A stretch of 43,018 nt of DNA from Anaerolineales bacterium (GTDB taxonomy: Bacteria > Chloroflexota > Anaerolineae > Anaerolineales > Villigracilaceae). Position 1 is the stretch's first letter; every line of letters starts with the position of its first letter. A program made the translations under genes and the position numbers. Shown piece by piece: positions 1-43,018 of the stretch. The DNA is taken from positions 1 through 43,018 of the forward strand of contig JAUXUL010000006.1 in NCBI GenBank assembly GCA_030680795.1, read 5' to 3'. Below the pieces are notes generated by a model. That model saw nothing but the letters and a program-made list of their open reading frames with translations, did no database searches and was not told the origin of the DNA.

Positions 1-45
1 AATCTGGTATCGTTGTTCCTGGGTAAGCTGCCAGTAGGTTCTCAT
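1..45 (-). CDS. IS30-family transposase, N-terminal start only (runs off window)
   Basis: The first 15 codons read MRTYWQLTQEQRYQI. That matches the usual start of IS30-type transposases (x-x-QLTxEQRYxI), which leads into the N-terminal helix-turn-helix. An AAAGGAG ribosome binding site lies just upstream of the ATG on the minus strand. The rest of the gene lies outside the window, so integrity cannot be judged. The identification rests on a short but characteristic motif. Confidence 0.7.
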   Translation of the reverse strand, partial: MRTYWQLTQEQRYQI

Positions 46-99
46 AGTGCTCCTTTGACTTGGTCGTCTGAGAAGCATTATCCTACTCCAGCTTACCTC

Positions 100-137
100 T
101 CAGCAACCTTCAAAGTTGCACTTGTGAGTTGAATCTA
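100..137. mobile_element. probable outer end of the IS30-type element
   Basis: About 60-90 bp upstream of the transposase start lies an AAAGTTGCACTTGTGAGTTG-type sequence. It resembles the terminal inverted repeats of IS30-family elements, so the element probably ends near 137. The opposite end is outside the window, so the inverted repeat cannot be confirmed. Confidence 0.4.
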
Positions 138-143
138 CACACA

Positions 144-196
144 CAAAGAGCACGGAGATTTTTCTTTATTTTTCTCTGTGGCCTCCGTGATCTGAT
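144..196. repeat. imperfect inverted repeat, CACGGAG/CTCCGTG type
   Basis: AAAGAGCACGGAGA on the left faces TCTCTGTGGCCTCCGTGATCT on the right, across a T-rich centre. It is one of several dispersed palindromes in this genome. A hairpin (GCCGCCG/CGGCGGC, tetraloop TCCT, 215-232) follows closely. No coding function is apparent. Confidence 0.5.
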
Positions 197-336
197 ATGA
201 AAATAGGTTGCTCAGCCGCCGTCCTCGGCGGCGTCCCCGCCACCAAGAGCAATTTTCATCCTTCGGGGTGAACTTCGTTCATGAATACTCTGTGGTAAGA
301 GATTTTTTATGCAAGAAGCAGTATGTGAGGCAAAAA

Positions 337-552
337 ATGAAAGAGTATCAATATCCTGTGGTTATCGAATACGATCCAGATAATGATGTTTATCTGGCGG
401 ATTGTCCCCTTATTACAGGGTGCTATTCCGACGGTAAAACTTACGAAGAGGCTTTGGAGAACATCAAAGATGCGATCAAGTTGTGTATTGAATCGCGTCG
501 GGCTGTCGGTGATCCTGTCCCACTGCCCGGCCTGGTTGAGATCGCGGTGTAA
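337..552 (+). CDS. hicB: HicB-family antitoxin
   Basis: This 71-residue protein has the compact HicB fold signature: an N-terminal strand with YxVVIEYDxDNDVYLADCP, then TYEEALENIKDAIKLCIE. HicB proteins neutralise the HicA RNase and often repress their own operon. The start at 337 is chosen because GAGG lies 6 nt upstream and the family pattern begins there. A longer frame opens at 208, but its extra residues are low-complexity and unlike HicB. The cognate hicA follows 3 nt after the stop but is broken, so this antitoxin is probably orphaned. Confidence 0.85.
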   Translation: MKEYQYPVVIEYDPDNDVYLADCPLITGCYSDGKTYEEALENIKDAIKLCIESRRAVGDPVPLPGLVEIAV

Positions 553-555
553 TCC

Positions 556-813
556 ATGCCGGCGAAACTGCCAGCCGCGAGCTCCCGCCACGTTGTCACC
601 AGCCTCTGTCCCCCCATTTCTGAACTTCGAAATGGGGGGATGAAAGGGGGGTAGTTGATCCGTCAATCAGGCAGCCATGCAACCTATCGCCATTCAGACG
701 GGCGGTGGACAATTGTATCCATTCATCCTGGGAAAATCATCCCAAAAGGAACATTGCGTAAAATCATTCGCGATGCCGGTTTGACTGTAGATGAATTTCT
801 GGAAATGTTGTAA
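556..813 (+). pseudogene. hicA: hicA toxin interrupted by a palindromic repeat
   Basis: The frame starts MPAKLPAASSRHVVTSL, typical of the HicA N-terminus. It is broken by a palindrome at 610-639 and a TAG at 652-654, then continues in the same frame as LIRQSGSHATYRHSDGRWT...HPGKIIPKGTLRKIIRD...EFLEML to the stop at 811. The conserved GSH (catalytic His) and the HPGK/GTLRKI motifs are intact on the downstream side. HicA is a small double-stranded-RNA-binding-fold RNase. About 10 family-typical residues between RHVV and LIRQ are replaced by about 19 codons of repeat sequence, so the toxin is inactivated unless the stop is bypassed. Confidence 0.85.
610..639. repeat. palindrome CCCCCCATTTC/GAAATGGGGGG inside hicA
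   Basis: A perfect 11-bp stem (610-620 with 629-639) has an 8-nt loop. Further G-runs follow (ATGAAAGGGGGG), and the TAG that ends the hicA frame comes next. It resembles the CCCCCAAATGGG/CCCATTTGGGGG palindromes at 21.8, 23.1 and 24.2 kb in composition but is not identical. Confidence 0.8.
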
Positions 814-837
814 AACGTGTCGCAGCCGGGAATGAGA

Positions 838-1056
838 CAGGGGCTGGCTGAAGAGACCGGTTGCGATTATGCGCCAATCATCCTGCGTATCCAGCCGGGC
901 TTGACAGGCTGGTGGCAGGTCATGGGCAGACATAAAACAACATTCGAACAGCGCCTAAGGCTGGATGAATAAACCATCAGCAACGGGTCGCTGTGGATGG
1001 ACTACTATATCCTGTTGAAAACAGTCTGGGTGGTTCTGAGTGGGAAAGGCGCGTAA
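838..1056 (+). pseudogene. sugar transferase (WbaP/EpsE-like) C-terminal remnant
   Basis: One frame reads PGLTGWWQVMGRHKTTFEQR and LRLDE, then a TAA at 970, then SLWMDYYILLKTVWVVLSG to a stop at 1054. These are the C-terminal motifs of bacterial polyprenyl-phosphate sugar-1-phosphate transferases (PGxTGxWQVxGR; RLDEYY; SLWxDxxILxKTxxVV). The N-terminal membrane region and the first part of the catalytic domain are absent, and the usual Tyr codon after LDE is a stop. It is a decayed fragment, probably from an exopolysaccharide locus that also included the GT-C-like gene downstream. Confidence 0.85.
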
Positions 1057-1122
1057 TAGATACCGCGCGGAATCGGAATATTGGTCTGCCAACCCTGGAT
1101 GACGAATCCGCAGGAGTGAACA

Positions 1123-3726
1123 GTGTCTAAAATCCTTACATTTGTTCGTCAATGGCGCCAGCCGCACAACCTGCCGCCTTTATACGGTTTTTTTTTAACG
1201 TCCGGGACGCTGCTTACTCTTTTATCAGTGATCGGATCACAGTCAGACTCGAGAAATGCCCTTTTTTTAGGGTACTCACTGGAAAGAATTCTGGTTGCCG
1301 CAGGGCTTATTTTATTGGTTTTTGCGTTCCTGGTTTTGACCTTGAAACTGCTCAGATCACCTGAGTGGTCCCGGCATCTGTGGGAAGTTGTTTTTAAGCG
1401 CAAATCCGTAAATGACGCAATACTGTGGGTCGCTATCGCCGCTTTTCTTCTTTGCTGGGTTGGATTATTTATTCCATCCTATCGGCTGGCTGGGAATTTA
1501 TCTGGATATTTAGAGCGATTAAACCCTGTCGTTATCTGGCTGGCAGTCCTCAGCGCAGTCACGCTGCTCATCCTCCTGTTAGAGCGTGAAAAAGAATCTG
1601 TCAGTTCGATCATTTCCACAAACAAAACCGCCTTGTGGATGGGCTTGATTGCCTTGACGATCTTTATTTTTATTGGAGCTTTGATCGTTTTCACGGGAGT
1701 TGGTGTTCGCCAACGTGAGGATTACTGGTATGGTGCGGGTGTGCCTGTATTGGGTTTGCAAATCCTTTTTTCCATAATAGTTGGAGTAATTTTTGTGTGG
1801 CTGGAATCCAGGCGGGGAATAAAAAATCCGCTTAAGTTGGACGCAGCGGTCTGCATTGCCATTTGGATCATCACCGCCTCGCTTTGGGCGCGTGAACCCC
1901 TGCGCCCAAACTATTTTATGCCCGATACGGCGGATAACATCATTTATCCATTTTCCGATAGCGCCAATTATGACATTGGCAGCCAATTTGCGTTGATCGG
2001 GCAGGGAATGGATTATGGGACGTATTTTGAACGCGCTCTTTACCGGGCATTCCTGATCTACCTGCACGCTTTGGCGGGGCAGAATACTGAACAGCTTATG
2101 ACCGCGCAATCAGTTATTTACGCGGTTTTCCCGGTGATTGTGTACTTGTTGGGCCGGGAAATACACAGCCGCGCACTGGGCCTTTCTGCAGCCTTCCTGG
2201 TCTTATTGCGCGGGGTGAACGCGATTGCTGCGGCCACCTGGATTGATCTGGCCGGCCCAAAGATGATGTTGACGGATTTTCCAACTGCAATTGGAATCGC
2301 CCTTATCATATTCTTCGTGTTGAAATGGCTCAAGCAACCACCTCAGGGACATTTTGCGATTTGGGCGGGCGGTATGCTGGGTATGACGCTCATGCTTCGC
2401 TTACACGTACTCATCCTGCTGCCCTTCCTGATCATTTACATGTTGATCCGCTTGCGATTCCGCTGGAAATATTGGGCGATAGCTTCGTTGTTGTTGATTT
2501 TTGGAATGATTAGCGCCACCCTGCCCTGGGAGATACGGAATCGATCAAATGGCACATCTATCTATCATCTATATTATTCCCGAATTGAGGGGGTTCTTCG
2601 CGGGCGATATGGGACAGAAAAAGACACATTCATTCCTTCAACTCCAGCATTGACTTCGGAAGTTTCTGGCTTTCGATCTACGGATGTCCGGGGTTTTAGA
2701 CAACGGACCCTAAATCCACTGGAGACAGGCCTTTGTGAGGGTCGCGTCTGCGTCATTGCCAACCATTTTTTCCATAATCTTGTGACATCGGTTCTTTTTC
2801 TGCCTACCTCGTTTGTTTTTGATGATTTATGGAATACGGTAAAAGAAAGCACTCCTTATTGGAAACAGGATTGGACGGGAGCAGGCTTTGGCGTACCTGA
2901 AGGCCTTTTACTTACTCTAAACCTGGCCTTTATTTCGTTGGGGGTTGGGGCGGCATGCGAGCGTAACAAGTTCATCGGTCTTTTGCCTGCAGTCATTTTT
3001 TTGGTGTATGTCTTGTCCAATTCGCTGGCATTTACATCTGGGGGGCGTTACGTCACGCCTGTGGATTGGATTATATGTATTTATTATATTTTGGGGATCA
3101 TGCAAGTCCTGCTTCGGGGACTGCGTCTGGTAGGCGCTATTTCCCCATCCGAAATCTGGCATGCTCCGGTCAATACAAAATTCCTTGCCGCGCCTGCGAC
3201 GCAATATCTTAAGACACTAAAAACTCTTGTGGTAGTGTTCATGATTGGCGCGTTGGTTCCAATCGCTGGAATGCCCTTTGAAAGACGTTTTCAAATAATT
3301 TCACCGGATGCGACGCTTGTCATGTTGGAACAAGGAGGCTGGCTAAACCAAGCCAACTTTGGTCGTGATGAATTGTCAGAATTTCTGGCTGATCCGCAGG
3401 CAAAACTAATTGTAGGAAGAATCCTTTATCCACGCTATTACAACGTGGGAAAAGGTGAACCGAAGAGAGTTTATCCTTATCTCCCTCTGGATTATGTACG
3501 GCTGGCATTTATTACAATAGGCCCATACGGCAGCGGCGTGGAAAATATAATTATTCCCGGTGAAAAGCCCATGTTCTCTTTACATGCTCAAGATGCAGTT
3601 ATTATTGGATGCCAAAATGATTCGTATTTGGATGCGCTGGCTGTCTTTGTATTATCAGAACCAGGGATGGTCTATCTGCGTTCCCCCCAGCCGGCTCTCC
3701 AATGTCCGTTTCCGCCGCCTGATTGA
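1123..3726 (+). CDS. large polytopic membrane protein, GT-C glycosyltransferase-like
   Basis: This 867-residue protein has roughly a dozen or more hydrophobic segments spread from residue 15 to about 700, and a soluble C-terminal part. After the first six or so helices comes a loop with PDTADNIIYPFSDSANYD. Acidic residues in such a first long extracytoplasmic loop are typical of GT-C polyprenyl-phosphate-dependent glycosyltransferases (PMT/ArnT-like). A GTG start is preceded by AGGAG at 1112-1116 with 6-nt spacing. It follows the sugar transferase remnant, consistent with a former polysaccharide locus. The exact family and substrate are not recognisable; a plain membrane protein of unknown function is the alternative. 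Confidence 0.6.
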   Translation: MSKILTFVRQWRQPHNLPPLYGFFLTSGTLLTLLSVIGSQSDSRNALFLGYSLERILVAAGLILLVFAFLVLTLKLLRSPEWSRHLWEVVFKRKSVNDAILWVAIAAFLLCWVGLFIPSYRLAGNLSGYLERLNPVVIWLAVLSAVTLLILLLEREKESVSSIISTNKTALWMGLIALTIFIFIGALIVFTGVGVRQREDYWYGAGVPVLGLQILFSIIVGVIFVWLESRRGIKNPLKLDAAVCIAIWIITASLWAREPLRPNYFMPDTADNIIYPFSDSANYDIGSQFALIGQGMDYGTYFERALYRAFLIYLHALAGQNTEQLMTAQSVIYAVFPVIVYLLGREIHSRALGLSAAFLVLLRGVNAIAAATWIDLAGPKMMLTDFPTAIGIALIIFFVLKWLKQPPQGHFAIWAGGMLGMTLMLRLHVLILLPFLIIYMLIRLRFRWKYWAIASLLLIFGMISATLPWEIRNRSNGTSIYHLYYSRIEGVLRGRYGTEKDTFIPSTPALTSEVSGFRSTDVRGFRQRTLNPLETGLCEGRVCVIANHFFHNLVTSVLFLPTSFVFDDLWNTVKESTPYWKQDWTGAGFGVPEGLLLTLNLAFISLGVGAACERNKFIGLLPAVIFLVYVLSNSLAFTSGGRYVTPVDWIICIYYILGIMQVLLRGLRLVGAISPSEIWHAPVNTKFLAAPATQYLKTLKTLVVVFMIGALVPIAGMPFERRFQIISPDATLVMLEQGGWLNQANFGRDELSEFLADPQAKLIVGRILYPRYYNVGKGEPKRVYPYLPLDYVRLAFITIGPYGSGVENIIIPGEKPMFSLHAQDAVIIGCQNDSYLDALAVFVLSEPGMVYLRSPQPALQCPFPPPD

Positions 3727-3906
3727 TCTTACGGATCTTTGGTACTGGTCAATCAGATGCGGCTCACCTTTGACTGACTTTGCAATACTTCTCAACCATC
3801 TCACTGCCGCAACGGTCACAGATCGAAATCCTCTTCTCACTGCAAGGCAGAAAAGAAAATAATCAAAGTTGAGCTTGGTATCTGTCAGGCAAACCCATTA
3901 AGCGGG

Positions 3907-3912
3907 TAAAAT
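3907..3912 (+). promoter_or_regulatory. -10 element TAAAAT placed for a leaderless start
   Basis: TAAAAT ends 7 nt before the ATG at 3920, so a transcript starting at the usual distance would begin at or next to the start codon. There is no purine-rich ribosome binding site before the ATG. The -35 region (near TGTCAG, 3883-3888) is weak. Confidence 0.4.
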
Positions 3913-3919
3913 AGAATCT

Positions 3920-4528
3920 ATGGATGAAACAGCGCTGATCAACTCCGCACAAAACGGCGATCTTGATTCCTTCAACACATTGATCCTGCATTATCAAGAT
4001 TCGGTTTTCCATACTGCGCTGCGTATCCTTGGGGATGAAGACCTCGCAGAGGACGCCGCGCAGGAAGCCTTCATCTCTGCCTTTCGCAGTATCTCATCTT
4101 TTCGCGGCGGCTCCTTCAGAGCGTGGATCTTGCGAACCGTGACCAATGCCTGCTATGATGAACTGCGCCGCCAAAAGCGGCGTCCCACCACCCCGCTTGA
4201 ACCTGAAACCAGTGACGGCGAGGAAATGGATTCGCCGAAGTGGATGGCAGACCCCAACATGACTCCCGCCGAAAAATCTGAAGCCGACGAACTCGAGCAC
4301 GCCATTCAACATTGCCTTGATGCCCTACCCACAGATTTCCGCACCGCGGTTGTGCTGGCCGATATTCAAGGGTTGGATTACAGCGAAGTCGCCGCCGCAG
4401 CCCGTGTTCCACTTGGTACCATCAAAAGCCGCCTCGCGCGTGCACGGCTTCGCCTGCGTGAATGTCTGCGCGGCTTCGAGGAACTTTTGCCCGCTTCGTT
4501 TCGTCTTGAAGGGGAAGGTAGCCAATGA
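3920..4528 (+). CDS. ECF-type RNA polymerase sigma factor
   Basis: This 202-residue protein has sigma region 2 at about residues 20-90 (ALRILGDEDLAEDAAQEAF, FRAWILRTVTNACYDELRR). Region 4 lies at about 130-185 (LPTDFRTAVVLADIQGLDYS, VPLGTIKSRLARARLRLREC). Regions 1 and 3 are missing, as in ECF factors. A charged linker of about 35 residues separates the two domains. Its stop overlaps the start of the downstream gene (ATGA), a normal arrangement for a sigma factor and its membrane anti-sigma factor. It should direct core RNA polymerase to a small stress regulon, probably including its own promoter. Confidence 0.93.
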   Translation: MDETALINSAQNGDLDSFNTLILHYQDSVFHTALRILGDEDLAEDAAQEAFISAFRSISSFRGGSFRAWILRTVTNACYDELRRQKRRPTTPLEPETSDGEEMDSPKWMADPNMTPAEKSEADELEHAIQHCLDALPTDFRTAVVLADIQGLDYSEVAAAARVPLGTIKSRLARARLRLRECLRGFEELLPASFRLEGEGSQ

Positions 4529-5166
4529 AAAATTTCCGAGAGATCGAACTGCTCTCTTCCTATCTTGATGGACAACTTAATGCAACTGAATCAACACGAC
4601 TGGAATCCCGCCTCACTTCGGACCCCGAGCTTGCTTCTGTTTTAAATGACCTGCGCACCGTCCGAGGCATTCTCAGTAAGCTACCCGTTCGCAAAGCCCC
4701 GCGCAATTTCACATTGACTCGTCAAATGGTCGGGCTAAAGCCGCCATTGCCGCGCGCCTATCCCATCTTCCGTTTTTCGACCGCCTTCGCCACTATTCTG
4801 CTTATGATTTCATTTGCAGCCAATCTGCTGGCTCCGCAGTTTAGCTTCGCTGCCTCTGCGCCACAAGCAGCGTATGGATTTGGCGGAGGCGGAGACCCTG
4901 CTTCCGCCGCGGAAGAACCATTAATGGAAATGGCTCCTGCCGTACTACCAACAGATGATATCACTGCCCGGCAGGGAGAACCATCTGCGGATGCAATGCA
5001 AGTACCCAAAGAGGCGGGAAATGAATCAGGATTTACGGAGCAGGCTGAGGTTAAGAATGAAGCGGTTGTTCCAGTCTCCTGGCAGATCGGTTTACTGGTC
5101 ATCATCCTCTTGGGCGGTTTGCTGATGTGGGCCATGCGTCAATCTGCTTTGCGCAAGTGGCGATAA
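4525..5166 (+). CDS. membrane anti-sigma factor partner of the ECF sigma factor
   Basis: This 213-residue protein begins with an anti-sigma-like helical segment (ELLSSYLDGQLNATESTRLE, residues 8-27). It has a hydrophobic segment at about 86-108, a periplasm-facing acidic/Ala-rich region, and a second hydrophobic segment near the C-terminus (IGLLVIILLGGLLMW). The zinc-ligand motif HxxxCxxC of ZAS-type anti-sigmas is not present. The ATGA overlap with the sigma gene indicates translational coupling. It probably sequesters the sigma factor at the membrane; the signal is unknown. Confidence 0.8.
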   Translation: MKNFREIELLSSYLDGQLNATESTRLESRLTSDPELASVLNDLRTVRGILSKLPVRKAPRNFTLTRQMVGLKPPLPRAYPIFRFSTAFATILLMISFAANLLAPQFSFAASAPQAAYGFGGGGDPASAAEEPLMEMAPAVLPTDDITARQGEPSADAMQVPKEAGNESGFTEQAEVKNEAVVPVSWQIGLLVIILLGGLLMWAMRQSALRKWR

Positions 5167-5669
5167 TGCATCGAGTTTCCATGGCTCATGATCATTTAAT
5201 AAAATTCTGTCCGCGCTGCGGCGCACAGGTTATGTCTGAAGAAAAGTTTGGCAGGCTGCGCCCTGTTTGCCCGCAATGTCGTTGGATCCATTTTCAAGAC
5301 CCCAAAGTAGCCGCAGCTGTTCTGATTGAAAAGGAGGGGTGTGTGCTGCTTGTGCGCCGTGCCAGCGAACCTTTTCGCGGATTGTGGACTTTACCGGCGG
5401 GATTCGTGAATGGCGGCGAGGACCCAGCCGAGGCGGCCGAACGCGAATGTTTGGAGGAAACAGGTCTACATGTGCGCGTGAAGCGGGTTTTGGAGATCAT
5501 TGCCGGTCGTGAGCACGAGCGCGGCGCAGACTTCATCATTGTCTATCTGGCTGAGGTCATCAACGGAGAGTTAGCCCCTGCTGATGATGCCGATGCAGTC
5601 GAGTGGTTTGACCGAGACAACCTGCCGCCGTTGGCTTTCAAGGCAACGCAAAAGGTTCTGTTGAAATAA
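5166..5669 (+). CDS. Nudix hydrolase with N-terminal zinc ribbon
   Basis: A zinc ribbon is formed by C15, C18, C35 and C38 (FCPRCG...CPQCRW). A complete Nudix box follows at residues 79-101 (GX5EX7REXXEEXGL: GF..GE...AERECLEETGL). This architecture is shared with NADH pyrophosphatase-like and ADP-ribose/nucleotide hydrolases. The start at 5166 overlaps the previous stop (TAATG); a start at 5181 (MAHDHL) is also possible. It is probably co-transcribed with the sigma/anti-sigma pair. The substrate cannot be told from sequence. Confidence 0.88.
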   Translation: MHRVSMAHDHLIKFCPRCGAQVMSEEKFGRLRPVCPQCRWIHFQDPKVAAAVLIEKEGCVLLVRRASEPFRGLWTLPAGFVNGGEDPAEAAERECLEETGLHVRVKRVLEIIAGREHERGADFIIVYLAEVINGELAPADDADAVEWFDRDNLPPLAFKATQKVLLK

Positions 5670-5671
5670 AA

Positions 5672-5700
5672 AGACTTCGGAGCAGTGAACTCCGAAGTCT
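5672..5700. terminator. bidirectional intrinsic terminator
   Basis: A perfect 11-bp stem (AGACTTCGGAG/CTCCGAAGTCT) has a 7-nt loop. It sits between the convergent Nudix and gcvPB genes. On the minus strand it is followed by a T-rich TTTTATTTC tract, and on the plus strand by AT-rich sequence, so it probably serves both operons and best suits the gcv side. Confidence 0.8.
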
Positions 5701-5793
5701 ATATTATTATGTTAAGGATTTATATGGGGTGTAACCAGCCAAAACCCGTGTCCTACTTGGCGCTTTCGCAAGAGGGCTGCTAATTTTTCTCCT

Positions 5794-7293
5794 TTACTTC
5801 ATGGTCTCATAATTTTCAGGCAACCAACAACACAAGACCAGTTCCCTTGCGGCTTTAACTTCGTCCATTCTGCCAAAGGGAGTGATGTGCGGCGCGTTGT
5901 GGAGCAGTTCAGGCTGGGACTTGGCTTCTTCCGCGATCTTGATCAGTGCCTCGGCGAAGCGATCCAATGTGTCTTTGTTTTCGGTTTCGGTCGGTTCGAT
6001 CATCAAGGCTTCGTGGACGATGAGCGGGAAGTAGTTTGTGGGTGGGTGGAAGTTGTAATCCATCAGGCGTTTGGCAATGTCGAGCGCGCGGATGTCACTG
6101 CCTTCAAAACTTCCTTCAGCTACGAATTCGTGCATGCAGATGCGGTCATACGGAATTTTGTATGTGCCGCGTAAACGGGCTTGCAAATAGTTGGCATTGA
6201 GCACTGCGTACTGCGAAATATCTTTTAAGCCATCGGGTCCGTGCATCGAGATGTAGGTGTAGGCGCGCACGAGGCCGCCGCCGAAATGTCCGTGGAAGGC
6301 TTTCATGCGTCCAATACTTTGTTTGGGTGTGATGAAGCCATAAAGGGGTTCAATATCGTCATCACCTTCCTCAACAATGCCAACCAATGGAGATGGGAGG
6401 AAATCTAAAAGGCGCTGGCTGACGCCAACGGGGCCGGAGCCAGGTCCGCCGCCGCCGTGTGGGACGGAGAAGGTCTTGTGCAAATTGAAATGCATTATGT
6501 CAAAGCCGAGGTCGCCGGGGCGGACGATGCCGAGCAGTGCATTCAAGTTTGCGCCGTCAGCGTACATTATGCCGCCGCAATCCTTCACCATCTTCACAAC
6601 TTTTTCAATGTTCTCGTCGAACATGCCAAGTGTGTTCGGGTTGGTGAGCATCATGCCGACGACTGTATCGTCACATGCGGCTGTGAGCGCTTTCAGGTCA
6701 ACATTGCCGCGTGCATCCGAAGGGATGGTGAGGACGCTCATGCCCAACATGCCCGCCGAGGCGGGGTTTGTCCCATGTGCGGCATCGGGGATGAGAATCT
6801 TGGTGCGTTTGCTGTCGTTGCGTGATTTGTGATAGGCGTGCATCATGAGCACACCCGTGAATTCTCCGTGTGCGCCAGCGGCGGGTTGGAGTGTAATGCC
6901 TGCAAATCCGCTGATCTCTTTTAGCCATTCCTGCAATTCAAACATCAAGACGAGGTTGCCTTGCACGGTTTCGATTGGCTGCAATGGATGAGTGTAGAGG
7001 AAGCCTGGTAAGCGGCAGGTATCTTCGTTGATCTTTGGATTGTATTTCATGGTGCATGAACCCAAAGGATAGAAGCCATCGTCCACGCTGTAGTTGAATT
7101 TGCTGAGACGCATGTAGTGACGCACAACGTCCACTTCGGCGAGTTCGGGCAGGGGCAGTTCAGAGCGGAGTAAATGCTTGGGAGGCAGCGCAGTTTCGGG
7201 CACGTCGGAGGCGGGCATGGTCACGCCGAGTCGGCCGGGGGAGGAGAGCTCAAAAATTGTCGGTTCGACAATCGTGCCACCTGTCTTATTCAT
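5794..7293 (-). CDS. gcvPB: glycine dehydrogenase (decarboxylating) subunit 2, P-protein beta
   Basis: At 499 residues this is the expected length for the PLP-binding half of a split P-protein. FYPLGSCTMKYNPKINED and PAAGAHGEFTG are family hallmarks, and NLHKTFSVPHGGGGPG places the PLP-binding lysine at K273. With subunit 1 it decarboxylates glycine and transfers the aminomethyl group to the lipoyl arm of GcvH. Its start overlaps the end of gcvPA by 8 nt, so the pair is translationally coupled. It is the last gene of the gcvH-gcvPA-gcvPB operon. Confidence 0.97.
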   Translation of the reverse strand: MNKTGGTIVEPTIFELSSPGRLGVTMPASDVPETALPPKHLLRSELPLPELAEVDVVRHYMRLSKFNYSVDDGFYPLGSCTMKYNPKINEDTCRLPGFLYTHPLQPIETVQGNLVLMFELQEWLKEISGFAGITLQPAAGAHGEFTGVLMMHAYHKSRNDSKRTKILIPDAAHGTNPASAGMLGMSVLTIPSDARGNVDLKALTAACDDTVVGMMLTNPNTLGMFDENIEKVVKMVKDCGGIMYADGANLNALLGIVRPGDLGFDIMHFNLHKTFSVPHGGGGPGSGPVGVSQRLLDFLPSPLVGIVEEGDDDIEPLYGFITPKQSIGRMKAFHGHFGGGLVRAYTYISMHGPDGLKDISQYAVLNANYLQARLRGTYKIPYDRICMHEFVAEGSFEGSDIRALDIAKRLMDYNFHPPTNYFPLIVHEALMIEPTETENKDTLDRFAEALIKIAEEAKSQPELLHNAPHITPFGRMDEVKAARELVLCCWLPENYETMK

Positions 7294-8641
7294 GGCTCAT
7301 CTCCTTTAAGACTTCCACGAGCGTATCTATTTCCCGTTTGCTGTTCATTTCAGTGACGGCAACGAGGATATGATTTTCAAGTGAAGGATAATCATTGCCG
7401 AGAGCGTATCCGCCGAAGATGCCGTGCTCGAGCAAATATTCGTTGACTTCGCTGGCAGGCTTGGGACAACACAAAACGAACTCATGGAAGAAGGGTTCGC
7501 TAAAACATAAACCGAAGCCGTCAATCTTGCTGAGTTCGCCCGCGGCGTAATGCGCTTTTTGATAACAAAGATTCGCGACTTGTTGTAAACCAGTCTTGCC
7601 TAGCACCGACATATACACCGCGGAAGCAAGCGCAAGCAAACCTTGATTGGTGCAGATGTTGGATGTGGCGCGTTCGCGCTTGATGTGTTGTTCACGCGAG
7701 GTGAGGGTTAACACGTACGCGCGTTGTCCACGGTTGTCAACAGTTTCACCGATGAGACGCCCAGCCATTTTGTGAACATAGGATTTTTTCGTGGTGAAGA
7801 ATCCGAGATAGGGTCCGCCATACCAAAGTGGAATGCCGAACGGCTGCGCTTCGCCAACGACAATATCCGCGCCCATTTCGGCGGGAGTCTTGAGCATGAG
7901 CAATGCGGTGGGATTCGCGACCATGCAAACAAGCGCGCCTTTAGCATGTGCGTCTTCGATGAGTTTGGTGTAATCGTGGATGCGTCCAAAGAAATCGGGA
8001 TACTGGACGACGACCAGCATGGTGCTTTCATCTATGAGTGATGTCAACGCTTCGGGTCCGACTTCGAGATCGGCAGTTGCGTCGTTCCCGGCTTCTTCCA
8101 GTCCCATGCCTTGCGAGTATGTGCGAATGACTTCGCGATATTGCGGGTGGACTGTGGGGGACATGACGATCTTCTTGCGTTTGCCGCGGAATTGCGCAAA
8201 GGCAAGATTAACCGCTTCGGCTGTGGCAGTCGCGCCGTCGTAGTGCGAGGCGTTTGAAACTTCCATGCCAGTGAGGTTGGTCATCAGCGATTGATATTCA
8301 AAGATAGCCTGCAATGTGCCTTGTGAAATTTCTGGCTGATAAGGTGTGTAGGCTGTATAGAATTCTCCGCGTCGGAGCATGTGATCCACTACCGATGGAA
8401 CGTAGTGGTTGTATGCGCCTGCGCCGAGGAAGGAGATGAGATGCTCGCGTACGTTTTCGTTGGTGTTTGCCATTTCACTTAACAGTGAAGCAGCTTCCAT
8501 TTCGGTTAAGGCGGGGGGAAGGTCAAGTTCGGGGAAGCGATGTTTCTTTGGGACGGCGTCGAAGAGATCATCGAGTGATTTGACTCCGACCGTTTGAAGC
8601 ATCGCATCCCGTTCGTTTGGGGAAATCGGGATATAGGTCAT
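7286..8641 (-). CDS. gcvPA: glycine dehydrogenase (decarboxylating) subunit 1, P-protein alpha
   Basis: This is a 451-residue protein. The start (MTYIPISPNERDAMLQTVGV, then PELDLPPALTEMEA) and the motifs YNHYVPSVVDHM, YTPYQPEISQGTLQ and GPYLGFF are those of the N-terminal half of glycine decarboxylase. The split P-protein form is common in Gram-positives, Thermotogae and Chloroflexota. It forms the heterotetramer with GcvPB. An octamer-period palindrome occupies the gap between it and gcvH. Confidence 0.97.
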   Translation of the reverse strand: MTYIPISPNERDAMLQTVGVKSLDDLFDAVPKKHRFPELDLPPALTEMEAASLLSEMANTNENVREHLISFLGAGAYNHYVPSVVDHMLRRGEFYTAYTPYQPEISQGTLQAIFEYQSLMTNLTGMEVSNASHYDGATATAEAVNLAFAQFRGKRKKIVMSPTVHPQYREVIRTYSQGMGLEEAGNDATADLEVGPEALTSLIDESTMLVVVQYPDFFGRIHDYTKLIEDAHAKGALVCMVANPTALLMLKTPAEMGADIVVGEAQPFGIPLWYGGPYLGFFTTKKSYVHKMAGRLIGETVDNRGQRAYVLTLTSREQHIKRERATSNICTNQGLLALASAVYMSVLGKTGLQQVANLCYQKAHYAAGELSKIDGFGLCFSEPFFHEFVLCCPKPASEVNEYLLEHGIFGGYALGNDYPSLENHILVAVTEMNSKREIDTLVEVLKEMSHE

Positions 8642-8644
8642 TTA

Positions 8645-8719
8645 TAGTCTCCTAGTCTTTAGTAGAATAGTCGCGTAGTCCTTGAATAAAAGACTAACGA
8701 CTATCCGATTATTTGACTA
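8645..8719. repeat. octamer-period palindrome built on TAGTC/GACTA
   Basis: TAGTC-type pentamers begin at 8645, 8653, 8660 (TAGTA), 8668 and 8676. The complementary GACTA-type pentamers begin at 8692, 8699, 8707 (GATTA) and 8715. Units repeat every 7-8 nt with variable 2-3 nt spacers, giving an imperfect hairpin between gcvPA and gcvH. It could be an intercistronic RNA structure or a mobile repeat. Confidence 0.75.
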
Positions 8720-8720
8720 A

Positions 8721-9098
8721 TTAATGCGTTCTTCCTTCGCAATACTTCTCGTATTCAGTGGAGTCCATCACCTCGCCTGCGGAACCCCCTTCAATCTTGA
8801 TCATCCAGCCTTCGCCGAATGGATCGGAGTTGAGTGTTTCAGGTTTATCTGAAAGTCCTTTGTTGACGGCGCTGACTTTCCCCGCGGCGGGTGCGTAAAT
8901 TTCGGCAGAGGCTTTCACTGATTCAACTGAAGCAATGGCGTTGCCCACTGTTACATCTTCGCCTTCATCTACAAGGAGTTCCACGAAGACGATATCAGAA
9001 AGCTGGCTTTGGGCAAAGTCGGTGATGCCGGCCGCGCCGCTGGCTGGGTCGAACCATTCATCGGATTTTGTGTACTTCAAATTGGAAGGGGTATTCAT
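8721..9098 (-). CDS. gcvH: glycine cleavage system H protein
   Basis: This 125-residue protein has the lipoyl attachment lysine K62 in ASVESVKASAEIYAP, plus the H-protein features GITDFAQSQLSDIVFVELL and NSDPFGEGWMIKI. GcvH shuttles the aminomethyl group from the P-protein to the T-protein. It is the first gene of the operon, downstream of the glycine riboswitch. gcvT, lipoyl ligase and L-protein genes are not in the window, so the system must be completed elsewhere. Confidence 0.97.
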   Translation of the reverse strand: MNTPSNLKYTKSDEWFDPASGAAGITDFAQSQLSDIVFVELLVDEGEDVTVGNAIASVESVKASAEIYAPAAGKVSAVNKGLSDKPETLNSDPFGEGWMIKIEGGSAGEVMDSTEYEKYCEGRTH

Positions 9099-9138
9099 GT
9101 TTATCTCCTGAGCAAGTGAAATATTGGTGAATCAAAAA

Positions 9139-9166
9139 GGACGTGCGACTATAGAATCGCGCGTCC
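9139..9166 (-). terminator. riboswitch expression-platform terminator
   Basis: A 10-bp stem (one G-T pair) GGACGCGCGA/TCGCACGTCC has an 8-nt loop, followed on the minus strand by TTTTTGA. It sits 3' of aptamer 2 and 36 nt upstream of the gcvH start, the standard place for a glycine-responsive terminator. Confidence 0.85.
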
Positions 9167-9193
9167 TCTGTTATGGAACCTGAGAGATTACTT

Positions 9194-9272
9194 TAGTTTG
9201 GTAGTTATGTAGTTGTTTAGTTATGTAGTTTTGAGAACCAGCCAACTACCTAACTATTCAACTATCAAACTA
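9194..9272. repeat. octamer-period palindrome built on TAGTT/AACTA inside the riboswitch
   Basis: TAGTT begins at 9194, 9202, 9210, 9218 and 9226, exactly every 8 nt. AACTA begins at 9244, 9252, 9260 and 9268, also every 8 nt. The arms pair into a long imperfect hairpin between the two conserved halves of glycine aptamer 2. Confidence 0.85.
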
Positions 9273-9459
9273 AGGCTTACACCGTCGGTGTCTCGTTATA
9301 AACTGAGACTTTCCAGAGTTTATTTGGGTGCAGGGTCCTTTTGCCTGAGAGTTTCATCTGGTTTCGCGTGTTGCCAGATTTGCACCTTCGGCGCTTGGTT
9401 GTGCAGACTAAAGTCTGCATTCCGAGTCTCTTCTCTGCGTACCGTTGAATTGTTTATGG

Positions 9460-9488
9460 ATTCTAAGGTTGAGAGCGGCGAGAGTCAA
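9460..9488 (-). promoter_or_regulatory. sigma-70-type promoter of the gcv operon
   Basis: On the minus strand TTGACT (9483-9488) is separated by exactly 17 nt from TAGAAT (9460-9465). The predicted start near 9453 lies just upstream of glycine aptamer 1, as expected for a riboswitch leader. Confidence 0.75.
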
Positions 9489-9554
9489 GGGTAAAACATC
9501 CTGACTTAATAGTATACCTTGGACGGTCACAAATTGCGGTTTTCCGTCGCCTGT

Positions 9555-9655
9555 TTCGCGAGGCTGAAGCCGCCTGCTCAGTGCATGGAAGCCCTTCGGG
9601 CCGGCGCAACCAGTCGGTTTTAACCGACTTTTACGAACTGAGGCAGGACTTCAGT
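9555..9655. repeat. MITE-like palindrome with central GTCGGTTTTAACCGAC
   Basis: The outer arms GGCTGAAGCCGCCTGCTCAGT and ACTGAGGCAGGACTTCAGTCC are imperfect inverted copies around a perfect GTCGGTT/AACCGAC hairpin. There is no open frame. It fills the gap between the gcv promoter and the next minus-strand gene. Confidence 0.65.
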
Positions 9656-9702
9656 CCGCTGAATCCTGCTTTGCAAAAGTGCAATTTATGCCCGATTTCA
9701 GT

Positions 9703-9731
9703 ATAACAACCGTTTTTTAGGCGGCTGTTAT
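9703..9731 (-). terminator. hairpin at the end of the 9.7-11.6 kb minus-strand cluster
   Basis: ATAACAGCCG pairs with CGGTTGTTAT (10 bp, one G-T) with a 9-nt A-rich loop, immediately after the 173-aa gene's stop. There is no T-run behind it, so termination strength is uncertain. Confidence 0.5.
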
Positions 9732-9737
9732 TATTTG

Positions 9738-10259
9738 TCACTTGCCAGCGACTTTACGAATGCGTTTTGGTTTGTCAGGCTCTTCCATTAATTCTGGTTC
9801 TGGAAGAACAGGTTCAGAGGGTGCGACAGGCCCTTCAGGCATGGGCGTCGGGGTGGACGGTGTGAATGTGGCTGATGGCGTGTAAATTCGCACTCCGTTG
9901 ATCCCGGCGAAATATTCTTTTACACTTTGATCGTTATAAAAGATGAGCGTGAGAATACCAACGACCATGGAGAAGATGTTACCAATTAAAAATGTAAGGA
10001 TCTGGAAAACCGCAATGGACTGTGAAGGTTTTACGGATTCGGGCTGCGCGCTTAAAAGTTTTGCCGCGTATATGATCTCAAAGACACCAAGAATGGTAGG
10101 CAGGATGGTGATGGGCAGGCAGATGACACCGATGATCGTACCGAGTGCCGTGGCTGATGCGATGAATCCCCAGAAGAGGTTGATAATGCCGCTGGTGAGA
10201 GTCATTACGGCGATGGCTGTAAACAAGCCTGGTTTTTGATCTGGATAAGATGTATTCAT
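9738..10259 (-). CDS. small membrane protein with Pro-rich C-terminal tail
   Basis: This 173-residue protein has about four hydrophobic segments in its first 110 residues (AVMTLTSGIINLFWGFIASA, IIGVICLPITILPTILGVFE, QILTFLIGNIFSMVVGILTL). A Thr/Pro/Glu-rich tail ends in KPKRIRKVAGK. No enzymatic motif is seen. The tail is probably cytoplasmic or surface-exposed linker sequence. It follows the two paralogous membrane proteins on the same strand with a 59-nt gap and may be co-transcribed. Function unknown. Confidence 0.65.
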   Translation of the reverse strand: MNTSYPDQKPGLFTAIAVMTLTSGIINLFWGFIASATALGTIIGVICLPITILPTILGVFEIIYAAKLLSAQPESVKPSQSIAVFQILTFLIGNIFSMVVGILTLIFYNDQSVKEYFAGINGVRIYTPSATFTPSTPTPMPEGPVAPSEPVLPEPELMEEPDKPKRIRKVAGK

Positions 10260-10318
10260 TCGTTACTCCTTGTTTTGTCTGCAAGATATAACGAATGAAA
10301 GCGGATTTGGTTGCAAAA

Positions 10319-11209
10319 TCAGGGCTGTTGGAAGGTGAGCAATAAACCGCCGCTATACTTAACTCCATTTGGGTCTGTGCATGAGGGAGCGGAGATGTTT
10401 GGAACGAATGCGCCACCTTCTACAACGCGGACGTTATAAATAATATTCGCCTGCATGACGAAGTCTGCAAATCCATTCCCAAGCTCGGGCTTGAATCCGG
10501 TGAAGAAGCGATCCTCACCCTGACTCCATGTGACGATGATCTCGATACCAGCCACCTGCCGTCGGCGCGCATCCATCAGGATGAATTGCAATAAGCCTGC
10601 TTGCAAGCCGGAATCACAGACTGTATCCTGCCCGACGAGGGTGAATGGTGCGCCAGGCGTTGGGATGGGGGTCGCGCTAGCGGTTGGGTGTGGGGTGTTA
10701 ATAACGGCGCTGACGGGAATGAGCGGGGTCTGCTCAAATGAAGTTGTGAGTGGGGTGACAACGGTCTCTTCTACATGTGTTTCTGTTGCAGGCTGTGGGG
10801 CGTTGATCTCGGGCGTGTTAATGATGTTTGTGAATGGGGCGGTTGTTGATGGAATACTTGCAAAGCCTTGCTTTAAGTCGTTGGCGAGTTGTGCGAGGGA
10901 GCGGGCTTTTTCAAATGTTTGTCCGGCGGCTAACATACGTTGCGCTTGTGCGCTCAGTTCACCGGCAGGATCTGGATCGCCAAGCAGTTCGAGGCGGGCG
11001 CGGGCGCGGGCCAGGTCTTGTGTGGATGCGTACGAGGCGGAAATGACGACTCGATACTGGTCTTTGAAATCAGCGCGCAGGATGGCGGGGTTTGCATCCA
11101 CGTATGTGACAGGGGAAATAAACCAGGAATACGCCAAACCCAGCCCAAGTCCGGTAAGAAGCGCGAGGATGAGGTGTAGAGTCGTGTTGTGGAAGGTGAG
11201 TCGGCTCAT
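10319..11209 (-). CDS. single-pass membrane protein, paralogue of the next gene, with extra C-terminal domain
   Basis: This 296-residue protein has one N-terminal membrane helix (LHLILALLTGLGLGLAYSWF), then ISPVTYVDANPAILRADFKD and YRVVISASYASTQDLARARA. The upstream protein has the same pattern. A Thr/Pro-rich linker (about 125-185) leads to a C-terminal beta-rich domain with four regularly placed segments and two Cys (C198 region, C283 region), probably outside the membrane. It overlaps the upstream gene by ATGA. No known family was recognised; it is a conserved-looking envelope protein. Confidence 0.7.
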   Translation of the reverse strand: MSRLTFHNTTLHLILALLTGLGLGLAYSWFISPVTYVDANPAILRADFKDQYRVVISASYASTQDLARARARLELLGDPDPAGELSAQAQRMLAAGQTFEKARSLAQLANDLKQGFASIPSTTAPFTNIINTPEINAPQPATETHVEETVVTPLTTSFEQTPLIPVSAVINTPHPTASATPIPTPGAPFTLVGQDTVCDSGLQAGLLQFILMDARRRQVAGIEIIVTWSQGEDRFFTGFKPELGNGFADFVMQANIIYNVRVVEGGAFVPNISAPSCTDPNGVKYSGGLLLTFQQP

Positions 11210-11565
11210 GGGTTGTTAATCCCCGGAGGCTGAACCATCTGCATGGCAGTTAAGAGATTTTGAAAAGCGAGAATTTCATTTTGTGTGAAGCCATTTCGGT
11301 TTGCGTACTCCAATGCGGAGGTTGTAATGGTTGCAGGGGGTTCGCTCCCAAGGCTGGCGAGGTGGCGCGCGGCAGTTTCTGGGTTGTGGTCGTTTTGGAA
11401 TGCCTCTGCCACCATCAACACGTAATCAACACGATAGTCCTCCCTGAGAATGTTTGGCGGGACGTCGGTATAATCAATGGGATCAATGACCCAGCCATAG
11501 ATGAGTCCGAGCGCGATACCGATGCTGATTGCGATGGCGATCTTGATTAGGTTTGAGGATGTCAT
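11206..11565 (-). CDS. short single-pass membrane protein, paralogue of its neighbour
   Basis: This 119-residue protein has an N-terminal membrane helix (IKIAIAISIGIALGLIYGWV), then IDPIDYTDVPPNILREDYRV, then an alpha-helical domain ending LASLGSEPP...LEYANRNGFTQNE. The order YxWxIxPxxYxDxxPxxLRxD is shared with the 296-aa neighbour, indicating tandem duplication followed by addition or loss of the C-terminal domain. It starts 24 nt downstream of the SRP RNA gene. Function unknown. Confidence 0.7.
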   Translation of the reverse strand: MTSSNLIKIAIAISIGIALGLIYGWVIDPIDYTDVPPNILREDYRVDYVLMVAEAFQNDHNPETAARHLASLGSEPPATITTSALEYANRNGFTQNEILAFQNLLTAMQMVQPPGINNP

Positions 11566-11588
11566 GTTTGGATTATAAACAAAAATAT

Positions 11589-11688
11589 CCAGGCAGGCGA
11601 CCGGCGGCGCCCGAAGACTCTTCCTTACCGTTGCTATCTTTCGATCCTGGCGGGGTTCGAAAGGCTTCGCCGCGCCGGGCCTGCCCGG
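11589..11688 (-). ncRNA. ffs: bacterial small SRP RNA (4.5S-like)
   Basis: Read on the minus strand, the 5' end CCGGGCAGGC pairs with the 3' end GCCTGCCTGG over 10 bp. The apical helix 8 core is CGCCAGGATC-GAAA-GATAGCAACGG, with the GNRA tetraloop and the asymmetric CAGG/AGCA internal loop that binds Ffh. The length of about 100 nt matches the Alu-less bacterial form. It is preceded by an excellent promoter and followed by TATTTTTGTTT, a likely terminator tract. SRP RNA targets ribosomes translating membrane proteins to FtsY/SecYEG. Confidence 0.9.
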
Positions 11689-11697
11689 ACGCTGGCA

Positions 11698-11726
11698 AGC
11701 ATACCTGATGTGAGAGGGGGTGTCAA
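11698..11726 (-). promoter_or_regulatory. promoter of the SRP RNA gene
   Basis: Consensus TTGACA (11721-11726) is separated by 17 nt from TATGCT (11698-11703) on the minus strand. The predicted start near 11691 is within 3 nt of the paired 5' end of the SRP RNA. Confidence 0.85.
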
Positions 11727-11845
11727 TTGATATTCAGAAAATACATTTATGTTTGTCCATGGGCTATCCGTCCATTTTTTCGATTTCCATATTATTATTA
11801 TTTTTTTTGAAGCTATAAAGGCGAATCCAGTCTAAAAGAACATGA

Positions 11846-11851
11846 TATAAT
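11846..11851 (+). promoter_or_regulatory. -10 element TATAAT upstream of the partner-switching cassette
   Basis: A perfect TATAAT lies 45 nt before the STAS gene start in an AT-rich tract. No good -35 hexamer is visible at 16-18 nt, so an alternative sigma factor or activator may be involved. Confidence 0.4.
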
Positions 11852-11896
11852 TTTGACATTCAATATCAAACCCCTCTAATTGACGAAGGAGTAAAT

Positions 11897-12232
11897 ATGG
11901 AAATTACAGGTCAGGAATTCAAGCATTGTGATTTGTTTAAAGTGCAGGGACGTGTAGACAGCGCCACCGCTCCCGAGTTTTCAAAAGTCCTTGAGAAAGC
12001 CAATACTGACGGACACTTTAAGCTCATTGTGGATATGAGCGAACTTGAATACATGTCCAGCGCCGGCTTCCGTGCATTGCTTGCGGCCCAGAGGAATTGT
12101 AAACGGTTGAATCGTGGAGAACTTGTGCTTGTAAGCGTCCCGGAACGGATTCGCGAAGCGCTTGAACTGGCCGGGTTTACAGAACTGTTCAAGATCTTCA
12201 ACGACCCGCTTGAAGCGGTGGGAAGTTTCTAA
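11897..12232 (+). CDS. STAS-domain anti-sigma factor antagonist (RsbV/SpoIIAA-like)
   Basis: This 111-residue protein is a single STAS domain: FKVQGRVDSATAPEF at the start, LIVDMSELEYMSSAGFRALL with the phosphorylatable Ser54/Ser55, and LAGFTELFKIF at the end. When dephosphorylated it would bind the downstream kinase and free its target. A clear GAAGGAG site precedes the start. It is the first gene of a three-gene partner-switching cassette. Confidence 0.93.
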   Translation: MEITGQEFKHCDLFKVQGRVDSATAPEFSKVLEKANTDGHFKLIVDMSELEYMSSAGFRALLAAQRNCKRLNRGELVLVSVPERIREALELAGFTELFKIFNDPLEAVGSF

Positions 12233-12273
12233 CGAACGCCCTGGCGCCTTCTTGATTAATAATCACAAGAAAC

Positions 12274-12310
12274 GCCGCCTCATCTTTCACGGTGCAGGCG
12301 GCATATTTTT
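12274..12310 (+). terminator. intrinsic terminator or attenuator between STAS and kinase genes
   Basis: GCCGCCT (12274-12280) pairs with AGGCGGC (12296-12302), followed by ATATTTTTT. It lies directly before the kinase start, so it may dampen downstream expression and make the STAS protein more abundant than its kinase. Confidence 0.65.
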
Positions 12311-12318
12311 TCTTATTT

Positions 12319-12729
12319 ATGCCAATTTCAACATTCCCTGCCAGGTTTGAATTCCTGGATGAGATTCGTAACTTTGTGGCCAAGGTGGCTCACGAGGGTG
12401 GCTTCACCGAAAAAGCGATCTACTCCCTGCAACTTGCCGCAGATGAAGCCGCCTCCAATATTATTGAACATGCCTATCAAGGCGTCGCAAATGCATCCCT
12501 GCAGATAACCTGCGATATGCAGGATGACGAACTGATTATTACCATGCGCGATACCGGCAAGCCTTTTGACCCTTCCAATGTCAAACAACCAAATCTAAAG
12601 GCAGACCTCTCCAAACGTCAAATCGGGGGACTTGGGGTATACCTCATGCGAAAACTTATGGACGAAGTCCGCTATGAATCAAACGCAAAGACAGGCAACC
12701 TGCTCACAATGACCAAGCGCAAGGGATAG
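12319..12729 (+). CDS. RsbW/SpoIIAB-like serine-protein kinase (anti-sigma type)
   Basis: The GHKL ATPase motifs are clear: N-box ADEAASNIIEHAYQG, G1 box DTGKPFDP, and G2 box GGLGVYLMRKLMDEVRYE. Proteins of this type phosphorylate the STAS antagonist and bind a sigma factor or other target. The start at 12319 (MPISTFPARF) is chosen by the family's usual N-terminus. A GTG at 12292 would add residues encoded within the terminator hairpin. There is no clear ribosome binding site for either. The phosphatase gene begins 5 nt downstream. Confidence 0.88.
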   Translation: MPISTFPARFEFLDEIRNFVAKVAHEGGFTEKAIYSLQLAADEAASNIIEHAYQGVANASLQITCDMQDDELIITMRDTGKPFDPSNVKQPNLKADLSKRQIGGLGVYLMRKLMDEVRYESNAKTGNLLTMTKRKG

Positions 12730-12734
12730 GTTGC

Positions 12735-15700
12735 ATGAGCGTCAAAACACGCGCAGAGCGTTCAGAATCACAGGATTGGTTTCATTTCGCCGCACTTGGG
12801 GAACAACTGCGAAGCGAAAATTCTCTCAGTGCCCAGCGTGACCAAATCGTATCCATGACAGGCCGCCTCATCGAAGGCGTGGTGGATGTCTGGTTACAGG
12901 AGAAATTTTTCCGCCTGCCAGATTGGGATGACGGTTTCATCTTTCCTCCTCAGCCCACCCTTGGGGGAATGAAACTGGCATTCAAAGCAGGCAAGCTGAT
13001 TACCCAAAGCAAGAGCATAAAAAGCAGCGCTTCGCGCGGGACCTTTGCCGCGATCCCGCTTGAAGATCAGGGGATAACCCTCGGCATTCTCCAAATCACC
13101 CGCCCCAAGGGACCTGGGTTTTCCACCGCAGAGTTGAATCTTCTTCAAGGTCTCGCCCAGATCATATCTGTAAGTTTGTTCGCTTCACATCGAACCGAGG
13201 TTGAACAGTTCCGCCTCAGGCAGCTCAATCTTGTGCGCGAGGTCAGCACGCAGATCGCGAATGTACTCAATTTGGATGAACTCGCCTCCCGCGTTACTGA
13301 ATTGATCCAAAAGACCTTTCATTATTACTATGTTGCCATCTTTACCCTGGATACAAATTCCAATGCGTTGCGATTCCGCTCTAGCGCTGTCGCACCGCGC
13401 AAAGGCAGGCGACGCCCTGAGGCTCGCGAAGGGAAAAAGGTGTCCATCGCTCTTGAAGTTGATATGGGACAGGGATTGATTGGCGAGGCCGCGCGGCATG
13501 GCAACCAGATCGTGTGTGATGACGTTCAGACTGATCCGCGCTACCGCTTCATAAACGGCCTGCCCGAAACAAGATCAGAAGTTGTAATTCCCTTAAAGAT
13601 AAAAGACCGTGTGTTTGGCGTTCTGGATGTGCAAAGCAACCAGAAGAGTGCCTTTCACCCGAACGATCTTCTCATCCTGCACGCGCTGGCGGATAATATT
13701 GCGCGCGCAATCGAGAGCGCTCATTTATATAGTAATTTACACCGCCGCGCCGACCAGCTTACATTGGTCTCTGAAGTAAGCAAGAGCGTGACCTCCACCC
13801 TCGATCTTTCGCAATTAATGCATGATGCCGCGTCTTTGATCCATGACAAATTTGGGTATCCTCATGTTTCATTGTTCACGGTCCATCCCAACCGCCGCTT
13901 GATCGTTTACCAGGCCGGCAGTGGAAAACGCAGTAAAAAATTGGAAGGTTTTTCCATTCCGCTGGACGATGTGAACGGCATCATGCCCTGGGTGGCGCGA
14001 AATGGGAAATCCGTGCTTGCGAATGACGTTTCAAAAGAGCATCGTTACCTCCATTCGCCCTTGCCTCCCAAAAACACACAATCTGAATTGTGCGTGCCTT
14101 TGATCTTTAATGAGAAGGTGATCGGCCTGCTTGATATTCAATCCGATCAATTGAATGTCTTCACGGAGGATGACCAGGTCATGTTCGAAGCCGTGGCCGA
14201 TACTATCGCTGCGGCCATTCGTAATGCGGATCTGTATCGCTCTGAACAATGGCGCCGGCAGGTATCCGACAGCTTGCGTGAAGTGGCGGGCTTAGTTTCT
14301 GATAATGTCGGCGTCGATGAAGTGCTGGAGACTATTTTCACGGAATTGGACCGCAACTTGCCGATTGATATTTCGGCAGTCTGGTTGCTGCAGAATGGCG
14401 AGCTTTGCCTGTCTGCAGCACATGGTGTGAACGCAAACCAGCTAGAAAATATCTGTATTGCCAATCCGGATGCGACCTACGCCATGGCGGAGGCCTTGAC
14501 CTCTGATGTTCCAATGATTCGACGCGCTGATCAACCGGTCTGGCCCAGCGGGCTGGCTGCGGGATATGACGGGAATTACTCGTCCATTGCCGCGCCTTTG
14601 CGGGTGGGTGACCGTCCGCTAGGTGTGCTGACTCTGGCTCACCACACTGCCGGGCGTTACGGTCATGAAGCCCAGGCGATCATCACCACATTCGCAAGTT
14701 ATGCGGCCGTGGCCATTGAAAATGCGCGTTTATATGATTCCGCACAGGAACAAGCCTATGCGTCTGCAGCTTTGTTGCAAGTGGCACAGGCTGTAGTAAC
14801 TCTGAATGATATTGACGAGATACTGGCTTCCATCACCCGTATCATGCCGATCCTTGTGGGTGTCAAACGGGTTGCTTTATATCGCTGGGACTCAGAGCGC
14901 ATGTCTTTTTCAGCTTCGCACGAGTACGGTTTTTCAGATCAGGAAGTAGCGCTCATGACCGAAAAGGAATTCCGCGCTGGCGTGTTTCCCCTCCTTGATG
15001 CTGTGCGCGAGCAAAACCGTTTTATTACGTATCCACTAAAGTCAAAGGCTGTGCCAAAGTCCTGGTTGAGGGTCAAGCCCGAGGTCCAGAATGAAGCGGA
15101 TGTGATCAATGCGGATCGGTTGTTGATGGCCCTGCCTTTGTCCATCAAGAATGATCTGTTTGGCGTCCTGTTGATCGAAGAGACAGAAAACGGTCGCCGT
15201 TTCCGCTCACGCCGAATTGAGATCATCAGCGGTATTGCACAACAGGCTGCGCTCGCAATTCAGAATGATCTTTTGCAACAGGAAATGGTGGTGCGCGAAC
15301 GCCTCGAGACTGAGGTGCAATTGGCACGCCAGATCCAACAGACCTTCATTCCGCAAAGTTTGCCTGCCTACCCTGGCTGGCAATTGGCGGCGCGCTGGCG
15401 CACGGCGCGGCAGGTGGGCGGTGACTTTTACGATGTGATCGAATTGCCAAACAAGAAACTGGGTCTCTTCATTGCAGATGTGGCGGATAAAGGCATGCCT
15501 GCCGCCTTATTCATGGCGCTCACTCGTACGCTCGTGCGCGCCGCGGTGATCGAAACCGATTCGCCCGCTCAGGCATTGCGCCGTGTGAATGACCTGCTCT
15601 TGCCTGATACGCATCAAGGTATGTTTGTCACGGCTCTGTACGGGGTGTTGGATATGGAACGCGCTGAATTTACTTATGTGAATGCAGGGCATAACCCGCC

Positions 15701-16025
15701 GTTCTGGGTGAGAGCCAATGGCGAACTTGAAAAACTCACACGCACAGCCGTTGCGCTTGGCGTACTGGAACAAGCGAATATGAAGGAACGTACCATCTCG
15801 CTTGCGCAAGGGGATACGCTCTTTCTTTATACGGATGGTCTCACGGAAGCCTTTTCGAGTGATGGGGATATGTTCGGCGATGTGCGATTGATGGACTCGT
15901 TGAAATCTGCCCAGGCGCAAACCGCTGATGAAGTCATCGTTGCAGTGGAGAACCGTTTGAATGAATTTATTGAGTCTGTTCCGCTTGCAGATGATCTCAC
16001 CATGCTTGTCATAAGAAGGGTATGA
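12735..16025 (+). CDS. multi-GAF SpoIIE/RsbU-type PP2C phosphatase
   Basis: This 1096-residue signalling phosphatase has a degenerate N-terminal GAF-like segment (about 15-155). Four clearer GAF modules follow (about 165-330, 342-500, 512-667, 672-845), each ending in an AxAIxNAxLY-type helix. A short coiled linker (ERLETEVQLARQIQQTFIP) leads to the SpoIIE phosphatase domain (about 880-1095), which has the metal-binding VGGDFYDV and IADVADKGMPAAL motifs and FLYTDGLTEA. It should dephosphorylate the STAS protein when its GAF domains sense ligands or redox state. No membrane helix is seen, so it is cytoplasmic. It forms one operon with the preceding two genes. Confidence 0.93.
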   Translation: MSVKTRAERSESQDWFHFAALGEQLRSENSLSAQRDQIVSMTGRLIEGVVDVWLQEKFFRLPDWDDGFIFPPQPTLGGMKLAFKAGKLITQSKSIKSSASRGTFAAIPLEDQGITLGILQITRPKGPGFSTAELNLLQGLAQIISVSLFASHRTEVEQFRLRQLNLVREVSTQIANVLNLDELASRVTELIQKTFHYYYVAIFTLDTNSNALRFRSSAVAPRKGRRRPEAREGKKVSIALEVDMGQGLIGEAARHGNQIVCDDVQTDPRYRFINGLPETRSEVVIPLKIKDRVFGVLDVQSNQKSAFHPNDLLILHALADNIARAIESAHLYSNLHRRADQLTLVSEVSKSVTSTLDLSQLMHDAASLIHDKFGYPHVSLFTVHPNRRLIVYQAGSGKRSKKLEGFSIPLDDVNGIMPWVARNGKSVLANDVSKEHRYLHSPLPPKNTQSELCVPLIFNEKVIGLLDIQSDQLNVFTEDDQVMFEAVADTIAAAIRNADLYRSEQWRRQVSDSLREVAGLVSDNVGVDEVLETIFTELDRNLPIDISAVWLLQNGELCLSAAHGVNANQLENICIANPDATYAMAEALTSDVPMIRRADQPVWPSGLAAGYDGNYSSIAAPLRVGDRPLGVLTLAHHTAGRYGHEAQAIITTFASYAAVAIENARLYDSAQEQAYASAALLQVAQAVVTLNDIDEILASITRIMPILVGVKRVALYRWDSERMSFSASHEYGFSDQEVALMTEKEFRAGVFPLLDAVREQNRFITYPLKSKAVPKSWLRVKPEVQNEADVINADRLLMALPLSIKNDLFGVLLIEETENGRRFRSRRIEIISGIAQQAALAIQNDLLQQEMVVRERLETEVQLARQIQQTFIPQSLPAYPGWQLAARWRTARQVGGDFYDVIELPNKKLGLFIADVADKGMPAALFMALTRTLVRAAVIETDSPAQALRRVNDLLLPDTHQGMFVTALYGVLDMERAEFTYVNAGHNPPFWVRANGELEKLTRTAVALGVLEQANMKERTISLAQGDTLFLYTDGLTEAFSSDGDMFGDVRLMDSLKSAQAQTADEVIVAVENRLNEFIESVPLADDLTMLVIRRV

Positions 16026-16084
16026 TGCCTGTCGGCATCATTTTGTGAAATGGAGCCTGCAGTGTTTATGAAAAAACACTCTTT

Positions 16085-16759
16085 TTATTTTAGATTTAAA
16101 AACACAGGTAATTGATTGAATAATTTTTCCATGACAACTTTGGTCCGTTCGTGGAATAGCTGGAGATTCCCATAGGCTTCGCCCCCATCACCGCCCACCA
16201 AATCAGTGACCCCGCGCAGGATCAACAGGCGCGTATCATTCTTTTTTGCAACCCATGCAATTGCGCCGGATTCCCAATCTGCGGCGACGGCGTCATATTT
16301 ATCGATGAGCATGGGAATATCTTCCGCGAGGATATCCCGGTCGGCAGAGACGAGCAGTCCGCGCGAGATGGGATGGGGCAAATTATGCGGCAGCCAGCCC
16401 AGGTCGAGGGAAGAGGCGTAGTGTTCAATCGCTTCGGCTGAGTCGCCCATTTGCTCGAGGATGTCATAGACCAGGGTCTGCTCGACAAGGATGGTAGTCC
16501 CGGTTTCGATACGCCCGGCAAACCCTCCGCATGTGCCGAGGTTGACGAGCAGGTCCGGCTTGAAATGGTCGATCACATATTGAGCGGAAGCTGCCGCAGA
16601 AATTTTTCCCCAGCCGCCGTGGAAAAGTGTCAGGTGTCGGGTGTCAAGTGTCAAGTCAGAAAATTCGCCATACGGGGATTGGTTGGTTTCAAGATTGGGA
16701 AACAATTCTTTGACAACCCGCCACTCCGCATTGGCTGAAATGATGACGACTGTCTTCAA
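16085..16759 (-). CDS. MTA/SAH-type nucleosidase (purine/uridine phosphorylase superfamily)
   Basis: This 224-residue protein has FHGGWGKISAAASAQYVIDH, LVNLGTCGGFAG, ADWESGAIAWV (substrate-binding Glu) and the catalytic Asp in RGVTDLVGGDG. These place it with 5'-methylthioadenosine/S-adenosylhomocysteine nucleosidases and related hydrolases (futalosine hydrolase is an alternative). Residues SDLTLDTRHLTL between YGEF and FHGG are encoded by four tandem heptamers and look like a repeat insertion in a loop. The gene overlaps pncC upstream by 4 nt. Confidence 0.85.
   Translation of the reverse strand: MKTVVIISANAEWRVVKELFPNLETNQSPYGEFSDLTLDTRHLTLFHGGWGKISAAASAQYVIDHFKPDLLVNLGTCGGFAGRIETGTTILVEQTLVYDILEQMGDSAEAIEHYASSLDLGWLPHNLPHPISRGLLVSADRDILAEDIPMLIDKYDAVAADWESGAIAWVAKKNDTRLLILRGVTDLVGGDGGEAYGNLQLFHERTKVVMEKLFNQLPVFLNLK
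16627..16659. repeat. tandem heptamer repeat within the nucleosidase coding sequence
   Basis: On the plus strand GTGTCAG GTGTCGG GTGTCAA GTGTC follows with a strict 7-nt period, four full units and a partial fifth. In the gene's sense it encodes LTLDTRHLTL, keeps the frame, and has no counterpart in the family motif order. Confidence 0.9.
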
Positions 16760-17241
16760 GCCAATTTTCCTTTCAGGTAATCAAGAACGAGTTGCAAGGC
16801 GGCATCGCATGAATATCCTTTATTCTGTTCACGATTGCCATCCCAAACGAAGTTACGCGCCCACTCGCCTTTTTGGGTCACCAATCCAACCCATGTAAAG
16901 CCAACAGGTTTTTGCGGCGTGCCACCGCCGGGGCCCGCAATTCCGCTGACGCTGATCGAGATATCTGCCTGCAATGCGTCCCGTGCACCGTGCGCCATTT
17001 CAAGCACGGTCTCACGTGAAACTGCTCCTTTTGTATTCAATGTATCCCATGAAACTCCCAGTAAGGAGGCTTTGGCTTCATAAGAATAGGCGACGAAGCC
17101 GCCCGTAAAATATTCCGATGAGCCGGGCATGTCTGTAATGCGGTGGGAAATCAATCCGCCGGTGCATGATTCGGCAGTAGTCAGTTTTAGACCGCTCTTT
17201 ATTAAATAATCATGTAAAACTTTTTCAGGACTAATCGCCAT
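16756..17241 (-). CDS. pncC: CinA C-terminal family nicotinamide-nucleotide amidohydrolase
   Basis: This 161-residue stand-alone CinA-C domain has TTAESCTGGLISHRITDMPG, GGFVAYSYEAKASLLGV, KGAVSRETVLEMAHGA and VSGIAGPGGGTPQKPVGFTW. The family deamidates NMN to nicotinic acid mononucleotide in pyridine nucleotide salvage. The length is normal for the single-domain form (no MoaB-like N-terminal domain). It is upstream of and coupled to the nucleosidase (ATGA overlap), so both may serve nucleoside/nucleotide salvage. Confidence 0.93.
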   Translation of the reverse strand: MAISPEKVLHDYLIKSGLKLTTAESCTGGLISHRITDMPGSSEYFTGGFVAYSYEAKASLLGVSWDTLNTKGAVSRETVLEMAHGARDALQADISISVSGIAGPGGGTPQKPVGFTWVGLVTQKGEWARNFVWDGNREQNKGYSCDAALQLVLDYLKGKLA

Positions 17242-17277
17242 AAAATCTCCTTCAAAATTCGCAGCAATTTTATATAC

Positions 17278-17360
17278 GGCATTGCGAGGCGTTCCCTTCG
17301 ACAGCCGTTCGACAGGCTCAGGATAACAGCTCAGGGCTGGCGTTCCTCACAGTGACATAA
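17278..17360. repeat. dispersed repeat of the CTTCGACAGGCTCAGG type
   Basis: The gap between pncC and the aminotransferase holds CATTGCGAGGCGTTCCC, CCTTCGACAGCCGTTCGACA and GGCTCAGG. These are pieces of the same repeat families found at 31.1, 31.6, 35.4 and 37.6 kb. Confidence 0.5.
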
Positions 17361-17377
17361 TGAGAATGGGCGGACAA

Positions 17378-18730
17378 TTATTGATTCACAGCCTGATCTG
17401 TGATCTCCAGCGCCTTGTCCAAAACAGCAAGACCCTCCTTCAATTGCTCTTCATTAATGATCAAGGGCGGGATGATCAAGACCGTATGCCAGTGTGTGTA
17501 CAAAAATAATCCATGATCCAGGCAATATTTTCTCAACGCCGCCATTTCAGGCGATGACCCATTCCACGGCGCCAGCGGCTCTTTCGTCTTTCTATCTTTG
17601 ACCAATTCAAGAATGCCAAACAAACCAAGGTTGCGGACTTCACCAATGGATGGATGCGCCTCGCCGAGATCGGTCAACATGCGCCTCAATACCCCGCCCA
17701 TGCCTGCCGCGTGCTCGACGATTTTATCCTCCCTGAGGACATGGATATTTGCCACGGCCGCCGCCAGCGAAATGGGGTGCGAGGTATAAGTCAGGCCGCT
17801 TTCAAAGGCCTGCTCATCGAATGCCGCGGCAATTTCAGGCTTCATCGCGACCGCACCCAATGGCGCATATGCCGATGTCAGTCCCTTCGCCATCGTCATA
17901 ATATCGGGGAGGACATCCCAATGCTCGACTGCAAACCATTTGCCTGTGCGCCCAAACCCGCTCATGACTTCATCACAGATCATCACGATCCCGTATTCAT
18001 CGCACAAGGCGCGCAGGCCCTGCATATAGCCCTGCGGCGGGATGATGATGCCATTGGTACCCGTAACAGATTCGATCAAGATGGCGGCGATGGAGTCGGG
18101 TCCTTCATACAGAATGATCTCCTCCAAATGATTGAGATAATCGCGCGCAAAATCCTCTTCTGAAATATCGGGGTTGGTACGGTGGAAGGTGGAACGATAA
18201 CGATACGGGTCAAGGAAATGCACAACCCCTGTCATCAAATTCGGCTCCCAGGCCACGCGGCGCGGGTCGCCTGTCGCCGCCATGGCTCCAGCGGATGCGC
18301 CATGATACGAGCGATAGCGCGCAAGGATCTTGTGACGTTTTGTGTAGCCACGCGCAAGTTTGATGGCGTTCTCATTTGCATCCGCGCCGCCGAGGGTGAA
18401 GAGCACTTTGCTGAGCGCGCCATTGGGTGTGACCTCCGCCACCGCCCTGCCCGCCAGCGCGCGGATTTTCGTGGTCATACCTGGCGCGGCGTAGGACAAT
18501 TCCGCGGCTTGCGCCTGCATGGCTTTGATGACGCGCTCATCACCATGACCGATATTGACGCACATCGTCATGGAGTTGAAATCGAGATAGCGTTTATCGT
18601 CCACATCCCAAAAATACACGCCCTTGGCGCGCTTCACTGCAATGGGATTTACTTTTGCCTGAGCAGACCAGGTCCAAAAGACATGTTCCTTGGAGAGGGG
18701 TAGAATTTCATCATCGGGAAGGTCAAACAT
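17378..18730 (-). CDS. class III PLP aminotransferase, taurine/omega-amino acid type
   Basis: This 450-residue fold-type I enzyme has LGGADANENAIKLARGYT, the PLP phosphate/Asp motif ICDEVMSGFGRTGKWFA (D253) and the PLP lysine K282 in MTMAKGLTSAYAPLGAV. The N-terminus HVFWTWSAQAKVNPIAVKRA resembles taurine-pyruvate and taurine-2-oxoglutarate aminotransferases, but related beta-alanine or putrescine enzymes cannot be excluded. It is monocistronic and divergent from the P-loop kinase gene. Confidence 0.88.
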   Translation of the reverse strand: MFDLPDDEILPLSKEHVFWTWSAQAKVNPIAVKRAKGVYFWDVDDKRYLDFNSMTMCVNIGHGDERVIKAMQAQAAELSYAAPGMTTKIRALAGRAVAEVTPNGALSKVLFTLGGADANENAIKLARGYTKRHKILARYRSYHGASAGAMAATGDPRRVAWEPNLMTGVVHFLDPYRYRSTFHRTNPDISEEDFARDYLNHLEEIILYEGPDSIAAILIESVTGTNGIIIPPQGYMQGLRALCDEYGIVMICDEVMSGFGRTGKWFAVEHWDVLPDIMTMAKGLTSAYAPLGAVAMKPEIAAAFDEQAFESGLTYTSHPISLAAAVANIHVLREDKIVEHAAGMGGVLRRMLTDLGEAHPSIGEVRNLGLFGILELVKDRKTKEPLAPWNGSSPEMAALRKYCLDHGLFLYTHWHTVLIIPPLIINEEQLKEGLAVLDKALEITDQAVNQ

Positions 18731-18773
18731 GGAACCTCATTGGATTTACGATTTTGGATTTATCAATTCAAAT

Positions 18774-18779
18774 TATAAT
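18774..18779 (+). promoter_or_regulatory. -10 element TATAAT close to the P-loop kinase start
   Basis: TATAAT ends 10 nt before the ATG at 18790, and no ribosome binding site intervenes. The transcript should have almost no 5' leader. A short out-of-frame ATG (18783) overlaps the start. Confidence 0.4.
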
Positions 18780-18789
18780 CCCATGCCTG

Positions 18790-19338
18790 ATGAATAATAT
18801 TATTCCCTATCAACGCATCGTCATCGTTGGAACAACCGGTTCTGGAAAATCCACAATAGCAAATCAGCTCGCCGAAATAATTGGCGCAGCCAATATTGAA
18901 TTGGATGCATTACATTGGGGGCAAAATTGGGCGGGGGCAAAGCCCGAGGTATTTCGTGAGCGTGTCGAAAAAGCGATCAGTTCAGATGTCTGGGTGGTTG
19001 CGGGGAATTATCATGTCGTACGTGATTTGATCTGGTCCAAAGCGCAAGTCATTATCTGGCTCGATTATCCGTTTCATATCGTCTTCTGGCGTTTGCTCAC
19101 CCGCACGATCCGCCGCGCAGTGACGCAGGAGGAATTATGGAACGGTAATCGCGAGACGTTTTGGATGCATCTAAAATTGTGGTCACAGGATTCATTATTC
19201 CACTGGTTGTTCAAGACATACTGGAGGCGCAAGTATGAATATCCCATATTATTTTCATTGCCGGAATATGAGCATCTACACGTGCTTCATTTCCGCTCAA
19301 CAACAGAAACTGAAAAATGGATAAAAGAATTGCAATAA
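18790..19338 (+). CDS. P-loop NTPase, adenylate-kinase/topology-modulation (FlaR)-like
   Basis: This 182-residue protein has Walker A GTTGSGKST (residues 13-21), LDALHWGQNWAGAKPEVFRE, WVVAGNYHVVRDLIW and VIIWLDYPFHIVFWRLLTRT. This pattern is typical of small nucleotide-kinase-like proteins often called FlaR or adenylate kinase-related. The longer frame opening at 18655 runs antisense to the aminotransferase and is rejected. The phosphate acceptor is unknown. Confidence 0.8.
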   Translation: MNNIIPYQRIVIVGTTGSGKSTIANQLAEIIGAANIELDALHWGQNWAGAKPEVFRERVEKAISSDVWVVAGNYHVVRDLIWSKAQVIIWLDYPFHIVFWRLLTRTIRRAVTQEELWNGNRETFWMHLKLWSQDSLFHWLFKTYWRRKYEYPILFSLPEYEHLHVLHFRSTTETEKWIKELQ

Positions 19339-19342
19339 ATTT

Positions 19343-19843
19343 CTATTTCCGAATCCAAGCAGGCAATTGCAGCAAACCCAGCAATATTACAAAACCCAAT
19401 AGAATACCCCATTCGAAAGAAAACTGTGCCCGCATTGACAGCATGATCGAAGTGAGAATCAAGCCCGCCAAAGTCAGCATATAGAGGCGCGCAATATGGC
19501 GGCGCTCCATGCCTTTGATATCCTCCCTGGAGGACATGAAATGTAATTTCTGGCGAAAGTCTGTCAGATCCCATGCGAAGAGCGCGAAGACCGCGCCGCT
19601 AAAAATCCACTCGAACATAAAGTTAAGCCATAACCCAATCATCGCAGCCAGGATGGCAAGCAACAAACCAAGCGAGGAAAACCAATTCCAGCCGCGCCAT
19701 TGTAAATATAACCATAGCAATCCAAAGAAAATGATCCAGGTTGAAATGGCGTCAAAGCCTGCTTCTGCATATCCCCAGGCCAGCGAGGCGATGCTGATGA
19801 TAATGCTTAACCCAAGCGCGGCCACAGTCACAAAAACCTCCAA
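19343..19843 (-). CDS. polytopic membrane protein of unknown function
   Basis: This 166-residue protein has about five hydrophobic segments, for example VAALGLSIIISIASLAWGY, GLLLAILAAMIGLWLNF and YMLTLAGLILTSIMLSM. A basic cytoplasmic loop SSREDIKGMERRHIARLY lies between helices. There are no catalytic motifs. It is convergent with the P-loop kinase, with only 4 nt between them. Confidence 0.65.
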   Translation of the reverse strand: MEVFVTVAALGLSIIISIASLAWGYAEAGFDAISTWIIFFGLLWLYLQWRGWNWFSSLGLLLAILAAMIGLWLNFMFEWIFSGAVFALFAWDLTDFRQKLHFMSSREDIKGMERRHIARLYMLTLAGLILTSIMLSMRAQFSFEWGILLGFVILLGLLQLPAWIRK

Positions 19844-19949
19844 CCCGACAATTTCATTTTACCATTTTGGACAGACTGCCCAGGCATAGCTGCTTCGTGT
19901 ATTGTCCAATGCCTGAGGCAGAGGATTGGCTTTATACTTGAGGAAGAAT

Positions 19950-20045
19950 CTAAACACGAAGGACACAAAGGGCACAAAGGTTTACGGCTCTTTGGTCTTA
20001 AGTTCTTCATTCGTGTACTTAGTGTCCTTTGTGTTAAAAGGTTTT
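19950..20045. repeat. inverted repeat of AACAC-AAGGACACAAAGG type
   Basis: AACACGAAGGACACAAAGG on the left and CTTAGTGTCCTTTGTGTT on the right form an imperfect inverted repeat of about 90 bp, directly upstream of the mutase gene. The left arm repeats CACAAAGG in tandem. It lies in what would be the 5' leader of the mutase mRNA. Confidence 0.65.
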
Positions 20046-20048
20046 ATC

Positions 20049-21737
20049 ATGACCCTCAACGATCAATACAACCAATGGAAAGAAACCACGCTCAAGAAGT
20101 CTTTGGGCAAGTTCAAAGAGCGGAAAGAGCGCTTCGAGACCTCGGCAGGTATAGAGGTGCCGCGTGTGGCGTTGCCCTTTGGTGGCGACGATACAGGGCG
20201 GGGAGACCCCGCCCCTACGGGCGATGAATCCTATTTGGAGAAATTAGGTTTCCCCGGAGAGTATCCCTACACGCGTGGAGTCCAGCCGACGATGTATCGT
20301 TCGCGGTTTTGGACGATGCGTCAGTATGCGGGGTTCTCAACGGCGGAGGAGTCCAATAAGCGCTATCGCTATTTGTTGGGACAAGGTCAAACGGGGCTGA
20401 GTGTCGCTTTCGACCTCCCCACTCAAATTGGGTATGATGCGGATGATCCGATCGCGCAGGGAGAGGTGGGGAAGGTGGGCGTGTCCATTTCATCCATCAA
20501 GGATATGGAGCAGTTGTTCGATCAGATCCCACTTGATAAGGTTTCGACTTCGATGACCATCAACGCGCCCGCGGGCGTTTTGCTGGCGATGTATATTGCG
20601 GTGGCGAAGCGTCAGGGCGCGGACATGCACCAACTGCGCGGCACCATTCAGAACGACATCCTCAAAGAGTACGTGGCGCGCGGCACGTATATTTTCCCGC
20701 CCGCGCCTTCGATGCGGCTGATCACCGATATATTTTCATTTTGTGCGCAGGAAGTTCCGTATTGGAACACGATCTCGATCTCGGGTTATCACATCCGCGA
20801 AGCAGGCTCCACCACCGTGCAGGAAGTGGCGTTCACGCTGGCGAACGGAATCGCGTATGTCGAAGCCGCGCTTAAGGCTGGCTTGGATGTGGACGCCTTC
20901 GCGGGTCAGCTTTCGTTCTTCTTCAACGCGCACAAGGACCTGCTCGAAGAGGTTGCCAAGTTCCGCGCCGCGCGCCGCATGTGGGCAAGGATTATGCGCG
21001 TTCGATTCGCAGCTAAAAACAGCGCCAGTTGGCAATTGCGTTTCCACACGCAGACCGCAGGCTCCACGCTCACTGCGCAGCAACCTGAAAACAACGTCGT
21101 GCGCGTGACTCTCCAGGCTCTTTCCGCCGTCCTCGGCGGAACTCAAAGCCTGCACACCAACAGCATGGACGAAGCCTTGTGGCTGCCGACCGAGAAATCG
21201 GTCCGCGTGGCGCTGCGCACACAGCAGATCATCGCCTACGAGTCGGGCGTGGCTGATTCGGTGGATCCGCTGGCGGGTTCGTATCTGATCGAACATCTGA
21301 CCGACGAGATCGAAAAAGGCGCGCTCGAGTACATCGTCAGGATCGACGAGATGGGCGGCGCGCTGCAATCCATTGAACGCGGCTACATGCAGAACGAGAT
21401 CCAAAACGCCGCCTACGCCGCACAGCAGGAGATCGAACGCAAAGAGCAGATCGTGGTGGGCGTCAATCAATTCAACGTTGACGAGGTTCTCACGTTGGAA
21501 CGTTTGAAAGTTGACCCGTCCATTGAGCTGGGACAGCGGGAGAGGTTGAAGGAATTAAGAGAGACTAGAGATCGGAGACTGGTGGAGCAGTTGCTTGGGA
21601 AGTTGAAGTCAGCTGCAAGTGGAACAGATAATTTGATGCCGTTGTTTATTGAGTGCGTGGAGAATGACATTACATTGGGAGAGATCTGCAATACCCTGAG
21701 AGGTGTGTGGGGTGAGTACGTGGCGCAGGGATTTTAG
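20049..21737 (+). CDS. methylmalonyl-CoA mutase large (catalytic) subunit
   Basis: This 562-residue protein is the TIM-barrel half without the B12-binding domain, so a separate small subunit is expected elsewhere. [48 protein letters not shown] and [20 protein letters not shown] are diagnostic. The Tyr in RQYAGFS and the Arg in ARGTYIFPP favour methylmalonyl-CoA over isobutyryl- or hydroxyisobutyryl-CoA as substrate. The start at 20049 follows the family N-terminus; the upstream extension encodes repeat sequence. Residues about 47-58 ([12 protein letters not shown]) come from an inserted palindrome. Confidence 0.93.
20190..20222. repeat. GC-rich palindrome inserted in frame in the mutase gene
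   Basis: GGGCGGGG (20196-20203) pairs perfectly with CCCCGCCC (20207-20214) around the trinucleotide AGA, inside ACAGGGCGGGG...CCTACGGGCG. It encodes [10 protein letters not shown] between the N-terminal helix and [12 protein letters not shown], a place of variable length in the family. Confidence 0.8.
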
Positions 21738-21902
21738 CTCTCCCCCTCTGTCCTTCGGACTGCTAAGCAATCCCCCAAATGGGACAGAAAACCTTTTTAT
21801 GTTAACCATGAATAACATGTCCCATTGGGGGAGGTTGGGTGGGGGCAGATTTGCAATACGCTGAGAGGTGTCTGGGGTGAGTACGTGGCGCAGAGGTTTT
21901 AG
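21681..21902. repeat. palindromic repeat bracketed by a 57-bp direct duplication of the mutase 3' end
   Basis: Copy A (21681-21737) is the last 18 codons plus stop of the mutase. Copy B (21846-21902) differs at only 6 of 57 positions and still encodes [17 protein letters not shown] and stop. Between them lies a 108-bp element with the palindrome TCCCCCAAATGGGAC (21771-21785) and GTCCCATTGGGGGAG (21819-21833). Confidence 0.9.
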
Positions 21903-21938
21903 GTTCATGGTAACCTACTTCCTATGACATTTTGCGAG

Positions 21939-21944
21939 TATAAT
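21939..21944 (+). promoter_or_regulatory. -10 element TATAAT upstream of the first toxin-antitoxin operon
   Basis: GCGAGTATAATTTTC lies 30 nt before the 81-aa gene. Similar GGGGTATAATTT boxes precede the RelE and HicB operons (23306-23311, 24689-24694). None has a convincing -35 hexamer. Confidence 0.4.
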
Positions 21945-21973
21945 TTTCTTTTGAAAGTTGACAGGAGAAAACT

Positions 21974-22219
21974 ATGAGCACAATTAAAACTATCACTCTA
22001 CCTGATGGTAGCCAGGCGAAAGCTCAAGAAGTCGAGTTTAAACTCCAGCATGAGGATTGGAGCTTATACACTTTGCCTGATGGCACAGTGGTAAAACTAA
22101 AAACAACCGTTATGAAAATACTACAGGTATTGGATAATGATGGGAAACCTGCCCGCACGGTAGAAGGTGATCCTTTTCTGATTGTCAATCACCGAGTTGA
22201 TGTAATTTCTAGCGGATAA
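21974..22219 (+). CDS. 81-aa protein of unknown function, first gene of a DUF433/PIN operon
   Basis: This small soluble protein (MSTIKTITLPDGSQAKAQEV ... LPDGTVVKLKTTVMKILQVL ... VNHRVDVISSG) is rich in beta-strand and has two LPDG turns. AGGAGA precedes the start at good spacing, and the DUF433 gene begins 10 nt downstream, so it is probably co-transcribed with the toxin-antitoxin pair. No family was recognised. It may be an accessory component of the system or an independent small protein. Confidence 0.6.
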   Translation: MSTIKTITLPDGSQAKAQEVEFKLQHEDWSLYTLPDGTVVKLKTTVMKILQVLDNDGKPARTVEGDPFLIVNHRVDVISSG

Positions 22220-22229
22220 AGGAGACAAC

Positions 22230-22649
22230 ATGTTAGATCAGGACAAGATTTCCAGACACTATTCTGGTTATCCATCTGAAGAAATATTAGCGGAAATTGA
22301 TATACCGATGATTGCAACTTCATCTTCGGAAATGACTTTTACTCAGACTCGATTTCCGTATATCGCGATTGCAGAATTTACTGGTGGATCTCGAGCCGTT
22401 ATTCGAGGCACTCGCATTCCAGTCAGTGTTGTAATTAGTTATCTTTTAGCAGGCGAAACGCCACAGACGCTTGTTGAAAAAATACTGCCCAATATTACTT
22501 TAGTCCAGGTACGTGATGCTATTTTGTATTATTCCGCTCACCGTTTTGAGATCGACAAAGAGCGTCGTGAGAATACAGAGGATGCAGGTCGTAAGTTTTT
22601 GCGAGAATCGCTGGACGACGATAAATATAAGACTATTACTGGGGCATGA
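22230..22649 (+). CDS. DUF433-domain antitoxin
   Basis: The DUF433 signature SRAVIRGTRIPVSVVISYLL AGETPQTLVEKILPNITLVQ VRDAILYYSA occupies about residues 53-102. It is preceded by an unusual 50-residue extension and followed by a charged tail. DUF433 proteins are winged-helix-like antitoxins that pair with DUF5615 PIN-like toxins. The next gene is exactly that, overlapping by ATGA. Confidence 0.85.
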   Translation: MLDQDKISRHYSGYPSEEILAEIDIPMIATSSSEMTFTQTRFPYIAIAEFTGGSRAVIRGTRIPVSVVISYLLAGETPQTLVEKILPNITLVQVRDAILYYSAHRFEIDKERRENTEDAGRKFLRESLDDDKYKTITGA

Positions 22650-23014
22650 GCAAACACGAACCAAATGCTCCAAAATTTCTGCTTGATGAACATATTTGGG
22701 CATATTTAGCAAACATCCTGCGCGAGCAAGGGTTTGATGTTACCCATGTTTGTGAAGTGGGTCTTGTAGCTACTCCTGATTCTGAAATTCTTCAATACGC
22801 CGTCGACAACAATCAAGCTGTTGTAACATTCAATATTAGAGATTTTGTTCCACTTGGTATCCAGTATTTTGAAGACGGCAAAGAGCATTTCGGAATTGTT
22901 GTATCTGATGAAATTCCCCAAGGTGAGTTGCAAAGACGTGTAACAAATCTTTTAGAGAAGATTACTGCGGATGAACTAAAGAATACAATTCGATTTCTGC
23001 AGGATTACAAATAA
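22646..23014 (+). CDS. DUF5615 PIN-like toxin
   Basis: This 122-residue protein has the PIN-like acidic pattern: KFLLDEHIWAYLANILREQG at the N-terminus, PDSEILQYAVDNNQAVVTFN IRDF in the middle, and HFGIVVSDEIPQGELQRRV. The Asp residues of LLDEH, PDSE and the RDF segment are candidate metal ligands of the predicted RNase. It is translationally coupled to the DUF433 antitoxin and ends just before a terminator. Confidence 0.82.
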   Translation: MSKHEPNAPKFLLDEHIWAYLANILREQGFDVTHVCEVGLVATPDSEILQYAVDNNQAVVTFNIRDFVPLGIQYFEDGKEHFGIVVSDEIPQGELQRRVTNLLEKITADELKNTIRFLQDYK

Positions 23015-23031
23015 AGAATGTATCTTAATCG

Positions 23032-23056
23032 GAGTCGAAAAGCTCTGATTTTGTTT
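23032..23056 (+). terminator. terminator after the DUF433/DUF5615 pair
   Basis: CGGAGTCGAAAAGCTCTG forms a short hairpin followed by ATTTTGTTTTG. A near-identical sequence follows the hicA pseudogene at 25154-25180, so the terminator itself is duplicated between toxin-antitoxin units. Confidence 0.65.
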
Positions 23057-23064
23057 TGTAGTCT

Positions 23065-23173
23065 GCGGCAGGAAGGGCGAGAGCGCCCCCTCCGCCTTCG
23101 GCACCTCCCCCAAATGGGACATGTTACACATGGTTTAACATAAAAAGTTTCCCTGTCCCATTTTGGGGGGGAA
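23065..23173. repeat. CCTCCCCCAAATGGGAC palindrome, copy 2
   Basis: CTCCCCCAAATGGGAC (23105-23120) faces GTCCCATTTTGGGGGGGA (23155-23172), preceded by GCGGCAGGAAGGGCGAGAGC. It has the same architecture as the elements at 21.8 and 24.2 kb. It fills part of the 337-nt gap before the RelE operon. Confidence 0.8.
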
Positions 23174-23174
23174 G

Positions 23175-23248
23175 TGCAAACCTGACATGTCTTATTTGCG
23201 CCGTTGCCAGCCACAACATTTGCGTGGACATAGGTCACGGTTAATCAG
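23175..23248. repeat. GCAAACCTGACATGTC...GGTCACGGTTAATCAG element, copy 1
   Basis: This 74-bp sequence has imperfect inverted ends: AACC-TGAC-ATGTC on the left, and GGACAT, GGTCA, CGGTT on the right. The second copy, 25215-25305, shares long identical stretches. The two copies bracket the RelE/DUF4926/DUF559/HicB units. Confidence 0.75.
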
Positions 23249-23351
23249 GCTTTCGCGGACGTGTGCCCTTTAGGGTAGACACCTGCGGTAGGTTTTTAGG
23301 TGGGGTATAATTTAAGAGATAAATTCAGTAATTAAAAATAGGAGTACAAAT

Positions 23352-23561
23352 ATGCTTACCAAAGCGCAAGCCACAGCCGATATTTTTTGGGTTGCTTTTC
23401 GTGAGTTGCCGCGTGACGAACAAAACCTCGTTATCCAGCATTTAATTAGCGATGAAAATTTGCGCCGTGACCTAATGGATTTGGCGGTAATTGAAGAACG
23501 CCGTAACGAACCACAACGCTCCTTACGCGCTTACATCAGCGAATCTGCTGGAAAGAAGTAA
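23352..23561 (+). CDS. small antitoxin-like partner of RelE
   Basis: This 69-residue mostly helical protein (LTKAQATADIFWVAFRELPR DEQNLVIQHLISDENLRRDL) ends in a charged tail. It is preceded by a good AGGAG site. Its stop shares one base with the RelE start (TAATG), so the two are coupled. Position and size suggest the antitoxin; no DNA-binding motif was recognised. Confidence 0.75.
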   Translation: MLTKAQATADIFWVAFRELPRDEQNLVIQHLISDENLRRDLMDLAVIEERRNEPQRSLRAYISESAGKK

Positions 23562-23815
23562 TGGCATATCAAGTCATTATCAAAAAGTCAGTCGAAAAAG
23601 AATTGGATTCGCTCTCTGCAAAATTGCGAGAGCGAATTATTCAACGACTTCTTGTGCTTGAAGAAAATCCACGCCCACAGGGAGTAAAAAAATTGCAGGG
23701 CGAAGAATCCTACCGATTGCGAATAGGGGATTATCGCGCATTGTATTCGATTGATGACAAGAAAAAGGAAATTCTAGTTTATGCAATTGGTCACCGCAGG
23801 GAAGTATATCGTTGA
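23561..23815 (+). CDS. RelE/ParE-family toxin
   Basis: This 84-residue protein has the RelE fold pattern: YQVIIKKSVEKELDSLSAKL, then NPRPQGVKKLQGEESYRLRI GDYRALYSID, then VYAIGHRREVYR. RelE toxins cleave mRNA in the ribosomal A site; ParE relatives act on gyrase, and sequence alone does not separate them here. The RhhE-type C-terminal GHRREVY favours RelE. Confidence 0.9.
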   Translation: MAYQVIIKKSVEKELDSLSAKLRERIIQRLLVLEENPRPQGVKKLQGEESYRLRIGDYRALYSIDDKKKEILVYAIGHRREVYR

Positions 23816-23840
23816 TCGTAATTAGAACAGGAAAAAGAAT

Positions 23841-24071
23841 ATGTTTAATGAACTTGAAACTATGGTTTTAGCTCATGATCTGAAAGATCACAACCTCACG
23901 CGCGGCGATGTGGGCACAGTTGTCCATTCTTATGAGGGTGGAAAAGCCTATGAAGTGGAGTTTGTCACTGGCGAAGGAAAAACCATTGTGGTTGTCACAT
24001 TGGAAAAATCGGATATTCGTCCAATGCAACGTCAGGAAATTTTACATGTCCGCACATATGCAGTAGCATAG
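23841..24071 (+). CDS. DUF4926-family small protein
   Basis: This 76-residue protein follows the DUF4926 pattern: LETMVLAHDLKDHNLTRGDV GTVVHSYEGGKAYEVEFVTG. The family is a small SH3-like beta-barrel often found beside toxin genes. It starts 25 nt after relE and is probably in the same operon. It ends before a T-rich hairpin (GAGCGGCGG...CCGTCGCTTTTTTT). Role unknown. Confidence 0.75.
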   Translation: MFNELETMVLAHDLKDHNLTRGDVGTVVHSYEGGKAYEVEFVTGEGKTIVVVTLEKSDIRPMQRQEILHVRTYAVA

Positions 24072-24087
24072 AAAACATTCAATACAC

Positions 24088-24118
24088 TTGAGCGGCGGTT
24101 TACCCGTCGCTTTTTTTA
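24088..24118 (+). terminator. intrinsic terminator of the RelE operon
   Basis: GAGCGGCGG/CCGTCGCTT forms an imperfect hairpin followed by TTTTTTTATTT, directly behind the DUF4926 gene. Confidence 0.6.
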
Positions 24119-24133
24119 TTTATACGCTGATTA

Positions 24134-24268
24134 CACGTCCGCGGCAGGAAAGGCGGGAGAAGCCCCCTCCGCCCTAGCGGGCACCTCCCCCAAATGGGAC
24201 AACGAAACGTATACAATTTTCATAAAAAATTTTCATGTCCCATTTGGGGGAGGCGGGTGGGGGCAGGG
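24134..24268. repeat. CCTCCCCCAAATGGGAC palindrome, copy 3
   Basis: CTCCCCCAAATGGGAC (24185-24200) faces GTCCCATTTGGGGGAGG (about 24237-24253). It is preceded by CGTCCGCGGCAGGAAAGGCG and followed by CGGGTGGGGGCAGGG, as in copy 1. It ends 45 nt before the DUF559 gene. Confidence 0.85.
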
Positions 24269-24313
24269 TGTTGCAATAGACTCAATTAAGTGATGATAAA
24301 CTTGGGGAAAACA

Positions 24314-24670
24314 ATGCCAGCGAAACGATCAAACCCCAACACCATGCACAGAGCAGGTGAGTTACGCAGAGAACTCACGCCTGCTGAAAGAAAACTATGG
24401 GCTTATCTCCGCGGGGATAAATTGAACGGGGTGAGTTTTCGAAGACAGCACGCCATTGGGAATTTCATTCCTGATTTTGTTTCGATCAAGAGGAAATTGA
24501 TTATTGAGCTCGACGGAAGTCAACACCTCGAACAATCCGAATATGATGCTGAGCGAAGCAGGTATTTTGAGTCACAGGGCTATAAGGTGATTCGATTTTG
24601 GAATAATCAGGTGGAGAATGATATTGCGGGTGTTGTCCGCGCGATTGAGGTGGCGTTGAACGAGAAGTGA
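24314..24670 (+). CDS. DUF559 endonuclease-like protein (Vsr/PD-(D/E)XK fold)
   Basis: This 118-residue protein has AGELRRELTPAERKLWAYLR, SFRRQHAIGNFIPDFVSIKR and KLIIELDGSQH. Candidate catalytic residues are D54, E65 and D67, followed by GYKVIRFWNNQVENDI. These are DUF559 hallmarks, related to very-short-patch repair nucleases. The start at 24314 has GGGG 6 nt upstream; GTG 24290 or ATG 24293 are alternatives. Its role is uncertain; such genes frequently sit among mobile and toxin genes. Confidence 0.82.
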   Translation: MPAKRSNPNTMHRAGELRRELTPAERKLWAYLRGDKLNGVSFRRQHAIGNFIPDFVSIKRKLIIELDGSQHLEQSEYDAERSRYFESQGYKVIRFWNNQVENDIAGVVRAIEVALNEK

Positions 24671-24718
24671 AATTAGTTTTGAGCGGGGTATAATTTGATT
24701 AGAGATAGGAGACTTACC

Positions 24719-24928
24719 ATGACCCGAACATTTACTGCTTTAATCCATAAAGAAGATGACTGGTATGTGGCAGATTGTCCCGAAGTGGGGACGGTCAGCC
24801 AGGGAAAAACTGTCGAAGAGGCTGTTGCTAATCTCAAAGAAGCAACTGAACTCTATCTGGAAGAATTTCCCCTGCCAGAAACCAACCATCCATTTTTGAC
24901 AACCTTTGACGTAGCAACTTATGCCTAA
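24719..24928 (+). CDS. hicB: HicB-family antitoxin (second hicB)
   Basis: This 69-residue protein has RTFTALIHKEDDWYVADCPE, VGTVSQGKTVEEAVANLKEA and TELYLEEFP, the compact HicB core. AGGAGA precedes the ATG at 24719, and GGGGTATAATTT is 25 nt further up. The following hicA frame starts inside this gene (8-nt overlap) but carries a stop codon. Confidence 0.88.
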   Translation: MTRTFTALIHKEDDWYVADCPEVGTVSQGKTVEEAVANLKEATELYLEEFPLPETNHPFLTTFDVATYA

Positions 24929-25151
24929 TCTACCACATCCATCTGGTAAGGAAATCATCCGTGCGTTGGAACGGCTTGGCTTTCTTAAAGCGCGTCAACG
25001 TGGAAGCCATGTGGTGATGAAGAAGTCCACACCAGAGGGAAGCGTTGGCTGAGTTGTTCCTCTGCACGGTGAAGTCGCAATCGGAACTTTGCATAGCATT
25101 CTCAAGCAAGCAAAAGTTTCGGCAGATGAATTTATAAAAGTTGTAAAGTAA
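24921..25151 (+). pseudogene. hicA: hicA toxin with an in-frame TGA at a Cys position
   Basis: The frame MPNLPHPSGKEIIRALERLG FLKARQRGSHVVMKKSTPEG SVG is intact HicA up to codon 43. TGA follows at 25050-25052, then in the same frame VVPLHGEVAIGTLHSILKQA KVSADEFIKVVK and a normal stop. Family members usually have Cys here (GCVVPLH), so one base change explains it. The rest is undamaged, suggesting a recent nonsense mutation; stop-codon recoding is a remote alternative, with no obvious SECIS-like stem seen. Confidence 0.85.
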
Positions 25152-25153
25152 AC

Positions 25154-25180
25154 CGGAGTCGAAAGGCTCCGATTTTGTTT
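25154..25180 (+). terminator. terminator after hicA
   Basis: CGGAGTC-GAAA-GGCTCCG forms a 7-bp stem with a GAAA loop, then ATTTTGTTT. It is a near copy of the terminator after the DUF5615 toxin. Confidence 0.75.
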
Positions 25181-25214
25181 ACGCGTCCGCGGCTGGATTG
25201 ACAGAAATTTTGGG

Positions 25215-25305
25215 GCAAACCTGACATGTCTCACCCGCGCCGTTGCTGGCCACATCGTCCCCTTGTGGGATAACGTCCGCGTGGACATAGGTCACGGTTA
25301 ATCAG
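25215..25305. repeat. GCAAACCTGACATGTC...GGTCACGGTTAATCAG element, copy 2
   Basis: This is the second copy of the 23175-23248 element, with an extra segment (CGTCCCCTTGTGGGATAA) in the middle. The remaining gap up to the DUF3592 gene (25306-25485) holds no recognisable gene. Confidence 0.75.
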
Positions 25306-25485
25306 ACTATTGTGGAGACATGTTTCGCTCTCAAGCTTGTCTTCGACCGTGATGGCAGATTTATCTTCAAACACCATGCTGGCATGCAGAAGAGCTATTT
25401 ATCTTTCAAAAATCAGGTTAGAAAGACATCCGAAGTTATAAGCTCCGGAATCATTGGTTACTAGGTTTACTAATCCGACCAACTA

Positions 25486-26001
25486 CTATTGAGACGCAAA
25501 CATAATTATTACGCCAATGCAGCAGCCAATGACACCGATGATGGCAAATACAACACCAATGATCATAAATATATTTCCACCTTTGGCTTTGATCTCCAAT
25601 ACTGCCTCGATCGGGTTTCCGGGGTCATAATGAACAGTCGCTGTTGAGCCTGGCTGGTAACGATTGACAATGTTTTGAGCAGTTCCCAGATCATAGCTCA
25701 GGGTCGCACCGGGGAAGATATGGTTACCCTGATAAGTTTTTCCACCAACCTCATAGGTGTATTCAACGACTGGGGCATAGGAGGTGTGCGTGTAGGTCCG
25801 TCCGTCTCTTCGCTCAGTTCTGGTATTCTGATCGAGCCTGGAAGTGCCGATCGTTCCATTTACAGTTGGCCAAGCTTCAGCTGCTTTGGCTTTTTTTCGA
25901 TCGCGCAAGGCAAAGATAAGCAGACCGATCCCCAGAACAGCAAAAATGCCTCCCAGCAAAATCGGAATCAAGAAGGTGAAGACTGAAGAAGTGGTTTCCA
26001 T
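25486..26001 (-). CDS. DUF3592-domain membrane protein
   Basis: This 171-residue protein has an N-terminal helix (FLIPILLGGIFAVLGIGLLI), a DUF3592 extracytoplasmic domain (WPTVNGTIGTSR, YAPVVEYTYEVGGKTYQGN, FPGATLSYDLGTAQNIVNRY, VHYDPGNPIEAVLE) and a C-terminal helix (FMIIGVVFAIIGVIGCCIGV). The family has no established function. An AAAGGAG site precedes the start. It is the only minus-strand gene in the toxin-antitoxin region. Confidence 0.85.
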   Translation of the reverse strand: METTSSVFTFLIPILLGGIFAVLGIGLLIFALRDRKKAKAAEAWPTVNGTIGTSRLDQNTRTERRDGRTYTHTSYAPVVEYTYEVGGKTYQGNHIFPGATLSYDLGTAQNIVNRYQPGSTATVHYDPGNPIEAVLEIKAKGGNIFMIIGVVFAIIGVIGCCIGVIIMFASQ

Positions 26002-26437
26002 TTTTCTCCTTTGATTTGTTCGAAATATTATGGTTCATTTAGTATCATACGTTTCCCGGGAGAGGAGATGAAGTAACAAAAGTCATCCTCTAATTCTTAC
26101 ATTGTTCCCTGAAGCTATTTTTTGCTTTTTTCATTTGTTTGAGTTGATTCCCAAACTCAGTACTTAAAACTTCCTTATAGTAATAAGTGGAAAAATTACG
26201 ACTAACAAATAGCAAGGGCTCGCTATTATCGTTTCAGAGGCCCAAAATCGAACATTCTCCGCGCCGCGCAGGCCGTTTGCATCCCTTACCCCCACACCCT
26301 ACATAATCTTGCGAAGCGCCCTGTCTTGAAGGCCCACCAACTTTTCGGGCTATTGGGTAAAGGACATGGCGACCCTTGCTGCACGACGATCTCTGTTGGA
26401 TCTGCGGACAATTGATCTGCCATGTCTCCCCTATCAT
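26002..26437. other. non-coding stretch between DUF3592 and the hicAB unit
   Basis: About 230 nt of AT-rich sequence (upstream region of the DUF3592 gene) is followed by GC-rich repeat-like DNA. The latter has an inverted pair GGACATGGC (26365-26373) and GCCATGTCTCC (26418-26428). The open frames here have no coding character. Confidence 0.5.
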
Positions 26438-26439
26438 GC

Positions 26440-26570
26440 TAGTGGACGGTGGGGATTCTGCCGCATTTTCAAGTAGTTTTCTGGCTTTGAGTTTTTTCTG
26501 CTCCCGACCCCTCCCCACCGCCCCACCCCGCAAAAAGCAGGCGGGGCTAACCCAAACCGTTCGGCGGCTG
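26440..26570. repeat. intergenic repeat module S1, upstream of hicAB
   Basis: It contains TTCTGGCTTTGAGTTTTTTC, a CCCCGC/GCGGGG hairpin and the end CTAACCCAAACCGTTCGGC. Related pieces occur at 27255-27437, 40365-40440 and 42645-42725. This copy and the next bracket the intact hicAB genes like the borders of a cassette. Confidence 0.55.
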
Positions 26571-26612
26571 TCTTGCAAATCAATGCTATAAAAACAAAAG
26601 TCAAAAACCCCC

Positions 26613-26641
26613 TTGATTACAGTATCATTTTCTGATATTAT
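26613..26641 (+). promoter_or_regulatory. promoter of hicAB, leaderless arrangement
   Basis: TTGATT (26613-26618) and TATTAT (26636-26641) are separated by 17 nt. The predicted start point is at or next to the GTG at 26648, and no ribosome binding site is present. Confidence 0.65.
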
Positions 26642-26647
26642 TACATC

Positions 26648-26902
26648 GTGGATAGCAAACACCGTAAAACTCTTGAAACCATTTTTAACAAGCCCGAACC
26701 AGCCAATATCGCTTGGCGAGATGTCGAAACCTTATTTATCGCGTTGGGTGCTGAAATATCGGAAGGCAATGGATCAAGAGTGCGAGTCGCATTGAAAGAT
26801 GTTAGGGCCGTGTTTCACCGTCCGCATCCGCGTAAAGAAACAAATAAGGGAGCAGTCAAATCGGTTCGCAGGTTTCTTGAAGCGGCAGGAGTAAAGCCAT
26901 GA
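26648..26902 (+). CDS. hicA: HicA-family toxin, intact
   Basis: This 84-residue protein has SKHRKTLETIFNKPEPANIA, WRDVETLFIALGAEISEGNG SRVRVAL, VRAVFHRPHPRKETNKGAV and VRRFLEAAGV. This is the long-N-terminus HicA subtype, with the catalytic His in FHRPHP. It starts with GTG. It overlaps hicB by ATGA, giving toxin-first order, unlike the two antitoxin-first hicBA loci elsewhere in the window. Confidence 0.93.
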   Translation: MDSKHRKTLETIFNKPEPANIAWRDVETLFIALGAEISEGNGSRVRVALKDVRAVFHRPHPRKETNKGAVKSVRRFLEAAGVKP

Positions 26903-27228
26903 TGGAATATAAAGGTTATATCGGTAAAGTTGAAATTGACGATAAAGCGGGCATTTTGTATGGGGAAGTTATCAATGTCCGTGATGTGATTACTTTTGAA
27001 GGCGAAAGCGTTGAAGAAATTCAAAAGGCTTTTCGAGAATCAGTTGATGATTATCTTGATTTTTGCGCTCAACGTGGCGAGTCACCTGAAAAGCCGTTTT
27101 CTGGAAAGTTTGTCCTTCGCTTGCCAGCCGAGTTACATCGCAAAGCATACATTCAGGCAAAATTAAAAGACAAGAGTCTGAATGGTTGGGTTACAGAAGT
27201 TATTCAATCCGTTCTTAAAAACCAGTAA
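26899..27228 (+). CDS. hicB: HicB-family antitoxin with C-terminal ribbon-helix-helix
   Basis: This 109-residue protein has the HicB core (YKGYIGKVEIDDKAGILYGE, TFEGESVEEIQKAFRESVDDY). A C-terminal RHH DNA-binding segment follows (KFVLRLPAELHRKAYIQAKL, SLNGWVTEVIQSVL), so it can repress its own promoter. It is cognate to the overlapping hicA. Confidence 0.93.
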   Translation: MMEYKGYIGKVEIDDKAGILYGEVINVRDVITFEGESVEEIQKAFRESVDDYLDFCAQRGESPEKPFSGKFVLRLPAELHRKAYIQAKLKDKSLNGWVTEVIQSVLKNQ

Positions 27229-27254
27229 GGTCTTTAGGTCAAAACGCCCGCCCC

Positions 27255-27437
27255 TGAAGCCTGCAGTGGCTGGTGGAGATTCTGTGTGTGCCGCAAGTTT
27301 CGCAGTCAAGCATTATTCTGGCTTCGAGTTTTTCTGTTCTCAAAGTGAATTCACACCCGCGCTGGTTGTTGACAAGCCAAGCCGTGTCGGAACCACTGCT
27401 ACTACCCACAGAGCGCTACGCGACCCAACCTGTAACA
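27255..27437. repeat. intergenic repeat module S2, downstream of hicAB
   Basis: It shares with S1 the order AGTGGCTGGTGGAGATTCTG then TTCTGGCTTCGAGTTTTTCT. It ends in CTACCCACAGAGCGCTACGC GACCCAACC (27402-27430), which recurs at 40402-40431 and 42685-42715. Confidence 0.6.
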
Positions 27438-27440
27438 AAA

Positions 27441-27467
27441 AAGGCCGACTCATCATCGGTCTTTTTT
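27441..27467. terminator. bidirectional intrinsic terminator
   Basis: AAGGCCGA pairs with TCGGTCTT (one G-T) around a 7-nt loop. T6 follows on the plus strand and A6 precedes it, so T6 follows on the minus strand too. It sits between convergent hicAB and the ammonia-lyase gene. Confidence 0.88.
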
Positions 27468-27472
27468 CATTC

Positions 27473-29002
27473 CTATCCTAGACTTCCTATTGTCTTTTCC
27501 ACTTCCTCTAAAATCCCTCCCGATTTGACCAATGCCTTCATCTTGTTATGATCGTTATACAAAGGCCTGTCCACTTCGAGATGCTCCACATGTTTGCGAA
27601 TGACATCATGTGCGGTTTGCGTGCCTTTGCCCTTGGCAAACTCGCGGAAGTCCATGGCTTGCGCGGCGGCCATGAATTCGATCCCCAAAATGCCATAGGC
27701 GTTATCTAAAATTTGGCCGTTCTTCAAGGCGGTATTCATGCCCATCGAAACAAAATCCTCCTGGTCCGCCGCGGCAGGGATGGATTGGATCGAAGCAGGC
27801 GCGGATAAAATTCTTTGTTCCACAATTAAATGATCCGCTGTGTATTGCGAGAGCATCATGCCGGAATAAAAGCCCGGTTCGTGCGCGAGAAAATCTGGCA
27901 AGCCTTGAGATAAAGCGGGGTTGGTCAAACGATTTAATCTTCGTTCAGATAAAACGCACACCATGGTGATGGCAATCCCCGCCATATCCATCGGCAAAGA
28001 AACTGGCGAGCCTTGAAAATTTGCGCCTGTCAACGTGAGATTCATCTCAGGTACAAAGATCGGGTTATCGCCGACGCCGTTCAACTCAATTTCAACTTGT
28101 AAGCGCGCGTACGCAATCGCATCCCGCGCCGCGCCAACCACCTGCGGCGTGGACCGCATTGAGTACGCATCCTGCACCTTCGTTTTCATTTTGCCGGTTG
28201 TTAGATCCGAGCCTTCAACCATCATCGCGATATTCTTGGCAGATGTGATCGCGCCTTTGAATCCGCGCAACTCATGCAGTTTCGTGTTATACGGCTTCAT
28301 GTTTCCAAGCAAGGCTTCAATCGACATCGCCGCAGCGATCTCGGCCTGCTTGATGAATCTTTCCATGTCATAAATATGAAGGGCGGACATGGCGGTCAAT
28401 AAATTGGAACCGTTGATCGCGGCCAGACCATCCCTGGCCTGCAAGCCTGGGATTTCGATCCCAGCCCGCCGCATCGCCTCCGCACCTGGTAACTGCTCGC
28501 CATTATAAAAGGCTTCTCCTTCCCCCAATAATAACAACGCGGCTTGTGCCATCGGCGCTAAATCTCCGCTTGCACCCACAGATCCCTTTTGACAAACCAC
28601 AGGCGTCACACCCTTATTTAGCATCTCCACCATAGTCAACGTGATCTCGGGTCGGCAGCCAGAATTCCCGTGCGCATGAACGTTGATGCGTCCCGCCAAC
28701 GCCGCGCGCACGTGTTCGATCGGCGCCGGGTCGCCGATGCCTGCGGCGTGGTTGTAGATCAAATATCTTTGAAATTCTTTAACTTGATCATCATTCAATA
28801 TTTTTTCAGAGAACTCACCAATACCCGTGTTCGTACCATACATAATTTCTTTCTTGGCAAGTTTGTCCTCCAGCATGGCACGGCAAACCTTGATCCGCTC
28901 CAATACTTTGGGGGCTAATTGGACTTTCTCGTTATCTCGCGCAATGGCAACGAGCTTTTCAACTGTGAGGGACGAACCGTCGAGGGTGATGGTCATTTGC
29001 AT
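27473..29002 (-). CDS. hutH: histidine ammonia-lyase-family enzyme (MIO aromatic amino acid lyase)
   Basis: This 509-residue protein has the autocatalytic MIO triad A144-S145-G146 in GSVGASGDLAPMAQ, the base-carrying loop YGTNTGIGEF (Y55), GDNPIF and the SIPAAADQEDFVSMG segment. This is a full-length HutH/PAL-family enzyme producing urocanate or a cinnamate-type acid plus ammonia. No hutU, hutI or hutG lies nearby, and NVHAHGNSGCRPEI differs somewhat from the commonest HutH pattern. Substrate should therefore be treated as probable histidine only. Confidence 0.85.
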   Translation of the reverse strand: MQMTITLDGSSLTVEKLVAIARDNEKVQLAPKVLERIKVCRAMLEDKLAKKEIMYGTNTGIGEFSEKILNDDQVKEFQRYLIYNHAAGIGDPAPIEHVRAALAGRINVHAHGNSGCRPEITLTMVEMLNKGVTPVVCQKGSVGASGDLAPMAQAALLLLGEGEAFYNGEQLPGAEAMRRAGIEIPGLQARDGLAAINGSNLLTAMSALHIYDMERFIKQAEIAAAMSIEALLGNMKPYNTKLHELRGFKGAITSAKNIAMMVEGSDLTTGKMKTKVQDAYSMRSTPQVVGAARDAIAYARLQVEIELNGVGDNPIFVPEMNLTLTGANFQGSPVSLPMDMAGIAITMVCVLSERRLNRLTNPALSQGLPDFLAHEPGFYSGMMLSQYTADHLIVEQRILSAPASIQSIPAAADQEDFVSMGMNTALKNGQILDNAYGILGIEFMAAAQAMDFREFAKGKGTQTAHDVIRKHVEHLEVDRPLYNDHNKMKALVKSGGILEEVEKTIGSLG

Positions 29003-29303
29003 TATCCGTTAGGAATTTTTGTTATTGTACTCCAAAGGGCAGATGGAGATAAAAAGGAACACGGAAGTATCTATGTTATTTTTGGCATTATGTTCTCATA
29101 TTCTTAATGCCCCGCCTTATGCAAAACGTCCCGCAGGGGTTTTTTGTTTCAATGGCAAGTGAAGCGGACATTTTCTCCTTAAAAATTGCTAATGAATTTC
29201 GTTGCGAAATCGTTTGAGAGGCGTAGGGCAGACGTCAAGCAGTTTTTGAAGGCGCGTGATAAAGTTGCAGGCGTAAGGTGATTTCTCTTCTCCTCCTTTG
29301 TAA
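29003..29303. other. non-coding gap between hutH and the PIG-L gene
   Basis: It contains the upstream region of hutH and a T-rich tract CCCGCAGGGGTTTTTTG near 29130 that resembles a plus-strand terminator end (CCCCGC...GCAGGGG). No gene was recognised in either strand. Confidence 0.4.
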
Positions 29304-29334
29304 GCGAGAGCCGGGCCGGCAGTCCGGCTCTCGC
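29304..29334. terminator. strong hairpin GCGAGAGCCGG/CCGGCTCTCGC
   Basis: A perfect 11-bp stem has a 9-nt loop. The flanks are AATTTA on one side and TTA on the other, without a real T-run, so it may be a terminator or a palindromic repeat. Confidence 0.5.
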
Positions 29335-29401
29335 AATTTAAGCAGGGGGACGAAGTAGAATGTGCGTTCTATTTTACTACGATTTGTTATTGGGTTTCAG
29401 G

Positions 29402-29407
29402 TAAAAT
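29402..29407 (+). promoter_or_regulatory. -10 element TAAAAT placed for a leaderless start
   Basis: TAAAAT ends 7 nt before the ATG at 29415, the same geometry as at 3907/3920. No ribosome binding site is visible. Confidence 0.4.
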
Positions 29408-29414
29408 CCTGCCC

Positions 29415-30149
29415 ATGACCAACTCAAATGAATACATCCCAAAAATTGCTATGAGCATCCATGCCCATCCCGACGACCAGGATTTTACTATTGCCGGAAC
29501 GCTTGCCAAATGGGCAAAAGCAGGTTGCGAGATCACCTCAGTCATCATCACCAGCGGAGATTCAGGCTCGAATGATGCGACCAAAGGCGCAGATTACAAG
29601 CCCGAACTGGCTCGCCTGCGCGAGACCGAACAACTGGCAGCCAATGAAACGCTTGGCATCCAGCAGACGGTTTTTCTGCGCTACCCGGATGGCGAACTTG
29701 AACCTTCGCTCGCCTTAAGAAAAGACCTGACGCGTGTCATTCGTCAATACAAACCTGATGTGGTTTTAGCCGGTAATCCTGAAGCATGGTTTTATGGCAG
29801 TGAATATGTCAATCATCCAGATCATCGCGCGGGGGCACAGGCGGCCTGCGAGGCGGTCTTCCCGTCCGCGGGGAGCAGGCTGATGTTCACCGACCTGCTC
29901 GAGGCGGGGTTTGAACCGCACAATGTTAAACGGCTATACATTCACGGGTCGGAAAAATCCGATACGTGGATTGACATCAGGGAAACCATCGACATAAAAA
30001 TTGAAGCGTTGCAGAAACACGTCAGCCAGAAAGATACGCACGAGGTGGATGAATGGATACGCGCTTGGGCGAAGGATGAAGGCAAGGAGAAAGGCCTCGA
30101 TTTTGCCGAAGCCTATAAAGTGATGATCCTGCAGAATGACATATATTAG
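29415..30149 (+). CDS. PIG-L family deacetylase
   Basis: This 244-residue protein has SIHAHPDDQDFTIAGTLAKW (H18, D20, D21) and NHPDHRAGAQAACEAVF (H134/H137), the zinc-binding motifs of GlcNAc-PI de-N-acetylase-like enzymes. VIITSGDSGSND fits the family. Members deacetylate GlcNAc-containing glycolipids, mycothiol/bacillithiol precursors or chitobiose; which applies here is unclear. It overlaps the opposite-strand kinase-like gene by 4 nt at the 3' end. Confidence 0.9.
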   Translation: MTNSNEYIPKIAMSIHAHPDDQDFTIAGTLAKWAKAGCEITSVIITSGDSGSNDATKGADYKPELARLRETEQLAANETLGIQQTVFLRYPDGELEPSLALRKDLTRVIRQYKPDVVLAGNPEAWFYGSEYVNHPDHRAGAQAACEAVFPSAGSRLMFTDLLEAGFEPHNVKRLYIHGSEKSDTWIDIRETIDIKIEALQKHVSQKDTHEVDEWIRAWAKDEGKEKGLDFAEAYKVMILQNDIY

Positions 30150-30847
30150 AAAAACAAACTACCGATCAATACCGAAGCCAAAGTCATCGTGACATTATCA
30201 ATATCTTTGTAATGTAATGACTCAGCCAATGCACCAGCCAAGGCGATCCATGAAATGGGCAAAAGATAATTTGTGAACGCGCCTGAAAACACACCCGCGG
30301 CCACGAATATATAAATGATGAACGCAGACATGACCCAGCCGCCGAGAAAAACGCCGAGCGTCCCCGCAACGGACTTTTCCCTGCTCCAGGGTATTTTGGG
30401 AGATACGAATCGCCGCCCGACAAGATCTGCTATTCCATCGCCGCCGCACATCATCATCAACGCGATGATGCCGATCGGGGAATCCTTCCAGTAGACCAGG
30501 GTCAACACCACGAACATGATGCCATAATAGAGCGGGCCGCGCAAAATCTCCCGCGGGTCACCTGTGCGGGACATGGCTTTGACAGAGGCTTCATCTTTCA
30601 TCACACCCAGTCCTATCAAGGCAAATTGCACGGTGATGGCAAAGGGCACCAGCGCAGCCAGCCAGCGCGCGGATGGCGCATCGTCGAAAAGGAACCAGCA
30701 CAGCACAAACAGCGGACCAGTGCCAATGTGAATGACCTTGCGGCTCAGTTTGCTATCCATCCAGCCTCGCTGGGCAATGAAATCCATCGAGCGCAGGAAG
30801 ATCAGCGAAAGCGCAAAGGTAATAACAAGGGCGATGTAATTATTCAA
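30146..30847 (-). CDS. phytol/dolichol kinase-like (CDP-archaeol/CTP transferase superfamily) membrane protein
   Basis: This 233-residue protein has about six to seven membrane helices. LSRKVIHIGTGPLFVL near the N-terminus and CGGDGIADLVGRRFVSPKIP WSREKSVAGTLGVFLGG in the middle are the conserved nucleotide and lipid-alcohol motifs of the VTE5/SEC59 and phosphatidate cytidylyltransferase group. DNVTMTL ends the conserved part. It probably phosphorylates a polyprenol or phytol for lipid recycling. Confidence 0.82.
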   Translation of the reverse strand: MNNYIALVITFALSLIFLRSMDFIAQRGWMDSKLSRKVIHIGTGPLFVLCWFLFDDAPSARWLAALVPFAITVQFALIGLGVMKDEASVKAMSRTGDPREILRGPLYYGIMFVVLTLVYWKDSPIGIIALMMMCGGDGIADLVGRRFVSPKIPWSREKSVAGTLGVFLGGWVMSAFIIYIFVAAGVFSGAFTNYLLPISWIALAGALAESLHYKDIDNVTMTLASVLIGSLFF

Positions 30848-31050
30848 AGTGAACTCCTGAAGGAATTGATTTGCACACTACCGCTTGTTGCATAAATTAT
30901 ATTACTTTTGATAATAATTACGAGTAAATATCATAATTCAGGCTTGGTTATGTATGCGGTACTAGGTAAAACCCGCGTTCGGGTGAAAAGATATTCCCGC
31001 AAAATATCTCCATGCTATAATCCGCAATTGTTTTACTATAAAACTTACTT

Positions 31051-31167
31051 GTCATTCTGAGCGTAGCGAAGAATCCCTACGATTGTCGTAGAGACCCTTC
31101 GCGGAGTTTACCTTGAGCGAAGCGTAGTCCTGAGCTTGTCGAAGGGTCGAAAGGCTCAGGGTGACAC
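31051..31167. repeat. GTCATTCTGAGCGTAGCGAAGAATC-type repeat, copy 1
   Basis: Ends GTCATTCTGAGCG and (inverted) CTCAGGGTGAC flank internal CCTTCGCGGAG, CTTGTCGAAGGGTC pieces. The 200 nt before it (30848-31050) are AT-rich, and no gene was recognised there. The second copy lies at 31582-31650. Confidence 0.85.
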
Positions 31168-31193
31168 TTGAGCAAAACTAACGGAGGTTTTCT

Positions 31194-31580
31194 GTGCGAA
31201 ACACAATTATAGCAGCCATGCTCGGGTTGAGCGTATTCTTATCCGCATGCGGAGCAGCCAGCTCAACCCGAGCAGTGGAGGCGGTGGAAGGATATGTCAA
31301 TGCCCTTGCCAAGAAGGATGAAGTGGCGCTCGCCTCTCTCTCATGTGCGGATTGGGAATCCGATGCGATCATCGAACTAGATTCATTCCAACTTGTCACC
31401 ATCACGCTGGAGGGTTTTGCCTGCCAGCAAACAGGGACGGACGACGAATTTACCCTGGTTGACTGCCAGGGAAAAATGCTGCTCAGTTATAACGACGAAG
31501 CCCAGGAACTCGACCTTTCCACACGCACATATCAGGTCGTGGAACAAGGCAGCGACTGGCTGGTCTGCGGCGTAAGATAA
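31194..31580 (+). CDS. small lipoprotein of unknown function
   Basis: This 128-residue protein has a GTG start and a GGAGG site. The signal peptide MRNTIIAAMLGLSVFLSACG has lipobox LSAC (C19). The rest (VEGYVNALAKKDEVALASLS, then a beta-rich part ending RTYQVVEQGSDWLVCGVR) resembles small NTF2/DUF4878-like lipoprotein domains. It is exported and probably membrane-anchored. It lies between two repeat copies and ahead of the acyltransferase cluster, but membership in that cluster is uncertain. Confidence 0.75.
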   Translation: MRNTIIAAMLGLSVFLSACGAASSTRAVEAVEGYVNALAKKDEVALASLSCADWESDAIIELDSFQLVTITLEGFACQQTGTDDEFTLVDCQGKMLLSYNDEAQELDLSTRTYQVVEQGSDWLVCGVR

Positions 31581-31581
31581 C

Positions 31582-31650
31582 GTCATTCTGAGCGTAGCGA
31601 AGAATCTCTACGATTATCTCAGAGACCCTTCGCTATCGCTCAGGGTGACA
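31582..31650. repeat. GTCATTCTGAGCGTAGCGAAGAATC-type repeat, copy 2
   Basis: A shorter copy of the 31.05-kb element: CGTCATTCTGAGCG ... CGCTCAGGGTGACA with a TCTCTACGAT/ATCTCAGAGA centre. It separates the lipoprotein gene from the acyltransferase cluster. Confidence 0.85.
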
Positions 31651-31663
31651 TGCTTATATTAGC

Positions 31664-31789
31664 ATGTCCTACTTGAAAAGACTCTTCTCCCGCGAAAATC
31701 TCCTTGCTCTGCTATTCTGCCTGATCCTGATCGCGCTGGTCATCTTCACAGCAGACAGCAGCCCAACCTGGATCTATCAGGGTTATTAG
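31664..31789 (+). CDS. 41-aa single-helix microprotein ending in Tyr, DltX-like partner of the MBOAT
   Basis: MSYLKRLFSRENLLALLFCL is followed by ILIALVIFTADSSP and ends TWIYQGY-stop. The protein is one basic N-terminal segment, one membrane helix (about 14-29) and a short extracytoplasmic tail with aromatic residues ending in Tyr. DltX, the partner of the MBOAT DltB, has the same size, topology and an aromatic FIYNEF-type C-terminus. The frame ends 1 nt before the MBOAT start, strongly implying co-translation. It is too short for routine gene callers. Homology to DltX is inferred from architecture, not shown. Confidence 0.72.
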   Translation: MSYLKRLFSRENLLALLFCLILIALVIFTADSSPTWIYQGY

Positions 31790-31790
31790 C

Positions 31791-33230
31791 ATGGCGATCA
31801 CTCAGATCCTGATCGCTGCCGCTGCCGCTTTCTTTTGGGGGACGGTGATGCGTGAACGCGGCAGAGCCTGGTTCCTTTTAGCCGCAAGCGTCGTTGTCAT
31901 TTTCTGGCTGCAACCCGCCCTGCCCATGCGCGGCTTTGACTTTTGGATTCCAGTTGCAACCCTCATCATCACTATTTTCAGTTGGTACATCACAGCAAAT
32001 GAAGAAGCAAGGCGCGCAGGAAAAAACCGGTTCGTCATTGCGGTGGTCGCAGGCATCGTTCTATTATTAAACCTGACCCGCTACTTTCCTGTTACACAAA
32101 TCCTGACCGCTTCACGCCCACCGCAAATTGAAATATATTTCGCCATCCTTCTTGTTTCGGGATTGGCTTTTCTCATATTAACACGGCTGGCAAAATTCAA
32201 TGCGGCTTTACTATCCATCAGTGTCATTGCTCTCATCCTTATCTTTCTTGCGATCAAAATTCCAGCGCTGACCTATTGGGTCAGTTACGGGCTGCGCGTG
32301 CTAGTTGGGCAATCGCTCACTGAAGTAAAAGCCCTTGATTTTCGCTGGCTTGGTTTTTCCTACCTTGCATTCCGCATCATCCACACCATGCGAGACCGCC
32401 AAATGGGGCGCCTGCCCGCCATTGACCTCGGCGAATACATCACCTTTGTCATATTTTTCCCCGCATTCACGGCAGGTCCGATTGACCGCATTGAAAGATT
32501 CATTCAGGACCTGCGCCGTCCCTTGATTGCGCCTGGCAATGATGATCTGCTGATTGCAGGTCAACGCTTCCTGGTTGGCTTGTTCAAAAAATTCGTGGTT
32601 GCCGATGCACTGGCTTTGATCGCCTTGAACGACACGAACGCTCTACAAGTTAACGCGGCGGGCTGGGCATGGATATTGCTCTACGCCTACACCCTGCAGA
32701 TCTATTTTGATTTTAGCGGCTACACCGACATTGCGCTTGGGACTTCCCGCTTGCTGGGGATTCATTTACCTGAGAATTTTTCCTCCCCGTATCTAAAACC
32801 AAACCTGACCCAGTTTTGGAATAACTGGCACATGACCCTGACCCAATGGTTTCGCGCTTATTTCTTTAATCCGGTCACACGCTGGCTGCGCGCGCTACGC
32901 GTGTGGAAAAGGCCTTTGCCCATGCCAATCATGATTTTGCTGACTCAAATTGCCACCATGTTATTGATCGGTTTCTGGCACGGCGTGACGTGGAATTTTG
33001 CGTTCTGGGGCCTCTGGCATGGACTGGGCTTGTTCATCCACAACCGCTGGAATGACTTGACCCGCCTCCGCGCGGCGGCTTGGGCTGTGACGCCGCTGCG
33101 TCAAACCATATTAAATGTAAGCGGCGCATTGCTCACCTTCCATTTTGTAGCGCTTGGCTGGGTGTTCTTTGCGCTATCTTCGCCTATGACTTCATGGCAG
33201 GTGATATTGAAATTATTTGGAGTCCGTTAA
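31791..33230 (+). CDS. MBOAT-family membrane O-acyltransferase (DltB/AlgI-like)
   Basis: This 479-residue protein has about eleven or more membrane helices. YFDFSGYTDIALG, FWNNWHMTLTQWFRAYFF and LIGFWHGVTWNFAFWGLWHG are the MBOAT core; H397 (FWHG) is the expected catalytic His and H410 (LWHG) lies nearby. DltB/AlgI proteins move acyl groups across the membrane to an extracellular acceptor. Neighbouring microprotein, SGNH proteins, acyl carrier protein and AMP ligase supply the rest of such a pathway. Confidence 0.93.
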   Translation: MAITQILIAAAAAFFWGTVMRERGRAWFLLAASVVVIFWLQPALPMRGFDFWIPVATLIITIFSWYITANEEARRAGKNRFVIAVVAGIVLLLNLTRYFPVTQILTASRPPQIEIYFAILLVSGLAFLILTRLAKFNAALLSISVIALILIFLAIKIPALTYWVSYGLRVLVGQSLTEVKALDFRWLGFSYLAFRIIHTMRDRQMGRLPAIDLGEYITFVIFFPAFTAGPIDRIERFIQDLRRPLIAPGNDDLLIAGQRFLVGLFKKFVVADALALIALNDTNALQVNAAGWAWILLYAYTLQIYFDFSGYTDIALGTSRLLGIHLPENFSSPYLKPNLTQFWNNWHMTLTQWFRAYFFNPVTRWLRALRVWKRPLPMPIMILLTQIATMLLIGFWHGVTWNFAFWGLWHGLGLFIHNRWNDLTRLRAAAWAVTPLRQTILNVSGALLTFHFVALGWVFFALSSPMTSWQVILKLFGVR

Positions 33231-33265
33231 TACCAGGTGACTGTCACCTTTGTTATCGACCAATT

Positions 33266-34372
33266 ATGAATCAAATAATCAAACCTCTCAACGTTCTAAT
33301 AAAAGGCTTATCCCTTTTCATCATCCTCAACTTCCTGTTTGCAGCGTGGCAGCCGAGGCTGGAACGCATATCCGCATACAACGTCGTCTTTCCTGGGCGG
33401 GAGCGATTGCCGTTTGGAGAAAAATCCGCGCAGGCTTACAACCTGAGTCTCTTTGATTTGGATGCCATGTTCGCCTCGCATGTAATTCACAGGGAAGTGA
33501 AGGCCGATGATGAATTCCGCGTCATCTTAATTGGGGATTCTTCTGTTTGGGGGACGTTGCTCAAACCAGAAGAAACGCTGGCAGGACAATTGAACGTAGC
33601 AAATCTTTCGGCATGTGGAAAAAAAGTGCGCGCCTATAATTTGGGGTATCCCACCATTTCGTTGACAAAGGATGTCATGCTCCTGTCTTTTGGAATGGAA
33701 TACGACCCCGACCTGATACTATGGATGACAACACTGGAAGCCTTCCCCATCGAGAAGCAAACTGCTTCGCCGGTAGTCGCCAAAAACGAGGAAACTCTCC
33801 ATCGTCTGGGGGGCAGGTACGGGCTTGAGGTTGAAGCGGATAATCCTGGTCTCATCCAAAAATCATTTTGGAAGAATACAATCATCGGGGATCAGCGCGC
33901 GCTTGCGGATATTATCCGCCTGCAATTATATGGCGTCATGTGGGCGGCTACCGGTGTTGACCAGATCTATCCATCTGATTATGTGCCCGCTCAAATTGAT
34001 CTTGCAGCCGATGAAAAATTTCATGAAGCAGAACCGCCTGTGCTTGACATGAAGTCACTGGCATTGAACGCGCTTGAAACGGGTGTTCGCGTGGCAGCCG
34101 AAACAGCGCTGATGATCGTCAATGAGCCGATCCTGATCAGTTCGGGCGCGAACAGCAACATCCGCTATAATTTCTTTTACCCGCGCTGGGCCTATGATCA
34201 GTACCGCGGGATGATGTCTGCGCTGAGTGAGCAGAACAACTGGAATTATGTTGATCTGTGGGACGCAATACCTGCGGATGAATTTACAAACAGCGCAATT
34301 CATCTGACACCTGAAGGTGAAGCATTGTTGGCGGAAAATCTTGTTCCGTTGATTGTGGAGATGTGTAAATAA
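33266..34372 (+). CDS. membrane-anchored SGNH/GDSL-like protein (DltD/AlgJ-type role)
   Basis: This 368-residue protein has an N-terminal membrane anchor (LIKGLSLFIILNFLFAAW). VILIGDSSVWGTLLKPEETL (S92) is SGNH block I, YDPDLILWMTTLEAFP follows, and NSAIHLTPEGEALLAENLVP carries the block V His (H346). The start at 33266 is chosen because upstream codons overlap the MBOAT gene. A GGTGACTGTCACC palindrome precedes it. By context it would complete acyl transfer to an envelope polymer. Confidence 0.85.
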   Translation: MNQIIKPLNVLIKGLSLFIILNFLFAAWQPRLERISAYNVVFPGRERLPFGEKSAQAYNLSLFDLDAMFASHVIHREVKADDEFRVILIGDSSVWGTLLKPEETLAGQLNVANLSACGKKVRAYNLGYPTISLTKDVMLLSFGMEYDPDLILWMTTLEAFPIEKQTASPVVAKNEETLHRLGGRYGLEVEADNPGLIQKSFWKNTIIGDQRALADIIRLQLYGVMWAATGVDQIYPSDYVPAQIDLAADEKFHEAEPPVLDMKSLALNALETGVRVAAETALMIVNEPILISSGANSNIRYNFFYPRWAYDQYRGMMSALSEQNNWNYVDLWDAIPADEFTNSAIHLTPEGEALLAENLVPLIVEMCK

Positions 34373-34453
34373 TTATGTCGTTGCGAGCCGCCGCTCTTGC
34401 ACTTCGGCGGCGACACTTGCGCCGTTAATTGTGGAGATGTGCAAATAATCATG
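34346..34453. repeat. repeat bracketed by a 32-bp duplication of the SGNH gene's 3' end
   Basis: 34346-34377 (gene end with stop, plus ATAATTATG) is repeated at 34422-34453 with 3 mismatches. Between them is a 44-bp TCGTTGCGAG...CACTTGCG element with a GCCGCC/GGCGGC hairpin. This is the same architecture as at the end of the mutase gene. Confidence 0.9.
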
Positions 34454-34476
34454 ACATATAAACAACAGGAGTTTGA

Positions 34477-35418
34477 ATGTTTAAGATTCGAACCGTTTTT
34501 CTATTTTTGATCATCACTAGCTTAACCGCTTGTGCGGGCGCGACGGAGGCTTCACAGCCTGAAGTTGAAGTCACCTCGCCGGGTACGGTGGTTGAGATCA
34601 CAGATACTGCGAGCGAAGCGCCAGAATTGACGGAAGCCCCAACCGCCGCGCCGCGCCCAACCCTGGCAGCGGATGAATGGAAGACTCTTCCAATCGTCCC
34701 GACGATCAGCGACATGGCGCGAGCCATCTATCAGCGCGGACTTGAAATGGGAAACGATCCAAATGCTTTTTCCAAAGTTGGTGACTGCCAGACCAGCACG
34801 GACTTCTTCCTTGTGGATTTTGATTACCCGGATAGATATGGACTGGGCGAAGAATATGCTGGCCTGCAAGCCGTCATTGATTATTACAAAGGTTCTTTTT
34901 CACGCCAAAGCCTGGCTGTCAAAGATGGATTTAATGTAGCGGCTGTGCTTTCTCCCCTGCGGGCTGACCCTAAAAAATGCGAGAAGGGCGAGAGTCCGCT
35001 AGCCTGTGAATATCGCACGCACAAACCCAGCGTGGCAATAATCAGCATGGAGACCAATTTCAACCAGCGTTCTGCCGATGATTACGGCAAGTACTTGCGC
35101 CAGATCGTGGAATACACCATATCACAGGGCATTGTGCCTGTGCTCGCCACCAAAGCGGACAACTCAGAAGGAGATTACAGCATCAATGCCGAAATCGCAA
35201 AGATCGCCAACGAATATGACATCCCCTTGTGGAATTTCTGGGCTGCGGTTGATCCGCTGCCAAATAACGGATTCGATATGGAATGGAATGACGGATTCCA
35301 TTTGTCTTTCAGCCGCAACTTCTTTGACAAGCCGAAAAATATGCTAAACGCATGGCCTTGGCGCAATCTCACTGCTTTACAGACGCTTGAGGCAGTACGA
35401 AAGGGTGTGAGTGAATAA
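34477..35418 (+). CDS. lipoprotein with SGNH-hydrolase-like domain, Cys at the nucleophile position
   Basis: This 313-residue protein has a signal peptide with lipobox LTAC (C19), then a Glu/Thr/Pro-rich linker (about 25-65), then an SGNH-like domain. The block I equivalent is SKVGDCQTS, with C104 where Ser is usual. IISMETNFN resembles block III, and WNDGFHLSF gives D272 and H275 as the catalytic dyad. It is expected at the outer face of the membrane, next to the first SGNH protein. AGGAG precedes the start. Confidence 0.75.
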   Translation: MFKIRTVFLFLIITSLTACAGATEASQPEVEVTSPGTVVEITDTASEAPELTEAPTAAPRPTLAADEWKTLPIVPTISDMARAIYQRGLEMGNDPNAFSKVGDCQTSTDFFLVDFDYPDRYGLGEEYAGLQAVIDYYKGSFSRQSLAVKDGFNVAAVLSPLRADPKKCEKGESPLACEYRTHKPSVAIISMETNFNQRSADDYGKYLRQIVEYTISQGIVPVLATKADNSEGDYSINAEIAKIANEYDIPLWNFWAAVDPLPNNGFDMEWNDGFHLSFSRNFFDKPKNMLNAWPWRNLTALQTLEAVRKGVSE

Positions 35419-35425
35419 ATTAAAA

Positions 35426-35533
35426 ATGTCGTTGCGAGGAGGGCGATTTTCCTGACGAAGCAATCTCCAAATCACAAGGAGATTGCTTCGGGCCGCGAAA
35501 ACATGCGGAACAAGAACGCCCTCGCAACGACAT
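35426..35533. repeat. ATGTCGTTGCGAG...CTCGCAACGACAT MITE-like repeat, copy 1
   Basis: Terminal inverted repeats of 13 bp enclose GAAGCAATCTCC and its complement GGAGATTGCTTCG. It lies between the lipoprotein and the acyl carrier gene. The second full copy lies at 37625-37733, and a short relative at 34378-34421. Confidence 0.9.
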
Positions 35534-35558
35534 TACTAACAAAAAAGGAAATCATCAC

Positions 35559-35804
35559 ATGACTGAAAATATTACACCTGCTCTTGCAAAATTTATTGCA
35601 GAAAAAATATTAAAACAGGCGAATAAAGTTATCAAACCCGATGAAGCCCTGATCTCCAGCGGCTTGATCGATTCTTTCAGCCTGATGGATCTGGCTTTAT
35701 TTGTTGAAGACACATTCCACGTCCGCATTGAAGATACGGAATTAAACGCTCAATCTTTTGACAACCTGAACCAGCTTTCCGAGCTGATCGCCTTCCGCCG
35801 GTAA
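35559..35804 (+). CDS. acyl carrier protein (DltC-like role)
   Basis: This 81-residue four-helix carrier domain has the phosphopantetheine serine S39 in SSGLIDSFSLMDLALFVEDT. AAGGAAA precedes the ATG. It is followed by the AMP ligase gene, which should load it. It differs from the fatty-acid synthase ACP type (DSLD/DSLE motif) and is closer to stand-alone carriers of secondary pathways. Confidence 0.92.
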   Translation: MTENITPALAKFIAEKILKQANKVIKPDEALISSGLIDSFSLMDLALFVEDTFHVRIEDTELNAQSFDNLNQLSELIAFRR

Positions 35805-35811
35805 ATAATTG

Positions 35812-35880
35812 ATCCGCAGATGCCGCAGAGAGAACAGATTGTTCAAGAAAAAATCCGTGTCACCTGCTAAATCTGCGGAT
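35812..35880. repeat. inverted repeat ATCCGCAGAT/ATCTGCGGAT
   Basis: A perfect 10-bp inverted pair (35812-35821, 35871-35880) encloses about 50 nt between the carrier and ligase genes, ending 8 nt before the ligase start. Confidence 0.75.
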
Positions 35881-35888
35881 AAAAGTTA

Positions 35889-37568
35889 ATGTCCACCTTT
35901 TCAAACCTGCTGCAACGCTCGTTTTTGGAAGTCCCTGAAAAGATCAGCATTGTTTTACAAAACGCCGGTCGAGCGGATACGCCCATCAATTATCGTCAGT
36001 TGATCCTGGGCGCAAATCGCTACGCACGAAGTCTCGCCCGCGAAGAGATAAAAGCGGGCGAGGTGGTGCTGCTCATTCTCCAACACGGAGAAGATCTGGC
36101 ATTCTCTTTTTTCGGCGCAGTTTTACATGGCGCGATTCCAGCCATCATGCCCTTTCTGACTGAGAAGCTCTCACCCGAAAAATATCGCGCCGATCTGGCT
36201 GCTCTCATTTCAATTACAAAACCAACAGCCATCATCACTTCCCCTGAATTTGAAGACGAAGCCCGCTCAGCGCTCATGCCTGGTGGCTCAGTGCGAAAAG
36301 TGATATTGACAAACAAGATTGAACCAGAGGCAATTCCCGATTTCAATTCATTGAATGGAATGAAAGCCTCGCCTGAAGATATTGTCCTTTTACAACATTC
36401 ATCAGGCACAACGGGTCTGCAAAAAGGCGTAGCTCTTTCACACCGTGCGGTACTCAATCAACTCGAAGCATACAGCAAAGCCATCCATCTTGATCCTAAA
36501 AAAGATGTCATCGTCTCATGGCTTCCGCTGTATCACGACATGGGGTTGATCGCCTGCTTCTTACTGCCTGTGCTCATGCGCGTTACCTTGGTTGAGATGT
36601 CGCCCTTCGATTGGGTGCGCGCGCCTTATCGCCTGCTGCAATCCGTTTCGCAATACAAAGGCACGCTCACATGGCTTCCAAATTTTGCGTTCAACTTTTG
36701 CGCCAACAAAATCCGCGAACGCAATCTCGAGGGCGTGGATCTTTCATCCTGGCGCGCGATCATCAATTGCTCCGAACCTGTCCATGCAGAGAGCCATCAA
36801 TTATTTGCAGAAAAATTTTCGGCCTTCGGTCTTCGTCCGCAGGCATTGCAAACCTGCTACGCCATGGCGGAAAATGTCTTCGCTGTAACCCAAAGCCGGT
36901 TGGATCAGTCACCAATTGTGGATGAGATTGACCGCGAAGTCTTCATGACTCAACGCCTCGCGACTCCGCCGGTAACTGGTCGCCCGGCGATGAAGATGAT
37001 GTCATCCGGGCATTCCCTTGCCAACATGAAAATCCGCATCGTGGACGAAAATGGGCAAGACCTGCCAGAGCGCGTGGTGGGTGAAATAAAAATGCAAAGC
37101 GATTGCATGTTGACCGAATATTACAACCGCGCCGATGCCAGCGCAGCAGCCATAAAAAATGGCTGGTATCTGACCGGTGATTACGGTTACACCGCCAATG
37201 GAGAACTTTATGTCTCCGGGCGCAAAAAGGATATGATCATCGTCGGCGGAAAAAACATCTATCCTCAGGATTTGGAAGCCCTGGCAAGCGAAGTGCGTGG
37301 TGTGCACCCGGGGCGAACGGTTGCATTTGGCATGTATGATGAAGAGGCAGGCACGGAGGAAGTTGTCATCATCACCGAGGCAGATAGCGAAGAACCCTCC
37401 GAGCACGAACTCATCGCGGACGCGATCCGCAAGCATGTCACGAAAAGTTCCGCCATAGCGCTGCGGCACGTCAAGGTGGTTGGAGAAAAATGGATCGTAA
37501 AAACCTCCAGTGGAAAGACGGCGCGTTCGGCAAATAAAGAAAAATTTATCAGGGAGCTTGAATCTTAA
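35889..37568 (+). CDS. fatty-acyl-AMP-ligase-like adenylate-forming enzyme
   Basis: This 559-residue ANL-superfamily enzyme has the P-loop SSGTTGLQKGVALSHRAVL (from residue 171), VSWLPLYHDMGLIACFLLPV and SSWRAIINCSEPVHAES. It also has GWYLTGDYGYTANGELYVSG, RKKDMIIVGGKNIYPQDLE and the catalytic C-terminal lysine K543 in KTSSGKTARS. The LPLYHDMGL and NCSEPV...FGLRPQALQTCYAMAE patterns are closer to fatty-acyl-AMP ligases than to DltA. It should activate an acyl group and load the adjacent carrier protein. Confidence 0.88.
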   Translation: MSTFSNLLQRSFLEVPEKISIVLQNAGRADTPINYRQLILGANRYARSLAREEIKAGEVVLLILQHGEDLAFSFFGAVLHGAIPAIMPFLTEKLSPEKYRADLAALISITKPTAIITSPEFEDEARSALMPGGSVRKVILTNKIEPEAIPDFNSLNGMKASPEDIVLLQHSSGTTGLQKGVALSHRAVLNQLEAYSKAIHLDPKKDVIVSWLPLYHDMGLIACFLLPVLMRVTLVEMSPFDWVRAPYRLLQSVSQYKGTLTWLPNFAFNFCANKIRERNLEGVDLSSWRAIINCSEPVHAESHQLFAEKFSAFGLRPQALQTCYAMAENVFAVTQSRLDQSPIVDEIDREVFMTQRLATPPVTGRPAMKMMSSGHSLANMKIRIVDENGQDLPERVVGEIKMQSDCMLTEYYNRADASAAAIKNGWYLTGDYGYTANGELYVSGRKKDMIIVGGKNIYPQDLEALASEVRGVHPGRTVAFGMYDEEAGTEEVVIITEADSEEPSEHELIADAIRKHVTKSSAIALRHVKVVGEKWIVKTSSGKTARSANKEKFIRELES

Positions 37569-37624
37569 TCCTGTTATACATCATGTGATTACTGAGTATT
37601 GAATTAATAACTTTCGCATAATGC

Positions 37625-37733
37625 ATGTCGTTGCGAGCGCACTTTGCGAAGCAATCCGCTTTTTTGAGCAATTTTACAGCAAATTAACCATGAGATTGCT
37701 TCGTCGGGAAGAACACCCTCCTCGCAACGACAT
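37625..37733. repeat. ATGTCGTTGCGAG...CTCGCAACGACAT MITE-like repeat, copy 2
   Basis: Same 13-bp terminal inverted repeats and internal GAAGCAATC/GATTGCTTC pair as at 35426-35533. It lies behind the ligase gene. Confidence 0.9.
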
Positions 37734-37811
37734 GATCAGAATCGCTCTCGAAACAGGGATGTAGTTTCGTTTTCCGTAGTATATTTTCCGCTTCAAAGGA
37801 AATGATCATTC

Positions 37812-37925
37812 ATGGCATTGATTAGTTTAAAGGATGTGAGCCTCGGCTTTGGCGGACTACGATTATTTGAAGAGATCAACTTGCAGATCGAGCAGGGTAA
37901 ATGGGTGGGACTGGTCCGCGCGTAG
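37812..37925 (+). pseudogene. ABC-F ATPase, N-terminal stub
   Basis: MALISLKDVSLGFGGLRLFE EINLQIEQGKWVGLVRA is followed by a stop exactly where Walker A (GRNGxGKST) should begin. This is the characteristic start of ABC-F proteins (Uup/EttA/Sav type). An AAAGGAAA site precedes it. The other 500 or more codons are missing, so it is a truncated remnant. The region to 38144 has no further gene. Confidence 0.82.
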
Positions 37926-38144
37926 AGGCTGAGGCAGTCCGTACTTTTTCATGACAAATGTCACGTGACATAGGGGTGTGGAATTTTGTATATTTAGTAA
38001 TAAAGGATTAGGCAGCGAGGAATCAATAAGGCATTAGGCCGCCAAATTGGAGGTAAACACCTGGTGGGCACTTTGTGAGATAATGTTTGATAACGAATAC
38101 TGAATCTATCTACTGAAAAATTTTCAAATGGGAGGGCGTCCGTC

Positions 38145-40190
38145 ATGAAAAAAGGCTTGAAGTCCTGCTTGATCGTTGTACCTGTGTTGGTCGGGCTTTG
38201 TATCGTTGGGGCGGCTGTCATGTTTTTCTCCAACCTATGCCCGCCTCAAGGTCCTTGGCCGATGCCGCCTTGGTGTCATGGATCTGGCATAGCCCTTCTT
38301 CCTGGCATCCCGACGATACAGACGGTTCCAGTGAATCCGGCATCAACGGAAACCGTTAAGCAATTCATCCCTTCGCAAGTGGATATATATAGTCGAGTCT
38401 ACTTTAATGATCCCCAAGATTGGATCATGAATGGCAACATATTTGCTTTCGGTCCGATCGTAGGGACCAATATTAACTGGATCCACGAGCTGCAAAGTCA
38501 TGGAGCAAAAGCTTTTTCAAATATCTCCACCTGGAACTCACTGATGGCGAAAACGCTTGAAGATCTACCGCCAGAATTGAAGGACTCAGTTCTGATTGGT
38601 TTTGATGGGGAACCGTTATATCAACAAGAAATTTTGTTTATGAATATCCTCGACCCAGCCTACCAGAACTGGATCAAAAGTGGCATCGAAGCTGCTATCG
38701 ATGGCGGAACGGACGGCATTTCCATTGATGAACACCAGGGCACAGTGCAAGCCGTCTGGTCCGGAGAGGGTCCGTGTGATAAATACTCCTTGAACGGTTT
38801 TAGAGACTATCTCAAGGGCAAATACACCGAGGTCGAATTGAAGAGCAAGGGTGTGGATCAGGTCGATACTTTTAATTACTGCCAGTACATTATCGAGCAT
38901 AACTACAGGGCGCAGTATAAAGATGACCGGAGCAAAGTTCCATTTGTAGACGATTACATCCACTTCCTTTATGCGGCGTCCGACGCCACACTGCAAGACC
39001 TGCTTGAGCATGCCCGCCAGTATGCCAGCCAAAAAGGGAGAACCCTGGTTTTCGGAGCCAACTTTGCACCGCTTGAACGCTTGGATGAAGCCAAGATTTT
39101 TGACCAGTTAGACTTGTTCATCTTCGAGCACGACTGGTTCCCAACGTGGAGAAACGACCAGGGTTATTACAAGTTCCCAGCTGGGTCCCCGGTCAGTCCC
39201 GATATGAAATATGCAGCCGGAAGGGGCAAGGCTGCAGCTGCCATGTACGTTATCGCAGACGGCAAGGAATTAGAGGCGCAAGGGACTCAAGCCGGAACCC
39301 TCATGATCAACCATCAGTTTGCTGAATCTTATGCAAACCGCGGATATTACATGTATTTTGACCTCGAAAATTTCCTGGGTCTGAATTTCATGGCTGACCG
39401 GACCATGATGGTTCCTTATTATGAATTCATCCGCAAATATCCCGAGGCGTTCACGGATTTGAACCAGAAGAACAGCCTGGCGGTTGTCTTACCACCTCAT
39501 ATGAACACTTCAAACACTTATCAAAAAGAATGGGCTTTTGCAGTATCCGCCTCACTTTCAGAAGGCAACCTTCAACATGATTTTATCGACCTGGAAAAGA
39601 TCAATGATTATAAAATCGTAGTTGCGAATGGGAATGCCTGGTCGGATGATGAAGTAGATAGGCTGCTTACCTTTGTGAAAAATGGCGGAACTGTCATTGC
39701 CTACGACAGCCGCTTTGCCAGCCAGGATGAAAATTACCAAAACAAGTCCAGGTCGCAGCTAAACGGCCTGAAAACTAATGGTACCCATACCTTGGGCACA
39801 GGCAAATTCATCTTTTTCAACGAGGATATGGGCTGGCAACTCTGGGCTTATCAAAAGCCAGCTGAAAAAGCAAAATTGGTGGATGCAGTCGGACAATTCA
39901 CAAAAGCAGATATTGCACCTGAAATGGTTCAGGTAATTCCATACACCGTCGGGGAAATCCTGGTAGCGCATATTCTGAATTACGATTTCCAGAACCAGAA
40001 GTTTTCAGAAAAGAAAGATTTCCAGGTCCAGATTCATATTCCGGATGGGTTTTCAACCGATGGAAAGACCTTGATAATCGTCTCCCCGGAATTTGATGGC
40101 GAAAAGGTCATTGAATTTCAAAAGTCGGAGAATGTAATCTCCTTTACGGTGCCAACCCTGCAGATCTGGGACGTAGGGATCCTGAAATAA
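38145..40190 (+). CDS. membrane-anchored glycosidase-like protein (TIM barrel plus GATase-like domain)
   Basis: This 681-residue protein has an N-terminal anchor (SCLIVVPVLVGLCIVGAAVM), then a Pro-rich linker. The putative barrel runs about 75-430: FDGEPLYQQ, LDPAYQNWIKSGIEAAIDGG, TDGISIDEHQGT, LVFGANFAPL, LDLFIFEHDWFP. IDEH and FEHD supply candidate acidic catalytic residues. A Rossmann-like segment (SLAVVLPPHMNTS, IVVANGNAWSDDEVDRLLTF, GTVIAYDSRF) resembles the beta-galactosidase trimerisation domain of GH42, and a small beta-sandwich ends the protein. Family assignment is tentative. GGGAGGG precedes the start. Confidence 0.65.
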   Translation: MKKGLKSCLIVVPVLVGLCIVGAAVMFFSNLCPPQGPWPMPPWCHGSGIALLPGIPTIQTVPVNPASTETVKQFIPSQVDIYSRVYFNDPQDWIMNGNIFAFGPIVGTNINWIHELQSHGAKAFSNISTWNSLMAKTLEDLPPELKDSVLIGFDGEPLYQQEILFMNILDPAYQNWIKSGIEAAIDGGTDGISIDEHQGTVQAVWSGEGPCDKYSLNGFRDYLKGKYTEVELKSKGVDQVDTFNYCQYIIEHNYRAQYKDDRSKVPFVDDYIHFLYAASDATLQDLLEHARQYASQKGRTLVFGANFAPLERLDEAKIFDQLDLFIFEHDWFPTWRNDQGYYKFPAGSPVSPDMKYAAGRGKAAAAMYVIADGKELEAQGTQAGTLMINHQFAESYANRGYYMYFDLENFLGLNFMADRTMMVPYYEFIRKYPEAFTDLNQKNSLAVVLPPHMNTSNTYQKEWAFAVSASLSEGNLQHDFIDLEKINDYKIVVANGNAWSDDEVDRLLTFVKNGGTVIAYDSRFASQDENYQNKSRSQLNGLKTNGTHTLGTGKFIFFNEDMGWQLWAYQKPAEKAKLVDAVGQFTKADIAPEMVQVIPYTVGEILVAHILNYDFQNQKFSEKKDFQVQIHIPDGFSTDGKTLIIVSPEFDGEKVIEFQKSENVISFTVPTLQIWDVGILK

Positions 40191-40552
40191 ATATTCTCCT
40201 CGAAAGTTATCAATGTAAATCTCAGGTTTTTATTGACGAGGCAAGATAATAAGACCAGCTAAGAGGAATATTATTTCCAAAGCGGTGCCCATCCGACACA
40301 ACACGCAGCCGGACGGGCGAGCTTTTACCATTGCCCACAGGGATTCAATCCCGAAAGGCGTTTTTTTTCTTTGAGTTTGTCTGCCAAGTTCCCGCCTGCC
40401 GCTATCTACAGGGCGCTGCGCGACGCAAACCAGTGGGCTGAAAAGGTTTTTTACTGCGATGCCTGCTTGAATGGAATGATAAAACAGATGGCTTGTATTC
40501 ACCTGTTGATTGTTGTAGAATATAAACGTCCACCGAAACAAAGGAGAAAATA
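40191..40552. repeat. gene-free stretch with intergenic repeat module S3
   Basis: GCCCATCCG/CGGACGGGC forms a hairpin (40289-40318 region). The motif CTATCTACAGGGCGCTGCGC GACGCAAACC at 40402-40431 and GATAAAACAGATGGC near 40480 recur at 42.7 kb. A likely promoter (GTAGAATATAAACG) and an AAAGGAG site precede the next gene. Confidence 0.6.
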
Positions 40553-41356
40553 ATGAAAACCAAAACTAGCGGAATTATCGCTACGCTTGCGTCTCTGGTA
40601 TTGTGCGGCTTGCCGGGTTTTATCTTGCTGTGCATCGGGGCGATTTGGGTTATCAGCCCGCCCCCAGCCACTAGAACGGATAGCAGCGGATACGTGGTTT
40701 TTATTTATGCAACTTTTATCTGTGGGGGATTACTATTGATGCTCATCCCGCTAGTGGTCGGCTTCTTCACTTTGCGAAGGAAATCAAGACCTGTTCCCAT
40801 CCAGCCCGCTCCCGCGAATACGTCAATGCCTGTTGATCAATCCCCTGCATCACCGGCTCCGGTTGCATCAGCCAGTCAATTCAAACCTGGGGGAATGGAC
40901 TCATCCACGCAAGGTGTATATGACCGGATCATGGCGCTTAATCGTCCAACCGCTCCCTATCAGATTATTGACGGCAAAGCCAAGGGCGTTGATCTGATCG
41001 CGGAGTGGAAGATTGTGGACGCCCGATGGTACGAGGTCTTTGCCAAAGCGAACCTGACCAAAGTGTTTCGCATCTACATGAAACTCGACCCGGGCAAGCG
41101 CGAAGTACGCACCATGGATGAAGAACTTAACGTATCCTGGCGGGCGGGCGTGCCTAGTTTTTCTACGCAAGCCAGTTTCTTTAGGGGACAGAAATCCTCC
41201 TTCTCGTTTGGTACAGGCTATGCCTTCACAGAAAACCTCGCTCCAGGGCAAGTTTACAAATACAAATTTAGTACAAATGAATTAAAGAAACCTATTCAGG
41301 ATGCCATCGCGGCTTGCGGCTGGACCTATAAAGGTGTGGCATTTGGGAAGTTATAG
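40553..41356 (+). CDS. two-helix membrane protein with conserved cytoplasmic or exported domain
   Basis: This 267-residue protein has two hydrophobic segments (IATLASLVLCGLPGFILLCI, YATFICGGLLLMLIPLVVGF), a Pro/Ala/Ser linker (about 85-115) and a C-terminal domain. That domain contains YQIIDGKAKGVDLIAEWKIV, DARWYEVFAKANLTKVFRIY and ELKKPIQDAIAACGWTYKGV. The N-terminal two-helix part resembles the protein encoded at 42080. No family was recognised with certainty. Confidence 0.68.
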   Translation: MKTKTSGIIATLASLVLCGLPGFILLCIGAIWVISPPPATRTDSSGYVVFIYATFICGGLLLMLIPLVVGFFTLRRKSRPVPIQPAPANTSMPVDQSPASPAPVASASQFKPGGMDSSTQGVYDRIMALNRPTAPYQIIDGKAKGVDLIAEWKIVDARWYEVFAKANLTKVFRIYMKLDPGKREVRTMDEELNVSWRAGVPSFSTQASFFRGQKSSFSFGTGYAFTENLAPGQVYKYKFSTNELKKPIQDAIAACGWTYKGVAFGKL

Positions 41357-41521
41357 ATAACGGTCAAAGTGATCGTTGTGAGCGAGGTGAACAGGCCATT
41401 GATACAATACATCAAATCCCCGTTGAAGAGTTGATCAGGTTACTGTCACCCTTGTTCCAGTAACAAAACCATCGGAATCTTTCATAAAGCTTGAAAATAT
41501 ATCCATCCCAAGGAGATTAAA

Positions 41522-41929
41522 ATGAATGCACAAAAATTAAAAATCCTGATCGCTATAATGATAATGATATTGGCCGCTTTAGCGTGCGGCGGCAGTTTTA
41601 GCACCGCCAAAATCTCTAGCGCTCAATTGACAGCAGACGAGGCCGGGACGCAAGCAACGACGGTGTTTGCTCAAGACCAGACGTTTTACTTGATTGTCGA
41701 ACTGGCGAACGCGCCGGAAGACACGAAGTTGAAAGCCGTCTGGACGGCGGTTGAGGTCGAGGGGGAACAGCCCAATTTGCTGCTTGACCAGGCTGAATTG
41801 ACCGCCGGGAATCAGAACGTATTCACGTTCAACATGAGCAACAACCAGCTTTGGCCGACGGGCAAGTACAAAGTTGACCTGTACCTGAACGACGTGCTGG
41901 ATCGCACGCTGGAATTTGAAGTGCGATAA
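41522..41929 (+). CDS. small lipoprotein with beta-sandwich domain
   Basis: This 135-residue protein has a signal peptide ending IMIMILAALAC and a lipobox-like Cys (C22). The mature part (QTFYLIVELANAPEDTKLKA VWTAV ... WPTGKYKVDLYLNDVLDRTL EFEV) has the strand pattern of an Ig-like fold. Similar domains occur as C-terminal repeats in Chloroflexota envelope proteins. AAGGAG precedes the start and a strong terminator follows. Function unknown. Confidence 0.75.
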   Translation: MNAQKLKILIAIMIMILAALACGGSFSTAKISSAQLTADEAGTQATTVFAQDQTFYLIVELANAPEDTKLKAVWTAVEVEGEQPNLLLDQAELTAGNQNVFTFNMSNNQLWPTGKYKVDLYLNDVLDRTLEFEVR

Positions 41930-41943
41930 GCATCTGTCTATAT

Positions 41944-41974
41944 AGGGCAGGCTTTGCGGCTTGCCCTGTTTTTT
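41944..41974 (+). terminator. intrinsic terminator
   Basis: AGGGCAGGC pairs with GCTTGCCCT (9 bp, one G-T) around TTTGCG, followed by GTTTTTT. A textbook terminator for the lipoprotein gene. Confidence 0.92.
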
Positions 41975-42011
41975 ATGACAAATGACAAGGTTACACATGG
42001 GTCTAAAAACG

Positions 42012-42017
42012 TATAAT
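42012..42017 (+). promoter_or_regulatory. -10 element TATAAT upstream of the 139-aa gene
   Basis: ACGTATAATAAA lies 63 nt before the start at 42080. GTTACA at 41990-41995 is a weak -35 candidate at 16-nt spacing. Confidence 0.45.
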
Positions 42018-42079
42018 AAAAATCAAATGTGAAGCACTGGAGTTGCATACTCAAAACACATAGATTCCGAGAGGAAAAT

Positions 42080-42499
42080 ATGAAACGTTTGCTAAGGATC
42101 GCACTATGGTTGGCATCGGTATTGCTCTGCGCAGGGCCCGGAGGGCTTTTGGTCGTAGCCGGCGTGATATGGTTAGCACAATCAGCCTTATCCGGTATTG
42201 TCGGTTATCAGCTCTTAGGCAGTAACCCACAGGCTGAATCGGGAATGTATGCAGGGATCATCATGGGTGGGCTGTCTTTGGGCATGATCTGTATTGGGGG
42301 TTTGCTGACGCTGGCCCCGCTGGGGGTGTCATCCCTCAACAAGCGGCTGTTACATTCAGATGAGAAGTTTGAAGGTCACGGTGTTGGAACGAGGAATAAG
42401 TCAGGTTTTTGGAGGACATTCGCAATTTTATGCGCAATCCTTGCTTGTTGTATTCTTGCCAGCCTCGGCGGTTTGTATCTTTATAACTACTTGAGTTAA
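42080..42499 (+). CDS. small polytopic membrane protein, N-terminal paralogue of the 267-aa protein
   Basis: This 139-residue protein has three hydrophobic segments: ALWLASVLLCAGPGGLLVVA, MYAGIIMGGLSLGMICIGGL and a C-terminal ILCAILACCILASLGGLYLY. The LASxLLCxxPGxxLxxxGxIW start matches LASLVLCGLPGFILLCIGAIW of the gene at 40553. GAGGAAAAT precedes the chosen ATG. Function unknown. Confidence 0.68.
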   Translation: MKRLLRIALWLASVLLCAGPGGLLVVAGVIWLAQSALSGIVGYQLLGSNPQAESGMYAGIIMGGLSLGMICIGGLLTLAPLGVSSLNKRLLHSDEKFEGHGVGTRNKSGFWRTFAILCAILACCILASLGGLYLYNYLS

Positions 42500-42644
42500 G
42501 AGTCCGTTGGACCTTAACAGAAATGGAACTTGCTTGTAAAAGTTTTTTTGTGATAAAAATCAAATCCATCAGCGAGTTCCGAAAAGCAGTATACAAAGTC
42601 TAAGAAGGCGAGCGAATATTTTGTTCGACCTGATAGACGCCCAA

Positions 42645-42725
42645 ACTGTGTCCCGTTTCGACAGGGAGACAAGCTCCCGACCGCCTCTACCCGCAGGGCA
42701 CTACGCGACGCAAACCGTTAACCTG
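42645..42725. repeat. intergenic repeat module S4
   Basis: GGGAGACAAGCTCCC forms a small hairpin. CTCTACCCGCAGGGCACTAC GCGACGCAAACC (42685-42715) then GTTAACC and GATAAAACAGATCGC recall S2 and S3. The upstream gap (42500-42644) has no gene. Confidence 0.6.
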
Positions 42726-42733
42726 CAAGATAA

Positions 42734-43018
42734 AACAGATCGCATGAGGCCCTGAGCGGGGCCGAAGGACGCCTCAGCTTCGCAGACCTCGATCCAGATA
42801 CCGGTCAATTAACGGTTCTCGCGTCTTTAGATTCTGAAAACCCTGCCAACCGCCTCAACGATGGAAAATGTGACCCTGCTGGCCGCTTCCTCGCCGGCTC
42901 AATGGACATTAATGAGAAGGAGCCAACTGGCGCATTGTATTCGTTTGATGGAAAACTAGTGACGCGCCTGCTCGATGGCATTTGCATTTCCAACGGGCTC
43001 GCGTGGAGCCCGGACTAT
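42734..43018 (+). pseudogene. SMP-30/gluconolactonase-family gene, 5'-truncated and running off the window
   Basis: The open frame reads GRLSFADLDPDTGQLTVLAS, ENPANRLNDGKCDPAGRFLA GSMDINEKEPTGALYSFDGK and GICISNGLAWSPDY. These are the central blades of the SMP-30/LRE six-bladed propeller (NDGKCDPxGRFxxGxMD; SNGLAWSPD). The roughly 80 N-terminal residues are missing; the frame opens right after repeat S4 behind a TAA at 42731. The 3' end lies beyond the window. Confidence 0.82.

Follow-up and report, generated by a model that had tools for sequence, protein, structure and literature searches.

Can the membrane relay that attaches D-alanine to teichoic acids in other bacteria, the Dlt pathway, be charged by a ligase of another kind? 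This question is raised by an Anaerolineales contig (JAUXUL010000006.1), whose 43,018 nucleotides are the window analyzed here. Six open reading frames (ORFs) lie on the plus strand in the order X, MBOAT, SGNH1, SGNH2, ACP, and FAAL, each where a sequence-only reading had placed it, and Pfam and NCBIfam assign the MBOAT, PP-binding, and AMP-binding/FAAL families. That reading overlooked a seventh conserved gene, LP (31194..31580, + strand), which starts with GTG and encodes a 128-residue small lipoprotein with lipobox Cys19. We consider it likely that the cluster encodes a Dlt-like acyl-tyrosine relay across the membrane, with a fatty acyl-AMP ligase (FAAL) in place of DltA as the charging enzyme.

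Whole-genome sampling covered the Chloroflexota, with co-occurrence scored in 38 genomes of the class. Among 114 related loci, 80 were kept, and in 78 of these the sequence ahead of the MBOAT gene extends for 200 nt or more. The gene set is conserved in the Chloroflexota beyond chance, and Longilinea arvoryzae KOME-1 (L075) carries all seven genes from LP to FAAL. The strict six-gene order recurs in 31 of the 80 loci and many of the others are cut by contig ends; the order seen in the window is thus shared by relatives, on which the sequence-only reading had staked its case. In 34 of 35 loci the gap between ACP and FAAL does not exceed 97 nt, and LP lies within 700 nt upstream of MBOAT on the plus strand in 71 of the 75 loci with room for it. 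Of the remaining four loci, three encode LP on the opposite strand or at another place in the locus, and L064 has none. SGNH2 is missing from 12 of the 50 loci that extend 7.9 kb or more downstream and SGNH1 from within 4 kb in 5 of 72 loci, absences that we counted against the relay. A 2-kb gap in L092, read in one frame, gave no family match.

X (31664..31789, + strand) is a DltX-like, single-span microprotein of 41 residues. It sits upstream of MBOAT in all 78 testable loci, a tally that includes three loci (L032, L052, and L067) outside the distance filter of the automated count (75), and precedes MBOAT in 25 of 26 MBOAT-positive genomes, the contig ending too soon in the other (G144). Single-base codon differences among 76 X copies comprise 26331 synonymous and 6566 non-synonymous changes as pairwise counts. 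The window copy ends in the hexapeptide W-I-Y-Q-G-Y (31769..31786, + strand), which is nearly invariantly WIYQGF among relatives and FIYQGF, with Phe replacing Trp, in the distant member L104; the motif terminates every readable copy, being masked in L017. Pro34, Trp36, and Tyr38 do not vary across the 76 aligned rows, and the last residue, Tyr41, is Phe in 75 of them. The C-terminal tyrosine noted by the sequence-only reading is indeed present, but the working tyrosine and presumed acyl acceptor is likely Tyr38 (31775-31777), third in the hexapeptide. The net charge of the N-terminus exceeds that of the C-terminus in all 76 copies, which is consistent with an outward C-terminus.

The hexapeptide FxYxxF of DltX and PatA has been termed an “acyl shuttle” in PMC12148441, and X fits this pattern except for Trp at the first Phe. 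PF12459 (DltX family) matches 0 of 34 X sequences at E-values up to 10, unlike the Dlt-linked microproteins, all four tested of which (from six found) pass it. X has no PDB match and no credible Pfam match, the best chance matches having E-values of 0.03 and worse; hhalign pairs it with Chloroflexota DltX at a probability of 94.5 over the last 22 columns. An AlphaFold2 model of X fused to MBOAT, with the intervening stop codon read as Gly, gave a pLDDT of 86 for MBOAT and a pTM of 0.85. It left the X motif unplaced, with residues 26-36 below a pLDDT of 50; we counted this against the relay, although the one-residue tether was unfavourable and the model speaks neither for nor against docking.

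The MBOAT (31791..33230, + strand) conserves His347 (32829-32831) and His397 (32979-32981) in 79 of 79 sequences; they align with the DltB histidines in WNRWHM and FWHG. DltB provides the only PDB matches to the MBOAT profile at E-values up to 1 (2.4e-59 and 2.7e-59) and the best fold match to the predicted model (Z 26.3), although the protein misses the cut-off of the DltB equivalog TIGR04091 (212.5 versus 375 bits). It has no C-terminal shuttle motif of its own: a built-in motif occurs in 0 of 79 X-linked MBOATs, 0 of 7 Dlt MBOATs, and 12 of the 13 other MBOATs sampled in the phylum. This partition is as expected and therefore counts in favor of a Dlt-like relay. The tree places X-linked MBOATs in a third clade, distinct from both DltB and the MBOATs with built-in motifs.

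The carrier protein ACP (35559..35804, + strand) matches PF00550 with an E-value of 3.2e-6 and bears its phosphopantetheine site, Ser39 (35673-35675), in an Asp38-Ser39 pair kept in 37 of 37 sequences; it misses the DltC cut-offs of NF003464 (21.2 bits, cut-off 68) and TIGR01688 (18.5 bits, cut-off 52.35). The best solved relative of the ligase (35889..37568, + strand) is EcFAAL (3pbk; E 2.4e-69), and no DltA appears among the best 25 of the 107 NCBIfam models it matches, the cut-offs of PRK07768 (364.3 of 572 bits) and PRK09192 (357 of 600 bits) themselves being missed. Residues 335-359 (36891..36965, + strand) form a FAAL-specific-type insertion, giving the enzyme 19-25 residues more than five other AMP ligases of its own genome. 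The FAAL-specific insertion is absent from acyl-CoA ligases. Hallmarks of FAALs, as given in PMC8460268, are a conserved Met and Phe in a blocked CoA pocket and prolines near an alternative pocket; Met218, Phe266, Pro213, Pro84, and Pro88 are present in 35 of 35 sequences, their pocket positions being putative and taken from alignment to EcFAAL. By these sequence features the ligase is FAAL-like rather than DltA-like, in agreement with the sequence-only reading. The idea of a renamed DltA was rejected: FAAL models match best, the FAAL-type insertion is present, and the source genome lies below the DltA cut-off (best TIGR01734 match, E 1.5e-31).

SGNH1 (33266..34372, + strand; the ORF stays open upstream as far as 33080) is membrane-anchored and presumed to be the transferase. 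Its GDS motif with Ser92 (33539-33541) and its His346 (34301-34303) are kept in 68 of 68 sequences. Sixteen members together match three Pfam families at E-values up to 1, the DltD model not among them, and a sequence search gave no credible PDB relative. The position three before the His is Ser343 instead of Asp in 16 of 16 alignment rows, where another acid may serve, and SGNH1 keeps a Gly in what is putatively block II, unlike PatB and OatA as described in PMC12148441; both features were counted against the relay. SGNH2 (34477..35418, + strand) carries lipobox Cys19 and, as AlphaFold2 predicts (pLDDT 84), an SGNH fold, its model superposing on TesA (1ivn; Z 14.7, rmsd 2.8, 164 aligned residues) in a tie with many SGNH esterases. 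The SGNH-like lipoprotein of the sequence-only reading therefore stands, except that Cys104 (34786-34788) occupies the nucleophile position: GDC replaces GDS in 51 of 51 aligned rows, with Asp272 and His275 each in 49 of 51. A literature search in which most subscription journals were not covered found no precedent for a Cys-nucleophile SGNH protein. Lipase_GDSL_2 falls below its cut-off for SGNH1 and SGNH2 singly and is matched at E-values up to 1 in 15 of 16 and 18 of 19 of their aligned relatives, respectively.

From this gene set we infer the chemical steps, cargo, and acceptor of the relay. FAAL would adenylate a carboxylic acid (a fatty acid is the most likely) and load it on the phosphopantetheine of ACP. 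MBOAT, via His397, would then take the acyl group from ACP at the cytoplasmic face and transfer it to Tyr38 in the outward hexapeptide of X, which would hand it to Ser92 of SGNH1. SGNH1 would esterify an acceptor at the cell surface, which may be a glycan or glycolipid, while the lipoproteins SGNH2 and LP may assist outside, for example in acceptor binding or acyl-group editing.

The Dlt logic that the sequence-only reading discerned is supported by sequence: as in Dlt, a carrier donor, an MBOAT without a built-in motif, a separate Tyr microprotein with the hexapeptide, and an SGNH protein are encoded in a row. The cluster differs from Dlt in its FAAL-like ligase, in an X that misses PF12459 and has Trp for the first Phe, in an MBOAT of its own clade, in an SGNH1 that lacks a match to the DltD model and presumably shares the SGNH fold only in general, and in two extra lipoproteins. 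PatA/PatB-type acetylation of alginate, peptidoglycan, or cellulose also pairs an MBOAT and an SGNH protein with an acyl-Tyr hexapeptide of the same kind, but there the motif lies on the MBOAT C-terminus, carrier and microprotein are absent, and the donor is evidently acyl-CoA (PMC12148441). Ligase sequence, FAAL-type insertion, and adjacent ACP recall the FAALs with free-standing ACPs of natural product pathways, but here an MBOAT/SGNH system is the partner, and the cluster holds no polyketide or peptide synthase.

The same components might be read differently, with X, MBOAT, and SGNH1 fed by acyl-CoA, as PatA is, and ACP-FAAL belonging to a separate lipid pathway merely nearby, a doubt already raised in the sequence-only reading. 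We regard this as quite unlikely. Among the 50 loci whose downstream sequence spans 7.9 kb or more, 19 lack a nearby ACP/FAAL, MBOAT-positive genomes G055 and G176 lack FAAL at an E-value of 1e-60 (G176 retaining ACP), and G224 has FAAL and ACP without an X-linked-type MBOAT or SGNH1; these cases favor separate pathways and count against the relay. Yet 24 of 26 MBOAT-positive genomes have FAAL versus 1 of 12 MBOAT-negative ones (Fisher p 7e-7, uncorrected for ancestry), and in 8 of those 24 the two genes lie on different contigs or more than 10 kb apart, so that co-occurrence extends beyond neighbors and speaks mainly against a separate pathway. MBOAT and SGNH1 occur in the same 26 of the 38 genomes, SGNH1 being split over two contigs in G248. 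Moreover, X, MBOAT, ACP, and FAAL are contiguous in G255 and G028, with SGNH1 elsewhere, and in Dlt a carrier-protein donor accompanies the separate microprotein (PMC12148441).

A diverged true Dlt system, whose ligase has retained an amino acid substrate (D-alanine or another) destined for a teichoic-acid-like polymer, would explain why the closest solved MBOAT is DltB, why X resembles DltX, and why the source genome has one weak CDP-glycerol phosphotransferase family match (29.8 bits, cut-off 22.1). It is very unlikely given the ligase, which matches FAAL models best and has the FAAL-type insertion, and given an ACP and MBOAT below the DltC and DltB cut-offs. DltA exceeds the TIGR01734 cut-off in 3 of 301 genomes (G028, G269, and G248), all of the same family as the source, where it adjoins a DltB-like MBOAT match while the X-MBOAT system is also present, the MBOATs falling in separate clades; two of the three have a Pfam-level DltX upstream. 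These genomes weaken the premise of the sequence-only reading that the lineage is not known to make teichoic acids. A relay of the kind we favor could also carry something other than a straight fatty acid, such as a hydroxy, branched, or aromatic acid. Neither the length nor the type of the chain follows from a FAAL-like sequence, and the nearest solved relatives are named fatty acyl-adenylate ligases, which says little on cargo; we find such a cargo unlikely.

Beyond the FAAL-charged relay itself, we tentatively suggest, as a possibility of which we are doubtful, a second split-shuttle system, with an MBOAT clade to itself, whose long-chain fatty acyls would cross the membrane on a microprotein tyrosine to an Anaerolineae surface glycan or lipoglycan, the Cys-type (GDC) SGNH lipoprotein serving outside as an additional transferase or as an editing enzyme. 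According to the 2025 PatAB paper (PMC12148441), non-Dlt MBOAT/SGNH pathways have neither a carrier protein nor a DltX-like microprotein; the present system has both, together with a different ligase, and is therefore a new variant. The available portion of the 2025 FAAL review does not mention MBOAT. Literature searches in which most subscription journals were not covered, and which are weak to that extent, found no paper joining a fatty acyl-AMP ligase with MBOAT, nothing relevant on MBOAT in Chloroflexota, and nothing linking DltB, fatty acid, and acyl-ACP synthetase. If the relay operates as proposed, tyrosine-microprotein export would be a general module that can be recharged with other acyl groups, and the Anaerolineae would have an unrecognized form of surface lipidation.

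The conserved-neighbor search used clusters of at least five loci, many of which were shadow ORFs by eye, and the only widely conserved neighbor besides the core genes is LP. An ORF in 18 loci, which we take to be a phytol/dolichol kinase, and a PIG-L gene beside 13 loci were left out of the set because each is found in only part of the loci. LP itself shows a weak NTF2/SnoaL-like similarity, with SnoaL_3 and DUF4440 each matched by 9 of 23 members (best E-values 2e-4 and 3.4e-4, respectively).

The cluster is best read as a Dlt-type relay for fatty-acyl groups, for which we infer the cargo, acceptor and catalytic steps. The six genes that the sequence-only reading had joined on this logic, encoding a 41-residue DltX-like microprotein (X), an MBOAT protein, two SGNH proteins (SGNH1 and the lipoprotein SGNH2), an acyl carrier protein (ACP) and a ligase (FAAL), are confirmed in both coordinates and + strand. 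The MBOAT protein matches PF03062 (Pfam, E 8.8e-17) and scores 212.5 bits against the NCBIfam DltB model, whose cut-off is 375, and ACP is assigned to PF00550 (Pfam). As single sequences, SGNH1 and SGNH2 score below the Lipase_GDSL_2 cut-off; at E up to 1 the model matches 15/16 aligned relatives of SGNH1 and 18/19 of SGNH2.

Relatives were collected by scanning contigs of 84,980 species with MBOAT, which gave 114 confirmed loci; the locus counts use the best 80 of these 114, whose record titles name Chloroflexi or genera that we take to be Chloroflexota. X lies upstream of MBOAT in 78/78 loci with at least 200 nt there, 75 of them found by an automated script and three (L032, L052 and L067) identified separately; the X motif is masked in L017. 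Across 76 aligned copies, Pro34, Trp36 and Tyr38 are identical throughout, followed by Ile37 (75/76), Gly40 (75/76) and Gln39 (74/76), while the C-terminal residue is Phe in 75 rows and Tyr in the window only. Pairwise single-base codon differences among these 76 copies comprise 26331 synonymous and 6566 non-synonymous changes, so X is constrained at the protein level.

SGNH1 follows MBOAT within 4 kb in 67/72 loci with room. Where at least 7.9 kb is available downstream (50 loci), SGNH2 is present in 38 and ACP plus FAAL in 31, and the strict order X-MBOAT-SGNH1-SGNH2-ACP-FAAL occurs in 31/80 loci. Among the 36 FAAL-bearing loci, SGNH2 is missing from three and precedes SGNH1 in one, and one more is truncated ahead of X. 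Five loci (L036, L053, L054, L057 and L067) carry several SGNH2 paralogues, which suggests that the outer lipoprotein has diversified. A small lipoprotein gene upstream of X, LP (31194-31580, + strand), was absent from the sequence-only list and is conserved with the cluster: clustering of neighboring ORFs places it in 76/80 loci, and in 71/75 loci with room it sits no more than 700 nt ahead of MBOAT, on the + strand. Its similarity to NTF2-like proteins is weak (SnoaL_3 in 9/23 members, best E 2e-4), and in more distant Chloroflexota genomes LP was often not found adjoining X.

The proposed kinship of the ligase with fatty acyl ligases is supported by sequence. It is an AMP-binding protein whose top Pfam/NCBIfam subfamily models are fatty acyl ligases, and it carries a FAAL-type insertion and probable counterparts of FAAL pocket residues. 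Residues 335-359, which we take to be the location of the FAAL-specific insertion, include 19 to 25 residues more than the five further AMP ligases identified in the same genome. Met218, Phe266, Pro213, Pro84 and Pro88 are invariant in 35/35 rows. FAAL pockets feature Met, Phe and prolines, according to PMC8460268, and alignment with EcFAAL suggests that these five residues are their counterparts. Because the NCBIfam cut-offs are missed, the ligase is FAAL-like but outside the named subfamilies.

The MBOAT profile divides 301 Chloroflexota genomes into two separated groups: 26 score at least 480 bits and all belong to the window's class, and the rest reach no more than 245 bits. Among the 38 genomes sampled from that class, SGNH1 occurs in exactly the 26 MBOAT-positive ones, and FAAL in 24/26 MBOAT-positive versus 1/12 MBOAT-negative genomes (Fisher p 7e-7, kinship ignored). 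Counting against co-occurrence, a search at E 1e-60 found no FAAL in MBOAT-positive G055 and G176, and FAAL and ACP occur in G224 although it has no cluster-type MBOAT. In G176, a one-contig genome, the cluster (locus L106) keeps ACP with no FAAL found; this carrier may be charged by another ligase or acyl source. FAAL lies within 10 kb of MBOAT in 16 of the 24 genomes and farther away or on different contigs in eight. In G144, FAAL is in two fragments on two contigs, and contig ends hide whether it is linked to MBOAT. X is found in 25/26 MBOAT-positive genomes, the G144 contig stopping 287 nt upstream of MBOAT. In G255 and G028, X, MBOAT, ACP and FAAL are contiguous and SGNH1 lies elsewhere.

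Dlt combines a carrier, an MBOAT, a Tyr microprotein and an SGNH protein, whereas non-Dlt MBOAT/SGNH pathways have neither carrier nor microprotein, bear the motif fused to MBOAT and evidently take acyl-CoA, as described in PMC12148441. The Chloroflexota cluster differs from the non-Dlt pathways of that description in having a carrier and a microprotein, and from Dlt in its FAAL-like ligase and separate MBOAT clade. DltA exceeds its cut-off in 3/301 genomes (G028, G248 and G269), which all belong to the family of the window; each DltA adjoins a DltB-like MBOAT match, and the X/MBOAT/FAAL system is present in all three genomes as well. Of the eight Dlt-type loci examined, six have a microprotein ending in FIYQGF, FIYQGY or FVYQGF, including those of G028 and G269 but not G248, where the contig ends. 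Four of four Dlt-linked microproteins tested pass Pfam DltX, versus 0/34 X sequences, although the last 22 columns of X align with Chloroflexota DltX in a profile comparison (probability 94.5). In the Dlt loci of G028 (L129) and G269 (L130), DltA is accompanied by a DltB-like MBOAT and by a DltX that is recognized at Pfam level.

An MBOAT tree of 44 rows resolves three separate groups, Dlt-linked (7 rows, 100/100), other phylum MBOATs (13 rows, 100/99) and the X-linked family (24 rows, 100/99); because its root is the midpoint, which two are sisters is not fixed. Twelve of the 13 other MBOATs carry a shuttle-like motif at the C-terminus, one with Asn replacing the first aromatic residue, versus 0/7 Dlt and 0/79 X-linked-family MBOATs. 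Thus, among the MBOATs sampled, those without the motif are mostly paired with a separate microprotein. L145, with neither, and two Dlt-type loci without a microprotein depart from this pattern. The literature searched yielded no publication joining FAAL and MBOAT. The window's own genome contains a weak CDP-glycerol phosphotransferase-family match (C53:59535-60278, 29.8 bits), and the organism could conceivably make a teichoic-acid-like polymer.

Against the PDB, the MBOAT profile matched DltB alone at E up to 1, and among re-compared Foldseek matches the MBOAT model fits DltB best (Z 26.3 and 26.2), with human MBOATs next at about 21. An AlphaFold2 prediction of X joined to MBOAT through one residue did not resolve the X motif. 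The SGNH2 model is an SGNH domain, matching TesA (1ivn; Z 14.7, 164 residues, rmsd 2.8) on a level with many SGNH esterases. Its GDC motif, present in 51/51 aligned rows, ends the first core strand, which places Cys104 at the catalytic Ser position. With Cys104, Asp272 and His275 (the latter two each in 49/51 aligned rows), SGNH2 may work as a Cys enzyme or as a binding protein. SGNH1 lacks the Asp expected three residues before its His, and a different acidic residue may act instead.

Repeats with ATGTCGTTGCGAGG-like ends occupy the gaps after SGNH1 (34375-34388), SGNH2 (35426-35533) and FAAL (37625-37733), and two of the three are inverted pairs. The repeat core GTCGTTGCGAG has 61 copies in the genome versus none for its reversed control, partly as close inverted pairs; the gap repeats are REP/MITE-like elements within the gene row. 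From 37812 onward, a short ORF, MALISLKDVSLGFGG...GLVRA*, is cut by a stop and looks like a leftover of the beginning of an ABC-type ATPase.
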